Shown piece after piece: positions 1-64,000 of a stretch of 64,000 nt of DNA (its first letter is position 1; every line of letters begins with the position of its first letter). The notes under the pieces are model-generated. The model saw only the letters and a list, made by a program, of their open reading frames with translations, was not told the DNA's origin and ran no database searches. The translations under genes were made by a program, and so were the position numbers. The stretch is from Crassaminicella thermophila (GTDB lineage Bacteria > Bacillota > Clostridia > Peptostreptococcales > Thermotaleaceae): contig NZ_CP042243.1 in the NCBI RefSeq assembly GCF_008152325.1, positions 2,795,026 to 2,859,025 of the forward strand, read 5' to 3'.

Positions 1-67
1 CAATCTATATTAGAAAATTTGTCAAAAATCTTTTATAGTAAAAACAATTATATAAATGAATTTTTTT

Positions 68-103
68 AAAAGAGTGGAATCCTTAAAAGGATTCCACTCT
101 TTT
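68..103 (-). terminator. Rho-independent terminator of kbl-tdh
   Basis: A long perfect inverted repeat (arms AAAAGAGTGGAATCC and its complement, loop of about four bases) starts at the tdh stop codon and runs into a T-rich stretch on the minus strand. The 67 bases to its left hold no gene that I can see. Confidence 0.85.
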
Positions 104-1052
104 AAACACCTTTTTCTTTTAGCTTTGCAAGCATATCTATAGTCATCTTTTCTAAATCATATTCAACTTTAAAGCCCCATTCCTCAATTGCTGCAGTTGC
201 ATCAATTGAATTTGGCCAGCTTTCTGCAATGCCTTGTCTTACTGGATCTACATCATAATCTATTTTAAAGCTTGGAATATGCTTTTTAATTTCAGCAGCA
301 ATTTCCTCAGGCTCAAAACTCATAGCTGTTACATTAAATGCATTTCTATGCTTTAATTTTGAAGGATCTGCTTCCATCAAATCAATGATTGCATTTAAAG
401 CATCAGGCATATACATCATATCCATATAAGTTCCCTTTGCAATATAAGAAGTATATTTACCAGACCTTAAAGCTTCATAATAAATATCAACTGCATAATC
501 AGTTGTTCCACCTCCTGGAGGTGTTACATAAGAAATGAGTCCTGGAAAACGAACGCCTCTTGTATCAACCCCAAACTTATAATAGTAATAATCGCATAAT
601 AGTTCTCCAGATACTTTGTTTACCCCATACATTGTAGTAGGTCTTTGTATTGTATCTTGAGGAGTTTTATCCTTTGGCGTTGATGGACCGAATGCACCTA
701 TTGAACTTGGCGTAAAGAATTTACACTTAAGATCCTTTGCAACTTCTAAAGCATTTACAAGACCGCCCATATTTATATTCCAAGCAAGTAACGGTTTTGC
801 TTCTGCAGTTGCTGAAAGCAATGCCGCTAAGTGGATGATCGTATCTGCTTTATATTTACTTGCTAATTCATGCATTTTTTGTGCATCTGTCACATCAAGT
901 ATTTCAAAGGGACCAGATTGCACTACTACATGATCTTCTGGTTTTTTTATATCAGTTGCAATGACATTCTCTGATCCATATATACCTCTCATTTTCATCA
1001 CTAGTTCTGAACCAATTTGACCAAGAGAACCAGTTACTAATATTTTTTTCAT
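102..1052 (-). CDS. tdh: L-threonine 3-dehydrogenase, SDR/epimerase type
   Basis: A 316-residue protein of the NAD-dependent epimerase/dehydratase (extended SDR) fold. It should oxidise L-threonine to 2-amino-3-ketobutyrate in the cytoplasm. The N-terminal Rossmann motif TGxxGxxG is at residues 7-14 and the YxxxK catalytic pair is about Y142/K146. I place the start at ATG 1052, preceded by GGAGGTC; an in-frame ATG 12 codons upstream lacks a ribosome binding site. It follows kbl by 51 bases on the same strand, and Kbl uses its product, which supports threonine dehydrogenase over other SDR activities. Confidence 0.88.
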
Positions 1053-1103
1053 TTCAAGACCTCCAAATATTTTTGATTCTTTTATCAAGCATCCTTAACT
1101 TAA

Positions 1104-2294
1104 TTAAATTATTCCCATTTCCTTTCCTACTTTTTCATAAATGGCCAATGCTTTGTTTAGCATTTCTTTACTATGACCTGCTGAAGGCATATTTCTTACT
1201 CTTCCTGTTCCTCTAGGTACCGTTGGAAATACAATAGCTTTTGCATATACACCTTCTTCATTTAATCTCTTACTGAATATTTGCGTTTTTTCTTCTTCTC
1301 CTATAATACATGGTGTAATAGGTGTTTCACTTTCTCCAATATTAAAACCTAGATCTTTCAATCCTTTTTTTAAATAATTTCCATTTTCCCATAGTTTTTC
1401 ATATAACTCTGTGCTTTCTGTCAAAATATTTATTGCTTCAATACATGCAGCTGCTGCACCTGGAGTTAAAGATGTAGAGAATAAAAATGGTCTAGCTCTC
1501 ACCTTTAGCCAATCAATTAAATCCTTTTTCCCTGCAACATATCCACCAACAACTCCAATAGCCTTAGAAAGAGTTCCTATTTGAAAATCAACCTTGTCTG
1601 ATAATCCAAAATGCTTTACTGTTCCTGCACCTTTGCCTAATACTCCTGAACCATGAGCATCATCTACATATGTGATAAGATCGAATTCTTGTGCAATTTC
1701 AATTATTTCAGGAAGCTTTGCAATATCCCCATCCATTGAAAACACACCATCTGTGATTACCATTATTTTTTTATATTGGCCAGATTCTTTTGCTTGTTTT
1801 GCTTTTAATCTTAAATCATCCATATCTGAATGCTTATATCTAATAATTTTAGCCTTTGATAATCTACATCCATCTATTATAGATGCATGGTTTAATTCAT
1901 CTGAAAGAATGGCATCATTCTGATCCATTACAGCTGAAATAGCTCCCATATTACAATTAAACCCAGATTGAAATGCAATTGCTGCTTCAGTCCCTTTAAA
2001 GGCTGCTAGTTTTTCTTCAAGCTCAACATGAATCTTTAATGTTCCATTTATAGTTCTAACAGCACCTGCACCTACACCATATTTTTTAGTCGCTTCAATG
2101 GAAGCGTTTATCATTCTTTGATTTGTTGCTAGTCCTAAATAATTGTTTGATGATAAGTTTATCAGTTCTTTTCCTGCAATTTTTATAATTGGTCCATTGG
2201 CACCTTGTAATGGGTCTATTACATTGTATAATCCTTTGTCTTTTAAATCCTTTAAATTTTCACTTAAAAAACTATCCAAAATTTTACTTGCCAT
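1104..2294 (-). CDS. kbl: Glycine C-acetyltransferase (2-amino-3-ketobutyrate CoA ligase)
   Basis: A 396-residue PLP enzyme of the alpha-oxoamine synthase family. It should split 2-amino-3-ketobutyrate with CoA to give glycine and acetyl-CoA. The PLP lysine lies in GTLSKAIG (K244) and the PLP-contacting YVDDAHGSG segment is at 209-217. Length is typical for Kbl. A GGGGGGATGTAGA box precedes the ATG. BioF is a relative, but the tdh neighbour makes Kbl much more likely. The pair would feed glycine to glycine-dependent fermentation or biosynthesis. Confidence 0.9.
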
Positions 2295-2423
2295 TCTACA
2301 TCCCCCCTGAATTGTCTTTTTCTGACGTACATTTGTTTGGGCATTTCAATAAATTATTTTTATAGAAAAAACTTGTATCTTCTTGATATTATATTTAAAA
2401 TGCTATTGTATGGAAATTTTTTT

Positions 2424-2490
2424 CAAGTCAATTTGTCCTGTCTATTCTAAAAAAAATCTTTTATTGTGCCCGTCTACTACGGACAGTATA
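2424..2490. promoter_or_regulatory. Possible operator between kbl and rib genes
   Basis: The 304 bases between kbl and the rib promoter hold no convincing gene. They contain an imperfect inverted repeat TGCCCGT-CTACT-ACGGACA around 2467-2485 and, about 35 bases before it, a related direct motif (TCCTGTCTATTC). The role is unknown; a binding site for a kbl or rib regulator is only a guess. Confidence 0.25.
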
Positions 2491-2598
2491 TCATGTTATT
2501 GCTTTTCTATCAATCTTTTCAATGAATATTTTTTATTTTTTAAATATATGCATGTTTTACTTTATAGATAAACAACATCAAATTCATCTCTGTATACC

Positions 2599-2627
2599 TT
2601 GACACAAATTTAAAATAGTGTTACTAT
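2599..2627 (+). promoter_or_regulatory. SigA-type promoter of ribD leader
   Basis: TTGACA at 2599-2604, a 17-base spacer and TACTAT at 2622-2627, ending about 20 bases before the FMN aptamer. Confidence 0.75.
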
Positions 2628-2648
2628 GAATCCATAAAATTAAACAAT

Positions 2649-2758
2649 ATCTTCAGGGCAGGGTGCAATTCCCGACCGGCGGTATAGCCCGCGAGCCACA
2701 TTGTGGTTGACTTGGTGAGATTCCAAGGCCGACAGTAAAGTCTGGATGGAAGAAGATA
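2649..2758 (+). ncRNA. FMN riboswitch (RFN element)
   Basis: All hallmark blocks of the RFN element are present in order: ATCTTCAGGGCAGGGTG, ATTCCCGACCGGCGGT, AGCCCGCGAG, then GGTGAGATTCC, CCGACAGTAAAGTCTGGATG and the closing AGAAGAT. It should sense FMN and attenuate transcription through the terminator 60 bases downstream. It lies directly before ribD. Confidence 0.96.
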
Positions 2759-2820
2759 GAATAAAAGTTTACATGCATTATTCTAATATGGTTATTTTTA
2801 TGTTTTAACATAGAATAAGC

Positions 2821-2855
2821 AAGCCCTGAAAATATTATTTTCAGGGCTTTTATTT
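2821..2855 (+). terminator. Riboswitch-controlled terminator before ribD
   Basis: A 12-bp hairpin AAGCCCTGAAAA-TATTA-TTTTCAGGGCTT followed by TTTATTTTAT. It sits between aptamer and ribD, so it is the likely expression platform of the FMN riboswitch. Confidence 0.85.
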
Positions 2856-2877
2856 TATCCAAAATAGAGGTGAAAAA

Positions 2878-4011
2878 ATGGATACTCTATACATGAAAAG
2901 AGCTTTAGAGCTTGCAAAATACGGCATAGGATATACAAATCCAAATCCATTAGTGGGTGCAGTAATCGTAAAGAACAACCGTATTATTGGAGAAGGATAT
3001 CATAGGCGCTACGGGGAGCCTCATGCAGAAATCAATGCTTTTTTAAATGCTACAGAAGATGTAGTGGGTGCTACCATGTATGTAACATTAGAACCATGTT
3101 CTCATTTTGGCAAAACACCTCCCTGTGCTAACGCTATTGTTCAAAAAGGAATCAAAAAAGTAGTAATTGCCATGAAAGACCCAAATCCTCTCGTTTCAGG
3201 AGATGGAATACAAATTCTAAAAAATCACGGTATAGAAGTAGTTACAGATGTATTAGAAGAAGAAGCAAAGAAACTAAACGAAGTTTTTATAAAATATATT
3301 ACTACAAAAAAACCATTCTGTATTCTTAAAACTGCTATGACATTAGACGGAAAAATCGCAACTTTCACAGGAGATTCGAAGTGGATTAGCAACGAATCGT
3401 CTAGAAAATATGTGCATAAATTGAGGCATGCTGTATCTGGCATTATGGTAGGTATCGGTACAATTATTTCAGATGATCCACTGCTAACCACCCGATTAGA
3501 AGATATAAAAGGATTAAATCCTACAAGAATCATTGTAGATACACACGGAAAAATACCACTAAATTCAAAAGTCCTAAAAACTTGTAAAAATGTCCAAACT
3601 ATTATTGCTACAACAGAGCTTGCAGATACGAAAAAGTTAAAATCTATTGAGAAAATGGGAGCAGAGATTTTAATTACTCCCATTAAAGAAGGGAAAGTAG
3701 ATTTATCTTCTCTTATGACTGCTTTAGGTGAAAAAAAGATAGATAGTATTCTATTAGAAGGGGGTAGTACCCTAAACTACTCAGCTTTAAATGAAGGTAT
3801 TGTAGATAAAGTCATTTCTTTTATTGCACCAAAAATAATAGGTGGACATACTGCAAAAACCCCTGTCGGTGGAGAAGGCAGAATGTACATGAAAGATGCT
3901 ATTCTTCTAAAGAATATAAAGGTATCTTACTTTAAAAATGACATTATGATAGAAGCTTACCTTAGAAAGACCAACTATAAAAAGTCAATAGTAAAAAAGA
4001 AAAAATTTTAA
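2878..4011 (+). CDS. ribD: Riboflavin biosynthesis deaminase/reductase RibD, C-terminus replaced by IS sequence
   Basis: Bifunctional enzyme of riboflavin synthesis: an N-terminal pyrimidine deaminase zinc domain (H49, E51 in PHAE; C74 and C83 in EPCSHFGKTPPC) and a C-terminal reductase domain from about residue 145 (TLDGKIA, DPLLTTR, EGGSTLN). It is 377 residues and starts 11 bases after AGAGGTG. The last 15 residues (from R363, Lys-rich) are encoded inside the right end of the IS110 insertion. The same bases occur next to the second IS copy at 13.65-13.70 kb. The native end must have been near residue 362. Activity is probably kept, since the conserved core is complete. Confidence 0.92.
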   Translation: MDTLYMKRALELAKYGIGYTNPNPLVGAVIVKNNRIIGEGYHRRYGEPHAEINAFLNATEDVVGATMYVTLEPCSHFGKTPPCANAIVQKGIKKVVIAMKDPNPLVSGDGIQILKNHGIEVVTDVLEEEAKKLNEVFIKYITTKKPFCILKTAMTLDGKIATFTGDSKWISNESSRKYVHKLRHAVSGIMVGIGTIISDDPLLTTRLEDIKGLNPTRIIVDTHGKIPLNSKVLKTCKNVQTIIATTELADTKKLKSIEKMGAEILITPIKEGKVDLSSLMTALGEKKIDSILLEGGSTLNYSALNEGIVDKVISFIAPKIIGGHTAKTPVGGEGRMYMKDAILLKNIKVSYFKNDIMIEAYLRKTNYKKSIVKKKKF

Positions 4012-4090
4012 TTAAATTGGTGAATAAAAATGCATGACAAAAAGACCTGCGTGAGGCAAGTATAAGTAAAAATATGGGAAATAATATCAA

Positions 4091-5309
4091 TTACTCGTTA
4101 TTAGGTAGTCTCACCTCATAAGGACAATTATTTTTTAAAATAGCATGAATTGTGTAGCAAAGTTTACGAGCGACAGCTCCAATAGCCGTTAGGTGATGTT
4201 TTCCTTCTGAACGTTTCTTCTGGTAAAAAGCTTTAAAAACAGGGTCACAGTTAGAGGTAACTAAAGCAGCACTAAAGAGAGCCTTTCTAAGATAGGGCGA
4301 TCCACGTTTACTCATTTTGTTATTTGTACTTTGATATTCACCAGATTGTGAAACAGAAGCATCAATTCCAGCATAAGCAACAAGCTTTGAAGGGTTTGAA
4401 AATCTTGAGATATCACCTATTTCGCCAAGTATAGTTGCAGCTGTTACGTTGCCAATACCAGGTATTGTAGTAATAGGAGAATTGATTTTATCAAGTAAAG
4501 TGTTTATTTGCTTTTCTATATCTTTGACCTGACTTTCAATAAAGTTAATCTGCTCAATTAATAGTTTTTAATTGAAGAGCAAAAGCTATCTAAACAAAAA
4601 GCTTATACCAAAAAGAATTTTTTTTAGCTACACGAGAAAGTTGTTTGATTTTTATTAGTAGCAAATTTTTTTCATAGTGATTTCAGATAAAAACTTTGTC
4701 TAACTTTTTCAGATGAAATATTTTTCGAAATCACTTGGAGAGCTGAAATGAAGCAAAAATTTCCTTTGATGTTTGTCCAAAAAAATATCAGAAAAAGATA
4801 GATTGATATTCAGGAAAAAAACTTGGTCTAAGACACAAATGGTTTTTACGTTTAAGGTCACCTATAGAACTGATGAGATAGTTTCTAAAGCGAGAAAGGT
4901 TGCGAAGTGATATGGTATTTTTCATCGGCTAAGGAAGTTTCCAGAAAAATCACCATAACGAATAAGATCTGCAATTAAAAACAGAATCAATGATATCTGT
5001 TTTTACGCTTTCTGATTTCAATACCTTTTACGCCAACCATCAGTTTGGATAGGGTTTACAACATGAATGACAAAAACTTTTTCCACAAGAAATGAGTAAA
5101 TGGATAACCAATAGTGACCAGTAGCTTCCATACCTATTTCAACATCATTAACAGATCTAATGAAATTGTTTAACTTAGTAATTAAGCTTTCACCACCATT
5201 TGTAGTATTTGAAAAGGAAAAAGCCTTAAAAAAATAATTTTTTTCCTTTTTCATTTATTAGCGAAGCTACATGATTGTTTTTTCCAATATCAATACCTAA
5301 ATAAAACAT
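4091..5309 (-). pseudogene. IS110-family transposase, frameshifted (copy 1)
   Basis: The same product as the gene at 12377-13571: an N-terminal DEDD RuvC-like domain and a C-terminal Transposase_20 (IS116/IS110/IS902) domain with the PGIG and SKRGSPYLRKAL motifs. Here the frame is lost many times. Most homopolymers of four or more bases between about 4566 and 5035 are longer than in copy 2. Outside that stretch the copies are nearly identical (one small difference near 5066 turns a Gly into Val). As given, it cannot make an intact transposase. A consensus error is the likeliest cause. Confidence 0.85.
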
Positions 5310-5333
5310 TTCCATCACCACTATAAATTTATT

Positions 5334-5501
5334 TTAGATAGTTCCTCTAATCTGATAAACGTTACCGCCTTGTTGCATATTCGAAGTACTAAACTTATTA
5401 GTCAACATCCAACTTATTCGTAATCTGTTTATCAGACAGAGGTGTCAGTCTTTCAAGTACGAGGTCTTACCTCAAGGAGACTACGACATCACTCTATCTA
5501 A
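5334..5501 (-). ncRNA. Candidate IS110 bridge RNA, copy 1
   Basis: Identical on inspection to the 168-nt RNA described at 12185-12352. The terminal arms TTAGATAG/CTATCTAA are at 5334-5341 and 5494-5501, and the guide-loop sequence CTCCTT is the complement of 5474-5479. It lies just upstream of the transposase start, as bridge RNAs of the IS110 subgroup do. Expression from this copy is unknown. Confidence 0.6.
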
Positions 5502-5524
5502 TATTTTGATTATACTCTTTTTTG

Positions 5525-5530
5525 TATAAT
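5525..5530 (+). promoter_or_regulatory. Possible outward -10 box from IS left end toward ribE
   Basis: TATAAT on the plus strand, part of a palindrome GATTATAC/GTATAATC that also puts TATAAT on the other strand. No good -35 is visible at 17 bases. It could give ribE-ribBA-ribH a new, riboswitch-free promoter, but the evidence is weak. Confidence 0.25.
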
Positions 5531-5597
5531 CTTTCAGCTAATAAAGGATTATAGGTTGCCTTTATTAACCTAAATATAGTATACAAGGAGGCCTAAT

Positions 5598-6248
5598 GTG
5601 TTTACTGGACTTGTAGAAGAAATAGGAGTTGTTCAATCCATATTAAAAGGAACAAATTCAGCAAAAATCGTGATTAACGCAAAAAAAGTATTAGAAGGTA
5701 TTAAACTTGGGGATAGTGTTGCTACAAATGGTGTATGCCTTACAGTAACAGATTTTACTAATAATAGTTTCTCTGTAGATGTAATGGCCGAAACAATACG
5801 CAGAACAAATTTGAAAAGCTTAGTTCCTAGCAGCAAAGTAAATCTTGAGAGAGCCTTAAGATTAGGAGATCGCTTAGGAGGCCATTTAGTAAGCGGTCAT
5901 GTTGATGGAATAGGTATTATCAAAAATTTTCAAAAGGAAGATAATGCAGTTTGGGTATCTATTTCTGCACCAAGTAATGTTTTAAAATATATCATCCACA
6001 AGGGTTCTATTGCCATTGACGGAGTTAGTTTAACTGTCGCCTATGTGGACAATCAACTTTTTAAAGTATCTATTATTCCTCACACGAAGGATATGACCAC
6101 ACTACTACAAAAAGATGTTGGAGATGAAGTAAATCTTGAGTGTGATATGATCGGAAAATATATCGAAAGGTTTTTATCATTTAAAGAACCTTCAAAACCT
6201 AAAAGTAATATTGATATGAACTTTTTAAGCGAGCATGGATTTTTATAG
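5598..6248 (+). CDS. ribE: Riboflavin synthase, alpha subunit
   Basis: A 216-residue protein with two lumazine-binding repeats, each starting in the MFTGxVEEIG/SGHVDGIG style (residues 1-97 and 98-195). It dismutates 6,7-dimethyl-8-ribityllumazine to riboflavin. The start is GTG 5598, seven bases after AAGGAGG, which sits exactly at the edge of the IS. The next gene, ribBA, follows after 23 bases. The insertion has cut the gene off from ribD and its FMN riboswitch. Confidence 0.93.
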
Positions 6249-6271
6249 ATTATTTGAATGAGGTGATCAAA

Positions 6272-7480
6272 ATGTGTAAATTTAACACCATTGAAGAAGC
6301 TATTGAAGATATTAAAAATGGAAAAATCATTGTAGTTGTAGATGATGAAGACCGAGAAAACGAAGGAGATTTACTGATGGCTGCAGAGAAGGTAACCCCT
6401 GATGCCATAAACTTTATGGCTAAATATGGACGGGGTTTAATCTGTATGCCGATCATTGGCGAAAGGTTACGTGAACTTGATATGCCTCAAATGGTTACAA
6501 GAAATACTGACAACCATCAAACAGCTTTTACTGTATCTATTGATGCTATAGATACAACTACAGGAATTTCTGCTTATGAAAGATCCCATACCATACAAAA
6601 AGTATTAGATAAAACTTCAAAGCCAGAGGATTTTAAAAAACCTGGACATATATTTCCCTTAGAAGCAAAGATTGGCGGTGTATTAAAAAGAGCAGGACAC
6701 ACTGAAGCTGCAATAGATTTAGCAAGGCTTGCAGGACTTTATCCTGCTGGTGTTATATGCGAAATAATGAATGAAGATGGCTCAATGGCAAGAATACCTC
6801 AATTGATGGAATATGTAAAAAAACACAATTTAAAAATCATTACTATTGCAGATTTAATAGAATACAGAAGAAAAAATGAACTTCTTGTACAAAAGGTAAC
6901 AGAAGCAAATATGCCTACAAAGTATGGAGATTTTAAAATCGTAGGCTATGAAAACAAATTAAATGGTGAACACCATGTTGCATTAGTCAAAGGAAATGTA
7001 GCAGGAAAAGAACCAGTTTTAGTACGTGTTCATTCTGAATGTTTAACGGGTGATGCCTTTGGATCCCTTCGTTGTGATTGTGGACAACAGTATGCTGCTG
7101 CAATGAGACACATAGAAGAAGAAGGAAAAGGTGTACTTTTATACATGCGTCAAGAAGGAAGAGGAATCGGGCTTATGAATAAACTAAAAGCTTATGCCCT
7201 TCAAGATCAAGGAATGGATACAGTAGAAGCTAATTTGGCCCTTGGTTTTCCTGAAGATATGAGAGATTATGGTATAGGTGCACAAATCTTATCTGATCTT
7301 GGCATAAAAAAAATCAGACTTATGACCAATAATCCAAGAAAACTTTCTGGTCTATCTGGTTATGGCCTTGAAATTGTCGAAAGAGTGCCTATTCAAATAG
7401 ATTACAATGAAAATAATGAATTTTATCTAAAAACAAAACAAAAAAAATTAGGACATATGCTAAAATACGAGGAGGAATAA
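6272..7480 (+). CDS. ribBA: 3,4-dihydroxy-2-butanone 4-phosphate synthase / GTP cyclohydrolase II
   Basis: Bifunctional 402-residue enzyme supplying both precursors of riboflavin. The N-terminal DHBP synthase half carries [10 protein letters not shown] and [13 protein letters not shown]. The C-terminal GTP cyclohydrolase II half starts near residue 205 and carries the zinc cysteines in [17 protein letters not shown] and the [11 protein letters not shown] motif. I start it at ATG 6272 behind GAGGTGATCAAA; an in-frame TTG six codons earlier has no ribosome binding site. The stop is two bases before ribH. Confidence 0.95.
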
Positions 7481-7482
7481 AC

Positions 7483-7944
7483 ATGAAAATCTATGAAGGA
7501 AAATTAATTGCACAAGGTTTAAAATTTGGTATTATTGTAGGAAGATTTAACGAGTTTATCGGTGGAAAACTATTATCTGGTGCACTAGATGCCCTAAAAA
7601 GACATGGTGTAGATGAAGAAAATATTGAAATCATTTGGGTTCCAGGTGCGTTTGAAATGCCATTGGTAGCAAAGAAATTAGCAAAATCTAAAAAATATGA
7701 TGGCGTAATCTGTCTAGGTGCTGTAATAAGGGGAGCTACTTCTCATTTTGATTATGTATCTAGTGAGGTTTCTAAAGGTATAGCAAACGTATCTTTAGAA
7801 ACAGAAGTTCCTGTTATATTTGGTGTCCTTACAACAGATACCATTGAACAAGCAATCGAGAGAGCTGGAACAAAAGCAGGAAATAAAGGCTATGAAGCAG
7901 CTGTAACAGCTATTGAGATGGCCAATCTATTAAAAGAAATTTAA
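7483..7944 (+). CDS. ribH: 6,7-dimethyl-8-ribityllumazine synthase
   Basis: A 153-residue lumazine synthase beta subunit that condenses the ribitylaminouracil with dihydroxybutanone phosphate. Recognisable motifs are [29 protein letters not shown] (catalytic His) and the GxKGxEAA C-terminus. Length is normal. It is the last gene of the rib cluster and is followed by a strong terminator. Confidence 0.96.
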
Positions 7945-7946
7945 AC

Positions 7947-7975
7947 AAAAGGCGGAATTTCCGCCTTTTTATTTT
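7947..7975. terminator. Terminator shared by ribH and csoR
   Basis: Hairpin AAAGGCGG-AATTT-CCGCCTTT followed by TTATTTTAT on the plus strand and preceded by an A-run that serves the minus strand. It lies between convergent ribH and csoR. Confidence 0.88.
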
Positions 7976-8277
7976 ATCATCCTATCAATTGTCTTTAATA
8001 TTTCATCAACCACTTCTTCATCACCAGATTGAATTCTATCTACAATACAAGTACGCATATGACTTTCTAGTAATAATCTGCTAACGCCTTTCATTGCTGA
8101 TTGTACAGCTGCTATTTGAATGAGTATATCATTGCAATAAACACCCTTTTCAATCATACCCTTAATACCTCTTACTTGTCCTTCTATTCTATTAAGTCTG
8201 TTAATTAATGCGTTATTCACTTTTTCTGATCTATTCACTTTATTTTCTTTACAACAAGGTTGTTCACATTTATCCAT
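7969..8277 (-). CDS. csoR: Copper-sensing repressor CsoR
   Basis: A 102-residue DUF156/CsoR-family protein with the Cu(I) site pattern Cys-His-Cys (C48 in YCND, H73 and C77 in ESHMRTC). It should bind apo to a TACCC/GGGTA operator and release it on Cu(I). An extra N-terminal CxxxCC patch (C4, C8, C9) is unusual and could touch metal. It lies downstream of copZ and copA, separated from copZ by a terminator. A matching operator lies before copA. Confidence 0.88.
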   Translation of the reverse strand: MDKCEQPCCKENKVNRSEKVNNALINRLNRIEGQVRGIKGMIEKGVYCNDILIQIAAVQSAMKGVSRLLLESHMRTCIVDRIQSGDEEVVDEILKTIDRMIK

Positions 8278-8296
8278 TTTTTCCTCCCTTTGTATT

Positions 8297-8335
8297 ATAA
8301 AAAAAGCCTTAGAGAATCATCAACCTAAGGCTCTT
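8297..8335 (-). terminator. Terminator downstream of copZ
   Basis: Inverted repeat AGCCTTAG/CTAAGGCT with a 12-base loop, followed on the minus strand by a run of seven T. It separates the copA-copZ transcript from csoR. Confidence 0.8.
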
Positions 8336-8340
8336 TCCAT

Positions 8341-8556
8341 TTATATACTTTTTATTTCTACCACATCATATCCTGCTTCTTCAACTGCTTCTTTCAAAAT
8401 AGAATCAGAAACATCCTGACTTAATTCTACCACAGCATTTTTTCCTTGTAAATCTATGGTCACTGTCTTTATCCCACTAATTTCTTCTATGGCATTTTTC
8501 ACATGATTTACACAATTCATACAACTCATACCTTCAATCTTTATAATTTTTTTCAT
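8341..8556 (-). CDS. copZ: Copper chaperone CopZ (HMA domain)
   Basis: A 71-residue single heavy-metal-associated domain with GMSCMNC (C12, C15). It should carry Cu(I) in the cytosol to CopA. It follows copA by 20 bases with its own GGAGGAATATAGA ribosome binding site. The fold pattern (beta-alpha-beta-beta-alpha-beta, ending AGYDVVEI) and size are standard. Confidence 0.9.
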   Translation of the reverse strand: MKKIIKIEGMSCMNCVNHVKNAIEEISGIKTVTIDLQGKNAVVELSQDVSDSILKEAVEEAGYDVVEIKSI

Positions 8557-8576
8557 TCTATATTCCTCCTAACATT

Positions 8577-11024
8577 TTATGGTCTAAACCCCTTTAATCT
8601 TAGGGCATTAGTAAGAACTGATACAGAGCTTAAAGACATAGCAGCTGCTGCAAACATTGGGTTTAACTTAGGTCCTCCAAACGCATAAAACAATCCTGCT
8701 GCTAATGGTATTCCTAAAGCATTGTAAAAAAATGCCCAAAATAGATTTTGTTTAATATTCCGAATGGTACTTTTACTTAGTTTAATAGCCGTAGCCACAT
8801 CCATTAAATCATTCTTCATCAGTACAATATCTGCTGATTCTATTGCTACATCTGTTCCTGAGCCTATCGCAATACCCATATCTGATTGTGCTAAGGCTGG
8901 TGCATCGTTAATACCATCACCTACCATTGCTACCATCTTGCCTGCTTCTTGCAATTTCTTTACTTCATTTGCTTTATCCTCTGGAAGTACTTCTGCATAA
9001 ACTTTATCAATTCCAACTTCTTTTGCAATTGCTTCTGCAGTCCTTTTGTTATCTCCCGTAATCATAGCTACTTCAATACCCATATGATGAAGTTTTCTTA
9101 TAGCTTCTTTGCTGCTTTTCTTTACAACATCTGCTACAGCAATAATCCCTGCTAGTTCATCATCTATGGCAATATACATAGGCGTTTTTCCTTCAGCTGC
9201 TAGTTTTTTTGATACTTCTTCTAGTTCAGATAAATCTATATTTTTCTCTTTCATTAGTTTATCATTTCCTAATAATACTGTTTTATTCTCTAATGCTGCT
9301 TGGATGCCATGACCTGTAATAGCTTGAAAATGGTCTACTTTTATAGTTTCAATTCCTTCTTTTTCTGCACGTCTAACAATTGCTTCTCCTAAAGGATGCT
9401 CTGACCCTTTTTCTGCTGAAGCTGCTATTTGAAGGATTTTCTTTTTATCAAACATACCTGTGGTTACAATATCTGTTACCTCAGGCCTTCCTTCTGTAAT
9501 TGTTCCAGTTTTATCAAATACAATAGTTTGAATCTTATGAGCTTTCTCTAAAGTCTCTCCACCTTTTATTAAAACGCCATATTCTGCCCCTTTTCCTGTA
9601 CCAACCATAATTGCCGTTGGTGTAGCCAGCCCTAGGGCACATGGACATGCTATAACCATAACCGCAATAAAAATCGTTAAAGCAAAGACAGGAGTTTCAC
9701 CACTTATATACCAAGCTAAAGAAGATAAAACAGCAATTAGGAAAACCACTGGAACGAAATAGGATGAAACCACATCTGCCATTTTGGCAATAGGTGCTTT
9801 TGACCCTTGGGCTTCTTCAACCAATTTTATAATCTGAGCAAGAGCTGTATCACTTCCTACCTTTGTTGCTTTAAATTTAATAAATCCCTGTTTATTCATA
9901 CTTCCGCCTACTACCTTATCTCCTATTTTTTTCTCTACAGGAAGACTTTCTCCTGTTAGCATTGACTCATCAACAAAAGTATAGCCCTCTACAACTTCTC
10001 CATCTACTGGTATTTTTGTACCTGGTTTTACAACAATCATATCTCCAACTTCTACTTCTTCTATTGGTATTTCTATCTCCTGATCTCCTTGCAGAATAAT
10101 AGCTGTTTTTGGAGCTAAACCCATTAACTTCTTTATAGCTTCAGATGTTTTTCCTTTGCTCACTGCTTCTAAATATTTTCCTAACAAGATTAATGTAATA
10201 ATCACACCTGCAGATTCAAAATATAGATCATGGGCATACATTATATATCCAGTAGAAATTTTATAGGCTGCGTATAATCCATACAAAACAGCTGCTCCTG
10301 TACCCATTGCCACTAATGAATCCATATTTGGACTTTTTCTAAATATAGCACTAAATCCTACGGTATAAAACTTCCTTCCTGCAAACAATATAGGAATTAC
10401 AAGTGCAATTTGAATCATCGCAAAATTTAATGGATTTTTTATAGGATCTATAATTTTGGGTAATCCAAGCCCTATCATAGGTCCCATAGCAATATAAAGA
10501 AGTGGTACTGCAAATATTGCTGACAAAATGAATTTTTTCTTCAATGCCTTTATTTCTTTTTCTTTTCTCTCCCTATCATGATCCTTATCTTTGATTTTCT
10601 CAATTTCTAAAGGCATATATCCTGCCTTTTTTACAGCTCCTTTTATTTCTGAAATTCTCACCTTTTCAGGATTATATACTACTGTAGCTTTATTAGTAGC
10701 TATATTTACATTTACAGATTTTATTCCTTCTAACTTGTTGATAGCCCGATCAACTGCTCTTGCACAAGAGGCTCAGGTCATCCCTTGTATGGGGATTGTT
10801 ATTTCCTTTGTATGTTCTTCTTTTACTGCATATCCTGCTTTTTTTACAGCCTCTTTTATATCCTCTAATGTTACTTTTGTTTCATCATATACGAAGGACA
10901 TTTTTTCTGTCGCAAAATTTACATCTGCCTCTGTAACACCATCTAATTTTTTAACAGCTCGATCAATTGCCTTTGCACAAGCTGCACAACTCATTCCATC
11001 TATTTTCAGTGTTTGGCGTTTCAT
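8577..11024 (-). CDS. copA: Copper-exporting P1B-type ATPase CopA, probable selenoprotein
   Basis: Cu(I) efflux ATPase of 815 residues if the in-frame TGA at 10775-10773 is read. Two N-terminal HMA domains: the first has GMSCAAC (C13, C16); the second has GMT-TGA-ASC, so codon 84 (TGA) replaces the first Cys of CxxC and Cys87 is kept. Then come eight expected membrane helices, TGES, the CPC metal site (about 460-462), DKTGT with the phosphorylated Asp near 504, SEHPLGEAI and GDGINDAP. No other frame damage occurs over 2.4 kb, so a recoded Sec is more plausible than decay. The alternative is a point mutation or sequencing error (TGC/TGT to TGA). Start ATG 11024 follows GGAGGGG. Known role: moves Cu(I) out across the plasma membrane. 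Confidence 0.85.
10737..10775 (-). promoter_or_regulatory. Candidate selenocysteine codon and bacterial SECIS hairpin in copA
   Basis: TGA is at 10775-10773. Downstream, GTTGAT/ATCAAC form a perfect 6-bp stem (10754-10749 and 10742-10737) around a 6-base loop CGGGCU that starts 24 bases after the TGA. Its second base is G. As I recall the family rules, bacterial SECIS loops lie 16-37 bases after UGA and have a G in the first two loop positions. A competing closer hairpin CTCTTG/CAAGAG spans 10770-10757. I cannot fold it here. Confidence 0.5.
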
Positions 11025-11042
11025 TGCACCCCTCCTTTTTAT

Positions 11043-11099
11043 ATACCCCCCTAGGGTATTGGTTATTTATAATATATATGTTTTTTAATTTCTTGTCAA
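11043..11099 (-). promoter_or_regulatory. copA promoter with CsoR operator
   Basis: On the minus strand: TTGACA (11099-11094), 17-base spacer, TATATT (11076-11071), then the palindrome ATACCCTAGGGGGGTAT at 11059-11043 over the start region. This is the G/C-tract inverted repeat typical of CsoR operators, which predicts copper induction of copA-copZ. Confidence 0.8.
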
Positions 11100-11178
11100 G
11101 TGCATCTAATTATAGTTTTTCCCCTATTTTTTATCTTATCCTCATCTTCTTTTAGTGTGTCACAATCTTTCTATTATG

Positions 11179-11187
11179 CATATGCTA
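11179..11187 (+). promoter_or_regulatory. Possible mother-cell sigma (SigK/SigE-like) promoter
   Basis: CATATGCTA fits CATANNNTA, with CACA 14 bases upstream (11161-11164). The same arrangement precedes five other genes in this window. Confidence 0.4.
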
Positions 11188-11235
11188 TAACTGAGAGAAC
11201 AAAATACTCTAAAATGATTTTAAGGGGGAAATGTA

Positions 11236-11526
11236 ATGCCTATGCACGATGATTGTATGAAAGATTATGGAAAAGATTATGAAGAATATCCTATGTATCC
11301 GCAAATGCCTATGATGGGAGGCATGCCTATGATGGGATGCGGTATGCCTTATCCACAAATGCCTATGATGGGCGGTATGCCTATGCCTTGTCCACAAATG
11401 CCTATGATGGGTGATTATGACAAGGAAGATTTATGTTACATGGAACATATGAACGAATACATGGCTTATATTTGTAAAGCAGAAGCATGTAAAATGCGTG
11501 CAATGCAGTGCATGCATAAAAGATAA
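11236..11526 (+). CDS. Met/Pro-rich repeat protein, possible spore coat or copper-binding
   Basis: A 96-residue protein of no family I can name. Residues 19-59 are repeats of PQMPMMGGMPM type (about three and a half units) with two Cys; about a quarter of the residues are Met. The C-terminal part is helical and rich in Met, Cys and Glu/Lys. A strong AAGGGGG site precedes the ATG. Met-rich MxxM repeats can bind Cu(I), and the gene is divergent from copA. However, the upstream CATATGCTA box and small repetitive make-up also fit a spore coat protein. No signal peptide is visible. Confidence 0.7.
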   Translation: MPMHDDCMKDYGKDYEEYPMYPQMPMMGGMPMMGCGMPYPQMPMMGGMPMPCPQMPMMGDYDKEDLCYMEHMNEYMAYICKAEACKMRAMQCMHKR

Positions 11527-11544
11527 ACAAAAAAACAAAATAGG

Positions 11545-11586
11545 GACGGTTCTTTGTCACGCTTTTGAGAACCGTCTTCTTATTTT
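11545..11586 (+). terminator. Terminator after Met-rich gene
   Basis: GACGGTTCT and AGAACCGTC arms around a 14-base loop, then a T-rich tail. It lies between convergent genes and touches the 3' end of the minus-strand lipoprotein gene. Confidence 0.75.
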
Positions 11587-12094
11587 AGAATAAATCTTCT
11601 ATTCTATTAATTAAATCTCTTATAGGCTTTCCTCTTCTTATATCTTCTTTATAATCTCTTAATCTTTCTACTTTATTTGGATCTGAAGTAACATAAACTC
11701 TTACTATATTTGGCATTTTTTCTCTAATTTTGCTTGCAACACTAGTTTGCAATGCTTTCATGTTTATATTAGTTCTTGTATTAGCTTTGATCCCTACATA
11801 AGCAGTATTATTATCTACAATAATCACTGCATCCCTTACGCCTGGTATTCTTTCAACTTCTCTTTCGAGTGTTAAATTTATTCCTAAGTTGTTTGGAATA
11901 TTATCATATGTTAAGTCATTGTCTCCATATCTATCAGGAATGGTATCATTATCATATACACTATTCATTCGATCATAACGATTTGTTTCAGGAACAGGTC
12001 TTCTAGCAGGAGTACATCCTATTGCTAGGAAAGATGCAAAAATCAAAACAATAGCAATGATCGAAACTTGCTTGATTCCTTTTCTCAAATTCAT
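11585..12094 (-). CDS. YhcN/YlaJ-family sporulation lipoprotein
   Basis: A 169-residue lipoprotein: positively charged start, hydrophobic segment 8-25, lipobox AIGC with Cys27. The mature part contains the RIPGVRDAVIIVDNNTAYVGI block typical of the Spore_YhcN_YlaJ family. In Bacillus such proteins are made in the forespore and affect germination. IS110 copy 2 is inserted immediately upstream, within two bases of the annotated ATG and through the AGGAG site. A TTG at codon 3 is better spaced from AAGGAG and may be the true start. The native promoter has been displaced. Confidence 0.85.
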   Translation of the reverse strand: MNLRKGIKQVSIIAIVLIFASFLAIGCTPARRPVPETNRYDRMNSVYDNDTIPDRYGDNDLTYDNIPNNLGINLTLEREVERIPGVRDAVIIVDNNTAYVGIKANTRTNINMKALQTSVASKIREKMPNIVRVYVTSDPNKVERLRDYKEDIRRGKPIRDLINRIEDLF

Positions 12095-12154
12095 TCTCCT
12101 TGTATACTATATTTAGGTTAATAAAGGCAACCTATAATCCTTTATTAGCTGAAA

Positions 12155-12178
12155 GATTATACAAAAAAGAGTATAATC
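12155..12178 (+). promoter_or_regulatory. Palindromic -10 region for IS left-end RNA
   Basis: GATTATAC at 12155-12162 and GTATAATC at 12171-12178 form an inverted repeat. TATAAT at 12172-12177 lies eight bases before the predicted RNA 5' end. No consensus -35 is visible upstream. In IS110 elements a stronger promoter can form at the circular junction. Confidence 0.4.
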
Positions 12179-12184
12179 AAAATA

Positions 12185-12352
12185 TTAGATAGAGTGATGT
12201 CGTAGTCTCCTTGAGGTAAGACCTCGTACTTGAAAGACTGACACCTCTGTCTGATAAACAGATTACGAATAAGTTGGATGTTGACTAATAAGTTTAGTAC
12301 TTCGAATATGCAACAAGGCGGTAACGTTTATCAGATTAGAGGAACTATCTAA
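12185..12352 (+). ncRNA. Candidate IS110 bridge RNA
   Basis: A 168-nt segment closed by an 8-bp helix TTAGATAG (12185-12192) / CTATCTAA (12345-12352). Inside are two arms. Arm 1: stem TGTC-gt-AGTC with GACTGACA (12198-12243), an internal loop with TCCTT on the 5' side and GTACTTGAAA on the 3' side, and tip hairpin GAGGT-AAG-ACCTC. Arm 2: stem CCTCT/AGAGG and a 9-bp CTGATAAAC/GTTTATCAG helix, then CGA-AGT/ACTTCG, a loop TGGATGTT / TAGT, and tip GACT-AATA-AGTT. Two looped arms and this length match the bridge RNA design of IS110 elements. The arm-1 loop reads CUCCUU, equal to the bases at both insertion left edges. Confidence 0.65.
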
Positions 12353-12376
12353 AATAAATTTATAGTGGTGATGGAA

Positions 12377-13571
12377 ATGTTTTATTTAGGTATTGATATT
12401 GGAAAAAACAATCATGTAGCTTCGCTAATAAATGAAAAAAAGGAAAAAAATTATTTTTAAGGCTTTTTCCTTTTCAAATACTACAAATGGTGGTGAAAGC
12501 TTAATTACTAAGTTAAACAATTTCATTAGATCTGTTAATGATGTTGAAATAGGTATGGAAGCTACTGGTCACTATTGGTTATCCATTTACTCATTTCTTG
12601 TGGAAAAAGGTTTTGTCATTCATGTTGTAAACCCTATCCAAACTGATGGTTGGCGTAAAGGTATTGAAATCAGAAAGCGTAAAACAGATATCATTGATTC
12701 TGTTTTAATTGCAGATCTTATTCGTTATGGTGATTTTCTGGAAACTTCCTTAGCCGATGAAAATACCATATCACTTCGCAACCTTTCTCGCTTTAGAAAC
12801 TATCTCATCAGTTCTATAGGTGACCTTAAACGTAAAACCATTTGTGTCTTAGACCAAGTTTTTCCTGAATATCAATCTATCTTTTCTGATATTTTTGGAC
12901 AAACATCAAAGGAAATTTTGCTTCATTTCAGCTCTCCAAGTGATTTCGAAAATATTTCATCTGAAAAGTTAGACAAAGTTTTATCTGAAATCACTATGAA
13001 AAAATTTGCTACTAATAAAATCAAACAACTTTCTCGTGTAGCTAAAAATTCTTTTGGTATAAGCTTTTGTTTAGATAGCTTTGCTCTTCAATTAAAACTA
13101 TTAATTGAGCAGATTAACTTTATTGAAAGTCAGGTCAAAGATATAGAAAAGCAAATAAACACTTTACTTGATAAAATCAATTCTCCTATTACTACAATAC
13201 CTGGTATTGGCAACGTAACAGCTGCAACTATACTTGGCGAAATAGGTGATATCTCAAGATTTTCAAACCCTTCAAAGCTTGTTGCTTATGCTGGAATTGA
13301 TGCTTCTGTTTCACAATCTGGTGAATATCAAAGTACAAATAACAAAATGAGTAAACGTGGATCGCCCTATCTTAGAAAGGCTCTCTTTAGTGCTGCTTTA
13401 GTTACCTCTAACTGTGACCCTGTTTTTAAAGCTTTTTACCAGAAGAAACGTTCAGAAGGAAAACATCACCTAACGGCTATTGGAGCTGTCGCTCGTAAAC
13501 TTTGCTACACAATTCATGCTATTTTAAAAAATAATTGTCCTTATGAGGTGAGACTACCTAATAACGAGTAA
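12377..13571 (+). pseudogene. IS110-family transposase, frameshifted near N-terminus (copy 2)
   Basis: The protein starts at ATG 12377 with the LGIDIGKNNH motif (first Asp of the DEDD site). The frame then breaks at two A-runs near 12436-12452. From ATG 12432 a continuous 379-residue frame runs to 13571. It holds the Glu of IGMEATGHYW, the Asp pair of RKTDIIDS and the C-terminal Transposase_20 domain (TTIPGIGNVTAATILGEIGD, SKRGSPYLRKAL). Two extra A in each run would explain the break. So the gene as written lacks the first catalytic Asp. It may be a consensus error, and the element could be active in reality. Confidence 0.8.
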
Positions 13572-13814
13572 TTGATATTATTTCCCATATTTTTACTTAT
13601 ACTTGCCTCACGCAGGTCTTTTTGTCATGCATTTTTATTCACCAATTTAATTAAAATTTTTTCTTTTTTACTATTGACTTTTTATAGTTGGTCTTTCTAT
13701 TTTTATTCATTTTACATTATTATTTTCTGTCGTTTTTAAACTTTATATTGATTGAAAGTTTATGTATATTTTGCATTATTTCTCATTTTTATTGTCACAC
13801 TTTTTTTGTTTTTC

Positions 13815-13823
13815 CATATTATA
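13815..13823 (+). promoter_or_regulatory. Possible mother-cell sigma promoter
   Basis: CATATTATA fits CATANNNTA, with CACAC ending 14 bases upstream (13796-13800). It lies 58 bases before the small hydrophobic gene at 13881. The rest of 13700-13880 is AT-rich with nothing else recognisable. Confidence 0.4.
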
Positions 13824-13880
13824 ATATATAGGTAAATAATATCGATAATTTTAAAAAATAAGTAAATGGAGGTATCATAT

Positions 13881-14063
13881 ATGAGTGAAGAAAAAAAAGG
13901 GTTTTTAGGAGATAATTCCACATTATTGTTTTTTCTCCTACTGCTTATAATCTTATTTGGCGGAGATTTTTTCTGTGATGGATTAGGAGACGATACCTCA
14001 TTATTATTGTTCTTTCTTTTACTTATTGTCTTATTTAACAACAGCGGACTTTTTAACTTTTAG
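13881..14063 (+). CDS. Small hydrophobic protein with two Leu/Phe-rich segments
   Basis: 60 residues, two repeats of a pattern [GD-x-S/T-LLFFLLLLIILF] (about 13-27 and 40-53) separated by GGDFFCDGLGDD. ATG 13881 follows TGGAGGT. No enzyme family is recognised. Short proteins of this make-up recur in clostridial spore-formers, and the upstream CATATTATA box suggests a sporulation role. It is probably membrane- or coat-associated. A related 50-residue peptide is at 23113. Confidence 0.6.
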   Translation: MSEEKKGFLGDNSTLLFFLLLLIILFGGDFFCDGLGDDTSLLLFFLLLIVLFNNSGLFNF

Positions 14064-14075
14064 TAATTTATAAAT

Positions 14076-14100
14076 TGAAAAAGCAAGGGCTTCCCCTTGC
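14076..14100 (-). terminator. Terminator of the gene at 14110
   Basis: GCAAGGG-CTTC-CCCTTGC-type hairpin with a CTTTTTC tail on the minus strand, just after the stop codon. Confidence 0.75.
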
Positions 14101-14109
14101 CAAACTCCT

Positions 14110-14286
14110 TTATCGATGATGATTGTGTTGTACCATATCTACCGTTCCAAGAAAAACATGTGCTAACCCAAATCCTACAATTCCGGCAGCAATCATTGGA
14201 GCAACATCTCTTTTTTTCATAATTGCCCCTGTAATGGTAACAGCAGAACCTAAAGCAGTTGGTATCAATCCTTCTCGAACCTTCAT
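14110..14286 (-). CDS. Small membrane protein of unknown function
   Basis: 58 residues from ATG 14286, preceded by AAGGAGGG; an in-frame GTG 24 codons earlier lacks such a site. It has two hydrophobic stretches, about residues 8-23 and 31-50, and ends in a His-rich tail (QHNHHR). Similar short clostridial proteins are often mislabelled asparagine synthase in databases, as I recall. Nothing here supports an enzyme activity. Confidence 0.6.
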   Translation of the reverse strand: MKVREGLIPTALGSAVTITGAIMKKRDVAPMIAAGIVGFGLAHVFLGTVDMVQHNHHR

Positions 14287-14400
14287 GAAAAATCCCTCCT
14301 TGTTTTTTTGGAGTTCATTATTAGCTTGCTTTACTTTTATACCTTTTATCCATACCAAAACCTATCAAATCTGGCAAAATAAAAATTAGCATTCTAATTT

Positions 14401-15594
14401 TTATTTTTTTGGTATTTTTTCTAATTTTATTTTTAAAGATTTTTCCTCTCCATCTCTTATAATCTTAACGGTAACAGTATCTCCTGGCCTATATCTATAT
14501 AGGGTTCTTACCAATTGACTCATATTAGTAATCTCTTTATCATCCATTCCTATAATAATATCTGCACTGTGTAAACCTCCACGAGATGCAGGAGAATTTT
14601 TTGATACCTCTGCTACATATACACCTTTATCCGCAGACAAATCTGTTCCCATGTATCTTTCAAATACAGCTAAGTCTACACCCTTAATACCCATATATAC
14701 TTTTCTAAATTCTCCTTTTTCAATAAACTGATCTACAATAGGTTTAGCAATATTAATAGGAATTGCAAATCCTAATCCTTCTCCTGATTGGATTTTAGCT
14801 GTATTAATACCAATAACTTCACCCTTTGCATTTAATAGTGGCCCTCCACTATTTCCTGGATTTATAGAAGCATCTGTTTGAATTAAATTTTCAATAGTTT
14901 CATGACTATTTATACTTACACTTCTATTTAATCCACTAATAATACCTGATGTAACCGTCTTTTCAAACTCCATTCCTAAAGGATTTCCTATAGCAACAGC
15001 AACCTCTCCAACTTGTAGTTTATCTGAATCTCCCAAATCTGCTGGTTTCACCTTTACCCCATCAACTTTAATGACTGCTAAATCCAAAGCAGGATCACTC
15101 CAAAGAATTTTTGCAGCCTTCTTTTTGCCATCATCAAACAATACGTTTACCTCTTCTACGTTTCCATTGTTTACTACATGAGCGTTTGTTAATATATATC
15201 CTCTTTCATCTACTACAACACCTGTTCCCAATCCCTTTGTTGTTCTTGTTCCAAAGAAAAAGTCTCTCTCAATGCTTTTAGTTGTGATACCTACAACAGA
15301 TGGAATAGCTTTTTTAGCAACAGCAGATATCAAAAACTCTGTATTTTGAGGTTCTACATTGATTATTTGTTTTACATCCGGACCAAAATAATTTTTAGGA
15401 TAAGGTATAAGTTTTCCAAATACATAAACAGGCATTACATAACTAGAAATAACACCCCCAATTAATGCAGAAACCAAAATAACAACCATAAGAATAATAC
15501 TTTTTTTCTTTTTAGGCTTCTTTTTTTCTTCTACATAATAAAATGTAGGTACATCTATAATCTCTTGTCTTGGTTCTTTATTTTCATAATCCAT
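14401..15594 (-). CDS. htrA: HtrA/DegP-like serine protease
   Basis: 397-residue S1C protease: cytoplasmic N-terminus, one membrane anchor at about 32-55, trypsin-like domain with the triad H139 (TNAHVV), D171 (DPALDLAV) and S249 (NPGNSGGPL), and a C-terminal PDZ domain (about 300-390). It should degrade misfolded exported proteins at the outer face of the membrane. ATG 15594 follows GAGGTGATTTAT. It lies 220 bases downstream of a response regulator/kinase pair on the same strand, which recalls CssRS control of HtrA, though that link is inference. Confidence 0.9.
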   Translation of the reverse strand: MDYENKEPRQEIIDVPTFYYVEEKKKPKKKKSIILMVVILVSALIGGVISSYVMPVYVFGKLIPYPKNYFGPDVKQIINVEPQNTEFLISAVAKKAIPSVVGITTKSIERDFFFGTRTTKGLGTGVVVDERGYILTNAHVVNNGNVEEVNVLFDDGKKKAAKILWSDPALDLAVIKVDGVKVKPADLGDSDKLQVGEVAVAIGNPLGMEFEKTVTSGIISGLNRSVSINSHETIENLIQTDASINPGNSGGPLLNAKGEVIGINTAKIQSGEGLGFAIPINIAKPIVDQFIEKGEFRKVYMGIKGVDLAVFERYMGTDLSADKGVYVAEVSKNSPASRGGLHSADIIIGMDDKEITNMSQLVRTLYRYRPGDTVTVKIIRDGEEKSLKIKLEKIPKK

Positions 15595-15728
15595 ATAAAT
15601 CACCTCTCCTTTTTCTGTTGATAACTTTATTTTAAGAAAAGGTTATGAACAAAATATGAACAAATTGTGAACAATAAAATTTATTTTTTATTAAATATAA
15701 ACAACATCAATGTTACAAAAAAGAAATA

Positions 15729-15831
15729 TAAAAAGATAAGTGAATGGCTTTGATAACTTTTGTTTTTTCAAAAGTTATCTGGAATGAACGTTCTTTTTAT
15801 TTTTCTTCTTAAAATTATTTATCTATAGAAG
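15729..15831. repeat. Dispersed palindromic repeat, copy A
   Basis: About 100 bases beginning AAAAAGATAAGTGAAT and ending ATTATTTATCTAT, with imperfect terminal inversion. In the middle, GATAACTTTTG and CAAAAGTTATC form an 11-bp hairpin, followed by CTGGAATGAACGTTCTTTTTAT. Related copies are at 17951, 32458, 33751, 56383 and 57368. Its right end encodes the last three codons and stop of the kinase at 15815. Confidence 0.75.
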
Positions 15832-17236
15832 GAGATAGTGAAAAAATAAAGGTTGTCCCCACTCCTAATTCGCTCTCTACTTTTATCTCTTCTTTATGTC
15901 TTTCAATTATTTTTTTTACAATATAAAGACCTAAACCTGTTCCATTTTTATTTCTATCCCTTGATTTATCAGCCTTATAAAATCTATCCCATATAAATGG
16001 CTGTTCTTCTTTTGATATCCCAATTCCATTATCTTTAATTTTTACCCATACTTTATTATGCTTATATTCACTAGTTATTTGAAGCTTTCCTTTCTCCTTC
16101 ATAAATTTCATAGCATTTTCTAAAATATTTATCAGTACCTGCTCATACGCATCCTTATCAGCCCACACAAGCATTTCATCCTGTGTTAAGTTAAGCTCTA
16201 CCTTAACACCCTTTTTTTCAATTTCTTCTTCATATTTTATTAATGTTCTTATTATCAACTCATTTATCCCAAACTTTTGAGGGTATATTGGATACTTATC
16301 TGACTCCATTTTCTGCAAATCCAACAAATTAGATATCAATTGGGTAAGCCTCTTTGTTTCTCTTAAAATAATATTTAAGTACTTATCTTTATCTTTTTCC
16401 TCTACCGTACCATCTACCATTCCTTGGACAAACCCTTTTATAAGGGTCAATGGAGATCTCAATTCATGAGCAACAGCAGCTATAAAACTTCTTCTATTTT
16501 CTTCTATTTTTTCTAGTTTATCTGCCATATCATTAAAAGTTTTTATAACTTTTTCAATTTCATCCTCTGAATCGGTATATGTTTTCACCCTTTGGCTAAA
16601 ATCACCAGCTGCTATTTTCTGAGCTACTTTTCCCATTTCCTTTATAGGGGCAGCTAGCTTCTTTGAAACTAAATACAGAATCATAAAAGAAATAATAAAA
16701 GAAATTGCCATAGATGTCCAAATAATCCGATGCACTTCTTTAATTGCTTTTGTAATTTCATATAAAGGTGCATGCATTATAATAGCATTATCTACACGTC
16801 CATTTATAAATATGGGCATTCCTACTGTAACAATAGGTGTTTTTCCTACCTCTTCATAAATTCCCTTTTTTACAATGATTTGCCCATCTAACACTCGCAA
16901 TATATCCTTTGTTGTAATCTGCTTTCCAATCCATTTCTTTTCTTCACTTGAAACACCATAAATAATTCCTCTTTGATCTATGATCCAAATTCTTGTATTC
17001 AAAAACCTCTCTACTGACTGCAGCTCCAAATTCAATCTCTCTCTACTAATATAACCATTTAAATAGTCAATCACTAATGTGTTTATTTTATCTCCTTCTT
17101 CTAATAATTGGCGTTCATATTTGTCAAAATAATAATTAGTAAATAATTGTGAAAAAAGCAACCCTAAAATAAGAAATGTAACAACAATAATAATAAAATA
17201 AGTACTTAATAACTTCTTAAAAACTGTATTAAACAT
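15815..17236 (-). CDS. Sensor histidine kinase
   Basis: 473 residues: membrane segment 10-33, extracellular sensor region 35-165, second segment 172-191, HAMP 192-245, HisKA with H257 in AVAHELRSPL, and HATPase with N, DNGIGI and GTGLGLYI boxes. Stimulus unknown. The start overlaps the response regulator stop by 8 bases, so the two are translationally coupled. The stop codon lies inside a dispersed repeat, so the last residues may not be ancestral. Confidence 0.92.
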   Translation of the reverse strand: MFNTVFKKLLSTYFIIIVVTFLILGLLFSQLFTNYYFDKYERQLLEEGDKINTLVIDYLNGYISRERLNLELQSVERFLNTRIWIIDQRGIIYGVSSEEKKWIGKQITTKDILRVLDGQIIVKKGIYEEVGKTPIVTVGMPIFINGRVDNAIIMHAPLYEITKAIKEVHRIIWTSMAISFIISFMILYLVSKKLAAPIKEMGKVAQKIAAGDFSQRVKTYTDSEDEIEKVIKTFNDMADKLEKIEENRRSFIAAVAHELRSPLTLIKGFVQGMVDGTVEEKDKDKYLNIILRETKRLTQLISNLLDLQKMESDKYPIYPQKFGINELIIRTLIKYEEEIEKKGVKVELNLTQDEMLVWADKDAYEQVLINILENAMKFMKEKGKLQITSEYKHNKVWVKIKDNGIGISKEEQPFIWDRFYKADKSRDRNKNGTGLGLYIVKKIIERHKEEIKVESELGVGTTFIFSLSPSIDK

Positions 17237-17921
17237 CTTTATTCACCTCAAACTTATACCCCACCCCCCAAACAGTCTTAATCCTATATTTATCTTTCAC
17301 TCCTTCTAGCTTCTCTCTTAAACGCTTAATATGTACATCAATCGTTCGAGAATCTCCCTCAAAATCAAAGCCCCAAATATTTTCAATTAATTGTTCTCTT
17401 GTAAAAACCCTATTTTGATTTTTCACAAGAAAATACAAAAGCTCCATCTCCTTTGGTGGTAACTCAAAGGTTTTGTCTTCTATTTTAACAATATAAAGAT
17501 CCATATCAATCAAAAGATTTGGCAGTACTATCTGTCTAGTAGGTAATGTCTGCTGGCTTGTCCTTCTTAGAACCGCTTCAATTCTTGCAAGTAACTCTCT
17601 TGGCTCAAAAGGCTTTACAACATAATCATCTGCACCGATTTTTAATCCTAAAACCTTATCAAAAGTATCTCCTTTTGCAGTAAGCATAATAATAGGTACA
17701 TTGCTAATTTTCTTTAACTCTCTACAAACATCCCAACCATCCATCTTTGGCAGCATAATATCAAGAACTACAAGATCTGGCATCTCCTCTTTAAAAGCTT
17801 CTATTGCACTTAATCCATCATATACACTAAGCACCTTATATCCTTCTTTTTTTAAATAAAGCTTAATCAATTCACAAATATCTGTATCATCATCTACAAC
17901 AAGAATTTTTCTCTCTATCAC
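17229..17921 (-). CDS. OmpR/PhoB-family response regulator
   Basis: 230 residues: receiver domain with the acidic pocket DDD (10-12), phospho-acceptor D54 (VVLDIMLPK) and K in MLTAKG, then a winged-helix DNA-binding domain (about 130-228, EREQLIENIWG and TIDVHIKRLREKL). It starts at GTG 17921 after AGGAGGGAGA. Operon with the kinase; htrA is the likely downstream target. Confidence 0.92.
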   Translation of the reverse strand: MIERKILVVDDDTDICELIKLYLKKEGYKVLSVYDGLSAIEAFKEEMPDLVVLDIMLPKMDGWDVCRELKKISNVPIIMLTAKGDTFDKVLGLKIGADDYVVKPFEPRELLARIEAVLRRTSQQTLPTRQIVLPNLLIDMDLYIVKIEDKTFELPPKEMELLYFLVKNQNRVFTREQLIENIWGFDFEGDSRTIDVHIKRLREKLEGVKDKYRIKTVWGVGYKFEVNKDV

Positions 17922-17950
17922 GTCTCTCCCTCCTATTCATAAAGTAACTT

Positions 17951-17985
17951 TGGAATGAACGTTCTTTTTATATTTCTTTTTTGAA
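17951..17985. repeat. Dispersed repeat core, copy B (partial)
   Basis: TGGAATGAACGTTCTTTTTAT, identical to the core of the other copies, with only a diverged remnant around it. It lies in the leader of the response regulator gene. Confidence 0.5.
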
Positions 17986-18066
17986 AAATATTCTTCATAT
18001 GTTACACTTATAAGTATAGTATAAAATAAATTCCCATTCATAAAAAATCCATAAGGAGATGATTCT

Positions 18067-18327
18067 ATGAGCGAAAATTATAAATTTAACCAAAATCGTA
18101 AATGTGAATATTTTCCCTGTCATAACGTAAAGGATGAAGAAAATTTTAACTGTCTATTCTGTTTTTGTCCATTGTACATGTTAAAAGATAAGTGTGGCGG
18201 AAACTTTACCTATGTCAATAACATTAAAGATTGCAGCAAATGCACGATTCCTCACAGCAAAGGAGCATATGAATATATTATGTCAAAAATGGACGAAGTA
18301 ATTCGTATAGGTAGTGAAAGAGAATAA
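18067..18327 (+). CDS. Cysteine-rich small domain protein
   Basis: 86 residues with ten Cys in pairs (KCEYFPCH, CLFCFCPLY, DKCGG, DCSKC), a pattern of the cysteine-rich small domain family that is often encoded beside corrin or metal genes. It may bind zinc or an Fe-S cluster. ATG 18067 follows AAGGAGATG. The gene stands alone between divergent and convergent neighbours. Confidence 0.75.
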   Translation: MSENYKFNQNRKCEYFPCHNVKDEENFNCLFCFCPLYMLKDKCGGNFTYVNNIKDCSKCTIPHSKGAYEYIMSKMDEVIRIGSERE

Positions 18328-18329
18328 AA

Positions 18330-18356
18330 AACAGGTAGTGTAAAATCTACCTGCTA
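18330..18356. terminator. Terminator between convergent genes
   Basis: CAGGTAG and CTACCTG arms with an 8-base loop. The minus-strand side has a run of six T, so it mainly serves the gene at 18354. Confidence 0.7.
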
Positions 18357-18695
18357 TTCTTCTCTTTCTTCTAGAATATATTCATCTAATATTTCCATAA
18401 TCTCATCCATACATACATCATAACTTTCTAAGTCAAAGTGATATACCCATTCCTCATAGTCAGGAGTAACGATGATGGTAGCATTTGTAATATGATCTAA
18501 GTTTTCTGTATTCACAACAATCATCTTTTCATGTTTTGGCATTGTATAAAATTTTTCAATCACAACATATCCAAAGCCTATGTCATCTTCTATTTCATGA
18601 TATTCATGATGTATCAAATCTCCATCTACATCTCTCATCAATAATTCTAAAACTTCTTTTGGTTTTATAGATAGAGATACAATTCTGATACACAT
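18354..18695 (-). CDS. Conserved hypothetical protein, 113 residues
   Basis: An acidic soluble protein (KPKEVLELLMRDVDGDLIHH near the start, glutamate-rich C-terminus). I recognise no domain with confidence. No signal peptide or membrane helix. The ATG is preceded by AGGGAGG. It faces away from rnhA (divergent), with only about 100 bases between them. Confidence 0.6.
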   Translation of the reverse strand: MCIRIVSLSIKPKEVLELLMRDVDGDLIHHEYHEIEDDIGFGYVVIEKFYTMPKHEKMIVVNTENLDHITNATIIVTPDYEEWVYHFDLESYDVCMDEIMEILDEYILEEREE

Positions 18696-18793
18696 CTCTT
18701 AAACCTCCCTAACCTCTTTATTTTATCTATATTCAACAAAACAAAATAATTGCAATAAAATTTGATATAATATTTAAAAAAGGAGGGAATCAT

Positions 18794-19354
18794 TTGAAGA
18801 TCATTAATATATATACAGATGGTGCTTGTTCTGGTAATCAAAATGAAAGCAATGTTGGAGGATGGGGTGCTATTCTAGAATATAAAGAACATAAAAAAAC
18901 ATTGTATGGAGGAGAAGAAAATACTACAAACAACCGCATGGAAATGAAAGCCTTATTAGAAGCCCTGAAATCTCTTAAAAAAAATAATCTTATCCTTAAC
19001 GTATTTTCGGATAGTTCCTATCTTATAGAATGTTTTACAAAAAAATGGTATATAAAGTGGCAGCAAAACGGCTGGATAACTTCTAGTAAAAAACCTGTAG
19101 AAAATAAAGAACTATGGGAAGCTTTGCTTGAGCAAGTTTCTAGACAAAAAGAAATTCATTTTTATCGGGTAAAGGGACATTTAAATTTAAACAAAAAAAC
19201 TGAAATAGATAAATGGTATGAAAAATTTAAAAGCTGGAATGGAAATCATTTTTCATTAGAAGATTTTATATACATAACAAAAATGAATATAGAAGCAGAT
19301 GCCTTAGCAAATAAAGGTATTGACCAAATACGTGAAAAGACCTTAGAATCATAA
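18794..19354 (+). CDS. rnhA: Ribonuclease HI with C-terminal insertion
   Basis: 186 residues. Catalytic carboxylates are D9 (YTDGACSGN), E50 (NNRMEMKA), D73 (FSDSSYL) and D169 (EADALANKG). It cleaves RNA in RNA-DNA hybrids. About 25 extra residues lie between the VKGHL loop (126-130) and the final Asp motif, including the WYEKFKSWNG region, so it is longer than the usual 150-155. The start is TTG 18794 after AAGGAGGG. Cellular role: removal of primers and R-loops. Confidence 0.9.
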   Translation: MKIINIYTDGACSGNQNESNVGGWGAILEYKEHKKTLYGGEENTTNNRMEMKALLEALKSLKKNNLILNVFSDSSYLIECFTKKWYIKWQQNGWITSSKKPVENKELWEALLEQVSRQKEIHFYRVKGHLNLNKKTEIDKWYEKFKSWNGNHFSLEDFIYITKMNIEADALANKGIDQIREKTLES

Positions 19355-19356
19355 CG

Positions 19357-19382
19357 TAGCTACTGCGTATGCAGTAGCTATC
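19357..19382. terminator. Hairpin between rnhA and YdjO-like gene
   Basis: TAGCTACTGC-GTAT-GCAGTAGCTA, a perfect 10-bp stem between convergent genes but without a clear T-tract on either strand. Confidence 0.5.
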
Positions 19383-19566
19383 ATACTAAAACCTTTACTT
19401 CTTTTGAACCAGATAGCATATTACTTGAACAAAATGGGCATGTAGGATTTTCTGAAACACTAAATTCTTTCTGCATCCACCCAATACAGTTTGGACACTG
19501 CCACACCTGTACCTCCTTAAATTCGTAAGTTTTTTCTTCTCTTTGTACATCTTTTTTGAAAAACAT
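19381..19566 (-). CDS. YdjO-like small zinc-ribbon protein
   Basis: 61 residues with two CxxC pairs (WQCPNC and TCPFC) around an IGWMQKEFS segment, resembling Bacillus cold-induced YdjO. It probably binds zinc. ATG 19566 is chosen because AAGGAGAGG lies six bases upstream; an earlier ATG overlaps that site. Confidence 0.7.
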   Translation of the reverse strand: MFFKKDVQREEKTYEFKEVQVWQCPNCIGWMQKEFSVSENPTCPFCSSNMLSGSKEVKVLV

Positions 19567-19736
19567 CCTATTCCTCTCCTTCATTTTTTATAGAAAGATG
19601 CATTTATTATGCCCATAAATCTAATAAATGAACTCAGGAAAAAATTACCGTTATATCTTCCTCAAAATCTAAGTATAAATGTTTAAACCCTATAAATAAT
19701 CATCATCTATCATAATAAAATAATTTACGAAGAATA

Positions 19737-19765
19737 TTTACAAAATTCTAAATATGTAGTATCAT
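19737..19765 (+). promoter_or_regulatory. Promoter of the Spo0E-like gene
   Basis: TTTACA (19737-19742), 17-base spacer, TATCAT (19760-19765), followed by a leader of about 85 bases. The rest of 19567-19851 shows nothing else. Confidence 0.45.
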
Positions 19766-19851
19766 AGATATAGTAGATTATTGATAAATTTGTTTGATTA
19801 TGTACTATATTTAGTGATAAGTAGCTTTTTACATAATTTAAAGGGGAAGAG

Positions 19852-20031
19852 ATGGGGAATATGGGAGAATCAAAAGAAATAAGAAAAAAAATAGAAAATC
19901 TAAGAAAATATTTGTATGACCTAATCGAACAAAATAAAAATCTTTTTGCCGCAGAAGTAGTGAGAGTAAGCCAAGAATTAGATAAAGTATTAAATGAATA
20001 TAATTCTATAATAAAAAAACAGATAGCCTAA
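19852..20031 (+). CDS. Spo0E-like aspartyl-phosphate phosphatase
   Basis: 59 residues, helical hairpin with the SQELDKVLNEY signature (residues 40-50) of the Spo0E family. These proteins dephosphorylate Spo0A-P and so delay entry into sporulation. ATG 19852 follows AAGGGGAAGAG. A second ATG three codons later is possible. Small size makes it easy to miss. Confidence 0.85.
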   Translation: MGNMGESKEIRKKIENLRKYLYDLIEQNKNLFAAEVVRVSQELDKVLNEYNSIIKKQIA

Positions 20032-20047
20032 GGGCTATCTCTTTTTT
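20021..20047 (+). terminator. Terminator of the Spo0E-like gene
   Basis: AGATAGCC-TAAG-GGCTATCT stem followed by CTTTTTT. It includes the stop codon. Confidence 0.88.
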
Positions 20048-20054
20048 ACATAAT

Positions 20055-21164
20055 CTATACGGTTTTAATGATTTCTAACACAAGTTTTGCACTATTTACT
20101 AAGTCTTCTATTTTTAAATGTTCTTCTAAAGTATGTGGCTTTTTCTCTCCAATTCCTAAATTTACAGCTTTGATACCATTTTCATTAAGTATATTTGTAT
20201 CACTACCCCCACCAGATGCCTGGGTAAAAGGCTTTAATCCAATGTTCTCACAAGCTTTTCTTACAGTATTTACAATTTCATCATTTTCATCAATCATAAA
20301 AGCACTATACATTCTCTCTGTATGAATTTCAACTTCTGCTCCAAATTCTTCAGCTGCCTTTTTTAAGCATTCAACCATGTGAGATGTTTGTCTATCTAAT
20401 TTTTCATTGTTTAAACTTCTTGCCTCTGCTTTTATTTCTACTTCTGGGCAAACGATATTAGTCACTTTGCCCCCTTGAATAACACCAATATTTGCTGTTG
20501 TTTCTTCATCAATTCTAAGCAGATTCATATTGCTTATTGCCTTTGCAGCCACTTGTATAGCACTAATTCCTTCTTCTGGGCATACACCTGCATGTGCTGG
20601 CTTACCTATAATTTTTGCATTGATTTTGTCTTGTGCAGGCCCTTTTACAATAATTTGTCCTGGGTCTCCACCACTATCCAATACAAAAGCACGTTTTGAT
20701 TCAATTTTTTTATAATCTAAATTTTTAGCACCAAACAATCCACCTTCTTCATAGATGCTAAATACAACTTCTATTAGCCCATGTTCTATATTATTTTCTT
20801 TTAATGCTTTTAACGCCTCTAAAACAGCAGCAATTCCTGCTTTGTTGTCTCCTCCAAGTACTGTTGTACCATCGCTATAGATTACACCATCTTTAATTAC
20901 TGGCTTAATTCCTACTCCAGGACTTACAGTATCCATATGACAGCTAAATAAAACTGGCTCACTATCTTTTGTTCCTTTTAACTTCGCAATAACATTACCT
21001 GTATCTGAACCTACTTTTTCTCCAGCATCATCTATATGTACTTCTAATCCAATATTTTTCAGTTCTTCTGCAATAAATTTAGCAAACTTCCCTTCACTTT
21101 TTGTAGGACTGTCTATTTGTACATACTTTAAAAATTCATTTACAACTCTTTCTTGATTAATCAT
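20055..21164 (-). CDS. M20-family PepT-like metallopeptidase
   Basis: 369 residues. Di-zinc motifs: SCHMDTVSPG, LGGDNKAG (bridging Asp) and YEEGGLFG, with the dimerisation domain inserted around 180-280. It likely cleaves small peptides or acyl-amino acids in the cytosol. ATG 21164 follows ATAGGAGGT; the reading frame is open further upstream but without a start site. It lies 58 bases downstream of an AbgT-family transporter on the same strand, so the pair may import and hydrolyse the same compounds. Confidence 0.85.
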   Translation of the reverse strand: MINQERVVNEFLKYVQIDSPTKSEGKFAKFIAEELKNIGLEVHIDDAGEKVGSDTGNVIAKLKGTKDSEPVLFSCHMDTVSPGVGIKPVIKDGVIYSDGTTVLGGDNKAGIAAVLEALKALKENNIEHGLIEVVFSIYEEGGLFGAKNLDYKKIESKRAFVLDSGGDPGQIIVKGPAQDKINAKIIGKPAHAGVCPEEGISAIQVAAKAISNMNLLRIDEETTANIGVIQGGKVTNIVCPEVEIKAEARSLNNEKLDRQTSHMVECLKKAAEEFGAEVEIHTERMYSAFMIDENDEIVNTVRKACENIGLKPFTQASGGGSDTNILNENGIKAVNLGIGEKKPHTLEEHLKIEDLVNSAKLVLEIIKTV

Positions 21165-21199
21165 TTTTTTACCTCCTATATGGAAATATTTTATAAAGA

Positions 21200-21222
21200 A
21201 AGGCACCAAAGGTGCCTTTTTA
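21200..21222. terminator. Hairpin between transporter and peptidase genes
   Basis: AAAGGCACC-AAA-GGTGCCTTT palindrome with T-rich flanks on both strands, right after the abgT stop. It would attenuate read-through into the peptidase gene. Confidence 0.7.
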
Positions 21223-22767
21223 TTACATAGGTAAATGAATAAATGCTTCTGGTCCAATTGGTAATCCTAATAAGTACCAACCTATCATTAATGCTGTCCA
21301 TCCTAATAAGAATGCTATAGAATATGGAAGCATCGTAGATATTAAAGTACCAATTCCTGTATCTTTGTCATATTTTTGTGCAAATACTACAATTACAGCA
21401 AAATATGACATAAGCGGTGAAATGATGTTTGTACAAGAGTCACCTATACGATATGCTAACTGTGTAAATTCTGGAGTAAATCCTAATTGATACATCATTG
21501 GTATAAATACTGGTGCCATAATCCCCCATTTAGCAGATGCTGATCCAATAAATAGGTTAATAAATCCAGCAACAATAATAAATGCAATTATTAATGGTAA
21601 TCCTGTAAATCCAATAGCCTTTAAGAAGTTTGCACCACTTACAGCTAAAATAATTCCTAAATTAGTATAAGAGAAGTATTTTATAAACTGAGCAGCAAAG
21701 AAACATAATACTAGATATCCTCCCATTGTTCCCATAGCTGTACTCATAGCTTTTATTACATCTTTATCATTTTTAATTGTTCCTGATACAATTCCATAAA
21801 CTAAACCTGGCACTAAGAAGAATAACATAATTGTTGGAACTAATCCATGATATATGAATTGTTTTAATTGTCCATCTGCTTTTAATGCTGCATTTTCAGG
21901 TAATGTCAACAATAACATAACTGCACCGAAAACAAGTAATGAAATCCCTGCAGCAATTAAACCTTTTCTTTCTTTTTGTGTAACTTCCATTGAGTCATCT
22001 GCATAGCCGCCTTTATATTCACCTAATCTTGGCTCAACTATTTTTTCAGTTACCCATGTGCCTAAAAGAGTAATTAAGAATGTAGATACAAACATAAAGT
22101 AATAGTTAGAAGTTGGTAAGATTGTTAAATCAATACCACCTGCAGATAAAGCTTCATTTGTAATCCCTGTTAATAATGGATCTAGAGTTCCTAGTAAAAG
22201 ATTCGCTGAGAATCCACCTGATACCCCTGCAAAAGCAGCTGCCATACCAGCTAATGGATGACGTTTAAAGCTTAAGAAAACAATAGCCCCTAGTGGAACT
22301 AATACAACGTATCCTGCATCTGATGCTATATTTGACATAACCCCTGCAAATACAACAACAGCAGTAATTAATTTTTTAGGTGTACTTAATACTAATTTCT
22401 TTAATGCAGTATTAATAAGTCCTGTTCCTTCAGCAACTCCTACTCCAAGCATAGCAACTAAAACTGTCCCTAATGGATGGAATCCAGTAAAATTCTCAGT
22501 TGCTGTATTGATCATATACCTTAATCCATCAGCATTTAATAGTGAAACTGCTTCAACCATTTTTTCTGTTTTGTACTTTGCATCATAAAAATTGACTGCT
22601 AAGCCTGCACGAGAAGCAATTTCCGAAACAATCATTACGGCAACTGACAATAAAATAAATATGGTAACTGGATGAGGCAATTTATTACCCACTGCTTCAA
22701 CTCCGTTAAGGAATTTGTTAAATAAACCATTTTTTTGTTGTTTAGAAGTTTTTGAAATACTTGCCAA
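21223..22767 (-). CDS. abgT: AbgT-family transporter
   Basis: 514 residues, about 11-13 membrane segments beginning near residue 33, with the conserved HPVTIFI, VMSNIASDAGYV and SASAKWGIMAPVF regions. Family members import p-aminobenzoyl-glutamate or export sulfonamides and antimetabolites. Pairing with an M20 peptidase matches abgABT logic, where dipeptide-like folate breakdown products are taken up and cut. The precise substrate is inferred. Confidence 0.88.
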   Translation of the reverse strand: MASISKTSKQQKNGLFNKFLNGVEAVGNKLPHPVTIFILLSVAVMIVSEIASRAGLAVNFYDAKYKTEKMVEAVSLLNADGLRYMINTATENFTGFHPLGTVLVAMLGVGVAEGTGLINTALKKLVLSTPKKLITAVVVFAGVMSNIASDAGYVVLVPLGAIVFLSFKRHPLAGMAAAFAGVSGGFSANLLLGTLDPLLTGITNEALSAGGIDLTILPTSNYYFMFVSTFLITLLGTWVTEKIVEPRLGEYKGGYADDSMEVTQKERKGLIAAGISLLVFGAVMLLLTLPENAALKADGQLKQFIYHGLVPTIMLFFLVPGLVYGIVSGTIKNDKDVIKAMSTAMGTMGGYLVLCFFAAQFIKYFSYTNLGIILAVSGANFLKAIGFTGLPLIIAFIIVAGFINLFIGSASAKWGIMAPVFIPMMYQLGFTPEFTQLAYRIGDSCTNIISPLMSYFAVIVVFAQKYDKDTGIGTLISTMLPYSIAFLLGWTALMIGWYLLGLPIGPEAFIHLPM

Positions 22768-23112
22768 TATAATTCCTCCTTTTTCTAATTTTTTACAACA
22801 TAAACTATTCTGACAACTTAGGATGTTATAGCCTCAATTGTATAATAATAAATATAATTGCATAAATATTTCGCTATATTTTTAAGGAAAACGCTATCAC
22901 ATCCCTATACACAACATAAATGATATCACACTCTAAGGCATTTATGTTTTAAGTTTTCGTAATGTATACAGTATTGAATATTTATAACATTTCAAACTCA
23001 TGAATCATTCTATATTGTTATTTTTTTCATTTAAGTCTAGAAGTTCCCATACACTTTCTTTCAGAATATTATAAATATATAACCTACTTGCTGCTTATAA
23101 GGAGGAAAAATT
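22768..23112. other. Intergenic region, mostly featureless
   Basis: 345 bases, strongly AT-rich. The only structure I see is an inverted repeat AACATAAATG / CATTTATGTT at 22913-22922 and 22939-22948, which could be an operator or a weak terminator. No gene is supported apart from the ribosome binding site of the next small ORF. Confidence 0.4.
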
Positions 23113-23265
23113 ATGCTACAATATAGCTCAAGAGATTCTCTCTTATTTTTCTTTTTATTGATAATTCTTATCTTAAAAGATACCCCATATTGCAGCGAAC
23201 ACCCTACAACTTTTCTTTTGTTTTTCCTTAACTTAGTTGTTCTATGCAATATATTTTATCTATAG
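23113..23265 (+). CDS. Small hydrophobic peptide, 50 residues
   Basis: ATG behind AAGGAGGAAAAATT. Two hydrophobic stretches (SLLFFFLLIILIL at 9-21 and TFLLFFLNLVVL at 33-44) split by DTPYCSEH. The arrangement mirrors the protein at 13881, so the two may be relatives. Probably a membrane or spore-associated peptide. No known family is assigned. Confidence 0.5.
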   Translation: MLQYSSRDSLLFFFLLIILILKDTPYCSEHPTTFLLFFLNLVVLCNIFYL

Positions 23266-23270
23266 TTTCA

Positions 23271-23300
23271 AAAAAGCTGGGAAACCCCAGCTTTATAATT
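23271..23300. terminator. Bidirectional terminator
   Basis: AAAGCTGGG-AAA-CCCCAGCTTT hairpin with T-rich flanks on both sides, between convergent genes. Confidence 0.8.
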
Positions 23301-24398
23301 TTATTTTTCATTTTTTTTCATTAAAAGACTTGCAACGAATGCTGTTAATGGAATTGTTAGTACTAAACCGATACTTCCTGCTAAAGAACGAATAACTTCA
23401 GTAGCAATAATATCTAAATTTAATATTTTCACAATAGAGGTTTCATAAGCCATAAATAGAAGTAGAAGCGGTATTGAACTTCCTGTATAAGCAAGAATTA
23501 AGGTATTTGTCATAGTTCCCATAACATCCTTTCCTACGTTCATTCCTGCCGAAAATAATTCTTTTCTTGTAAGTGTTTTATTGGCATTATGTATTTCCTC
23601 CATTGCAGAAGAAATAGACATACCTATATCCATGACTGCACCTAATGCACCCATAATAATTCCAGAAAATAAGAGACTTTTAAAATCAAAAACAATCCCT
23701 TGAGGAATATCCATAAGCATAATGGCTTCTTCACTACTAAGTCCTGTTAATTTTACCTGACTTCCAATATAATAAGCAACAAGTCCCGCAATCAACACTC
23801 CACCGCTTGTCCCAATAATTGCTGCAATAGTCTTACTGTTAAATCCTCCAATAAAAAACATAGTAATAACCGTTATGCTTATAGAAATTGCGATGGTGAG
23901 TGGGATAGGGTTGACTCCCTTTAAAATCATAGGTAAAAGAATTTTTAAAATAGCAACCATTGTAAGTGTAAGAGTTATTACTGCTTTTATCCCCTTTGTT
24001 CTTCCAATCACCACAATTAATAATATAAATAATATAGATAAATAAATAATATAATGCTGGCGCATATATTCAGTTATAAATACATCAACATTTCCATCTT
24101 CATTCTCTTCAATATTAACAATAACCTTATCTCCTTTTTTTACAGCTATAGCAAATCCATAATTGTCAGCTATGTTGTTTTCTATTTCAAATACTTTTCC
24201 TTTATATTTCCCGCTAGTAACCTCTAATTTTACAAGCTGGTATTTTTCTGTAAATCCTTCATATTCTTGCCCAATCTTTGTTTCACTTGCATCTAAAACT
24301 ACTGCCGTTTCTGTATAAAATGGATTTTCCTCTTCTGCGTAAACATTAAAAGATACAATAAGAATAAATAAACCTATTAATAAAAAATATTTTTTCAT
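23301..24398 (-). CDS. YibE/F-family membrane protein
   Basis: 365 residues: signal peptide at 1-21 (ending VYAEE), an extracytoplasmic beta-rich domain at 25-115, then about seven membrane segments from 118 to 360. The family signature region GALGAVMDIGMSISSAMEEI is present. Function is not established; a transport role has been suggested for the family. Single gene with its own terminator. Confidence 0.85.
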   Translation of the reverse strand: MKKYFLLIGLFILIVSFNVYAEEENPFYTETAVVLDASETKIGQEYEGFTEKYQLVKLEVTSGKYKGKVFEIENNIADNYGFAIAVKKGDKVIVNIEENEDGNVDVFITEYMRQHYIIYLSILFILLIVVIGRTKGIKAVITLTLTMVAILKILLPMILKGVNPIPLTIAISISITVITMFFIGGFNSKTIAAIIGTSGGVLIAGLVAYYIGSQVKLTGLSSEEAIMLMDIPQGIVFDFKSLLFSGIIMGALGAVMDIGMSISSAMEEIHNANKTLTRKELFSAGMNVGKDVMGTMTNTLILAYTGSSIPLLLLFMAYETSIVKILNLDIIATEVIRSLAGSIGLVLTIPLTAFVASLLMKKNEK

Positions 24399-24559
24399 GC
24401 TTTCCCTCCAATCTATTAATTTACGGTTTATAGTATATCACTATTTAAATCTATTGAAAATCAATAGTCTTAATTAATACACAGCTATATTGATATATTA
24501 TGAAATTTTTTGCACATGCTTCATCAAATATTTTATAATTTAGATTATTTCCATATGAA

Positions 24560-24588
24560 TTGACATAAACCTTTTTGTTTAATACAAT
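24560..24588 (+). promoter_or_regulatory. Promoter of the cobalamin-riboswitch operon
   Basis: TTGACA (24560-24565), 17-base spacer, TACAAT (24583-24588), about 25 bases before the aptamer. Confidence 0.75.
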
Positions 24589-24611
24589 TTGTGTGAAAAC
24601 ATAATATATGC

Positions 24612-24800
24612 ATTATGGTGTTGTTAAGCTAAAAGCTTACAACTTAAAAGGGAAGCTCGGTGAAAATCCGACACGGTCCCGCCACTGTAACGAGGAGTAC
24701 ATCTATCTTAATGCCACTGTTTTATAAAACAAACGGGAAGGTGATAGGTATACAATGAGTCGAAGTCAGGAGACCTGCCATAATGAATAATGCCGTTAAA
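24612..24800 (+). ncRNA. Cobalamin riboswitch 1
   Basis: Contains the conserved blocks in order: GGGAAGCTCGGTGAAAATCCGA, CGGTCCCGCCACTGTAA, AACGGGAAGG and the B12 box AGTCAGGAGACCTGCC (24764-24779). It precedes a transporter and a CoA-transferase, not a B12 gene, which is unusual. Confidence 0.95.
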
Positions 24801-24870
24801 CTTACGAGGATAAGGAGGTGTTAATAGATTAGCTAAAGACTACTATATTTAGCTTGATTCTTATTGGCAT

Positions 24871-24915
24871 AAAGCATCTCTTTTCACTTGAAAAAGATGC
24901 TTATTTTGATTTTTG
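24871..24915 (+). terminator. Expression-platform terminator of riboswitch 1
   Basis: AAAGCATCTC/AAAGATGCTT hairpin followed by ATTTTGATTTTT, between aptamer and first gene. Confidence 0.75.
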
Positions 24916-24956
24916 TATCCGTTTAAAATACAAGCTTAATAATAAGGAGGCCAAAA

Positions 24957-26189
24957 ATGACTTTTAATGCTACGCATTTTATAACAAATCATTTTGTACT
25001 AATCTTTTTTTCTGTTGTAACAGGTTTGCTAGTCGGAAAAATTGAGTTTGGAAAATTTAAATTAGGTACTTCCGGGACCTTGTTTACAGGTCTTATTATG
25101 GGATGGTATATCTATAAAAAATACGCTTTTCCTTATGAGAATTTAGAAAATATACCTACTTACGCCACTAAAATCTTAAAATACGGCCTTGTTCCAAATG
25201 ATCTTTTTATATTTAATCTTATATTATTTGTTGCAGCTGTAGGTCTTTTAGCTTCTAAAGATCTTGGTAAAGTATTAAAAAAATACGGATTAAAGTTTGT
25301 ATTTCTAGGTTTTATTATTACATTCACAGGAGCAGCCATTTGCTATCTTATGTCCATACTAAATGAAGGTCAAAATCCATACGCTATTTCAGGAGTTTAC
25401 ACAGGTGCCTTAACAAGTTCACCAGGTTTAGCAGCTGCTTTAGAAACTGTTTCTTCCTATGGCAATAATGCAGAAAGTATGGTTGGCTTTGGATATGCAA
25501 TCGCTTATGTTCCTGGTGTTTTTATTGTAATTCTTTTCATGCAATTTCTTCCATATATTTTCAAAATGGATATAGAAACAGAAAAAGCTCTGTTTTTAAA
25601 AGAAATGAACTTCTCTGAAGGCCAATCAAAAGAAACAGAAGAAAAATTTGATACGATCGCCTTCGTATTCGCATGTCTTACAGGTTTTTTCCTAGGAAAG
25701 ATAAAAATTTATTTAGGTCCTACAATAAAATATTTTAGTCTCGGTTCTACTGGTGGTGTTCTTGTATCATCCCTTCTGTTAGGTTATGCAGGTAAAATAG
25801 GCCCTATGAACTTCAGAATGAGTAGTAGGATTTTAAATGCTATACAGGAAATATCCCTTTCATTCTTTCTATCTATGGTAGGGTTAAAGTACGGATATAC
25901 AACGATTCATTCTGCAACTGGCTCTGGAGCTTATTTAATCTACATATCTTTTCTGTGTGGACTTACTGCATTATTCGTAGGCTTTATCATTGGAAGATAT
26001 GTATTTAAAATCAATTGGATCATGCTTTCAGGAGCCCTTTGCGGTGGTATGACATCTACTCCAGGATTAGGAGCTGCCATAGAAGCTACAAAAAGTAATA
26101 ATGTTGCTGCTGGATATGGAGCTACTTATCCATTTGCTCTTCTAGGTATGATTCTATTCACTATATTGCTATATCGAATACCCGTATAA
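24957..26189 (+). CDS. AspT/YidE-type antiporter-like membrane protein
   Basis: 410 residues, about ten membrane helices in two homologous halves. Each half has the signature loop: GALTSSPGLAAALE near residue 150 and GGMTSTPGLGAAIEA near 370. This is the duplicated domain of the aspartate:alanine exchanger family, which moves dicarboxylates or amino acids. No TrkA-C domain is present. ATG 24957 follows AAGGAGG. It is first in a B12-riboswitch operon with a CoA-transferase, suggesting a dicarboxylate such as succinate as substrate (inference). Confidence 0.8.
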   Translation: MTFNATHFITNHFVLIFFSVVTGLLVGKIEFGKFKLGTSGTLFTGLIMGWYIYKKYAFPYENLENIPTYATKILKYGLVPNDLFIFNLILFVAAVGLLASKDLGKVLKKYGLKFVFLGFIITFTGAAICYLMSILNEGQNPYAISGVYTGALTSSPGLAAALETVSSYGNNAESMVGFGYAIAYVPGVFIVILFMQFLPYIFKMDIETEKALFLKEMNFSEGQSKETEEKFDTIAFVFACLTGFFLGKIKIYLGPTIKYFSLGSTGGVLVSSLLLGYAGKIGPMNFRMSSRILNAIQEISLSFFLSMVGLKYGYTTIHSATGSGAYLIYISFLCGLTALFVGFIIGRYVFKINWIMLSGALCGGMTSTPGLGAAIEATKSNNVAAGYGATYPFALLGMILFTILLYRIPV

Positions 26190-26226
26190 GCATTACTCAT
26201 AATAAATGATTCAAGGAGGAAATAAA

Positions 26227-27732
26227 ATGTTAGAAAATAGAATTAGAAACAAAACACTACAGAATAAAATCATGTCAGCTGATGAAGCAGCCCTGTTAAT
26301 CAAAGACGGAATGAATGTAGGTACTAGTGGATTCACCCCATCTGGATATCCAAAAGCTGTTCCTTTAGCATTAGCCAAAAGAGTAGAAACAACAGGAGAA
26401 AAGATAAAAATAGGACTATTCACTGGCGCTTCTGTTGGTGATGAATTAGACGGTTCTCTTTCACGATCAAAGATTATTAGAAAAAGACTTCCCTATCAAA
26501 CAAATGAAAGTTTGCGAAAATATATAAACGATGGGGAGTGTGAATATCTTGATATGCATCTTAGCCATGTTCCTCAGTATGCTCAATATGGCTTTTTAGG
26601 GAAATTAGATCTAGCCATCATTGAAGCTGTTGGCATAACAGAAGAAGGAGGTATTATTCCATCAACTTCAATCGGATGTTCTCCTACATTTATAAAAATA
26701 GCAGAAAAAGTAATCGTTGAAATTAATACAAGTCAGCCATTAGAATTAGAAGGAATGGCAGATATTTATATTCCAAATGATCCTCCTCACAGAAAACCTA
26801 TACCAATTACAAAAGTAAATGACAAAATTGGTACACCATATATTCCTTGTGATGTAAACAAAATAGCTGCGATCGTTGTAACAGACATAAAAGATAATGT
26901 AAGACCCCTTGCACCTATAGATGATATTTCTAAAACCATATCAGGCCATTTGATAGACTTTTTAGAACATGAAGTAAAGGTTGGAAGGCTCCCAAAAACT
27001 TTATTTCCTCTACAATCAGGTGTTGGAAGTGTTGCAAATGCAGTTTTAGGTGGTTTATTAGAATCAAGTTTTGAAAACCTTTTATGCTATACAGAAGTCA
27101 TTCAAGATTCTATGCTTGATCTTTTAGATTCTGGAAAAGCTTTGTTTGCATCTGGAACTTCCATTACCCCTTCTGAAGAAGGACTTATTCGTTTTAAAGA
27201 AAATATTAATTTTTATAAAGATAAAATTATTCTAAGACCGCAAGAGATTAGCAATCATCCTGAAATCATCCGAAGATTGGGTATTATCGCCATAAACACA
27301 GCCATTGAAGCTGATATCTATGGTAATATCAACTCTACCAATATAATGGGTACACGTATGATGAATGGTATAGGGGGGTCAGGAGATTTCACTAGAAATG
27401 CATATATCTCCATATTCACCACTCCATCAACTGCCAAAAACGGAGATATCTCTTCTATAGTCCCTATGGTTGCACATCATGATCATACTGAACATGATGT
27501 GATGGTACTCATTACAGAACAGGGAGTAGCTGATTTAAGAGGATTAAGTCCAAAAGAAAGGGCTAAACTTATTATAAATAATTGTGCACACCCTACTTAT
27601 CAGCCTATGTTAAAAGATTACTTTGAACGAGCACAAAAAAGTAAATTTAAACATACACCCCATATGCTAAGTGAAGCACTATCATGGCATGATCAATTCA
27701 TAAAAAATGGAACCATGAAAAGACTTCCTTAA
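26227..27732 (+). CDS. Acetyl-CoA hydrolase/transferase family CoA-transferase (Cat1-like)
   Basis: 501 residues. Family motifs: GxNxGxSGFTPSGYPK near the N-terminus, the probable catalytic Glu in CYTEVIQDSM, GIGGSGDFTRNA, and the C-terminal TEQGVADLRGLSP. Relatives transfer CoA between acetate, succinate, propionate or butyrate. ATG 26227 follows CAAGGAGGAAATAAA; an earlier in-frame ATT-type start lacks a site. It is cotranscribed with the transporter behind a cobalamin riboswitch, which hints at succinate/propionate metabolism linked to B12-dependent mutases. Exact substrates are not visible. Confidence 0.85.
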   Translation: MLENRIRNKTLQNKIMSADEAALLIKDGMNVGTSGFTPSGYPKAVPLALAKRVETTGEKIKIGLFTGASVGDELDGSLSRSKIIRKRLPYQTNESLRKYINDGECEYLDMHLSHVPQYAQYGFLGKLDLAIIEAVGITEEGGIIPSTSIGCSPTFIKIAEKVIVEINTSQPLELEGMADIYIPNDPPHRKPIPITKVNDKIGTPYIPCDVNKIAAIVVTDIKDNVRPLAPIDDISKTISGHLIDFLEHEVKVGRLPKTLFPLQSGVGSVANAVLGGLLESSFENLLCYTEVIQDSMLDLLDSGKALFASGTSITPSEEGLIRFKENINFYKDKIILRPQEISNHPEIIRRLGIIAINTAIEADIYGNINSTNIMGTRMMNGIGGSGDFTRNAYISIFTTPSTAKNGDISSIVPMVAHHDHTEHDVMVLITEQGVADLRGLSPKERAKLIINNCAHPTYQPMLKDYFERAQKSKFKHTPHMLSEALSWHDQFIKNGTMKRLP

Positions 27733-27738
27733 TACATA

Positions 27739-27776
27739 GAAAAAGTAGGCAACCAATTAGTTGCCTGCTTTTTCTA
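27739..27776. terminator. Bidirectional terminator
   Basis: AAAAAGTAGGCAAC and GTTGCCTGCTTTTT arms around CAATTA, T-rich both ways, between convergent genes. Confidence 0.88.
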
Positions 27777-28811
27777 CAATACCGCCCTATAAACTCTTAA
27801 AAAATTTTCTCCAAAAATCATATTTATATCCTCTTCTTTATAGCCTCTTTTTATTAATTCTTTTGTAATTTCCTTTATCTCTTTATGACCTTTTAATATA
27901 TCATAAGATTCTCTCTTAGAGTTAACTATCTTTGGTAGCTCATACTTCCTCAATTCATCACAAAAATCAAACCCAAATCCTACATGTTTGATTCCAACTA
28001 AGTTTACAATGTAATCAATATGATCAACCAAAGCTTTTGTATTTGCCATATTATCATTATCCGCAACAAATTTATTTGCAATATTTATTCCTATAACGCC
28101 GTTCTTTAATGCAATAGCTTTAATCTGTTCATCTGTAAGATTCCTCATGACAGGTACTAGCTTTCTACAATTAGAATGAGAAGCAATAATAGTTTTTTTT
28201 GAAACCTCTAATACATCCCAAAAACCTTCATCATTTAAGTGACTCACATCTATAAACATTCCTAAATCCTCTGCCATTTCTATAAGCTCTACACCAAAGG
28301 ATGTAAGTCCTCCCTTTTTTCCTTCTTTCACCATATTAAAATGACATCCATCTGCTGCATAATTCCTTCTGCTCCAAGTAAGTCCTACTATTCTTACACC
28401 TAATTCATAAAAAATTCTCAAAAGGTTCAAATCATTATAAAGTGGTTCAATTCCTTCAAAAGATAATAAAATTCCTAGCTTATCTTCTTTAATTGCTACT
28501 TCTATTTCTTTATAATTTCTACAAAGCATAATCTTATCTCTTGATTCATCAACTTCTTCATACAAAGCACTTATTTGATCGAGTGCCCTTCTTAAAGCCA
28601 TTTCGGGTATGAATATTTCATCTATATACAAGGAGGATACAACGATATTTACACCTCCTTCTTTAAATCCAGGTAAATAATCTGTCTCAATCACTTTACT
28701 GCGTCCTAATTGTCTTTGTCTTACTACATCATATAAAAGGTCAAAATGAGCATCCACAATAGGAAAATCTTTGTGGATTCTGTTTATCGCTTCATCCATA
28801 TTACGAATCAT
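27774..28811 (-). CDS. Membrane dipeptidase family (M19) peptidase
   Basis: 345 residues, amidohydrolase fold. Metal-binding HxD is in VDAHFDLLYDV near residue 20, with later ligands in FIDVSHLN and IIASHSNCR. It should hydrolyse dipeptides, possibly including D-residues. No signal peptide, so it is cytosolic. ATG 28811 follows AAGGGGAT. Single-gene unit. Confidence 0.88.
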   Translation of the reverse strand: MIRNMDEAINRIHKDFPIVDAHFDLLYDVVRQRQLGRSKVIETDYLPGFKEGGVNIVVSSLYIDEIFIPEMALRRALDQISALYEEVDESRDKIMLCRNYKEIEVAIKEDKLGILLSFEGIEPLYNDLNLLRIFYELGVRIVGLTWSRRNYAADGCHFNMVKEGKKGGLTSFGVELIEMAEDLGMFIDVSHLNDEGFWDVLEVSKKTIIASHSNCRKLVPVMRNLTDEQIKAIALKNGVIGINIANKFVADNDNMANTKALVDHIDYIVNLVGIKHVGFGFDFCDELRKYELPKIVNSKRESYDILKGHKEIKEITKELIKRGYKEEDINMIFGENFLRVYRAVL

Positions 28812-28884
28812 AAAAATCCCCTTTCCCCTTATAATTCTACTCCCTTCATTATATAAAAAAACTTCCTTTGATACTATTTAATGC

Positions 28885-29130
28885 TGTAAACAAAATAAAA
28901 TTTATGAATAAAAAATAAAAGCGAATAATCTCAAAGTTTTAGCAAAGAAAACTTGATGAATAATTTGAAAAAAATCCGTAGGCTTAGCATGGATGCTAAG
29001 CCAGCATCCTACAAGACAGGATGTCTTAATTAGGTGCGTTAGGATTTTTCAAAATTATAAAGCTTAGTTTTCTCTAAAAATTTGTTTATGAGCGTTATTT
29101 TTCGATTCATTTATAAATATAACTTTGTTA
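28885..29130. repeat. Large imperfect palindromic element, copy G
   Basis: About 245 bases with nested inversions. Outer arms (TTTATGAATAAAAAATAAAAGCG versus its diverged complement near 29090-29120), AAAGAAAACT/AGTTTTCT, AATTTGAAAAAAATCC/GGATTTTTCAAAATT, and in the centre a perfect GGCTTAGCAT-GG... stem (28981-29002) plus CATCCT/AGGATG. The left arm (TAAAAGCGAATAAT..CAAAG.TTTAG.AAAG) recurs at 32690-32725. No coding capacity. It fills most of the 375-base gap between genes. Confidence 0.65.
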
Positions 29131-29138
29131 ACAAGCTA

Positions 29139-29183
29139 AAACTTCCTTTGATACCAATCATAAGGAAGTTTTAGTTTTTTATG
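29139..29183 (+). terminator. Hairpin with T-tract
   Basis: TAAAACTTCCTT and AAGGAAGTTTTA arms with a 13-base loop, then GTTTTTT. The related sequence AAACTTCCTTTGATAC also occurs at the left side of the palindromic element (28859). It is downstream of no plus-strand gene, so it may belong to the repeat or serve the minus-strand feo operon. Confidence 0.55.
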
Positions 29184-29187
29184 CATA

Positions 29188-29334
29188 TTATTTTTTAAAA
29201 GAACAACTATTTTCTCCACAACCACTGCATCCGTAGCAATTTCCCCTAATTTCTTTTTTAAAACTTCTCACAAGTAAATATATCCCAAAGCTAATCAATG
29301 GTATCCCAATTATCCAAGTAACAAAATTTCCCAT
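29188..29334 (-). CDS. FeoB-associated Cys-rich membrane protein
   Basis: 48 residues: one membrane helix (4-23), then a basic stretch and a C-terminal Cys cluster NCYGCSGCGENSC. This is the layout of the FeoB-associated Cys-rich family. It starts 12 bases after the feoB stop. Likely a small accessory of Fe(II) uptake at the membrane. Confidence 0.8.
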   Translation of the reverse strand: MGNFVTWIIGIPLISFGIYLLVRSFKKEIRGNCYGCSGCGENSCSFKK

Positions 29335-29346
29335 TAAATCATCTCC

Positions 29347-31365
29347 TTAAAATCCAAATAATGTTCCTATTTGAAATACTAAGAAAGCAACAAGCCACGC
29401 AACAACAAATTGATATAGTATGGAAAATCCAGTCCATTTCCATGAATTTGTCTCTCTCTTAATAACACCAATTACCCCAACACAAGGAGTATAAAGCAAT
29501 ACAAATACCATAAATACATACGCTGTAAGCTGGGTAAAGCTCTGACCTAATGATACTGCAAATTGAGCAGCTGAAGGATCTTCTGCCAATCCATATATAA
29601 TAGACATATTGCTTACCACTACTTCTTTCGCAAGTATACCAGTAACTAATGATAACGCTGCTGCCCAATTACCAAAACCCAATGGAGCAAAAATAGGTGC
29701 TACTATTTTCCCTATATAAGCACCAATACTTTCTGTCAAATCAGCAGGTCCTGAAAAATTAAATCCTAATATAAACCATAGGACCATTGATGCTCCAAAG
29801 ATAAGGGTTCCAGCTTTTATTAAAAAGCCTTTTACTCTTTCCCAAACATGTACTGTAATTCCTTTTATACTTGGTATTTTGTATGGTGGAAGTTCCATAA
29901 CAAAAGGCATAGTCTCTCCTTTGAACAATGTTTTCTTAAAAATAAATGCCATAATAATAGCAACAAATATTCCTAATAAATACAATGAGAATACAACTAT
30001 TTTTTCATTCTTAGGGAAAAATGCAGCTGCAAATAATGTATATACAGGAAGTCTTGCTGAACAGGACATAAAAGGATTCACAAGAATAGCTGTCAATCTA
30101 TCCTTTTCATCTTCTAATGCTCTTGTTCCCATTATTGCAGGTACATTGCACCCAAATCCTAAAATCATTGGAATAAAAGCTTTTCCACTAAGTCCAATTT
30201 TTCTCATAGCTCTATCCATTATAAAAGCAACCCTTGCCATATAACCACTATCTTCAAGAATAGATATTGCTAAAAATAAACATATAATATTAGGTAAAAA
30301 TACTAACACTCCACCTACTCCGCCTATAATACCATCTACAATTAATGAATGAAGCCACTCTGAAGCACCAATTGTTTCTAAAGCATTTGATGCCCATGTA
30401 GACACTGTTTCTGCAAAAAATATATCTATCATATCTAAAAATTTATTTCCTACTAGATCAAAGGTAAAATAAAACACACTATACATAATAAGCGCAAATA
30501 TAGGTAATCCTAACCATTTATTCGTAACAATCTTGTCTATTTTATCTGAAGTAGTTAGACTATAATTAGTTGGTTTTTTTACAGTCTTTGATAATATCCC
30601 TGTAATATAATTATATTTTTTATCTGCAACCAACGCTTCAATATCATCTTCTAGTGATATCTCTTCTGCTGCAGCCATTTCGTCATTAAGTGTATTTAAA
30701 TTTAACAAATCCAAAATTTCCTCATCTTCTTCTAAAACCTTTAAAGCTAACCATCTTAAATCATACTTTGAAGCCTTTGGATTTTCCTTTAACATTTCTA
30801 TCGTTTCTTCTATTTTTTTCTCAAGTTCTTTTCCATAGTCTACTTGTTTTGGTTCATAAATAATTTTTTCATTTATAATATCCAAAACTTTATCTAACAA
30901 ATCATCAATTCCATTCTTTTTTGTTGCCACAATAGGTACAACAGGTACACCTAACAAGCTAGATAGCTTTTCATGATTTATTTTGTATCCTCTTCTTTCA
31001 GCTACATCCATCATATTCAATGCAATAACAACAGGCTTTCCAAGTTCAATTAGTTGCATAGATAGATATAAATTTCTTTCTATATTTGAAGCATCTACAA
31101 TATTGACAACCACATCAGGAGATTCATTAACAATATAGTTTCTTGCAATCTTTTCTTCAATTGAATAAGGCGATAAACTATATGTCCCTGGCAAATCAAC
31201 TGCTGTAAATTGATGCTTTTTATACGTCAATTTTCCTTCTTTCTTTTCTACCGTAACACCAGGCCAGTTTCCTACATAGTGCCTAGCACCCGTTAAAGCA
31301 TTAAACAGTGTGGTTTTACCACTATTTGGGTTTCCTGCCAAAGCGATGGTCATACTTTTAGCCAT
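29347..31365 (-). CDS. feoB: Ferrous iron transporter FeoB
   Basis: 672 residues. N-terminal G domain: G1 GNPNSGKT (11-18), DLPGTYSL, NMMD (G4). Then a helical regulatory domain and about 10-11 membrane helices with two Gate motifs (YMARVAFIMDRAMR and a C-terminal half). It imports Fe(II) across the plasma membrane. It follows two feoA genes and shares their Fur-type promoter region. Confidence 0.95.
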   Translation of the reverse strand: MAKSMTIALAGNPNSGKTTLFNALTGARHYVGNWPGVTVEKKEGKLTYKKHQFTAVDLPGTYSLSPYSIEEKIARNYIVNESPDVVVNIVDASNIERNLYLSMQLIELGKPVVIALNMMDVAERRGYKINHEKLSSLLGVPVVPIVATKKNGIDDLLDKVLDIINEKIIYEPKQVDYGKELEKKIEETIEMLKENPKASKYDLRWLALKVLEEDEEILDLLNLNTLNDEMAAAEEISLEDDIEALVADKKYNYITGILSKTVKKPTNYSLTTSDKIDKIVTNKWLGLPIFALIMYSVFYFTFDLVGNKFLDMIDIFFAETVSTWASNALETIGASEWLHSLIVDGIIGGVGGVLVFLPNIICLFLAISILEDSGYMARVAFIMDRAMRKIGLSGKAFIPMILGFGCNVPAIMGTRALEDEKDRLTAILVNPFMSCSARLPVYTLFAAAFFPKNEKIVVFSLYLLGIFVAIIMAFIFKKTLFKGETMPFVMELPPYKIPSIKGITVHVWERVKGFLIKAGTLIFGASMVLWFILGFNFSGPADLTESIGAYIGKIVAPIFAPLGFGNWAAALSLVTGILAKEVVVSNMSIIYGLAEDPSAAQFAVSLGQSFTQLTAYVFMVFVLLYTPCVGVIGVIKRETNSWKWTGFSILYQFVVAWLVAFLVFQIGTLFGF

Positions 31366-31417
31366 TCATACTCCTCCTTAATTGATTATGCAAATCATTA
31401 TCATTTATGTTTTAAAA

Positions 31418-31642
31418 TTATTCTATTATAATCTTTTCAGCATCTTCTTTTCTTAAAGTAAGACTATATCCTTTAATTTTTACTTCAATAGGATCTCCAA
31501 GAGGTGCTTTCTTTTCAACATATACTTCTGTCCCTCTAACAACACCCATATCCATAAGCCTTCTCTTTACAGGCCCACTCCCATTTATTTTTATAATTTT
31601 TCCGTTCTCTTTAAGCCTTAAATCTTTTAGTGTTCTTTCCAT
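31418..31642 (-). CDS. feoA: FeoA-domain protein (second)
   Basis: 74 residues, SH3-like FeoA fold (RLMDMGVVRGTEVYVEKKAPLGDPIEVKIKGYSLTLR pattern). It should assist FeoB. ATG behind a GGAGGG site, 11 bases after the first feoA, 52 bases before feoB. Confidence 0.9.
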   Translation of the reverse strand: MERTLKDLRLKENGKIIKINGSGPVKRRLMDMGVVRGTEVYVEKKAPLGDPIEVKIKGYSLTLRKEDAEKIIIE

Positions 31643-31653
31643 TTTATTCCCTC

Positions 31654-31875
31654 CTATGCTAAATCAACCATTATTTGCTGTGCTACAACACTCCCTAAAA
31701 CCAACCTAGAACCTCTTAAATTTATAATAAAAGCTCCTTTTGTATCATTTGATATGACATTGATTTTAACCCCTGGGGTTAATCCCATATCTCGTAATTT
31801 CTTTTTCAGCTTTGGACCCCAATTAATACAATTTAAAATAGCATCCTGTCCTTGATTTACCATAGATAATGGCAT
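31654..31875 (-). CDS. feoA: FeoA-domain protein (first)
   Basis: 73 residues with the same SH3-like pattern (LRDMGLTPGVKINVISNDTKGAFIINLRGSRLVLG). Sequence differs clearly from the second copy, so this is an old duplication; tandem feoA genes are common in Clostridia. It is first gene of the feo operon, about 60 bases after the promoter -10. Confidence 0.9.
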   Translation of the reverse strand: MPLSMVNQGQDAILNCINWGPKLKKKLRDMGLTPGVKINVISNDTKGAFIINLRGSRLVLGSVVAQQIMVDLA

Positions 31876-31934
31876 ATAATCCCTCCTAACAGATATATGA
31901 TCTAATGTAAATAATTTTTAATTTCACTTGAACA

Positions 31935-31983
31935 TCATTATCAATCATACTCATATTATATGGTAATTGATAATAATTGTCAA
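31935..31983 (-). promoter_or_regulatory. feo promoter with Fur-like sites
   Basis: TTGACA (31983-31978), 17-base spacer, TATAAT (31960-31955). The spacer holds a Fur-like palindrome TTGATAATAATTGTCAA (31967-31983), and a second half-site cluster ATGATTGATAATGAT lies at 31949-31935. Iron repression is the expected effect. It also overlaps the stop codon of the upstream DUF2325 gene. Confidence 0.8.
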
Positions 31984-32306
31984 TATGATATATGTTTTTT
32001 CTTTTTGTATTCACAATCCTTTGTACAATATTTACAAACATCTAATTTCATTGCCAAATCACTCACTGCTCTTTTGGCAAATATACATGGAACATCCATC
32101 GTCTTTGATTCTTTTTTAATAATATTTGCTAAATTATGTTCTATAAAATCATACAAAACAATAATCATATCAATATTCGTAGGCACCACTTTATTACGCA
32201 TCCCTTTTTTTCGTCCTGCCCAATGAATATATTGATCAATTCCTCTCTCATTTAGTACTTGAGGTATATTTCCTAACCGATCTCCTCCTACTATTAACGC
32301 AGTCAT
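31980..32306 (-). CDS. DUF2325 family protein
   Basis: 108 residues starting TALIVGGDRLGNI and containing DMIIVLYDFIEHNL, the DUF2325 pattern, with a C-terminal CKYCTKDCEY cysteine cluster. Function unknown. A perfect Fur box covers its promoter, and it precedes feo on the same strand, so an iron-related role is inferred. Confidence 0.8.
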   Translation of the reverse strand: MTALIVGGDRLGNIPQVLNERGIDQYIHWAGRKKGMRNKVVPTNIDMIIVLYDFIEHNLANIIKKESKTMDVPCIFAKRAVSDLAMKLDVCKYCTKDCEYKKKKHISY

Positions 32307-32322
32307 TTTTCTCTCTCCTTAC

Positions 32323-32369
32323 TGATAATGATTATCATTATTATATATTATTGATAATAAATTTGTCAA
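32323..32369 (-). promoter_or_regulatory. Fur-controlled promoter of DUF2325 gene
   Basis: TTGACA (32369-32364), 18-base spacer, TATAAT (32345-32340), directly followed by the perfect 7-1-7 palindrome TGATAATGATTATCA (32337-32323) over the start site. Confidence 0.88.
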
Positions 32370-32380
32370 GCCAAGCTAAA

Positions 32381-32414
32381 AAATTGCTGAGGGCATCAAC
32401 CCCTCAGCAATTTA
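32381..32414. terminator. Hairpin terminator
   Basis: AAATTGCTGAGGG-CATCAA-CCCCTCAGCAATTT with T-rich bases following. It lies in the gap upstream of the DUF2325 promoter and ends transcription arriving from yeiH on the minus strand, or from the left. Confidence 0.6.
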
Positions 32415-32457
32415 TATCTTATTTTAAAATTAATTATCTTATACACTAAACATTAAT

Positions 32458-32730
32458 ATAAAAAGATAAGTGAATTACTTTGATACCTTTTGTAAAAAAA
32501 CTTACTGAAGTTACATGAAAAAATACGCTAAAAACCTTCATTGTTTGAACGAACGTGAGTTTTGAAGGTTTAGTATTTTTTCATGGAATGAAGTTTAGTT
32601 TTTTCAAAAGTTATCTGGAATGAACGTTCTTTTTATATTTTTTTAATCTAATTACATATTATAGACAAAATAGAATTTATGAATGAAAAATAAAAGCGAA
32701 TAATTACAAAGCTTTAGTAAAGAAAAAACC
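32458..32730. repeat. Dispersed palindromic repeat, copy C (long form)
   Basis: About 270 bases. Left end ATAAAAAGATAAGTGAATTACTTTGATA as in copy A. The centre has an inserted stem CATGAAAAAATAC..AAACCTTCA / TGAAGGTTT..ATTTTTTCATG. Then comes the shared AAAAGTTATCTGGAATGAACG core, and a right end TAAAAGCGAATAATTACAAAG as in copy G. It overlaps the 3' end of the YeiH gene and supplies its stop codon. Confidence 0.75.
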
Positions 32731-33694
32731 TCAAAATTATAAAATAAGTCGAAACAGATAAAACAGAAAATAAAACACACCCTAAAAGAATCACTTTTAT
32801 TCCCTTATCTTTAATATCTTTAAAATCAACCATCAATCCCATAGCAATCATCGCTATAAGAATAAACCAACTACTAAGCTCAGTAAAAAATTGTATCAAA
32901 ATTTCTGGCAATATACCTGTTGATGCAAGTATTCCAGCCATAATAAAATACAATACATACATTGGGAAACTCGCTCTTTTGCCTGTTCCTGATTTATTAA
33001 AAATAAATCCTAATATGATAGATACAGGAACTAACATTAATACCCTTGCCATTTTTACAAATGTTCCAATCTCCCCTGCTCCTTCTCTTGCAAATGCTGC
33101 TGCTAATGCATGAGCTACCCCTTGCAAAGAAATTCCAGACCATATACCATACTGTATATCTGTCATAGGTGAAATAACAGCTACAGCAGAATAGCTAAGT
33201 ACCCCTATTGCCCCTAAAAATGAAATTACAGATACAGCTAATACGGAATCTTCTTCTTTTGCATCAATACAAGGTGTAACTGCAACTATTGCAGATGCAC
33301 CACAAATACTTGAACCAACACCAATCAAAGTAGCAAGCTTTGGATCAATTTTAAATGCTTTCCCTAATAGATTTACCAAAATAAAAGTACCAAAAACAAA
33401 AATAACTACCATCAATAACACACGAGGCCCCAAATTGGCGATAGCCGAAAAATTCAGTTTAAATCCTAAAAATACAATCCCTACTTTTAATAATTTTTTC
33501 AAAGAAAATTTTACACCTGATTGAAAACTTTCCTTTATTCCCAATGTATTTTTTATAATCATTCCTAGTATGATACCAATGGTTAGTGATTCTAATTGCA
33601 TAATAGGTGATATCCTTTCATTGAGCAATTTAGATACCCATCCAATAATAAAAACAAAAATCAATCCTGGCATATATTTTTTTATGTTATTCAT
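32714..33694 (-). CDS. YeiH/UPF0324 family putative sulfate exporter
   Basis: 326 residues, about nine to ten membrane helices, with the family stretches GVGSSICGASAIVAVTP and SVISFLGAIGVL. Function in transport is inferred from the family only. ATG 33694 follows AAAGGAGGTGGGAAGT; an earlier ATG 19 codons upstream has no site. The last four codons (FFLY) and stop fall within the palindromic repeat. It lies downstream of a two-component pair on the same strand. Confidence 0.82.
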   Translation of the reverse strand: MNNIKKYMPGLIFVFIIGWVSKLLNERISPIMQLESLTIGIILGMIIKNTLGIKESFQSGVKFSLKKLLKVGIVFLGFKLNFSAIANLGPRVLLMVVIFVFGTFILVNLLGKAFKIDPKLATLIGVGSSICGASAIVAVTPCIDAKEEDSVLAVSVISFLGAIGVLSYSAVAVISPMTDIQYGIWSGISLQGVAHALAAAFAREGAGEIGTFVKMARVLMLVPVSIILGFIFNKSGTGKRASFPMYVLYFIMAGILASTGILPEILIQFFTELSSWFILIAMIAMGLMVDFKDIKDKGIKVILLGCVLFSVLSVSTYFIILRFFLY

Positions 33695-33750
33695 ACTTCC
33701 CACCTCCTCTTTATAGGATAGCATAAAATATTTATTATTAAAGATAAACA

Positions 33751-33832
33751 ATATCGAATGAAGTTTAGTTTTTTCAAAAGTTATCTGGAATGAACCTTTT
33801 TTTATTTTTCTTCTTAAAATTGTTTATCTATA
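33751..33832. repeat. Dispersed palindromic repeat, copy D
   Basis: CGAATGAAGTTTAGTTTTTTC as in copy C, the AAAAGTTATCTGGAATGAAC core, and the ATTTTTCTTCTTAAAATTGTTTATCTATA right end as in copy A. The T-run is altered. Intergenic between the kinase and yeiH. Confidence 0.7.
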
Positions 33833-33856
33833 AAACTCTTTAATTTTTCCGATTAA

Positions 33857-35311
33857 CTACTCACCTTTTCTCAGTTCAAACCAAAATTCAACTCCATCCT
33901 CTTGGTTCAAAACCCCAAATGAACTTCCATGAAACTTTAAGATTCCCTTTACAATCGATAATCCTAAACCTGTTCCCCCATATTCTCTAGCTCTAGATTT
34001 ATCTATCTTATAAAAACTATCCCAAATTCTATGAATTTCTTCTTCTGGAATAGGTTCTCCTGTATTTTTTATACCAAGGCGTACTTTTTCATCCTCATTC
34101 CTTATACTTATATAAATTTTTCTTTCTCCACCTATATGATGGATTCCATTATTTATAAAATTAACCAACACCTGCTCTATTTTTAATGGATCTCCTTTTA
34201 CTTTTATTTCTTTGTCTTCTTTGTCTATATATACATCTATACTTTTCTCCTTAAAAATGGGTTTATATTTGGCATAAACTTTTTCAACCAAAGTAATTAT
34301 ATCAAAGACTTTCATTTCAAAAGAAACATTTCCTGATTCCATCTTTGATAATTCCAATAAGTCTTTTACTAGCTTTCCCATCTTCTCTGCCTCATCCATT
34401 ATTACTTCACAATAAAAGCTTTTGCTTTCTTCATCCCCTGCTACATCATCCATAAGTCCTTCTGCATAACCTTGAATCAAAGCGATTGGCGTCTTTAACT
34501 CATGAGAAACACTAGAGATAAATTCTTTCCTTAAAAGATCTATTTTTCTTTCCTTCTCAATATCTTCTTTAAGCTTACGATTGGCTTCATTTAATTGGGT
34601 TATGGCACAATCTAATTTATTAGACAAATCATTCATAGTTTCTCCTAATTGGCCAATTTCATCATTGCTATGCACTTCGTATTTTTTACTAAAATCTAAA
34701 TTTGCCATAGATTTTGCAACATGATTTAATTTTATTATTGGTTTTGTAAATCTGTTTGCATACCAAAAAGCAATTATAGTTCCAATGATACAAGATATAA
34801 TTCCTATATAGATATAAAAATTCTTTGCAATTTCTACACTTTCTTCAATGGCTCCTATAGATGTCTGCAATACTAAAATACTATCCTTTGTTAAAGGAGC
34901 TGCATATACCAATAGTTTTACATGAAATTTTGGATGATAAAAGGTTTCTAATATACCCTCTCCGCTTAAAACTCTTTCTATACCTTCCCTTGTAAGAGGA
35001 ATATTTTGTCCCTTCCTCCCGCCTCTTCCATATCCAAAGGATGAAATGTATAAATACTCTCCATCTACCTTAAGTATTGTAATATTTCCGCCTAATATAT
35101 TTTCTATTCTTGCAAGTTCATTTTCAATATCTTCCATATTATTATCATACATACTCTTAATCTTTTCTGAATACTTTATAAGACTTTCCTTTTTTTGCTC
35201 CATGTAGTACCTTTCCAAATATTTTGTATTAAATATCCAAAATAGACTGACTATCATTAAAGCAAAACATGTTATACCCATAAATAACTTCATTCTTATA
35301 GAGTTTCTCAT
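33857..35311 (-). CDS. Sensor histidine kinase
   Basis: 484 residues: helices at 8-27 and 166-185, extracellular domain between them with a Gly/Arg-rich loop (YGRGGRKGQ near 94-102), HAMP, coiled segment 235-262, HisKA H270 (SVSHELKTPI), HATPase with GTGLGLSIV. Overlaps the regulator stop by four bases. Signal unknown. Confidence 0.92.
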   Translation of the reverse strand: MRNSIRMKLFMGITCFALMIVSLFWIFNTKYLERYYMEQKKESLIKYSEKIKSMYDNNMEDIENELARIENILGGNITILKVDGEYLYISSFGYGRGGRKGQNIPLTREGIERVLSGEGILETFYHPKFHVKLLVYAAPLTKDSILVLQTSIGAIEESVEIAKNFYIYIGIISCIIGTIIAFWYANRFTKPIIKLNHVAKSMANLDFSKKYEVHSNDEIGQLGETMNDLSNKLDCAITQLNEANRKLKEDIEKERKIDLLRKEFISSVSHELKTPIALIQGYAEGLMDDVAGDEESKSFYCEVIMDEAEKMGKLVKDLLELSKMESGNVSFEMKVFDIITLVEKVYAKYKPIFKEKSIDVYIDKEDKEIKVKGDPLKIEQVLVNFINNGIHHIGGERKIYISIRNEDEKVRLGIKNTGEPIPEEEIHRIWDSFYKIDKSRAREYGGTGLGLSIVKGILKFHGSSFGVLNQEDGVEFWFELRKGE

Positions 35312-35982
35312 TTTTTCACCTCAAACCTATAACCAACTCCTCTTACCGTTTGAACAAAATTGCTTTTCTCCTTTAGCTTTACTCTAAGTCTCTTAATATG
35401 CGTATCTACTGTTCTTAAATCTCCATAATAATCATATCCCCATACCCCGTCTAAAATCTGCTCTCTTGTTAATGCCTTTCCTTCGTTATTCATAAGATAA
35501 ACTAGTAGTTCATACTCCTTAGGTGTCATCTCAATTTCTTTTCCATCTATAAATACTTTATGAGCATCACAATCAATTTCAATCCCTTCAAAGGATATAG
35601 CACTCTCCTCTTCCATATTAAACCTTTTCAATAATGCTTTTACTCTCGCAACTAAAATCTTAGGCCGAAAAGGTTTTGTTATATATTCATCTGCTCCTAA
35701 TTCAAATCCAAACAATTCATCAGATTCTTCACTTCTTGCTGTAAGCATTAATACAGGTACTGAGGATTCTTTTCTTATTTCTCTGCAAACCGTCCAACCA
35801 TCGTATTTTGGCAGCATAATATCTAGTATAACCAAATCTATGTTTTCCTGTCTAAATAAATCTAATCCTTCTTGTCCATCCTCTGCTTCTAATACATCAT
35901 AACCTTCTCTTTTTAAATAATCTCCTATTAATCTTCTCATTCTACTTTCATCTTCTATAATAAGCACCTTTTTTCTAATCAT
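35308..35982 (-). CDS. OmpR/PhoB-family response regulator
   Basis: 224 residues from ATG 35982 (site GGAGGTGGAGG six bases upstream; the frame is open for 21 further codons without a better start). Receiver with E10-D11 and phospho-acceptor D54, winged-helix domain with TREQILDGVWG and TVDTHIKRLRVKL. Coupled to the kinase by overlap; yeiH lies downstream. Confidence 0.92.
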   Translation of the reverse strand: MIRKKVLIIEDESRMRRLIGDYLKREGYDVLEAEDGQEGLDLFRQENIDLVILDIMLPKYDGWTVCREIRKESSVPVLMLTARSEESDELFGFELGADEYITKPFRPKILVARVKALLKRFNMEEESAISFEGIEIDCDAHKVFIDGKEIEMTPKEYELLVYLMNNEGKALTREQILDGVWGYDYYGDLRTVDTHIKRLRVKLKEKSNFVQTVRGVGYRFEVKK

Positions 35983-36062
35983 TTCCTCCACCTCCATAAA
36001 ACACCTAATTCTATTATACACAAATTCTTTAAAAAGCTTATTCACAAAAATTTTCTATGTAC

Positions 36063-36071
36063 CATATTATA
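36063..36071 (+). promoter_or_regulatory. Possible mother-cell sigma promoter
   Basis: CATATTATA (CATANNNTA) with CACA 16 bases upstream, 31 bases before the ferritin-like gene. Confidence 0.4.
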
Positions 36072-36101
36072 TACTACTAAATTATATAGGAGGCTAGTTG
36101 A

Positions 36102-36554
36102 ATGAATGGTTACATGCCAATAACAACCCCTTATATGTATAATACTTTAGCCTTGCAAAAAGCTCTCTCTTTGATAAAAGAAGCCGTTCAGGGGGAAAAA
36201 AATGATGAACTCTTTTATGACTATTTGATTCATATAGCACCAACAGAAGAAGAAAAAGAAATTATTACAAGCATTCGAAATGATGAAAAAAAGCACAACA
36301 AAATGTTTAGAAAAATTTATAAAGATTTTACAGGTCAAGAAATCACAGGAATCCATGAAGAATTCGAAGAACCTAAGTCCTATATTGACGGTATAAAAAA
36401 AGCATTATTTAGTGAATTAAGAGCTGTGGAAAAATATAGAAGTATTAGGGCAAATCTTCCCACAATATATTATCGAGATATGCTGTTTGAAATCATAACA
36501 GATGAATTAAAGCATGCAGATAAATATAACTATATATTAAATATAAATTCATAG
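36102..36554 (+). CDS. Ferritin-like (rubrerythrin-superfamily) protein
   Basis: 150 residues, four-helix ferritin-like domain with EAVQGE, the EKKH motif (ExxH, about residue 67) and ELRAVEKY plus DELKHADKY, giving paired Glu/His for a diiron site. An N-terminal Tyr/Met/Pro tail (NGYMPITTPYMY) resembles coat-associated clostridial relatives. Function: peroxide or iron handling, perhaps in spores given the promoter box. ATG follows AGGAGGC. Confidence 0.75.
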   Translation: MNGYMPITTPYMYNTLALQKALSLIKEAVQGEKNDELFYDYLIHIAPTEEEKEIITSIRNDEKKHNKMFRKIYKDFTGQEITGIHEEFEEPKSYIDGIKKALFSELRAVEKYRSIRANLPTIYYRDMLFEIITDELKHADKYNYILNINS

Positions 36555-36575
36555 AAGAGGCCTATGCCTCTTCAT
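36555..36575. terminator. Hairpin between convergent genes
   Basis: GAAGAGGC-CTAT-GCCTCTTC stem, short and without a long T-tract. Confidence 0.55.
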
Positions 36576-36580
36576 TGTCT

Positions 36581-37738
36581 TTACTCATTTTTTAAAAGTT
36601 CACGAGCAGTACTTACTTCAAAGTCTGCTACAAAATTCTTGATCTCTTTCATTTTTGTATGATGTGGAATATCCTTTGGCAATCCTAATTTACTATATAA
36701 TACATCAATCGGTATGTTCATATACTGTGATACTTCTTCTAAAGTCATATATCCTTTTAAGTCTTCTGCATCTAATGTCTGTCCCTTCTCAATAGGTGCA
36801 GGCAATACTTTATATACACCCATTGTATTTGCTACAAAAATCCCTCCAAAATAAATAACAATAACAGCTATTATCAAAAATAAGGGTGTTACTCCCTTTT
36901 TTCCTTGTTTTATTTTCAAAGCTCCTTCTTTAGGACAAGATAAGATACACATCTGACAGTTTATACATTCCGCTGAAGTCATTTCTTTCGCACTAGCCAC
37001 ATGAATATTCATAGGACATTTTTGGGTGCAGATGCCACAATCTATACACTTTTCATTATCACGTGTTATTTTATTTGGACTGATCTTTGATACGATTCCT
37101 AGAAAAGCACCCATAGGACATAAATATTTGCAGAAAAATCGATCATACAAAATAGATCCTAAAATGGTAATGATAAGAAGTATCAAACCAATAGGTAATT
37201 CTGTGAAAACTTCTTCTATTCCGCCAAAAATATGTCCATACGCTGCCCAAGGATCATACGGCCCCATCCAAAGGCTTCCTGTTATCCAAGCCCCTAAAAC
37301 CGTAATAAGCAACACAATATATTTTAAGAATCTGAATGGTTTATCTACTTTAGGAGTCATAACAAACTTTTTCCCAAACAATTTTTGCCCAAGTTTTCCT
37401 GAAAACTCCTGCAGTGCACCAAAAGGACATAATAAACCACAAAAACTCCTTCTAAAGATAATTGCTAAAACAATAGAAATGATCAAAAGCACCAATGTGC
37501 CCGAAAATATTTTTTGAATAAATGTGCCTGATAAAAATAACGTATAAAAACTTTCTAAAGCCCCATACGGACATAAAGCATGAATAGATGCAGCTCCATT
37601 GCTGCCTCCTCCTAAAACTTGATGCAAATAAGCTTTATAACTAATCACTACTAAAAAAAGAAAAAGCATAAAGCTTCTAATATTTTTTACCCATCTTTTC
37701 TGTTTCATGATTCTTATCTTTTCAACTTTTTCCTTCAT
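36581..37738 (-). CDS. NapH/RnfB-like membrane 4Fe-4S ferredoxin
   Basis: 385 residues. Several membrane helices carry two CxxxCP-type motifs (GLLCPFGALQ near 108 and CKYLCPMGAF near 213). A cytosolic loop follows with two 4Fe-4S sets (CIDCGICTQKC and CINCQMCILSC, 235-275), then another helix and a C-terminal domain with SQYMNIP repeats. Such proteins pass electrons across or within the membrane. ATG 37738 follows GGGGGG. It lies 69 bases downstream of the DUF2680 gene on the same strand. Confidence 0.82.
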   Translation of the reverse strand: MKEKVEKIRIMKQKRWVKNIRSFMLFLFLVVISYKAYLHQVLGGGSNGAASIHALCPYGALESFYTLFLSGTFIQKIFSGTLVLLIISIVLAIIFRRSFCGLLCPFGALQEFSGKLGQKLFGKKFVMTPKVDKPFRFLKYIVLLITVLGAWITGSLWMGPYDPWAAYGHIFGGIEEVFTELPIGLILLIITILGSILYDRFFCKYLCPMGAFLGIVSKISPNKITRDNEKCIDCGICTQKCPMNIHVASAKEMTSAECINCQMCILSCPKEGALKIKQGKKGVTPLFLIIAVIVIYFGGIFVANTMGVYKVLPAPIEKGQTLDAEDLKGYMTLEEVSQYMNIPIDVLYSKLGLPKDIPHHTKMKEIKNFVADFEVSTARELLKNE

Positions 37739-37773
37739 CGCTACCCCCCATTTCATTTTAAAATCCCATAGGA

Positions 37774-37798
37774 AAGGAGCAGATTTACTGCTCCTTTT
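37774..37798 (-). terminator. Intercistronic hairpin
   Basis: AAAGGAGCAG-ATTTA-CTGCTCCTTT stem between the DUF2680 gene and the ferredoxin gene. It probably attenuates rather than fully stops the minus-strand transcript. Confidence 0.5.
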
Positions 37799-37807
37799 AA
37801 ATATTTT

Positions 37808-38209
37808 CTAGTTATTTACAGTTCCTCTACAAAGACCCATACCGCGACCCAATCCATTATTTGCTCCTCTTCCTTTCCCAAAGCCGCTTCCTTTACCAAA
37901 ACCAATTCCTAATCGCTCATGATTTTCTCTATTTTCTCCAACCGTAGTACAGTCCTTCATTCTTTCTGTAATGATTTTTTTGTAATTTTCTCCTTCTTCC
38001 TTTGTAATTTTTTCATCTTTAACCAATTGATCAATACGTTCTAATTTCACTTTTAGCAATTCTTCTACTGAAAGATTTTGTGCATACACTCCTAGACCAT
38101 TGCCTCTTGTGTTTGTGGCAGGCTTCTCTACTTCAGATGCAAATGCAACACCTATGCTTGATACAACTAAAAGTCCTCCTAAAACCAATGTAAGTATTCT
38201 TTTTTTCAT
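37808..38209 (-). CDS. Secreted DUF2680 protein
   Basis: 133 residues: signal peptide 1-24 (cut near AFASE), a helical region with LSVEELLKVKLERIDQLVKDEKITKEEG, typical of DUF2680, and a Gly/Lys/Phe-rich tail (GFGKGSGFGKGRG). Function unknown. These proteins often sit beside membrane redox genes, as here. Confidence 0.78.
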   Translation of the reverse strand: MKKRILTLVLGGLLVVSSIGVAFASEVEKPATNTRGNGLGVYAQNLSVEELLKVKLERIDQLVKDEKITKEEGENYKKIITERMKDCTTVGENRENHERLGIGFGKGSGFGKGRGANNGLGRGMGLCRGTVNN

Positions 38210-38324
38210 ATAACCTCATCTCCTTTTTATTTGATACGTTTATTATATCCCCCCAATGTGACAGCTTTGTGACAATAAAATTATCTTTATGTGAAACAAC
38301 ATCAACATTTCATTTTGAAGTTGA

Positions 38325-39056
38325 TTATTTTCTTTTTTTAATCCTGTGACTACGTTTGTAAATTGTTAAAGCTACTTCTTTTAGACTTGATATTTCTCCT
38401 CTTCTTGATTTAAATATAGGTCTTAATAAGATATATATACTTATGCTTAATAGAATAAAAAAGATTATCACATTCGTAATATTTATGTAAGTTTTCGGTA
38501 GAGATGTATATAGCTTTATAATCCCAAAGAATAAAAATATGCCTGCTGAAGCAATTTTTATTGCCAATTCAGGGACTTTATCACCAATTTTACTCCCAAC
38601 AAAAATACCTAATCCACTCGTTAAAACCATTCCTGAAACTGTTCCTAATAAAACAAATATGGGATATTTTGCATCCACTGACAAAGTAATAGCTGTAAGC
38701 TGAGTCTTGTCCCCAAGCTCTCCAATAAAAAATGCAAAAGCCACTGTTAAAATAGGCCCAAAGTTTCTTCCTGTATTCTCCTCATCTTCTTCCTCATCAC
38801 TTTTTAAAGTCCACAGAGCAAATCCTATGAATAAAAATCCTGCTGCAATTTGTATGGCTCCCATTGGAAGCAAATTTGACAGGTAAGACCCTAAGGCCAC
38901 TGCTACCCCATGATTTAAAAATGAACCTATAAACACTCCTAGTAACACTTCATAGATTTTAAATTGTGTTGCAAATGCCATTGCTAATATCTGGGTTTTA
39001 TCTCCCATCTCCGCCATGAATATTAAAAATAATGATCGAATAAATTCTTGTAACAT
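38325..39056 (-). CDS. TMEM165/GDT1-family Mn2+ exporter
   Basis: 243 residues, six to seven helices in two repeats, each with the family motif (AEMGDKTQ near 14 and GELGDKTQ near 110). Bacterial members export Mn(II). A yybP-ykoY-type leader lies directly upstream, which fits Mn-induced expression. The C-terminus is basic and cytosolic. Confidence 0.9.
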   Translation of the reverse strand: MLQEFIRSLFLIFMAEMGDKTQILAMAFATQFKIYEVLLGVFIGSFLNHGVAVALGSYLSNLLPMGAIQIAAGFLFIGFALWTLKSDEEEDEENTGRNFGPILTVAFAFFIGELGDKTQLTAITLSVDAKYPIFVLLGTVSGMVLTSGLGIFVGSKIGDKVPELAIKIASAGIFLFFGIIKLYTSLPKTYINITNVIIFFILLSISIYILLRPIFKSRRGEISSLKEVALTIYKRSHRIKKRK

Positions 39057-39124
39057 TTTCCTTCTCCTCCTTTATCAATATTGCTTATATACGATGAAAA
39101 ATTCTAAGATATTTATAATTTACT

Positions 39125-39300
39125 AAAGAATAAAAAGGCGAAACTCATAGCTTAATAAAGCTATTTACTAACAGCTTTATTAAGCCAAAAGTCTCGCCCC
39201 TTTATAATATAAAGTAAATAGGACCAGGTATTTTCACCAGTATGTTGATCCATATTTGTGGGATATCCCATGGCTACTCCCTTTTCGCTTACTTTCAAAA
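39125..39300 (-). ncRNA. yybP-ykoY-type manganese riboswitch with terminator
   Basis: The minus-strand leader of the Mn exporter starts with AAAGGGAGTAGCC, followed by a GGGATATCCC stem, and ends with GGGGCGAGACTTTT. The last block forms one arm of a very long terminator hairpin (GGCGAGACT..GGCTTAATAAAGC / GCTTTATTAAGC..GAGTTTCGCC then TTTTTATT, 39204-39125). So aptamer folding and termination compete. Assignment rests on these motifs plus the target gene; other parts of the consensus I could not match with certainty. Confidence 0.75.
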
Positions 39301-39463
39301 ATCAATATACCACATATTATTATTGATTACAATATAAAAAAATTATATTCACAAAATAATAGCCAATTCCTTGAATTTTTTCATGAATAAGCAAATTCTT
39401 TTTTTGAATAGATAACCCTAAAAAATCAAACAATATTTTTGAATACTTCAAGGAGGTGAAAAA

Positions 39464-39625
39464 ATGCCACAAGGAAACAGCCATATTGGATGTAATGTAA
39501 CTGAATGTCGTCATCATGCAAAAACAGTTCAACAATGTAGCTTGAGTCACATTGAAGTTGTAAAGCATGGAGCAACTGCTACCACAAAAGAAAGTACAGA
39601 TTGTGGAAGCTTTGAGAGAGCCTAA
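39464..39625 (+). CDS. DUF1540 small Cys-rich protein
   Basis: 53 residues: CNVTECRHH, QQCSLSHIEV and STDCGSF, four Cys in the DUF1540 pattern, probably a zinc site. ATG follows AGGAGGTGAAAAA. Function unknown; common in clostridial spore-formers. Confidence 0.85.
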   Translation: MPQGNSHIGCNVTECRHHAKTVQQCSLSHIEVVKHGATATTKESTDCGSFERA

Positions 39626-39642
39626 TCATCTTTTTGAACAAG

Positions 39643-39678
39643 TTACAGGCACATTAGTTGTCGACTAAATGTGCCTGA
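39643..39678. terminator. Hairpin between convergent genes
   Basis: CAGGCACATTAGT and ACTAAATGTGCCTG arms (one mismatch) around TGTCG, with little T-tract. Confidence 0.6.
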
Positions 39679-39681
39679 AAT

Positions 39682-41079
39682 TTATAAAACATCTTCTTTT
39701 GGAAATTGAATCACAAACAAAGTTCCTTCTCCTTCTTTGCTCTCTACCTGTATATTACCTCCATGAGCTTTTACTAATGCTTTTGTAATAGTCAGTCCGA
39801 TCCCTGCTCCTCCGGTTTCTCTGCTCCTTGATGTCTCTGCCCTATAAAATCTTTCAAAGATATGCGGCAAATTTTCCTTTGATATTCCTATTCCTTCATC
39901 CTTTACATATATTGTAAGTACATCTTCCTGCTTTAATCCTATTTCTACCCTTCCTCCTTCATAAGAATATTTATAAGCATTGGAAAGAAGGTTAAAAAGT
40001 ATTTGTTTGATTTTATCTTCATCCATAAATACTTCTACACCCGGTAATACATTCATAATGATTTTTAAATTTTTCTTTAAATACTGGGGTTGAAAGGTTT
40101 TAATAATTTGTTTAATGGTACTTGATAAATTAAAATGAGATTTATTTAAATATAGATGATCCTGTTCTAATCGTGCAAGGTCTTTTAAGTGATCTACTAA
40201 CTTTTTTAAGCGTAATATTTCATCGTAACAGCTTTTTAATCTTTCTTCGGTCGGTTCCCAAATACCATCCATGAATGCTTCTACATGAGACTGCAATGTA
40301 GTAAGAGGTGTTCGAATCTCATGGGCCATGTCAGATGTTAACCTCTTTCTAAGCTTTTCTTGCTGCTGTAATGTATCCCCTAAATAGTGAATTGCTTGGC
40401 AAAGTTCATGGATTTCTATTGTATCTGTATTCACATCTGCCCGTATTTGAAGATTTCCATTTCTCATCTCATTTGCCACTTTAGTGATTTTCTCAAGCGG
40501 CTTTGTCATCTGTTTTGATAAAATACCGCTGATGATAAAAGCCAATAGCAGCGTAACTGTAATGGAAATAACAAAAGATTGATTCATCGTATTTTTAAAT
40601 TGAATATCTCTTCCACTAATATTTGATATACCAAAATACCCAATCACAATAGTTCCTATATTTTCTCCATTTTTTATGATTGGAAATTCCTTTTCTATGT
40701 ATTCGCCTAATAAGGTATCCATCTTTTTATTCATCATACGCCCCATCATAGAACCCATCATTTTTTTATGGAGAAGATGACTTTGTCCTGATGAAAAAAT
40801 CATATTTCCATCGACATCGTTTATTTGTATATACAAATCTTCTAACATTGCATACCTTTTTATTTGACGATCATCTAATTTTTCAGATGGATCCTTTGGA
40901 TTATACAATTCTCCTACTAATTTTTTTACTTTCTCAATTTTTCTTTGGTGCTCCTCTAACAGATACTGATTAAATTGTTTGTCAATCATATAATTAGAAA
41001 TAAGACTTGTAACCAAAATAGCTCCAAATACTGTTAGTATAAAAATGAAGGCAAACTTCTTAGACAATGGCTTTTTCAT
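39682..41079 (-). CDS. Sensor histidine kinase with Met-rich sensor loop
   Basis: 465 residues: helices at 9-30 and 168-187, extracellular part between them, HAMP, HisKA H253 (DMAHEIRTPL), HATPase with GAGIGLTI. In the extracellular part, residues 107-120 hold seven Met (MMGSMMGRMM..M), preceded by two His (H101, H104). Clusters of this kind bind Cu(I) or Ag(I) in exported proteins, so copper sensing is a fair guess. Overlaps the regulator by four bases. Confidence 0.9.
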   Translation of the reverse strand: MKKPLSKKFAFIFILTVFGAILVTSLISNYMIDKQFNQYLLEEHQRKIEKVKKLVGELYNPKDPSEKLDDRQIKRYAMLEDLYIQINDVDGNMIFSSGQSHLLHKKMMGSMMGRMMNKKMDTLLGEYIEKEFPIIKNGENIGTIVIGYFGISNISGRDIQFKNTMNQSFVISITVTLLLAFIISGILSKQMTKPLEKITKVANEMRNGNLQIRADVNTDTIEIHELCQAIHYLGDTLQQQEKLRKRLTSDMAHEIRTPLTTLQSHVEAFMDGIWEPTEERLKSCYDEILRLKKLVDHLKDLARLEQDHLYLNKSHFNLSSTIKQIIKTFQPQYLKKNLKIIMNVLPGVEVFMDEDKIKQILFNLLSNAYKYSYEGGRVEIGLKQEDVLTIYVKDEGIGISKENLPHIFERFYRAETSRSRETGGAGIGLTITKALVKAHGGNIQVESKEGEGTLFVIQFPKEDVL

Positions 41080-41774
41080 CTTTTCCCTCCAAATTTGTAT
41101 CCCACACCATATATCGTCAGAATATATGCTGGTTTTTTTGGATTGTCTTCTATCTTATGGCGAATATTTTTTATATGCGTATCAATGGTCCTGTCAAATC
41201 CATCATAATCTAATCCAAAAGCCTTCTCTAGCAATTGTTCTCTTGTAAAAACCTGTCCTGGATGAGTCAAAAAAACATGAAGCAGCTTAAACTCATTAGG
41301 GGTTAATCTAACTTGCTTTCCCTTTTTCTTTAGATGAAATTTTTTAATATCTACTTCTAAGTCCCCATCATTGAAAATCAAATGATCTGCTAAAGGCCCT
41401 TCATCTCTATAAGATCTTCTCATAAGAGCTCTGACTCTTCCTGCTAATTCTCTAGGACTAAAAGGCTTTGTCAAATAATCATCTGCTCCAATAGCCAATC
41501 CTTCAATCTTTTCATCTTCTTCCGTTTTTGCTGTAAGCATAATAATGGGAACATCTGAAATCGTCCTGATCTTACTACATACAGCTTCTCCTGAAATCTT
41601 TGGCAACATCAAATCTAAAACGATTAGATGGATGCTTTCCTCTTCAAAAACTTTTAATGCCTTCTCCCCATCTGTTGCCAAAAGAACTTCATAATCTTCT
41701 TTTTCTAAATAAGCTTTTACGACCTCTAAAATTTTTGGTTCATCATCCACAACTAATATACGTTTTTTCTCCAT
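41076..41774 (-). CDS. OmpR/PhoB-family response regulator
   Basis: 232 residues from ATG 41774 (AGAGGTG ten bases upstream). Receiver with DDE (10-12) and D54 (VLDLMLPK), winged-helix domain with TREQLLEKAFG and TIDTHIKNIRHKI. Operon with the Met-rich kinase and, 108 bases upstream, a SHOCT protein. Confidence 0.92.
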   Translation of the reverse strand: MEKKRILVVDDEPKILEVVKAYLEKEDYEVLLATDGEKALKVFEEESIHLIVLDLMLPKISGEAVCSKIRTISDVPIIMLTAKTEEDEKIEGLAIGADDYLTKPFSPRELAGRVRALMRRSYRDEGPLADHLIFNDGDLEVDIKKFHLKKKGKQVRLTPNEFKLLHVFLTHPGQVFTREQLLEKAFGLDYDGFDRTIDTHIKNIRHKIEDNPKKPAYILTIYGVGYKFGGKR

Positions 41775-41859
41775 TGCCTTGCACCTCTTTGAATATATAT
41801 TTTTTACTATTTTACTCATATTTTTCATTTCTTTCAATTAACATCCAATACATAAAGGT

Positions 41860-41890
41860 ATAGCTAGAGACAATCCTCTAGCTATTTTCC
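41860..41890. terminator. Hairpin between SHOCT gene and regulator
   Basis: AGCTAGAG-ACAATC-CTCTAGCT stem; the T-tract is on the plus strand, so its effect on the minus-strand operon is doubtful. Confidence 0.4.
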
Positions 41891-42109
41891 TTTTATGATC
41901 TTTTTCTTTTGCATATATTCTTCTTCACCAATTTCTCCATTTGCAAACTTTTCATCTAAAAGTTCTATTGCATGCTTTCTATTGTAGCCATAATCTCTTA
42001 CTAGCCTTGTAATCCATATTACAAAACCTATGGTAATCACAATGCCTAAACCCATTCTTAAGATCATCCAAGGCCACCATCCTGCATAACCAAAACCAAA
42101 GCCACACAT
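41882..42109 (-). CDS. SHOCT-domain small membrane protein
   Basis: 75 residues: N-terminal CGFGFGYAGWWPW, a membrane helix (about 14-35) and a C-terminal SHOCT motif (ELLDEKFANGEIGEEEYMQKK). Such proteins often accompany metal or stress-responsive kinases. ATG 42109 follows AAGGAGTG. Confidence 0.75.
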   Translation of the reverse strand: MCGFGFGYAGWWPWMILRMGLGIVITIGFVIWITRLVRDYGYNRKHAIELLDEKFANGEIGEEEYMQKKKIIKGK

Positions 42110-42245
42110 ACTAATCACTCCTTTTTCATGGATCTTCTTTCAATATTATATTAATACAAAAATGTGAAGAAATTATGTAGATAGAAAGAAAATGAATCAC
42201 AATAAATAATATATCCATAGAAGAAAGTGATATGCAAAACTAAAA

Positions 42246-43604
42246 TCAATAATTTCTTTTGATGTTATATTTATCCATTCTATATAGAAGGGTATGTCTT
42301 GTAATCCCTAATAATTTTGCTGCCTTTGTCTGATTATAGTTAGTTTTCTTCAAAGCTTGCTCTATCAAATTCTTCTCTACTTCTTCTAAATTAAGCCCTT
42401 CTTCTGGTAATATAAATGTCGCAGTTTCTTCTTTTTGAAATCGTATTTCCTTTGGTAAATCATCTCTATAAATCACATTTCCTTGAGATAATATAACAAG
42501 TCTTTCAACCACATTTTCAAGTTCTCGAATATTTCCTTTCCAACTATATTGCAATAGACTCTCTAACGCATCTTCACTTATACGTATTTGCTCTCTTCCC
42601 ATTTCTCTACAGTACTTTTTCATAAAGTACTCTATTAAAGCTGGTATATCTTCTTTTCTTTCTCTTAAAGCTGGTAATTCTATGGGTATAACATTTAATC
42701 GATAATATAAATCTTCTCTAAAAGTTCCTTCTTTTACCATTTTCTTCAAATCTCTATTTGTTGCAGCAATTACTCTCACATCCACTTTAATTACTTCTAT
42801 TCCTCCTACACGCTCAATTTCTTTTTCTTGAAGAGCTCTTAAAAGCTTTACTTGTGTAGCAAGACTTAATTCCCCTACCTCATCAAGAAATAGAGTTCCT
42901 CCATCAGCCCTTTCAAACCTTCCTAGTTTTCTACTTACAGCTCCTGTAAAAGCTCCTTTCTCATGTCCAAACAATTCACTTTCTAGTAAGCTTTCAGGAA
43001 TTGCACCGCAATTTACCTTTATGTAGGGTTTATTTTCTCTATCACTATTATAATGAATGGCATTTGCAATCAGTTCTTTTCCTGTTCCACTTTCTCCTGT
43101 AATTAAAACAGTTGCTATGCTTTTGGCAACACGATTTACAATTTCTAGTACTTCTTTCATTCTTGGACTATTCCCTATGATTACTTTTCCTGCCTTATTT
43201 TTTAATTCTTCTTTCAAAAAATTTATTTGTTCTTTCATATCCCCTACATCTAGGGCTTTTCTTATTTGAATTTTTAATTCTTCAATATCAAATGGCTTAG
43301 GTAGATAATCTATTGCCCCTATTTTCATTGCCTCTATTGCAGATTCCATTGTTCCATGAGCTGTGATCATTATTACAGGTATGTTCTCATTAAACTCCTT
43401 TATTTCCCGTAAAGCCTCTATTCCATCTTTTTGAGGCATTCTTAAATCTAATAATACAAGGTCAGGATCATTGTTCTTCGCCTTCTCTACAGCTTCAATA
43501 CCATTTGCTGCTGTAATAATCTTATAATTTTCACTTTTTAAGGCCTTCTTCATTGCCCAAATCATATTTTTTTCATCATCAGCAATCAATATTTTTTTAC
43601 TCAT
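42246..43604 (-). CDS. NtrC-family sigma-54-dependent response regulator
   Basis: 452 residues: receiver (D53 in LLDLRMP), AAA+ domain with Walker A GESGTGKE (about 165-172), the sigma-54 contact loop GAFTGA (about 215), Walker B, arginine finger region, and a C-terminal Fis-type helix-turn-helix (NQTKAAKLLGITRHTL). It activates sigma-54 promoters; targets are not visible here. ATG follows AAGGAGATA. Its partner kinase upstream is a deleted remnant, so it may be orphaned or respond to another kinase. Confidence 0.92.
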   Translation of the reverse strand: MSKKILIADDEKNMIWAMKKALKSENYKIITAANGIEAVEKAKNNDPDLVLLDLRMPQKDGIEALREIKEFNENIPVIMITAHGTMESAIEAMKIGAIDYLPKPFDIEELKIQIRKALDVGDMKEQINFLKEELKNKAGKVIIGNSPRMKEVLEIVNRVAKSIATVLITGESGTGKELIANAIHYNSDRENKPYIKVNCGAIPESLLESELFGHEKGAFTGAVSRKLGRFERADGGTLFLDEVGELSLATQVKLLRALQEKEIERVGGIEVIKVDVRVIAATNRDLKKMVKEGTFREDLYYRLNVIPIELPALRERKEDIPALIEYFMKKYCREMGREQIRISEDALESLLQYSWKGNIRELENVVERLVILSQGNVIYRDDLPKEIRFQKEETATFILPEEGLNLEEVEKNLIEQALKKTNYNQTKAAKLLGITRHTLLYRMDKYNIKRNY

Positions 43605-43841
43605 TTTTATCTCCTTCCTCTACTGCAATAGGAAGATATACATCTATTTTCGTTCCCTTTCCTACTACACTATCTATCTCCATATAGCCCTTATGTTCCT
43701 ATGGGTAATATATAATCCAATCCATAATGCCCAGTGGATTTCTTATCTCATAAGCAATACCTAATGCAAGCTCTCCTACTGCTGATAACTTTTCAGATCT
43801 TCTTAATTGGCTTTCTAACTTTCGAATCTCAGATATTTAAC
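43597..43841 (-). pseudogene. Remnant of NtrB-like histidine kinase
   Basis: Translation gives [21 protein letters not shown], a dimerisation/phosphoacceptor helix in which the His is Tyr. A stop follows, and then after a deletion the end of an ATPase domain (GYMEIDSVVGKGTKIDVYLPI). Most of the ATP-binding domain and all N-terminal parts are missing. The residual stop codon overlaps the start of the NtrC-type gene (ATGAGTAA), showing the two were once translationally coupled. Confidence 0.8.
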
Positions 43842-43925
43842 TTCCCTTCCTTATTTGTAGCATATCACACAATGCTTGTGGCATATACTTCATCAAATAA
43901 TATAATCAAAAAAATATTTGTTTTT

Positions 43926-44120
43926 CTATCCAACATCTATTGAGTTTCTTTTTTCTTCTTCTGTAATAATTTGTTTGGATATTGTGTTTTCATTCTTTTT
44001 TTCATCACAACAATTTTCTCTATGATTGCTATGTCCTCCACAACATCCTCCATTTTTAATCATACGATATGCCATAAAGCCTATTAAGATAATATACAAT
44101 ATTCTAAGGATCAATATCAT
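43926..44120 (-). CDS. Small membrane protein with CCGGH motif
   Basis: 64 residues: one membrane helix (2-20), then NGGCCGGHSNHRENCC, a Cys/His cluster that could bind metal, and a charged tail. No family recognised. ATG 44120 follows AAAGGAGCG. Confidence 0.55.
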   Translation of the reverse strand: MILILRILYIILIGFMAYRMIKNGGCCGGHSNHRENCCDEKKNENTISKQIITEEEKRNSIDVG

Positions 44121-44175
44121 GTAAAACGCTCCTTTCCTATTTGAATAAAGTTTCTTAATCCTTTGTTACAATTTA

Positions 44176-44253
44176 TTAAAGCAATTGGTTTATACTATAA
44201 ATACCTACAGTAACGCCCATTGTTATGAAGAAAATGACTGATGAAACAACCAT
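44176..44253 (-). CDS. Possible 25-residue membrane peptide
   Basis: An open frame MVVSSVIFFITMGVTVGIYS..., entirely one hydrophobic helix. A GGAG box exists but lies about 17 bases before the ATG, too far for a good start; a frameshifted older gene is an alternative. Included only as a low-confidence small ORF. Confidence 0.25.
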   Translation of the reverse strand: MVVSSVIFFITMGVTVGIYSINQLL

Positions 44254-44420
44254 TTATCCATAAAATATCATCTCCTTTAAAAGATTTATTTTCTTGTTTA
44301 TAACTTACTTGTATTTTACGCAAAAACTATGCCATTTTAAATAATGTAGTATGGCTTTGCATTTATATATTGTTTTGGCATTATTCTTGCGTATACTTAT
44401 ATTAAAAAGGAGTGATTTTT

Positions 44421-44846
44421 ATGGAGAAGATAGGTAGAATCATAAGCACTAATGGTAACGTTGCAAAAATTGAAATACTACGAACAAGTGCCTGTGGAGA
44501 AAAATGTAGTAGTTGTAAGGTTGGATGTAGCAAAACAGGTATGTATATAGACGTAGAGAATACAGTTGGTGCAACCCCTAGTCAATTTGTAAAGGTGAAA
44601 GTAGAAACAAAAATAGTTATGAAAGTAGCTTTCTTAGTTTATATTGTTCCCCTTTTCATGCTCATTGTAGGTATTGTATCAGGTTCATACATCCATCAAC
44701 TATTAGGAGTTACTTTCTCTGCAGAACTCTTTAGTTTTCTATTAGGTATGATTTTTATGGGATTATCTTATGGGGTCGTTAGAAAATTTGACCAAATTTA
44801 TAAGTCAAAAGAAAAAATAAAATATGAAATTATCAAAATCCTATAG
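44421..44846 (+). CDS. RseC/MucC-family (SoxR-reducing system) protein
   Basis: 141 residues: N-terminal domain with CGEKCSSCKVGC (four to five Cys, likely Fe-S or zinc), two membrane helices (about 72-95 and 102-122). This is the RseC/SoxR-reducing layout, usually tied to Rnf-type electron transfer. ATG 44421 follows AAGGAGTGATTTTT; the in-frame GTG upstream lies inside the binding site. Confidence 0.85.
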   Translation: MEKIGRIISTNGNVAKIEILRTSACGEKCSSCKVGCSKTGMYIDVENTVGATPSQFVKVKVETKIVMKVAFLVYIVPLFMLIVGIVSGSYIHQLLGVTFSAELFSFLLGMIFMGLSYGVVRKFDQIYKSKEKIKYEIIKIL

Positions 44847-44943
44847 TCCCATACTTTATTAAATATGAAACAATTCTTAAGAAATTTTATTATAGTGGCA
44901 TTTATATCATTCATATTTCAAGCTGCTTGAGAGTACTGGGCAT

Positions 44944-45002
44944 AATGAAGGTCATGTAGAATTGTTTTTAAGTTTTCTAATTCTACATGACCTTCATTTT
45001 TT
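44944..45002 (+). terminator. Strong terminator after RseC gene
   Basis: Arms of 20 bases (AATGAAGGTCATGTAGAATT and complement) and a T6 tail. Lies 100 bases after the stop. Confidence 0.85.
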
Positions 45003-45090
45003 ACATGCTCAAGCCCTTATTTCTAATATTAAACTATTAGTAAACTAACAATCATTTTTTAATGTTTAGTGCTTTTTCTTATGAAAAAAA

Positions 45091-46005
45091 TTAAAAATTA
45101 TAAATAGCTTTACTTATATATCTATCGGATCGATCCGCAAATAAAACTACTATGTTTCCTTTTTTAAGTTTATTTGCTTGCTTCAAAGCTGCAGAAAAAG
45201 TAGCCCCTGATGAAGATCCTACTAGAAGTCCTTCCTTTAATGCCAACTCCTTTACTGCATGAAAAGCTTCTTCATCCGTTACTTTCTCCACTTCATCTAC
45301 GAAAGTCATATCCATGGTTTTTGGGATAAAATCATTACCTATCCCTTCTATTTTGTAAGCCCCGCATTCTCCGCCACCCATAATAGAGCCTACTGGATCA
45401 GCTAGAACCCCCTTTATACTTTTATTATTTTCTTTAAGATATTTCATAACACCTGTAAAAGTTCCACCAGAACCTGCACCAGTAATGAATAAATCTATTT
45501 CTCCATCTAATTGATTGTATATCTCTCTCCCTGTAAAGAGATAGTGAGCCTCAGGATTATACATATTATTAAATTGATCCACAACAAATACATTTTTAAT
45601 TTCCTTTTTCAATTCTTCAACCTTCTTAAAAGCCCCATCCATACCTTCTTCTGTCGGCGTGCTTATTATCTTAGCCCCAAGCGCCTTCATAATAATTTGC
45701 TTTTCAATAGAAAATTTTCCAGGAACTACAAAAACAATTTCATAACCTTTATTAATCGCAGAAAGAGCTACCCCTATTCCTGTATTTCCTGCCGTTGCTT
45801 CAACTATGGTATATCCCTTTTTCAATTTTCCTTCTTTCTCTGCTTTTTCAATTATCCATTTCCCTATTCTATCCTTTACGGAGCCTCCAGGGTTATAAAA
45901 TTCTAATTTTGCAAAAATATTTACATCTTTAGGAATGTCAAAGTTATTGATTTTTAAAATGGGTGTATTTCCGATTAAATCTTGAATATTATTAAAGTAA
46001 TACAT
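45091..46005 (-). CDS. mccA: Cysteine synthase/cystathionine beta-synthase-like PLP enzyme (MccA-like)
   Basis: 304 residues, fold-type II PLP enzyme with K44 in GGSVKDRIG, the ATAGNTGIG substrate loop and GAGSGGTFTG phosphate loop. The downstream cystathionine lyase and the methyltransferase and luxS upstream make O-acetylserine-dependent cystathionine beta-synthase (first step of methionine-to-cysteine conversion) likelier than plain CysK. ATG 46005 follows GGGGAATTGATT. Confidence 0.82.
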   Translation of the reverse strand: MYYFNNIQDLIGNTPILKINNFDIPKDVNIFAKLEFYNPGGSVKDRIGKWIIEKAEKEGKLKKGYTIVEATAGNTGIGVALSAINKGYEIVFVVPGKFSIEKQIIMKALGAKIISTPTEEGMDGAFKKVEELKKEIKNVFVVDQFNNMYNPEAHYLFTGREIYNQLDGEIDLFITGAGSGGTFTGVMKYLKENNKSIKGVLADPVGSIMGGGECGAYKIEGIGNDFIPKTMDMTFVDEVEKVTDEEAFHAVKELALKEGLLVGSSSGATFSAALKQANKLKKGNIVVLFADRSDRYISKAIYNF

Positions 46006-46027
46006 AATCAATTCCCCACTTTCATCT

Positions 46028-47140
46028 TTAAGCTATATCCAAATCTCTAATAATATCTTCCACATCTTCAATTCCTACAGATAGTCTAATCAATGTATCC
46101 GTTATGCCCAATTTAACTCTTATTTCAGGTGGTACTGATGCATGTGTCATTTTAGAAGGAACACAGATCAGACTTTCTATACCACCAAGACTTTCTGCTA
46201 AAGTAATTACTTTTAGGTTATCTAAAAGTTTTTGCATATACTTTTCATCATTTACTTCAAATGAAATCATACCTCCATATCTTTTCATCTGTTTCTTCAT
46301 TTGTATACCTATCCCTGGATAGTATATTTTTCCCACCCATTCTTGCTGACCTAACCACTTTACTATTTTTTCAGCATTTTCACAATGTCTTTCCATTCGA
46401 ACTGCTAGTGTTTTAATTCCCTTTATAAGAAGCCAACTATCAAAGGGTCCTAGTATTGCTCCAACTGAATTTTGTATAAAGTGCATTCTCTCTCCTAATA
46501 CTTCATTATTTACAACTACTAAACCTGCGATTAAATCGCTGTGCCCTCCTAAATATTTTGTAGCACTGTGAAGGACAATATCTGCTCCCAATTCAATTGG
46601 CCTTTGAAGGTACGGCGTCATAAAAGTATTATCTACAATAAGAAGCAAATTATTTTCCTTTGTTATTTTTGAAACTTCCTCAATATCAGTTAACTTCATT
46701 AAAGGGTTTGTGGGCGTTTCTATATAAACTGCTTTTGTATTTTCCTTTATATGGTTTCGTATATTTTTTATATCGCTTGTATCCACAAAATCATACTCTA
46801 TATTAAAATTTTTAAATACCTTGTCTACAACTCTAAATGTTCCTCCATAAACATCATCACTAAATATTATATGGTCTCCTGCTTGAAACAGCATTAAAAC
46901 AGAAGATATTGCTGCCATACCAGAACTAAATGCAAATCCTCTATGACCCTTTTCTAAATCTGCAATAAGCTTTTCTACAGCTTCTCTTGTAGGATTGCCT
47001 GTTCGTGAGTATTCATATCCTCTGTGTTTCCCAACAGCTTCTTGGGCATAAGTAGATGTCTGATAAATTGGTATGGTAACTGCCCCTGTATTTTTATCTC
47101 CATCTACTCCTCCATGTATCACCAAAGAATTAAATTCCAT
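46028..47140 (-). CDS. mccB: Cystathionine gamma-lyase/synthase family enzyme (MccB-like)
   Basis: 370 residues, Cys/Met metabolism PLP family: YEYSRTGNPTR, FSSGMAAIS, PLP lysine K195 in HSATKYLGGH, and SVGIEDVEDI near the end. It should release cysteine from cystathionine. The start overlaps luxS by 11 bases; mccA follows after 22 bases. Gamma-synthase activity cannot be excluded. Confidence 0.88.
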   Translation of the reverse strand: MEFNSLVIHGGVDGDKNTGAVTIPIYQTSTYAQEAVGKHRGYEYSRTGNPTREAVEKLIADLEKGHRGFAFSSGMAAISSVLMLFQAGDHIIFSDDVYGGTFRVVDKVFKNFNIEYDFVDTSDIKNIRNHIKENTKAVYIETPTNPLMKLTDIEEVSKITKENNLLLIVDNTFMTPYLQRPIELGADIVLHSATKYLGGHSDLIAGLVVVNNEVLGERMHFIQNSVGAILGPFDSWLLIKGIKTLAVRMERHCENAEKIVKWLGQQEWVGKIYYPGIGIQMKKQMKRYGGMISFEVNDEKYMQKLLDNLKVITLAESLGGIESLICVPSKMTHASVPPEIRVKLGITDTLIRLSVGIEDVEDIIRDLDIA

Positions 47141-47606
47141 TATTTCTCCTCCCGTAATTATATTTCTCTTTCAATTTTTCAACTGTAACTTTAGCAAATT
47201 CTTTTGCTCCAAACAATGACATATCTCTATAATTTCCACATTGCACGGGATTTGCAGCTGGAACTTCATCTGCGGACAAAACCTTATCCAATGCTTTTAT
47301 CAATCCTTTAGCCACTTCAGCTTCTTGCCTGTCACCTATTAATATTAAATAAAATCCAGTTCTACATCCCATAGGTGATAGATCTATTACATCATCTAAT
47401 TCTTCTCTTATATGTCCTGCTAATAAATGCTCTAGTGTATGCACAGCTCCTGTCGGCATTGCCTCTTGATTTGGCTGAGTAAATCTTAAGTCAAACTTCG
47501 TAATAATATCTCCTTTTGGTGTTTCTATCTTTCCACATTTTCTTACAAAAGGAGCTTGCACCTTTGTATGATCCATCGTAAAACTTTCTACAACTATTTT
47601 TTTCAT
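47130..47606 (-). CDS. luxS: S-ribosylhomocysteine lyase LuxS
   Basis: 158 residues with the metal site HTLEH (H56, H60) and the later Cys in VQCGNYRDMS. It splits S-ribosylhomocysteine to homocysteine and the AI-2 precursor, feeding homocysteine to MccA. ATG 47606 follows AGGGAGG; the upstream open frame overlaps the methyltransferase gene and is not used. The partner nucleosidase (mtnN/pfs) is not in this operon. Confidence 0.93.
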   Translation of the reverse strand: MKKIVVESFTMDHTKVQAPFVRKCGKIETPKGDIITKFDLRFTQPNQEAMPTGAVHTLEHLLAGHIREELDDVIDLSPMGCRTGFYLILIGDRQEAEVAKGLIKALDKVLSADEVPAANPVQCGNYRDMSLFGAKEFAKVTVEKLKEKYNYGRRNNGI

Positions 47607-47607
47607 A

Positions 47608-48258
47608 TTAAAAACCTCCCTTTTCTGCTGATATAATCCAAACATATTTATTCATTTTAATTGTTTCAAAACTATAATTTTGTTCTTTAAATAATTGGCA
47701 TATATCTTCTACACATTCGTAGTATTCTGTATTCAAATCATTTAATAATTTAAAGGATTTCATAGATGCTACGTATTTTAATAGATTCGATTTATACGCT
47801 AATGATTCAAACATGGTATCCGCAATAATCATCCTTCCTTTTTCATTCAAAATACTGTCTAGATATATAAGTGCTGCTTTCTTTTCTTCCCATGTAAGGT
47901 GATGAAACGCATAAGAAGTTACAATTGCATCCACTTTGTTTTTCACTGGTACAGATAAAAAATGTCCATCTAATATTTCCACATTCGGAAGTTTTGATTT
48001 AAATATTTTCCTCATTTCTTGGGAAGGTTCAATTCCTGTAACATGAAAATTCTTTTGGTACAGCAATCTTGTCAGATTTCCTGTTCCTGTTCCTATTTCA
48101 AGTATATGTCCATCTTTCTTATCTTCTATTTTTTGCGATATTGTTTCTAATATGTTGTTATAATTTGCAAAAACTTCAATATATTCATTATTATTACCAT
48201 ATACTGTTTCATCATAATTAGCTGCCCATTCATCAAATAGTTGGTTAAATACCGGCAT
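47608..48258 (-). CDS. SAM-dependent methyltransferase (YrrT-like)
   Basis: 216 residues, class I fold with ILEIGTGTGNLT (motif I, about 74), GIEPSQEM and DAIVTSYAFHHL. The position at the head of the luxS-mccB-mccA operon matches yrrT of the Bacillus yrrT-mtnN-mccA-mccB operon. Substrate unknown; it would make S-adenosylhomocysteine that the rest of the operon recycles. Confidence 0.85.
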   Translation of the reverse strand: MPVFNQLFDEWAANYDETVYGNNNEYIEVFANYNNILETISQKIEDKKDGHILEIGTGTGNLTRLLYQKNFHVTGIEPSQEMRKIFKSKLPNVEILDGHFLSVPVKNKVDAIVTSYAFHHLTWEEKKAALIYLDSILNEKGRMIIADTMFESLAYKSNLLKYVASMKSFKLLNDLNTEYYECVEDICQLFKEQNYSFETIKMNKYVWIISAEKGGF

Positions 48259-48290
48259 ACCTTAGCCTCCTCGTTTCAATTTGTATATTT

Positions 48291-48445
48291 CATATCGGAA
48301 TACACGGAATTAAATGTATAGTCTCCCTTATATAGATATATAAAAATAGAGCAGTAGATATTTTATCTACGCTATTTTTATTAATTCATAGTATTCCTAT
48401 ATGAATTTATGATTTTATCTTAGCATCTTATCATTTTTTAGTCAA
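48291..48445 (-). promoter_or_regulatory. Promoter and leader of the transsulfuration operon
   Basis: TTGACT (48445-48440), 17-base spacer, TAAGAT (48422-48417). Around the leader lie two inverted copies of CATAT(A/C)GGAATAC....GAATT: minus strand at 48403-48383, overlapping the start region, and plus strand at 48291-48311. Between them a hairpin AAAATAGAGCAGTAGAT / ATCTACGCTATTTT (48343-48378) with a T-tract on the minus strand can act as an attenuator. No S-box or T-box was recognised. A CymR/Rrf2-type regulator is a guess. Confidence 0.55.
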
Positions 48446-48539
48446 CAATTTTTATTTAAAAACATCTAGATTAATTTCCATACGAACGGTATTATAGAAG
48501 AACGGTAGATAAAATAATTATCTATCTCCTAATAGAAAA

Positions 48540-48575
48540 ATAGCGTAGCAAAAAACTGCTACGCTATTTTCCTTC
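48540..48575 (-). terminator. Terminator after TlpA-like gene
   Basis: AAAATAGCGTAGCA and TGCTACGCTATTTT arms with a T-tract on the minus strand; it includes the end of the coding region. The other part of the gap 48446-48539 shows nothing clear. Confidence 0.85.
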
Positions 48576-49142
48576 TACACCCTCTAGCATTTCCTTCATT
48601 TCAGGATATGTCATCATACTCATTTTAATAGCTCTTATATTTCCCTCTTTATCTATCATAAAAGATGTAGGAAGCCCTCGAACCATATATTTGATAGAAA
48701 TACTTCCATCTTTATCGAGCAAAACAGGGAATTCATAGGATTTCCCTTCCAAATATTTTTCTACATCTTCTTTTGATTCTCCCACATCTACTGCCAACAC
48801 TACAAAATCATTCTCTTTATTTTCTATATATAATTTATTTAAATCAGGCATTTCCTTTACACAATAAGGACACCATGTAGCCCAAAAATTTACTAACACG
48901 TTTTTTCCTCTGAAATCACTTAAGCTTACCGATTCTCCTTGTAGATTTTCTAAAGTAAAATCAGGAGCTGGTTTTCCTACTTCAATGTCTATTGTTTTTT
49001 CTTGATCATATTCTTCCATGTTGTTTTGTGAATTCTTCTCTTGTACTATCTCTGGCTTGTTAGCCTTAGTCATAACAAAAAAACCTGCAACCATTACAAT
49101 TCCTAATAGCATAATCATAATACCCTTTTTATTCACTTTCAT
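48564..49142 (-). CDS. TlpA/ResA-type membrane-anchored thioredoxin
   Basis: 192 residues: anchor helix 7-25, thioredoxin fold with WATWCPYC (C91, C94) and the cis-Pro region RGLPTSFMID. It reduces disulfides outside the membrane with electrons from CcdA, whose gene lies 31 bases upstream. Targets unknown (cytochrome or spore proteins in relatives). Confidence 0.9.
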   Translation of the reverse strand: MKVNKKGIMIMLLGIVMVAGFFVMTKANKPEIVQEKNSQNNMEEYDQEKTIDIEVGKPAPDFTLENLQGESVSLSDFRGKNVLVNFWATWCPYCVKEMPDLNKLYIENKENDFVVLAVDVGESKEDVEKYLEGKSYEFPVLLDKDGSISIKYMVRGLPTSFMIDKEGNIRAIKMSMMTYPEMKEMLEGVEGK

Positions 49143-49173
49143 TCCTCCATTTTAAATATTTATTCATTTTTCT

Positions 49174-49863
49174 TTATATAAAAAACGTGCTTATAATGCT
49201 CATTTTATTGAAAAATACAAGAATCCCAAAAATAACCAGTATAATTCCACTAAGTTTTGTTATATATGGTAAATATCTTTCATATTTCATCATCAATCCA
49301 CTAAATTTATGAATCACAAGCGAAGTAATGATAAATGGTATCCCCATTCCTATAGAATAAGCAAGTAATAAATAAAATCCTTTTGCCACAGTGCTCGTTG
49401 ATGAAGCATAAACAAGGATCGCTCCTAATACTGCTCCAAAACATGGGGTCCATCCTGCCCCAAAAGCCATCCCCATAAAAATTGAGCCAAACCAGTTAGA
49501 AATATTTTTTGGTGCTTTCATTCTTATTTCTTTATTTAATAATTTTATTTTTAGTACTCCCATCATATTCAGTCCAAAAAAGATAATAAGCATACTGCTT
49601 ACCTTCCGAAAAAGCTCTTTATGTCTTATAAACAATTTCCCTATAAAACTGGCTGATATGCCCATCACTATAAAAATTATTGAAAAACCTATCACAAATC
49701 CAAGGGTTCTTGTAAATGCAAATAATTTTTTATCCGCAAGCTCATCTTCAAAAGTAGTACCCGTTATATAAGTAATATAAGCTGGAATAAGTGGTAATAT
49801 ACAAGGCGAGAAAAAAGATAAGAATCCTGCCCCTAATGCTATAGGTGTGGAAACGTTCATCAT
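49174..49863 (-). CDS. ccdA: Cytochrome c biogenesis/thiol transporter CcdA
   Basis: 229 residues, six membrane helices, with the paired cysteines in FFSPCILPLIPAY (about 20) and GWTPCFGAVLGA. It carries reducing equivalents from cytosolic thioredoxin to the TlpA-like partner. Start at ATG 49863 (a second ATG follows directly); GGGGAGGGGGG precedes. The open frame upstream of this is not used. Confidence 0.9.
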   Translation of the reverse strand: MMNVSTPIALGAGFLSFFSPCILPLIPAYITYITGTTFEDELADKKLFAFTRTLGFVIGFSIIFIVMGISASFIGKLFIRHKELFRKVSSMLIIFFGLNMMGVLKIKLLNKEIRMKAPKNISNWFGSIFMGMAFGAGWTPCFGAVLGAILVYASSTSTVAKGFYLLLAYSIGMGIPFIITSLVIHKFSGLMMKYERYLPYITKLSGIILVIFGILVFFNKMSIISTFFI

Positions 49864-49869
49864 ATATAC

Positions 49870-49925
49870 CCCCCTCCCCTTAGGGTTTTTGCTCTTATTA
49901 TACCCCAAAAGGATAAAACTGTCAA
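49870..49925 (-). promoter_or_regulatory. ccdA promoter with G-tract palindrome
   Basis: TTGACA (49925-49920), 17-base spacer, TATAAT (49902-49897). The leader reads ACCCTAAGGGGAGGGGGGTAT, which resembles the copA CsoR operator with a short insert. A CsoR/CstR-type repressor could act here, but the G-run is also the ribosome binding site. Confidence 0.6.
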
Positions 49926-49948
49926 TCGTATTTCTTTTCGAACAAAAA

Positions 49949-50740
49949 CTAACGTACAATAGGAATAATATGAGGTTTTCCATTTAAAGGATTTTTCATC
50001 ATGTATACATCAATATTATACACATGCTTTATATTCTCCTGAGTAATCACTTTTTCTGGTAAGCCCTCTGCAACAATTTTTCCTTCATGAAAAAGTATCA
50101 AATAATCACTATATTGTATAGCAAAATTCAAATCATGCAACACTGCAATCACTGTAAGATTCTTCTTATCACACAACTCTTTTGCAATATTTAAAACATC
50201 AATTTGATGGTGTATGTCAAGATGAGAAATAGGCTCATCCAATATTAGAATATCTGACTCCTGTGCTAGGGCCCTAGCAATAATTGCTCTTTGCCTTTCC
50301 CCTCCACTAATTCTATTAATTCCTCTATCTTTTAAATGCCATATATTAGTTATTTTCATTGCTTTTTCTGCAATTTCAAAGTCTTTTTTGCTTTCTGCCT
50401 CAAATCTTCTTAAATGAGGACTTCTCCCCATTAAGACAATATCCATGACCGTAAAATCAAAATCTACCATTGTATTTTGAGGAACAGATGCAATTTTTTT
50501 TGCTAAATCTTTATATCTTAACTTAACAATGTCTTCATTATAGACATAAATAGATTTTTTCTTTGGCTCTAATAGCTTCAATATATTTCTTAAAAAAGTT
50601 GATTTCCCAGAACCATTTGGACCTATAATACATGTAAATTTATTTTCCTCTATACTTGTACTAATATTTTTTAATACTTTGCTTTCTCCAAAATACCAAC
50701 TTAAATTATTTACCTTAATAGGATATACCAAATTTCTCAC
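49949..50740 (-). CDS. FecCD-type ABC transporter ATP-binding protein (BtuD-like)
   Basis: 263 residues: Walker A GPNGSGKST (about 40), Q-loop, signature ISGGERQRA, Walker B ILILDEP, H-loop HDLNFA. It powers import of a corrinoid, heme or siderophore. It starts at GTG overlapping the permease stop by four bases (GTGA). Confidence 0.88.
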   Translation of the reverse strand: MRNLVYPIKVNNLSWYFGESKVLKNISTSIEENKFTCIIGPNGSGKSTFLRNILKLLEPKKKSIYVYNEDIVKLRYKDLAKKIASVPQNTMVDFDFTVMDIVLMGRSPHLRRFEAESKKDFEIAEKAMKITNIWHLKDRGINRISGGERQRAIIARALAQESDILILDEPISHLDIHHQIDVLNIAKELCDKKNLTVIAVLHDLNFAIQYSDYLILFHEGKIVAEGLPEKVITQENIKHVYNIDVYMMKNPLNGKPHIIPIVR

Positions 50741-51795
50741 CCCATTGAATTTTGCTTTTTATTCTTATAAAGAAGATAAATAAAAAATGGTGCCCCCACT
50801 AAAGATGTGATTACTCCTACTGGAATTTCAGCCGGCGGAATAAGTATTCTTGCTAAAGTATCTGCTACAACCATAAATATTGCTCCACTAATCAATGTAA
50901 AAGGAATCAATACCCTGTGATCAGGCCCTATTATTAATCTTCCAATATGAGGTATAACTAATCCTACAAATCCAATAATCCCACTTACTGAAACAGCTGA
51001 TGCTGCTACTATAGAAGCTGCGACAAGCAATACTTTTTTTATCCTCTCCACTTCTATCCCTAAGCTTTTTGCCGTTTCCTCCCCCATAAGCATAACGTTT
51101 AAATCTCTACCAAACATAGTAAAAAATATACATCCTATCAAAATAATAGGAGCAGCAATCCTTACATGTTTCCAGCTTGCAGCAGAAAAGCTCCCCATAG
51201 TCCAAAAAACAATCCTCTCAACTTGTTCTCTATGAAACGTCATTAATAACGATATCAAAGATGATAATAAAAAGCTTAAAGCTATACCAGCAAGTAAAAG
51301 TGTCACTATAGGTGTCTTGCTCCCTATTTTAGATAGATTATAAACAGTTAATGTTGCTAAAATAGCACCAACAAAAGCCATAACGGTTATTGCCCTAAAA
51401 CCTATGAATATTTCTTCCAGTCCAAATATTATTGCAATAGTTGCACCAAAAGCAGCTCCTGAAGATACCCCGAGTACATAAGGATCTGCCATTGGATTTT
51501 TAAATATCCCCTGAAATACTGCTCCAGCTCCTGCTAATGCCATGCCAACCAAAGCAGATAGTAAAATTCTTGGAAATCTAATATTTAAGATAATCAATTT
51601 TTTTGATTCTTTAATATCATCTATCGAAATATATCTTCCTATTAATGGTACATTTCTCAATAATATTCTATATGCCTCAGCAAAAGATATCTTAGCAACT
51701 CCAAGAGTACTCACAAAGAAAATGCATATACATAATAGTGCAAAAATAACTATGAAAAATTTCCAATAATATCTTCTTTTTTGTATATAAGTCAT
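50737..51795 (-). CDS. FecCD-family ABC transporter permease (BtuC-like)
   Basis: 352 residues, about ten helices, with ILLSALVGMALAGAGAVFQG and the GFVGLVIPHIGR region that contacts the ATPase. Substrate as for the binding protein. Lies 48 bases after the binding-protein gene, across a hairpin. Confidence 0.9.
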   Translation of the reverse strand: MTYIQKRRYYWKFFIVIFALLCICIFFVSTLGVAKISFAEAYRILLRNVPLIGRYISIDDIKESKKLIILNIRFPRILLSALVGMALAGAGAVFQGIFKNPMADPYVLGVSSGAAFGATIAIIFGLEEIFIGFRAITVMAFVGAILATLTVYNLSKIGSKTPIVTLLLAGIALSFLLSSLISLLMTFHREQVERIVFWTMGSFSAASWKHVRIAAPIILIGCIFFTMFGRDLNVMLMGEETAKSLGIEVERIKKVLLVAASIVAASAVSVSGIIGFVGLVIPHIGRLIIGPDHRVLIPFTLISGAIFMVVADTLARILIPPAEIPVGVITSLVGAPFFIYLLYKNKKQNSMG

Positions 51796-51820
51796 ATTAT
51801 TTCCTCACTTTAGAACATAG

Positions 51821-51845
51821 TAAAGCTGGGAAAATCCCAGCTATT
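51821..51845. terminator. Intercistronic hairpin
   Basis: AAAGCTGGGA-AAA-TCCCAGCT directly after the binding-protein stop; it could lower permease expression relative to the binding protein. Confidence 0.6.
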
Positions 51846-52776
51846 ATTTAAACAATTCTGGATGTATAATTTTTGCTAATTCCTCAAGTCCATCTGCAAG
51901 CCTTGGTCCCTGTCTTTCAAGAAGATTATTATCTATCTCAAATACCTTTCCTTTTTTAACAGCTGTTAAATCTTTATATCCATTTGTATTCATAAGCCTC
52001 TTTTTTGTATCATAATATTTTGAACAAATTAATATATCTGGGTCTTTCTCAATCAATCTTTCTAAGCTATATTTCCACCCTTCAACATCTCTTGCAGCAT
52101 TAAGGCCTCCTGCTAATTCTATCATCTTGCCAATAAAAGTATCTCTTCCAGCAGTATAATCTCCACCTTCTCCAAAGCCAACTACATAATAAACTTCTGG
52201 TCTTTCTGCATTTTTTACTTTTTCTGTAACGTTTGAAACCTTTTCTTTCATATTAGATACTATTCTTTCTGCTTCATCTTTAGCATCTAATGCTTTTCCC
52301 AATTTTTTTATTACTTCATAAACTCCTTCAAAGCTTTCTTCCCCATAAAGAACAATAACCTTAATATTTAGTTCCTCAAGTTTTTTTAGTACATCCTTTT
52401 TAAAATGGGTTGACGCCACAACCAAATCAGGTTTTAAGTCTACAATTTTTTCAATATTTGGCTCCATTAAACTTCCAATAGATGGAATATTTTTTACTTC
52501 TTCTGGATAATCACAATAATCTGTTCTTCCTACTAATTTTTTACCTAATCCTAAAGCAAATATTGTCTCCGTTATATTTGGAGCAATTGAAACAATCCTC
52601 ATAGGCTTACTTTCAATTATGACTTCTCGATTATAAGAATCAACAATTTTAACTGGATAGACTTCTTTTTCTTCAGCCTTCTTAACACCTTTTTCACTAG
52701 GTTTTGCACAAGCTGAAAAAGAAAATATAAGTATAATCACTAAACATAATGCGATCACTCTATTTTTTGTAATCAT
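51844..52776 (-). CDS. ABC transporter substrate-binding lipoprotein (BtuF/FecB-like)
   Basis: 310 residues: signal 1-22 with lipobox FSAC (Cys23), then the helical-backbone binding fold with RIVSIAPNITETIFALG and GRTDYCDYP. This YCDYP stretch is typical of BtuF-like corrinoid binders, but iron-complex binders are similar. No cobalamin riboswitch is directly upstream; one lies about 900 bases further upstream, separated by an opposite gene. Confidence 0.82.
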   Translation of the reverse strand: MITKNRVIALCLVIILIFSFSACAKPSEKGVKKAEEKEVYPVKIVDSYNREVIIESKPMRIVSIAPNITETIFALGLGKKLVGRTDYCDYPEEVKNIPSIGSLMEPNIEKIVDLKPDLVVASTHFKKDVLKKLEELNIKVIVLYGEESFEGVYEVIKKLGKALDAKDEAERIVSNMKEKVSNVTEKVKNAERPEVYYVVGFGEGGDYTAGRDTFIGKMIELAGGLNAARDVEGWKYSLERLIEKDPDILICSKYYDTKKRLMNTNGYKDLTAVKKGKVFEIDNNLLERQGPRLADGLEELAKIIHPELFK

Positions 52777-52877
52777 ATTTTTCCTCCATCTCCCTCTATT
52801 ATTATTTAATCTTATCTATAGTTTTTGTATTTTTCACTTGTCTATTCAATTTTTATAGACAAACTATCATGCTTGTG

Positions 52878-52886
52878 CATATATTA
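52878..52886 (+). promoter_or_regulatory. Possible mother-cell sigma promoter
   Basis: CATATATTA (CATANNNTA) with ACAAA ending 14 bases upstream, 25 bases before the coat-like gene. Confidence 0.4.
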
Positions 52887-52910
52887 TTACAAAAGAAAGG
52901 AGGCTGTCTA

Positions 52911-53159
52911 ATGATTTATGATCCATATTATCGTGATTTATATGAAAAGTATCAAAGATGTCTTTGGTATGTTTGTCAACTTCAATATATTACGTATCAA
53001 CAATATCAACAAATAAAAAAAATACCACCTTTTGCTACCCTCACTGATGAAGAATTAAAAAAAATACAAGACTTAGAAAAAGAACTAGGCAACAAATACT
53101 ATCTACTTGCATTCGAAAAAACTGTAAAGGATCTTATGCGTAGACTCAGAATAAACTAG
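52911..53159 (+). CDS. Hypothetical protein, Tyr/Gln-rich N-terminus
   Basis: 82 residues from ATG 52911 (AAAGGAGG nine bases upstream). N-terminal IYDPYYRDLYEKYQRC and YITYQQYQQI, then a helical TDEELKKIQDLEKELG part. No family recognised. Tyr/Gln-rich composition and the upstream CATATATTA box suggest a spore-coat type protein. Confidence 0.6.
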   Translation: MIYDPYYRDLYEKYQRCLWYVCQLQYITYQQYQQIKKIPPFATLTDEELKKIQDLEKELGNKYYLLAFEKTVKDLMRRLRIN

Positions 53160-53186
53160 AAAAAGAGCCTTATTTAGGCTCTTTTT
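53160..53186. terminator. Bidirectional terminator
   Basis: AAAAAGAGCCT-TATTT-AGGCTCTTTTT between convergent genes. Confidence 0.88.
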
Positions 53187-53191
53187 CTAGG

Positions 53192-53413
53192 CTAGTTTAT
53201 CTGTTTATATCTATAAGAGAAATTCGTATTTTGCTGTTTTTTTATAAATAACTGTTTAAGCTCATTCCAAAAAACTTTTTTTAATTCACTTTTATTTTTT
53301 ACATGCTTTTGAGCAAATATTTTCCTATAAACTTGATCTGCTTTTACATTTCCTGTTATATTTCTTTCTCTTCTTTCTCCAAAATTTTTATACATATCTA
53401 TATTTACAATCAT
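53192..53413 (-). CDS. Hypothetical protein behind cobalamin riboswitch 2
   Basis: 73 residues, basic and helical (NVKADQVYRKIFAQKH, KKVFWNELKQLFIKKQ). No domain recognised. ATG 53413 follows AAAGGGGAAATAAAA. Second ORF after the riboswitch at 53690-53893, 39 bases after the first one. No signal peptide or membrane helix. Confidence 0.45.
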   Translation of the reverse strand: MIVNIDMYKNFGERRERNITGNVKADQVYRKIFAQKHVKNKSELKKVFWNELKQLFIKKQQNTNFSYRYKQIN

Positions 53414-53452
53414 TTTTATTTCCCCTTTCAAATTAATAATCTATATACTCTT

Positions 53453-53593
53453 TTAATAGATAAAAATTTGATGGGGTGGTTCTGGAAAGTGGCCATAAGA
53501 AACAAATTTTAATAATGTTATATGATTATCCGTAAATATAGTATCTAATGAAAAATGTGTAAACTTACTGTCCTCATATAATAAATCATCCAT
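53453..53593 (-). CDS. Hypothetical 46-residue protein, first ORF after cobalamin riboswitch 2
   Basis: Starts at ATG 53593 with an excellent GGAAGGAGG site. Sequence begins MDDLLYEDSKFTHFSLD and ends HFPEPPHQIFIY. No family recognised. It is the first frame downstream of riboswitch and terminator, so it is either a B12-regulated small protein or a relic left between the riboswitch and its original target. Confidence 0.45.
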   Translation of the reverse strand: MDDLLYEDSKFTHFSLDTIFTDNHITLLKFVSYGHFPEPPHQIFIY

Positions 53594-53618
53594 TCTTATG
53601 CCTCCTTCCTAAATAATA

Positions 53619-53647
53619 AAGCCCTGTCAGAAGACAGGGCAAATAGA
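53619..53647 (-). terminator. Expression-platform terminator of riboswitch 2
   Basis: GCCCTGTC-TTCT-GACAGGGC on the minus strand followed by TTTATTATTT, downstream of the aptamer. Confidence 0.85.
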
Positions 53648-53689
53648 CTCATTATCACAAATAATAATGAATTTAGATAATTTGTTTCC

Positions 53690-53893
53690 TGGCCTTCCCT
53701 CCGAAGGTAGTCACTCACACAATAGGCAGGTCTCCTGACTTGTGATTCTTCCTACTCCCTCTCCTTCCCGTTTTCACAGTGGATTACTTGAGGTTTCGTC
53801 ATCACTTACAGTAGCGGGGGCTGTGTCGGATTCTCACCGAACTTCCCTATTAAACCTAAAAAAGGTACCTAATGCATCTACTATATTTACTTC
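53690..53893 (-). ncRNA. Cobalamin riboswitch 2
   Basis: Minus-strand blocks in order: GGGAAGTTCGGTGAGAATCCGA, CAGCCCCCGCTACTGTAA, AACGGGAAGG and the B12 box AAGTCAGGAGACCTGCC. It has its own promoter and terminator. The genes it reaches are two orphan small ORFs, not a recognised B12 gene. Confidence 0.95.
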
Positions 53894-53899
53894 CAGCTT

Positions 53900-53928
53900 A
53901 TTATACCACTAAGTGCCTAAATGGTCAA
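53900..53928 (-). promoter_or_regulatory. Promoter of riboswitch 2
   Basis: TTGACC (53928-53923), 17-base spacer, TATAAT (53905-53900), overlapping the stop region of the ABC ATPase gene. It shows that the riboswitch is transcribed independently. Confidence 0.75.
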
Positions 53929-54638
53929 TCATCACCTAAAACTTTATGAATTTCCCTTTTTATACTAATAATCCTTTCATCCTCTAAGCTTCTTTTGTGT
54001 CTTAACAAATCGATATTAAATCTCTTTTTTATTTGAACAGGTAACTCACTAAAAACATAAATACTATCTCCTAAAAGGACTGCCTCTTCTATATCATGGG
54101 TTACAAATATAACTGTTCTTAAATCTTCCATCCATAGTTTTATAAATTCATCCATTAATCTCTTCTTACTATTTACATCTAACCCCTTAAATGGCTCATC
54201 CATGAGAAGTATATTAGAAGAATATGCAAAAGCTCTTGCTATTGCCACTCTTTGCATCATCCCACCACTTAAATTTTTGGGATAATAATCTTTAAATTCT
54301 CTTAACCCAACCAAATCAATGTATTTTGATACTATTTTTTCTCTTTCTTCTTTTTCATAAATATCTTTTAAAACAAATTCAATATTCCCCCATACACTCT
54401 TCCAATCTAGAAGCCTTGGTTCTTGAAAAATATAAGAAATAGCCTTTTGATCAAATCCTGAAAAAATACCCACATCTGGCTTAAGAATCCCGCTTATCAT
54501 ATTAAGTAGCGTTGTCTTGCCACACCCTGAAGGACCTAAAATACAAGTAATACCATTTTTTATGATTTCCATATTAAAATTTTCAAATACTTTAAGTCCC
54601 TCATAGCTTTTATAAAGCTTCTCAATTTTTAGTGTCAT
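53925..54638 (-). CDS. SsuB/TauB-type ABC transporter ATP-binding protein
   Basis: 237 residues: Walker A GPSGCGKTT, short Q-loop FQEPRLLDW typical of nitrate/sulfonate/taurine ATPases, signature LSGGMMQRVA, Walker B ILLMDEP, HDIEEA. ATG 54638 overlaps the permease stop (TAATG). Third gene of a binding protein-permease-ATPase operon. Confidence 0.88.
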   Translation of the reverse strand: MTLKIEKLYKSYEGLKVFENFNMEIIKNGITCILGPSGCGKTTLLNMISGILKPDVGIFSGFDQKAISYIFQEPRLLDWKSVWGNIEFVLKDIYEKEEREKIVSKYIDLVGLREFKDYYPKNLSGGMMQRVAIARAFAYSSNILLMDEPFKGLDVNSKKRLMDEFIKLWMEDLRTVIFVTHDIEEAVLLGDSIYVFSELPVQIKKRFNIDLLRHKRSLEDERIISIKREIHKVLGDD

Positions 54639-55396
54639 TATACTCTCCACCTAATCATCTTTTGTCCTAGTATTCTTAAACCCTTTTCAAAAATAAAGCT
54701 CAATATAATTGCAACAACCGTCCACGCAAAGACATTTTCTGTTTCTATATAAATTTTTGATGTATAAAGACTTGTCCCTATAGCAAACTTTGGTTGACTT
54801 AAAACCTCCGCTGCAACAGTAGCCTTCCATCCAATCCCCATAGCAGTAGAAATTCCTGCTATAAAAAAAGAAACAATTGAAGGAAGATAAATTTCTAATA
54901 AAATTCTCCATTTCTTAACACGGTATATTTTTGCCATCTGAATAATTTTTTTATCTACACTTTTTATTCCTTCAGAAACATTAGCACATATTATAGGAAA
55001 AGAAACTAATAAACTAACAAATATAGGGACATTATCAGTTTCAAACCAAATCAAAGCCAAAATAATAATAGACATAACAGGAGTAGACTTAATCATAACT
55101 AAAAAGGGTTGCATTAATTTTTCTAAAAATTCGCTTATACCTGTCAATATACCTACAGCTAACCCAAAAATACAAGATAATAAAAAACCTATTAATCCTC
55201 TTATTACTGTTGCTATTACTATTTTTAAAAAAGTTTTAGATTTTAAAAGATCTATAAAGCTTATCCATGTAGCTTCAGGAGAAGGAAGAATCATCTTAGA
55301 AGCAACAACTTCAGAGATGACCTTCCAAATAAATATAAGAATCAATATAGATAAAACGGTTGGAAATTTATTTTTGATGATAGTAGAAATTTTCAT
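54638..55396 (-). CDS. SsuC/TauC-type ABC transporter permease
   Basis: 252 residues, six helices, with the family EAA loop region (YLPSIVSFFIAGISTAMGIGWKATVAAE). ATG 55396 lies inside the binding-protein gene (29-base overlap) behind GGGAGGAAAG. Substrate class: sulfonate, taurine, nitrate or pyrimidine-like compounds. Confidence 0.87.
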   Translation of the reverse strand: MKISTIIKNKFPTVLSILILIFIWKVISEVVASKMILPSPEATWISFIDLLKSKTFLKIVIATVIRGLIGFLLSCIFGLAVGILTGISEFLEKLMQPFLVMIKSTPVMSIIILALIWFETDNVPIFVSLLVSFPIICANVSEGIKSVDKKIIQMAKIYRVKKWRILLEIYLPSIVSFFIAGISTAMGIGWKATVAAEVLSQPKFAIGTSLYTSKIYIETENVFAWTVVAIILSFIFEKGLRILGQKMIRWRV

Positions 55397-56354
55397 CAGG
55401 AAGCTTTCCTCCCACAGCTTTTGCTGAAAAATCATATAAAACTTTTAAATAGTTTTCAACAGCTTCTTTTGCATCTGATGCAGTTTTAAAATCAAGATTA
55501 CATCTTGGTATTGCCATCTCAGCCATTTTTGCTTTCATTCCGATTCCATGCTTTTCAACCAATACTCCTGCTTCCTCTTTATTCTCGTTTACCCACTTTA
55601 CAGATTTTTCATATTCAGCTAAAAACTTATTAACTACTTCTGGATGCTTTTGTGCAAAATCTTCTCTTACAACAATACAGCCTTGAGGAATTAAAGCTTT
55701 TCCTCCTAATGTGTTTTTCCATTCATCTTGAATATTCATAGCAATCTTAGCATCTTTATTCTTCATACTAACCATAGTTACAAAAGGTTCAGGAAGCAAA
55801 GCTATATTCACTTTTTTAGCAGCCATAGCTTGTGCAAGCTCCACATGTCCTAATGTATAATCTAATGTTACATCCTTATCTGGATTCAATCCATTTTTCT
55901 CTAATAAATACCTAAAAATCACATCTGGATTTGATCCTTTTGCAATAGAATTAATATTTTTTCCTCTTAAATCTTCCCAATTATGTATTTCTTCTCCTTG
56001 TGTCATAACATAAAGAACTCCCCAAGTATTTATGGCTGCAAGCTTATATCCTGCTCCTTTATTATAAAGCTTTGCCGCAACATTTGTAGGAAGTGCTGCA
56101 AAAGTAACTTCTTTTGATAAGAGCTTTGAAACTAAAATATCTGGATTTTGTGCCACCTCATAAACTGAATCAAAATTTTCACCTAAAGATGGTTTTTCCT
56201 CAAACATTTTTATCATTCCAATAGAAGTCGGTCCCTTTAACCCTGCAATCTTTACTATCTCTTTTTCACTTTTATTTGTTTCTTCTTTCTTTGAACAACC
56301 TACAGCACTAAAAATTAACATAAGCACCATAAGCAACGATAGAATTTTTTTCAT
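55368..56354 (-). CDS. NMT1/SsuA-like ABC substrate-binding lipoprotein
   Basis: 328 residues: lipobox FSAVGC (Cys about 19), then a type II periplasmic binding fold (GLKGPTSIGMIKMFEE, NINSIAKGSNPDVIFRYLLEKNG). The substrate cannot be told from sequence. ATG 56354 follows AAGGGAGGGG. First gene of the operon. Confidence 0.85.
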   Translation of the reverse strand: MKKILSLLMVLMLIFSAVGCSKKEETNKSEKEIVKIAGLKGPTSIGMIKMFEEKPSLGENFDSVYEVAQNPDILVSKLLSKEVTFAALPTNVAAKLYNKGAGYKLAAINTWGVLYVMTQGEEIHNWEDLRGKNINSIAKGSNPDVIFRYLLEKNGLNPDKDVTLDYTLGHVELAQAMAAKKVNIALLPEPFVTMVSMKNKDAKIAMNIQDEWKNTLGGKALIPQGCIVVREDFAQKHPEVVNKFLAEYEKSVKWVNENKEEAGVLVEKHGIGMKAKMAEMAIPRCNLDFKTASDAKEAVENYLKVLYDFSAKAVGGKLPDENFYYHQK

Positions 56355-56382
56355 TTCAACCCCTCCCTTAATAAGTACCTTC

Positions 56383-56440
56383 AAAAGTTATCTGGAGTAA
56401 ACGTTCTTTTTATATTTTTTACTTATAAAAAAAGTATAAC
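56383..56440. repeat. Dispersed repeat core, copy E
   Basis: CAAAAGTTATCTGGAGTAAACGTTC-type core (two changes from copy A) followed by TTTTTATATTTTTTACTTAT. Lies upstream of the ABC operon. Confidence 0.6.
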
Positions 56441-56551
56441 ACAATATATCATATGTAAAAATACAAAATTCTTTAAAAATATTCATAAGTATATATTTAT
56501 AAAAACTATCAAATCCTATAAATAAACATTTTAAAAGAAAAGGTGATTGGC

Positions 56552-57010
56552 TTGTACATTATTTATCATGATGTGGGCGGCACCCATTCTACTGTTGTTG
56601 CCGCTGCAATACATCTTAACAAACTTCCATTAGATAGCGTTCCTTCAAAATCTGAAATACTAAACCTTCCTTTATTTGATAGATTAGAAAAAAAGGATAT
56701 TGGTCGATTGATTTTTCATGGAAAAGATGAATATGGTCATAGTATTTATACAATAAGCAGACAATATTCTCCCCGTTTAGTAGTAAATGCTCTGCAAACA
56801 GTAGCAGATATGATCAATAAAGACAAAAATGAAATACTCTGTGTAGATACTTCAAAAACAGTAAATAACCTTATGCGAATTGGTGGAGCAAGCTCTAGGA
56901 GACTCGGTCTTGTTTCCTTCGGAAGGCCTATTGTTACATATGGAACAATAAAAGCCTATCCTCAAATTGCTACTATTGTAAAAAAGACAAAATTAAAAAT
57001 AGCACATTAA
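56552..57010 (+). CDS. DUF3189 family protein
   Basis: 152 residues beginning YIIYHDVGGTHST, the DUF3189 start, with GGASSRRLGLVSFGRP later. Start TTG 56552 after AAAAGGTGAT. Function unknown; the family is confined to spore-forming Clostridia and Bacilli as far as I recall. Confidence 0.8.
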   Translation: MYIIYHDVGGTHSTVVAAAIHLNKLPLDSVPSKSEILNLPLFDRLEKKDIGRLIFHGKDEYGHSIYTISRQYSPRLVVNALQTVADMINKDKNEILCVDTSKTVNNLMRIGGASSRRLGLVSFGRPIVTYGTIKAYPQIATIVKKTKLKIAH

Positions 57011-57013
57011 GTG

Positions 57014-57283
57014 CTATTTTACAAATTTTACAATTGTTTTTAATACATTCTCTACTTCTTCTTTACTTAGGCTTTCCTTATCTCCAATCAAGCAATCCTT
57101 TGCATGCTCTTCTAATATGATAAGCCCTACCTTATGAACAGATGCCCTTATTGCAGCAATTTGAAGCAGTATGTCCTCACAAGTTTTTGTATCCTCCTCA
57201 ATCATCTTCTCTATTCCTGCAATATGTCCCTTTATCGTTCTTAATCTATTGATAATATCCTTTTTTGCATCTTCTCTAGCCAT
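57014..57283 (-). CDS. CsoR/CstR-family repressor
   Basis: 89 residues, DUF156 fold with C35 (KTCEDILLQ), H60 and C64 (EEHAKDC). Paralogue of the csoR product at 7969. Neighbouring persulfide genes favour a CstR-like persulfide sensor, but the retained His would also allow Cu(I). ATG 57283 follows AGAAGGGATGA. Confidence 0.75.
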   Translation of the reverse strand: MAREDAKKDIINRLRTIKGHIAGIEKMIEEDTKTCEDILLQIAAIRASVHKVGLIILEEHAKDCLIGDKESLSKEEVENVLKTIVKFVK

Positions 57284-57367
57284 AAAAATCATCCCTTCTT
57301 TCATCTACTCCTCTCTATATTGTATCATATCTAATCAATTCAAATAAGCATTTATATAGATAACCAA

Positions 57368-57466
57368 CATAAAAAAATATAAGAGAATGACTCTGATAAC
57401 TTTTGTTCAAAACTTACTGGAATGAACGTATTTTTATATTTCTTTTTAAAATTAGTTATCCATATC
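57368..57466. repeat. Dispersed palindromic repeat, copy F
   Basis: AAAATATAAGAGAATGACTCTGATAACTTTTGTT, then CAAAACTTACTGGAATGAACG and a right end TTTTTAAAATTAGTTATCC, about 100 bases with the same layout as copy A but more diverged. Confidence 0.65.
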
Positions 57467-57468
57467 AT

Positions 57469-57497
57469 AAAAGTGGTTGCTTTAACAACCACTTTCC
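57469..57497 (-). terminator. Terminator after DsrE-like gene
   Basis: AAAGTGGTTG-CTTTAA-CAACCACTTT stem at the stop of the persulfide operon. Confidence 0.75.
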
Positions 57498-57498
57498 T

Positions 57499-57972
57499 CT
57501 AAATAAACAAATTTACATTAGCCTCATCAGCTTCTCCAAGATAACTTGCTACCCCTGCAAATTCTACTCCATCAATAATCTCCTCTTCCTTTATACCCAT
57601 TACATCCATAGACATAGTGCAAGCAATCATCTTTACACCCATCATTTGTGCACTTTCTATTAATTCTGGTAAGGTATTTACATTTTTCTTTTTCATGATG
57701 CTCTTCATCATCTTTGCACCAATACCACCAAAATTCATCTTTGAAAGACCTAACTTTTCAGCACCTCTTGGCATCATCCAGCCAAACATTTTTTCCATAA
57801 AATCTTTCTTTACCTTAATCTTTTGCGCTTTTCTTAATGTATTTAATCCCCAAAAGGTAAAGAACATGGTTACTTCACTTCCCATAGCTGCTGCACCGTT
57901 AGCAATAATTAAACTTGCCATAACCTTATCCATATCTCCGCTAAAAACAATAATTGTTTTTTTATCAGCCAT
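57499..57972 (-). CDS. DsrE/DsrF/DrsH-like sulfur-carrier family protein
   Basis: 157 residues of the DsrE2 type (IVFSGDMDKVMASLIIANGAAAMG, FFTFWGL, MIACTMSMDVMGI with the candidate active Cys). Such proteins shuttle persulfide sulfur. Third gene after the CoA-disulfide reductase and TusA genes, 11 bases from tusA. Confidence 0.85.
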   Translation of the reverse strand: MADKKTIIVFSGDMDKVMASLIIANGAAAMGSEVTMFFTFWGLNTLRKAQKIKVKKDFMEKMFGWMMPRGAEKLGLSKMNFGGIGAKMMKSIMKKKNVNTLPELIESAQMMGVKMIACTMSMDVMGIKEEEIIDGVEFAGVASYLGEADEANVNLFI

Positions 57973-57983
57973 GTCAATCCTCC

Positions 57984-58208
57984 CTACTTTTTAAGGATTT
58001 TTGCTGTAATCTCAGTATCTGTTTCGTTTAGCTCTATAAGCTCATTGCCTGTTTTTTTGCACCAAGCCTTAATATCTTTTGAAAATCCTCTATCTGTCAC
58101 CTTTACATTGATCACATCTCCTGCTTGTGCTTCCTTTACTGCTTTAAAAACTTGCATAATTGGTCCTGGACATTGAAGTCCTTTACAGTTTAAATTAATC
58201 TCTGCCAT
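57984..58208 (-). CDS. TusA/SirA-family sulfur carrier
   Basis: 74 residues with the CPGPI motif (active C13) and an extra Cys at C8. It accepts persulfide sulfur from a rhodanese and passes it on. Between the reductase-rhodanese and DsrE genes. Confidence 0.9.
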   Translation of the reverse strand: MAEINLNCKGLQCPGPIMQVFKAVKEAQAGDVINVKVTDRGFSKDIKAWCKKTGNELIELNETDTEITAKILKK

Positions 58209-58232
58209 TTCAATTTCCTCCTTTAATTATTC

Positions 58233-59882
58233 CTATTCTCTTTCAAAAGGATAAGCATTCATGCCACCCTCTAGAATTTTCAAATCTTTAAATCCTAATT
58301 CTTTTAATTTTAGATAAGACAAATATGCATTTTTACCTACCTTGCAAACCAAAACCGTCTCTTTATCTTTGTCTAATTCATTTGCTTTCATAGTAATCTG
58401 TCCTGAAGGAATATTTATAGCTCCAGGGATTGTTCCAATCATAAATGATGCTTCATCACGTACATCTACAATTTGTAATTCATTTAATCTATTTTTTAAT
58501 TCAATAGGTCCAATTCCCTTTACTCTGTTTGTCAACTTATTTGTCAATACACTAGCTGCTACAATAGTAGAACTCATTGCCATAGAGAATGGCGGCGCAT
58601 AAGCCAAATCAATTTTTTGTAAATCCTCTACCTTTGCACCAAAAGTTATTGCTGTAGCAATAATATCAATTGGTTTGTCTATAACTCCTTCTCCAATTAC
58701 TTGTGCCCCTAATACTTTGTGGGTATTTTTGTCTACAATAAGTTTTGTAATAATTTCTCTATATCCTGGATAATAATGTGCTTTATCATTTGCAGGAACT
58801 AAAGCAGTCTCTACCTCAAATCCTGCTTTCTTTGCATCTCTTTCTGATAATCCTGTTTTTCCTGCATTCAGTTTAAAAAGCTTTACAACAGTTGTTCCAA
58901 GAACGCCTTTTAAACCATCCTTTTCTTCATTTGCCATATTTATCGCAGCAATTCTACCCATCTTATTTGCAGTAGAACCCATTGGATACCAAGCAGGCTT
59001 TCCTGTAATAAGATTGATATTCTCTGCACAATCTCCTACTGCATAAATCCCTTTTATGTTTGTTTCCATGTGCTCATTTACCTTAATAGCACCTGTAACC
59101 CCTATTTCTATACCGATTTCTTTAGCTAATTGTGTATTTGGCCTAACACCAACAGACATAATTACAAGATCTGCTTCAATCTCTCTTTTGTCTGTAACAA
59201 CCTTTGTAACCTTTTCATCTCCTACTAGTGAAAGAACTTTTTCTCCTGTATAAATATTGACTCCTTGTTCTTTCATATAATTTTGTGCATAAAGAGCGAT
59301 CTCTTCATCAAAAGGAGGCAGAATATGATCTATAAGTTCGACAAGAGAAACTTCAATATTTCTTTCATGCAGATTTTCTGCAACCTCAAGACCTATAAAT
59401 CCGCCACCTACAATAACAGCCTTCTTTACTTCTCCCTTATCCACCATTTCTCTTATTTTTATTGCATCGGATACAGTTCTTACTGAAAACACACCTTTTA
59501 ATTCTTTTCCTTCAATAGGCGGTACAAATGGAGATGCACCTGTAGCAATGACCAATTTGTCATATTGAAAGTTTTTCATTTCCCCTGTTGTTAAATCTTT
59601 AACCTCTACATATTGTTCTTCTTTATTTATTTTCACCGCTTCATGCTTTGTTAACACCTCAACACCTGTAATTGCCTGAAAATCTTCTGGTGTTTTTACA
59701 ACTAATTCACTCTTTTCTTCAATAACCCCTCCAATATAATAGGGTAGTCCACAACCTGCATAAGAAATATCCTCATCCTTTGTTACAATACCAACCACTG
59801 CTTTTGGGTTTTCTCTTTTCAATTTAGCAGCAGCCTTTGTTCCTGCGGCTACACCACCAATAACAAGTATTTTCTCTTCCAT
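58233..59882 (-). CDS. CoA-disulfide/persulfide reductase with C-terminal rhodanese domain
   Basis: 549 residues: FAD domain GGVAAGTKAA (9-18), active C44 in YAGCGLPYY, NAD domain VGGGFIGLEVAENL (about 165), dimerisation domain, then a rhodanese domain (about 455-549) with C513 in VCKVGKNA. This fusion (CDR-RHD/NPSR type) reduces CoA disulfide, CoA persulfide or polysulfide. Head of the operon with tusA and dsrE. Confidence 0.9.
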   Translation of the reverse strand: MEEKILVIGGVAAGTKAAAKLKRENPKAVVGIVTKDEDISYAGCGLPYYIGGVIEEKSELVVKTPEDFQAITGVEVLTKHEAVKINKEEQYVEVKDLTTGEMKNFQYDKLVIATGASPFVPPIEGKELKGVFSVRTVSDAIKIREMVDKGEVKKAVIVGGGFIGLEVAENLHERNIEVSLVELIDHILPPFDEEIALYAQNYMKEQGVNIYTGEKVLSLVGDEKVTKVVTDKREIEADLVIMSVGVRPNTQLAKEIGIEIGVTGAIKVNEHMETNIKGIYAVGDCAENINLITGKPAWYPMGSTANKMGRIAAINMANEEKDGLKGVLGTTVVKLFKLNAGKTGLSERDAKKAGFEVETALVPANDKAHYYPGYREIITKLIVDKNTHKVLGAQVIGEGVIDKPIDIIATAITFGAKVEDLQKIDLAYAPPFSMAMSSTIVAASVLTNKLTNRVKGIGPIELKNRLNELQIVDVRDEASFMIGTIPGAINIPSGQITMKANELDKDKETVLVCKVGKNAYLSYLKLKELGFKDLKILEGGMNAYPFERE

Positions 59883-59901
59883 AAACCTATCCTCTCCTTT
59901 T

Positions 59902-59963
59902 CCCCGCCCCCCATGGCGGGGTTTTCTTACTTATATAATACGCTGACTTTGACAAAAAGTCAA
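59902..59963 (-). promoter_or_regulatory. Promoter and GC-rich palindrome of the persulfide operon
   Basis: TTGACT (59963-59958), 17-base spacer, TATTAT (59940-59935). Downstream CCCCGCCATGGGGGGCGGGG (59921-59902) is a G/C-tract palindrome resembling CsoR/CstR operators and standing out in AT-rich surroundings. The -35 also forms the end of the upstream terminator. Confidence 0.65.
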
Positions 59964-59999
59964 CAAAAACTCTCCAATTTTCTGAGAGTTTCTGTTGAC
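59959..59999 (-). terminator. Terminator of the coat-like gene
   Basis: GTCAACAGAAACTCTC and GAGAGTTTTTGTTGAC arms (one mismatch), followed by TTTTTG on the minus strand. Confidence 0.8.
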
Positions 60000-60019
60000 T
60001 CGTTTTAACTTTATTGCTC

Positions 60020-60415
60020 CTAATACCCATACCCTGGATAATCTCCTCCAGGATAGCCATATCCGGGATAACCATAACCTGGATAGCCATATCCTGGTCT
60101 TCTTCTACGTCTTCTTCCTAATAATTTTCCTAATAACAATATCCATATAAGACTCTTGAATAATCCCCTATGACCATACCCTCCATCTGGTGATCGATAC
60201 ATATTGTCTTTGATATACATTTCATATATTTCATCTACCATCTCTTCAACCGTTTCTTTTTTAGGAAATGGATACATTTTAGAATTGTAAATATGATCTT
60301 CTCTTGCACAAATTTTTTCAATATATGGATTTAAGTCTTTGCATACTTCTGGATACATTTTTTCAGCTTCACTCTCACAATAACCCATGTAATCATAATA
60401 TGGATAAGGATACAA
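60020..60415 (-). CDS. Tyr/Gly/Pro-repeat coat-like protein
   Basis: 131 residues: N-terminal YPYPYYDYMGY, a helical middle with four Cys or fewer, a hydrophobic LFKSLIWILLLGKLLG stretch, a run of six Arg, then five PGYGY-type repeats at the C-terminus. Likely spore-coat or cell-surface protein. The start is TTG 60415 behind AAAGGGGG. A CATATGATA box lies about 45 bases upstream. Confidence 0.7.
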   Translation of the reverse strand: MYPYPYYDYMGYCESEAEKMYPEVCKDLNPYIEKICAREDHIYNSKMYPFPKKETVEEMVDEIYEMYIKDNMYRSPDGGYGHRGLFKSLIWILLLGKLLGRRRRRRPGYGYPGYGYPGYGYPGGDYPGYGY

Positions 60416-60460
60416 AGTATTTTCCCCCTTTTGTAATAATATCTATAATCTCTCTATTCT

Positions 60461-60469
60461 TATCATATG
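60461..60469 (-). promoter_or_regulatory. Possible mother-cell sigma promoter
   Basis: CATATGATA (CATANNNTA) on the minus strand with ACAAA 13 bases upstream. Confidence 0.4.
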
Positions 60470-60583
60470 TACTACTTATAAATTTGTTCCTCTATTCTAT
60501 GATTTTAAAATAAAATTTCAGTAATAAAACAACCTCAATACAAATATATTATTAGTACAATGCCAAGTCGTGAGGTGATATAA

Positions 60584-61018
60584 ATGCTAAAAATTTTCGT
60601 TTTAAAAAGACGTAGCCTGTATATCGGTTTAGCTATTTTAGCAATCTTAATCATTGGAATACTTGTACTTATTTTTTCAGGTTCAGATGAAACTTTTTCA
60701 GAAACAATGAAATATGCCTATAAAGAAATCTCTCCTGAACAAGCAAAAGTACTTATAGAAAAAAATCCTGATGTCACGGTTTTTGACTTAAGGGATGAAG
60801 AAGAATATCTACAGGGGCATTTGCCAAGTGCCACACAGCTATCTTATAAGGAGCTAAAGAAAAAATTAAGCTATTATAACAGAGAGGGTATTTACATTAT
60901 TTATGGCAGCAGCGATAAAAAAAGTGCAAAAGCTGCAGATCTAATGGCTAACAAAGGGTTTCCCAAAATTTTTATACTTCATGGAGGCTTTGACAATTGG
61001 CCTTATGAAGTAGAATAA
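60584..61018 (+). CDS. Membrane-anchored rhodanese-like protein without catalytic Cys
   Basis: 144 residues: basic N-terminus, one membrane helix (12-32), then a rhodanese fold (ISPEQAKVLIE, VFDLRDEEEYLQGHLPSA, HGGFDNW). The active-site loop reads YGSSDKKSA where a Cys would be expected, so sulfur transfer is unlikely. It may bind or regulate. ATG follows GAGGTGATATAA. Confidence 0.82.
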   Translation: MLKIFVLKRRSLYIGLAILAILIIGILVLIFSGSDETFSETMKYAYKEISPEQAKVLIEKNPDVTVFDLRDEEEYLQGHLPSATQLSYKELKKKLSYYNREGIYIIYGSSDKKSAKAADLMANKGFPKIFILHGGFDNWPYEVE

Positions 61019-61021
61019 ATA

Positions 61022-61053
61022 ATAACAGGCACACCATTTGGTGTGCCTGTTAT
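61022..61053. terminator. Bidirectional terminator
   Basis: AATAACAGGCACACC-ATTT-GGTGTGCCTGTTATT between convergent genes. Confidence 0.85.
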
Positions 61054-61056
61054 TAT

Positions 61057-62307
61057 TTAACGAGGAGGAATAGTTGGTTTATATGGTACAGCTATATTAC
61101 CAGTTTTAGCATCTATATGGAGTATCCAATATCCATAATCTCCTTTTTCTGGTTTCTTATCCTCTATAGGATGCCAGTAAACAAATCCTGTCATCCCTTC
61201 ATAAGGCTGCTCACTTAATATGAATCTACCAGGAATCCCATAGATATAATATATAGGCTCACGATTTTTATCATACATAATTCCAAAAATATAATGCTTA
61301 TACTTATATATTAAATGAGGACATCCTATCATATTGTTTATATAGGGCGAATAACAATACATCTGATGAATATATCCATAAAAAGGCAAGAAATTTCTAT
61401 ATAATGTTTGCTGACTACAATCAATCTTCCACCACTTGCAGTTTCCAAGATTCTTTTCAAATGGCTTTACTTCTTTATAATATTTTAAGACATTCTCTAC
61501 ATATCCACATACCATTTTAAAATACTGATGGTAGTGTTCATATGGATTTTTACAGTCATAAGACCTCATCTGATCATAATCTATGCCATAATCTTCATTT
61601 CTTTTTTCATCCTTATCTTTCTCAATTTCCTCCTTAACTTCCTCTTTCACCTCTACTTTTTCTTCTTCAATTTCTTCTTTCTCAACCTTTATTGGATCTA
61701 TACGAATCTCTTCTTTTTCCTCATTTTTTATCTCTTCTTCAATAGTTTCTTCTTTTTGAATATCTTCTTTAACAGTTTCTTCTTCTTTTGGTGTCTGCTC
61801 TTCTTTTACTTCTTCTATTTTTACAGCTTCATAATTATTCTCTTCTTTTTTCTCTTCTTTATAATGGTTGGTCAAAACATGCTTCCACCTTACCTTTTCC
61901 TTATCTATAAATCCTACTAAAGGTGCAACAATCTCTTTCCTCTGACCATTTTGTACCTCTGCTACAATAGCAATAACATTAAATTCTTTTATCGCATTTC
62001 CCTGTCCATCAACATTCTCAGGATTAAATCTCCAATATAGTTCTCCTTTGCCGCTCTCATCAATAACAAACGTTCCATTATCTGCAAAAATTTGCTTACC
62101 GTCCTTTGTTCCTATCAAATACCCTTTATATACATACTCTGCATTATCAAAATACTTTAGATTTTGAATATAGTGACTAAGTACACCCTTCCCATTTTTA
62201 GTTTCGATCTTCGTATATCCCTTTGGCCTTTTTCCACCTTTGTTCTCAAAACCATGATCTTCTTCCTCAAGTATTATAAAATACCTTCGATAACGCTTTC
62301 TGTCCAT
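61057..62307 (-). CDS. Large hypothetical protein with Glu/Lys-rich linker
   Basis: 416 residues in three parts. N-terminal domain (1-150): RYFIILEEEDHGF, KGYTKIETKNGKG, SHYIQNLKYFDNAEYVYKGYL. A highly charged Glu/Lys/Val linker follows (about 155-250, coiled-coil-like). The C-terminal domain (260-416) is rich in Tyr, Cys and Trp. No catalytic motif is recognised. It resembles large spore-associated proteins of Clostridia in build, and a CATATATTA box lies upstream; that role is inference. ATG 62307 follows AAAGGAGGGAGGGTGACG. Confidence 0.6.
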   Translation of the reverse strand: MDRKRYRRYFIILEEEDHGFENKGGKRPKGYTKIETKNGKGVLSHYIQNLKYFDNAEYVYKGYLIGTKDGKQIFADNGTFVIDESGKGELYWRFNPENVDGQGNAIKEFNVIAIVAEVQNGQRKEIVAPLVGFIDKEKVRWKHVLTNHYKEEKKEENNYEAVKIEEVKEEQTPKEEETVKEDIQKEETIEEEIKNEEKEEIRIDPIKVEKEEIEEEKVEVKEEVKEEIEKDKDEKRNEDYGIDYDQMRSYDCKNPYEHYHQYFKMVCGYVENVLKYYKEVKPFEKNLGNCKWWKIDCSQQTLYRNFLPFYGYIHQMYCYSPYINNMIGCPHLIYKYKHYIFGIMYDKNREPIYYIYGIPGRFILSEQPYEGMTGFVYWHPIEDKKPEKGDYGYWILHIDAKTGNIAVPYKPTIPPR

Positions 62308-62341
62308 CGTCACCCTCCCTCCTTTTTTAATCACTTACTAT

Positions 62342-62350
62342 TAATATATG
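62342..62350 (-). promoter_or_regulatory. Possible mother-cell sigma promoter
   Basis: CATATATTA (CATANNNTA) on the minus strand, 35 bases before the start, with GAAC about 17 bases upstream. Confidence 0.35.
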
Positions 62351-62379
62351 TACTATATACAAAATAAGTTCACTTTTAA

Positions 62380-62410
62380 CAAAAAAAATAAGCCCTCTTA
62401 AGGCTTATTT
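62380..62410 (-). terminator. Terminator of rnmV-rsmA
   Basis: AAATAAGCC-TTAAGA-GGGCTTATTT on the minus strand followed by TTTTTT; it includes the rsmA stop. Confidence 0.85.
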
Positions 62411-63268
62411 ATAATCATATAATATATCAGAAAGCTTTGCGAACTCTTCTATAGTAAGAGTTTCCCCTCTTCGATTTCCTTCAATGCCACTCTCTTCTAA
62501 AACCTTTTTTATAATTTCCTTATCTACACCTAGGCCACTGTTAGTAAGAGCATTTAAAAGGGTTTTTCTTCTTTTTCCAAAAGCTGCTCTAACAACAGCA
62601 AATAAAAGCTTTTCATCCTTCACCTTAACCTTTGGTTCATCTCTTACAGTCAATCGAATAACGGTTGACTCTACATTTGGCTGAGGTATAAACACTGATC
62701 TTGGAACCTTTGTAATAATATGTGGTTCACAATAATACTGGACTGCAACAGATAATGAACCATAATCCTTGCTCCTAGGCTTTGCCTGCATTCTGTCTGC
62801 AACTTCCTTTTGAATCATTACCACAATATTTTTTACAGGCACCTTTTCTTCAAGAAACTTCATAATAATAGGGGTTGTTACATAATATGGAAGATTTGCA
62901 ATAACCTTTACAGGCTTCCCTTCACATTTTTCTTCAATAAGTTTATGTAGATTAAGTTTTAAAACATCTTCATTTACAATCTCTACATTATCCTTATCCC
63001 CTAGAGTTTCCGAAAGGATTGGGAGTAAATTTTTATCAATTTCAATAGCAATAACCTTATTTGCTTCCTCTGCTAATGCTTGAGTAAGGGTTCCAATACC
63101 AGGACCTACTTCAATTACCATATCCTCCTTATTTACCTCTGCTCCATCAATAATTTTATACAATATATTTTCATCAATTAAAAAGTTTTGTCCTAAACTC
63201 TTTGAAAACCTAAATCCATATTTATTGACAATTTCCTTTGTCACCTTTGGTGAAACTAATCTATCCAT
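62405..63268 (-). CDS. rsmA: 16S rRNA dimethyladenosine transferase RsmA (KsgA)
   Basis: 287 residues: SAM motif VIEVGPGIGTLT (about 53), NLPYYVTTPI catalytic motif (about 125) and the C-terminal KRRKTLLNAL helix region. It dimethylates two adenines near the 3' end of 16S rRNA. It follows rnmV by 15 bases, the usual Firmicute order. Confidence 0.96.
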   Translation of the reverse strand: MDRLVSPKVTKEIVNKYGFRFSKSLGQNFLIDENILYKIIDGAEVNKEDMVIEVGPGIGTLTQALAEEANKVIAIEIDKNLLPILSETLGDKDNVEIVNEDVLKLNLHKLIEEKCEGKPVKVIANLPYYVTTPIIMKFLEEKVPVKNIVVMIQKEVADRMQAKPRSKDYGSLSVAVQYYCEPHIITKVPRSVFIPQPNVESTVIRLTVRDEPKVKVKDEKLLFAVVRAAFGKRRKTLLNALTNSGLGVDKEIIKKVLEESGIEGNRRGETLTIEEFAKLSDILYDYK

Positions 63269-63283
63269 AATATCCTACTCCTA

Positions 63284-63814
63284 TTAAAGTTTTTTTAAAG
63301 CTTCCTCAAATTCTTCTCTAGTAATGCCGTAATTATTCAATCGATTTAAAAACTGTTTGGCATTGGCATATCCAATCCCTAAAAGCTTTCCTAATTCATC
63401 TCGTCGACTGCTCGCCTCCATTGAACCCACCAAATCATTCTTAATTAAATCTATCTGCTTAAACTCACTTCTCTTTTCTTTACTTTCTGTTCTAACCTTC
63501 TTAAGTGCAAGTATAATATTCTCAGGCGATGCATTTTCTATTCCTATATCTCCATTTTTTATAGCTTGCTCCCTTGGCAAAAAAGCATGCTTACATCCTT
63601 CTATCCTCTTTGATATAGTTTTTCTAATCCTCTCTCCTGCATGGTCAGGATCTGTAAAGATAATCACCCCTTTTCTTTTTTGGGCAAACTCTATCCTTTT
63701 TAAGGTCTCTTCTGTTATACCAAATCCATGCGTAATAATAATCTCTGCATCTACTGCACGCTTTACTGCAATCATATCATCTCTGCCTTCTACTACAATC
63801 ACTTCTTTAATCAT
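63284..63814 (-). CDS. rnmV: Ribonuclease M5
   Basis: 176 residues, Toprim domain with VEGRDD (Glu about 9) and FTDPDHAGERIR (Asp pair), then a C-terminal RNA-binding part. It matures 5S rRNA. Start ATG 63814 behind GGAGGAAGATT. Confidence 0.95.
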   Translation of the reverse strand: MIKEVIVVEGRDDMIAVKRAVDAEIIITHGFGITEETLKRIEFAQKRKGVIIFTDPDHAGERIRKTISKRIEGCKHAFLPREQAIKNGDIGIENASPENIILALKKVRTESKEKRSEFKQIDLIKNDLVGSMEASSRRDELGKLLGIGYANAKQFLNRLNNYGITREEFEEALKKL

Positions 63815-63995
63815 AATCTTCCTCCAAGTATTCTTCTATTCTTAAAACATTTTACAATATACTTACATATCTGTAAAACCGAATTTTAAGAAGCTTATTT
63901 CCTTTTCTTATTATTTCCTCTATAATTAAAATATAAATGAACTGAAAAATAATTTATATTTCATTTTAAAGTAAACATATAATGGAGAGATAATA

Positions 63996-64000
63996 ATGAA
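63996..64000 (+). CDS. Possible start of a gene cut by the window edge
   Basis: ATG in the last five bases, preceded by TGGAGAGATAATA, which could be a ribosome binding site. Nothing of the product can be seen. The 185 bases before it carry no other recognisable gene. Confidence 0.3.

Follow-up and report, generated by a model that had tools for sequence, protein, structure and literature searches.

The unit described here lies on the reverse strand of a 64,000-nucleotide stretch of Crassaminicella thermophila DNA (contig NZ_CP042243.1), the whole of which is called the window. In the direction of transcription it has a promoter-like site, a cobalamin riboswitch, an intrinsic terminator, an open reading frame of 46 codons (ORF46), a second one of 73 codons (ORF73), and a two-way terminator that closes both the unit and the gene opposite (Table 1). 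An SsuABC/NMT1-like transporter (56384-53925, -) precedes the unit on this strand. Beyond ORF73 is the 82-codon ORF82 on the other strand (52911-53159, +), and past the two-way terminator and ORF82 are BtuF/BtuC/BtuD-like genes (52776-49949, -). A preliminary description of this DNA had reported a complete riboswitch with its own promoter and terminator, followed by 46- and 73-residue ORFs of no known family, and btuFCD-like genes behind an opposite gene and a terminator. We found the locus to be so arranged, and the span given there began at 53453, the end of ORF46, so that ORF73 falls outside it.

Table 1. Features of the riboswitch-ORF46-ORF73 unit, in window positions
Feature	Position	Strand	Basis or remark
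Promoter-like site of the riboswitch transcript, TTGACC-17-TATAAT	53900..53928	-	Consensus scan, 11/12
Cobalamin riboswitch aptamer	53708..53887	-	RF00174, 121.6 bits, model positions 1-189 of 189
Intrinsic terminator, riboswitch expression platform	53621..53640	-	Terminator scan; hairpin at matching place in relatives
Stem I, 5' arm: Shine-Dalgarno and spacer of ORF46, with the first base of its start	53593..53609	-	Pairs with 53484-53501
ORF46, proposed leader ORF and peptide with conserved DNxIxLxxFVSYGHFPEPP	53453..53593	-	10 tandem copies
Stem I, 3' arm: codons around VSYGHFP within ORF46	53484..53501	-	Recoding test
Stem II, 5' arm: final Pro codons and tail of ORF46	53460..53476	-	Pairs with 53422-53439
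Stem II, 3' arm: holds the ORF73 Shine-Dalgarno	53422..53439	-	Compensating changes across clades
ORF73, small protein, proposed output of the unit	53192..53413	-	11 loci, 9 of 16 family genomes
Two-way terminator, closes the unit and the opposite gene	53156..53190		15 bp; terminator scan

The riboswitch matches the full length of the RF00174 model, for which the gathering score is 31.5 bits. The whole genome has eight RF00174 matches, and the other one in the window (24599-24796, +) precedes a 410-residue membrane-protein-like ORF (24957-26189) and, after it, a 508-residue ORF (26206-27732) that by eye is CoA-transferase/hydrolase-like; neither is an obvious B12 gene. The promoter-like site has a TG ahead of its second hexamer and is the best of 13 such sites between 52700 and 54700, but because shuffled sequence is expected to give 11.1 it is weak evidence on its own. 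The terminator is made up of GCCCTGTC-TTCT-GACAGGGC followed by a T-rich tail, and the scan found four terminator-like sites against 0.8 expected. A hairpin is present at this position at all six loci where a riboswitch is linked to ORF46, and none was found before the unit in genome G013 or at the four loci that lack a riboswitch. When the window RNA was truncated within the terminator hairpin, the predicted fold paired the 5' arm of the hairpin with upstream sequence, which is a possible antiterminator. A terminator 3' of ORF73 is present in all ten ORF46-ORF73 pairs. ORF82 is conserved with 64-78% identity in G007, G004 and G010, lying about 20 kb from the ORF46 copies in the last two, and gave no family above cut-off in Pfam or NCBIfam. 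Elsewhere in the window, the ORF at 12432-13571 is, by its motifs, presumably an IS110-like transposase.

Both ORFs begin with ATG, preceded by AGGAAGGAGG in ORF46 and by GAAAGGGG in ORF73. Neither matched a Pfam or NCBIfam family above cut-off and ORF46 had no match in PHROGs. Against solved structures nothing for ORF46 fell below E 0.3, and for ORF73, whose homologues have 53-73 residues, the only matches below E 0.001 were two designed repeat proteins (E 3e-4 and 3.5e-4); thus, neither these searches nor those of Pfam and NCBIfam gave ORF73 a family or a natural solved structure. The AlphaFold model of ORF73 has low confidence (pLDDT 61) and found no structural match in the PDB; the protein is short and perhaps helical. 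In its ITLLKFVSYGHFP stretch ORF46 bears some resemblance to AlpA-like proteins, namely to their recognition helix and FPxP wing. The idea that ORF46 is a helix-turn-helix protein was dropped: its profile compared with 11 HTH_17 (PF12728) proteins, a set that excluded AlpA sequences, gave a probability of 0.14%, none of the ten ORF46 members had a Pfam match, and the single-sequence AlphaFold model is beta and not helical. That model is itself poor (pLDDT 63) and says little for or against a working protein.

The unit was found in one family of bacteria. ORF46 occurs in 8 and ORF73 in 9 of 59 related genomes, the genome of the window included, and as all 16 genomes of the family were searched these counts are also 8/16 and 9/16. 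When 345 genomes of the order were searched by profile, the counts were again 8 and 9, with one weak match outside the family for ORF46 and two for ORF73. In a class-level sample of 391 genomes, ORF73 was found in the window's own genome and as a weak match in G691 (E 4.5e-4, within a 194-codon frame), and there was no further carrier of the unit. Scanning genomes from 84,980 species by pattern returned six loci, namely five copies already known and one chance match, in records of Marinisporobacter MAGs, 'Lutibacter sp. B2' and Anaerophilus. No ORF46 was found in the viral contigs scanned and no ORF73 match in phage records. On inspection, the weak matches from the order and the pattern scan were judged to be chance: an ORF46-like match in G125 and one in a Phycisphaerales contig both lack GHFPEPP, the latter sharing just the search pattern FVSYGHFP itself, and the ORF73-like matches in G072 and G187 sit in a 526-codon frame and contain a stop codon, respectively. 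The tandem pairs amount to 10 loci in 8 of the 16 family genomes, G014 and G015 carrying two each, and an eleventh locus, in G013 of a fourth genus, has the riboswitch and ORF73 without ORF46. There (L039:6729-7116) no terminator was found ahead and a diverged ORF73 follows the riboswitch almost immediately, which suggests that the riboswitch controls ORF73 directly. About 3.5 kb from this unit is a match to the Clostridiales-2 small RNA (RF02937, 64.4 bits; L039:3195-3276).

In 6 of the 10 pairs (window, G007, G012, G014, G015 and G008; three genera) RF00174 lies ahead of ORF46 and nothing but the terminator region separates the two, and with G013 there are 7 riboswitch-linked loci out of 11 in four genera. 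In front of the other four pairs (G010, G004, and the second copies of G014 and G015, here G014b and G015b) no Rfam match reached the gathering score, and TTGA...TATAAT-like sequences can be seen there by eye. These four pairs mean that the link of the unit to B12 is not a strict one. By gene order the riboswitch-linked copies occur in at least two genome contexts, one with an SsuABC-like transporter (window, G007, G012, G014 and G015) and one with an M20/M42-type peptidase and an AbgT-type transporter (G008, where the genes were assigned by Pfam, and G013). Counterparts of the peptidase and AbgT-like genes are present in the window at 20055-22767.

Two further features of the neighbourhoods were observed. 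In G014 and G015 histidine kinases with a PocR sensory domain are convergent to the unit (L032:5012-6472 and L033:6830-8725); according to the portion of PMC9943018 used here, PocR, itself under antisense control by a B12 riboswitch, regulates B12-dependent propanediol metabolism in Listeria. A chemotaxis gene (CheW-receiver or MCP) lies downstream of three of the four riboswitch-free copies (L035:7485-8444, L036:5694-6629 and L038:5884-6777). Neither the kinase nor the chemotaxis gene gained further support as a partner of the unit, and both links were set aside.

The frame, ATG and ribosome-binding site of ORF46 are kept in all ten copies, and in all ten ORF46 and ORF73 have separate ribosome-binding sites at the usual spacing, with a gap of 26-50 nt between the ORFs. 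Residues D22, N23, I25 and L27, which lie outside the conserved stem arms described below, are invariant while their codons vary; the N-terminus and the tail vary in length and sequence. In five close pairs of copies, which are not fully independent of each other, changes fall at third positions in 42 of 98 cases in ORF46 (p 0.031) and 70 of 154 in ORF73 (p 0.0012). The pooled pN/pS ratio comes to 0.50 in ORF46 and 0.64 in ORF73, values to be read with the facts that many pairs are near synonymous saturation and that some ORF73 pairs exceed 1. By these sequence comparisons, coding constraint on top of RNA constraint appears real but modest.

To examine the RNA constraint we folded each of the ten units over a stretch that starts 25 nt ahead of ORF46 and ends 30 nt into ORF73. 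In all ten single-sequence folds the ribosome-binding site and spacer of ORF46 are paired with the codons for VSYGHFP (stem I), with duplex energies of -14.8 to -24.6 kcal/mol. When the motif was recoded synonymously 2000 times, with window genes supplying the codon usage for every species, only 2 to 45 recodings matched the native stem in each of the ten copies, and when the spacer between Shine-Dalgarno and ATG was shuffled, 0 to 52 of 2000 did so. Rare codons are kept in the stem: CAC in 9 of 10 copies, against 22 of 119 His codons over 20 genes of the window, and GGC in 6 of 10, against 52 of 601 Gly codons in the same genes. Tyr33 is changed only once, to Asn in G004, and its partner base changes with it, U-G in G010 being A-U in G004. 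Neither permutation by clade (rank 48 of 120) nor RNAalifold (covariation term 0.09) detected covariation in stem I; the VSYGHFP motif hardly varies, which leaves little room for covariation. In the MAFFT alignment the arms of both stems are displaced by one or two bases between clades, and RNAalifold run on it retained stem I alone (9 pairs, -3.2 kcal/mol). Shuffling pair partners for both stems together gave stem I no covariation support either: the number of pairs changed on both sides was reached by 150 of 500 shuffles and the covariation score by 23 of 500; 90.7% of cells are paired, a value reached by 9 of 500 shuffles, and structures slid along the sequence reached at most 62%. The folding energy of the whole unit is below the recoded mean in all ten copies (z -0.5 to -3.0), with 1 to 84 of 300 recodings reaching the native value; G014, where 84 do so, is unremarkable. 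The six core Shine-Dalgarno bases of ORF46 had a predicted pairing probability not above that of the recoded versions. A ribosome modelled at Tyr33 or Pro37 raised the mean access of the ORF46 start from 0.24 to 0.45-0.47; with the ribosome at Pro40 it was 0.29, and in G004 access went down.

In stem II the 3' end of ORF46 is paired with the region of the ORF73 ribosome-binding site. The pairing is present in all ten copies with letters that differ by clade, such as CCCC/GGGG and CCTCC/GGAGG. When arms from different clades were combined, 67 of 74 hybrids were weaker than both natives; with five clade representatives the native set ranked first of 120 permutations, and 0 to 43 of 2000 shuffles matched the native stem. 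Judged by this comparison, compensating changes maintain stem II. A ribosome modelled at codons 37-45 of the window copy raised the predicted access of the ORF73 site, 0.21 at the outset, to values of up to 0.98. With a ribosome near the end of ORF46 the predicted access is 0.81-0.98 in the window, G012, G015b and G014b, and 0.43-0.48 in G008, G010 and G004; there is little gain in G014 and G007. In G015 the predicted access is already 0.97 with no ribosome present, and placing one at codon 37 closes the site. With a second, wider definition of the site, the ten-copy mean rose from 0.44 to 0.55 at best.

Based on these findings we propose that the unit is a two-layer device for gene control in which ORF46 is a leader ORF, translated within an RNA fold, and ORF73 is the sole small-protein output. 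We put the probability of this reading at roughly one in two. The sequence match establishes the family of the switch, and this family together with the hairpin suggests that, in the first layer, a riboswitch of the adenosylcobalamin type would terminate transcription before ORF46 when B12 is high, so that the rest would be made under B12 shortage. The second layer would be the translated leader ORF46 embedded in its conserved fold. The comparisons support the fold itself, and from it we infer its working, the direction of control and the coupling, as follows. Stem I would mask the Shine-Dalgarno of ORF46 by means of the VSYGHFP codons, and stem II that of ORF73 by means of the end of ORF46. 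A ribosome loading on the nascent RNA would keep stem I apart, and one that sits or slows at the GHFPEPP end would disturb stem II as well, allowing ORF73, the presumed effector, to start. The least certain step is that the peptide DNxIxLxxFVSYGHFPEPP may act in the ribosome tunnel as a pausing signal that prolongs the ON state. Because the cassette of the second layer occurs without a riboswitch at four loci, it may answer to translation or another signal, with B12 control as an add-on. The G013 locus, with riboswitch and ORF73 and no ORF46, counts against the leader model. It is a tentative and, in our estimate, unlikely extension that ORF46 represents a new class of regulatory nascent peptide whose signal-dependent pause makes the ON state self-reinforcing, in which case the riboswitch ahead would make ORF73 need both low B12 and the signal of the peptide.

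The preliminary description had offered that the small proteins are new B12-related factors. That they belong to the riboswitch is supported by six of ten pairs in three genera, the G013 locus and at least two contexts; that they are two factors needs revision, as ORF46 looks mainly like a cis-acting leader ORF and ORF73 like the output. A form of that idea is nevertheless a possible, if doubtful, alternative, namely that both are working small proteins made under B12 shortage, with ORF46 in a trans-acting role such as that of an ORF73 partner and the stems only tuning translation. The tandem arrangement at 10 of 11 loci with a ribosome-binding site for each ORF, the invariant residues with varied codons beyond the stem arms, and the excess of third-position change in the five close pairs all fit it, but the best conserved part of ORF46 is the very part that pairs with its own ribosome-binding site and its N-terminus and tail vary; the poor ORF46 model weighs little either way. 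At the other extreme, the transcript under riboswitch control might be a regulatory RNA in which the ORFs are incidental or secondary. Stem I is strong and conserved, and a covariance model built from the ten copies recovered, in the 16 family genomes, those ten loci and one weak extra match, on the reverse strand at the G008 locus. Both frames, however, are open in all ten copies with ribosome-binding sites at the usual spacing, and residues outside the stem arms are maintained by synonymous change, which makes this reading improbable. In ermC-type switches, occupation of the 5' part of the leader ORF lets segments 2 and 3 pair. A switch of this type, or of that of mgtQ, would share the layout of 1:2 and 3:4 stems seen here, and in the window copy the AAATTTG of ORF46 can pair with the tail CAAATTT; yet the 2:3 pairing (-5.2 to -10.8 kcal/mol) is weaker than 3:4 (-12.8 to -16.8 kcal/mol) and is within about two standard deviations of shuffled values, so that we consider such a switch very improbable.

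The other possibility raised at the outset was that insertion of genes had separated the riboswitch from btuFCD, its former target, leaving a relic. Both the window and G007 do have genes of the btuFCD type on the 3' side of the unit, and in G005 related genes belong to what appears to be a cobU-cobS-cobC-btuF-btuC-btuD-cobB operon behind RF00174 (L118, G005:C3:48000-57000; gene names by eye). This G005 operon, whose btuFCD is of the window's type (BtuF 38% identical), was the nearest that the search for relatives with a riboswitch directly before btuF came to, but it is at a different locus and its switch is not directly adjacent to btuF. No protein matching BtuF or BtuC of the window was found in the 14-kb stretches around G012, G014, G015, G008 and G013, that is, at five of the seven riboswitch-linked loci; among the ten 14-kb stretches examined, BtuF and BtuC of the window's type adjoin the unit only in G007. 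BtuD-like ATPase matches of 26-33% occur in several stretches and are common to ABC transporters. Among the 16 family genomes a close relative of BtuF (77%) is present in G007 only, and the next ones (36-38%), in G004, G005 and G010, are on contigs away from any ORF46 copy. Because no BtuF or BtuC match was found in the 14 kb around most riboswitch-linked units and, among the 16 genomes, a close BtuF is confined to G007, the relic idea is unsupported. Moreover, ORF46 and ORF73 are open in all ten pairs and the unit shows signs of selection both on its RNA and on its reading frames, and we give separation by insertion hardly any credence.

Returning to the leader-ORF device that we prefer, a literature search found no earlier report of the riboswitch-ORF46-ORF73 unit, and the comparisons that follow draw on portions of the reports cited. 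The nearest published case found is ppe2 of M. tuberculosis, in which a B12 riboswitch controls a translated upstream ORF, uPPE2, that is needed for the next gene; an upstream ORF has likewise been reported with the B12 riboswitch of metE (PMC11260477). As in ppe2, an upstream ORF is conserved behind a B12 riboswitch here, at 6 of the 10 tandem loci. However, the ppe2 switch as described there acts on the translation start of the upstream ORF, whereas here a terminator separates the switch from ORF46, and uPPE2 overlaps its gene by AUGA and works mainly by termination-reinitiation, whereas here the ORFs stand apart in all ten pairs; unlike ppe2, a second conserved fold here would hide both start sites (PMC11260477). 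The unit resembles SecM/secA and other arrest leaders in having a short upstream ORF with a conserved C-terminal peptide and a stem, here stem II, that masks the Shine-Dalgarno of the next gene (PMC10987492). The freeing of the next site by a ribosome at the motif, as predicted for ORF73, is strong in four of ten copies, partial in three, small in two and contrary in G015. The targets of SecM-type leaders are genes of the Sec/YidC pathway, with no riboswitch mentioned in the portion of PMC10987492 drawn on, and stalling in ORF46 is only putative; we do not claim membership of ORF46 in the arrest-peptide class. The small ORF mgtQ ahead of mgtB in Salmonella similarly overlaps stems 1:2 and 3:4, of which 3:4 masks the next ribosome-binding site, but it employs a 2:3 alternative that is too weak here to form a stable helix (PMC8092293). 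In CruR (DUF2946) the nascent protein of an upstream ORF also controls downstream genes and has a conserved C-terminal PP motif; CruR, though, works by Rho termination and has a CXXC copper site and RAPP, while ORF46 has no CXXC and has PEPP (PMC9426467).

Cobalamin riboswitch regulons, in the part of PMC3766115 considered, comprise B12 synthesis, transport of B12 or its precursors, cobalt transport and B12-independent isozymes. The unit shares with them RF00174, presumed OFF with B12, but by sequence its output ORF73 fits none of the classes listed (PMC3766115). We file it as a variant of riboswitch plus leader-ORF control. Where B12 riboswitches usually mark genes for the synthesis, uptake or bypass of B12, this would be a compact device that stacks metabolite sensing on a leader-ORF gate. 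If it works as proposed, ORF46 is a candidate new regulatory peptide, a dedicated small protein at B12 shortage becomes testable, and the link between riboswitch and translated upstream ORF known from metE and ppe2 of M. tuberculosis (PMC11260477) reaches the Clostridia in another layout.
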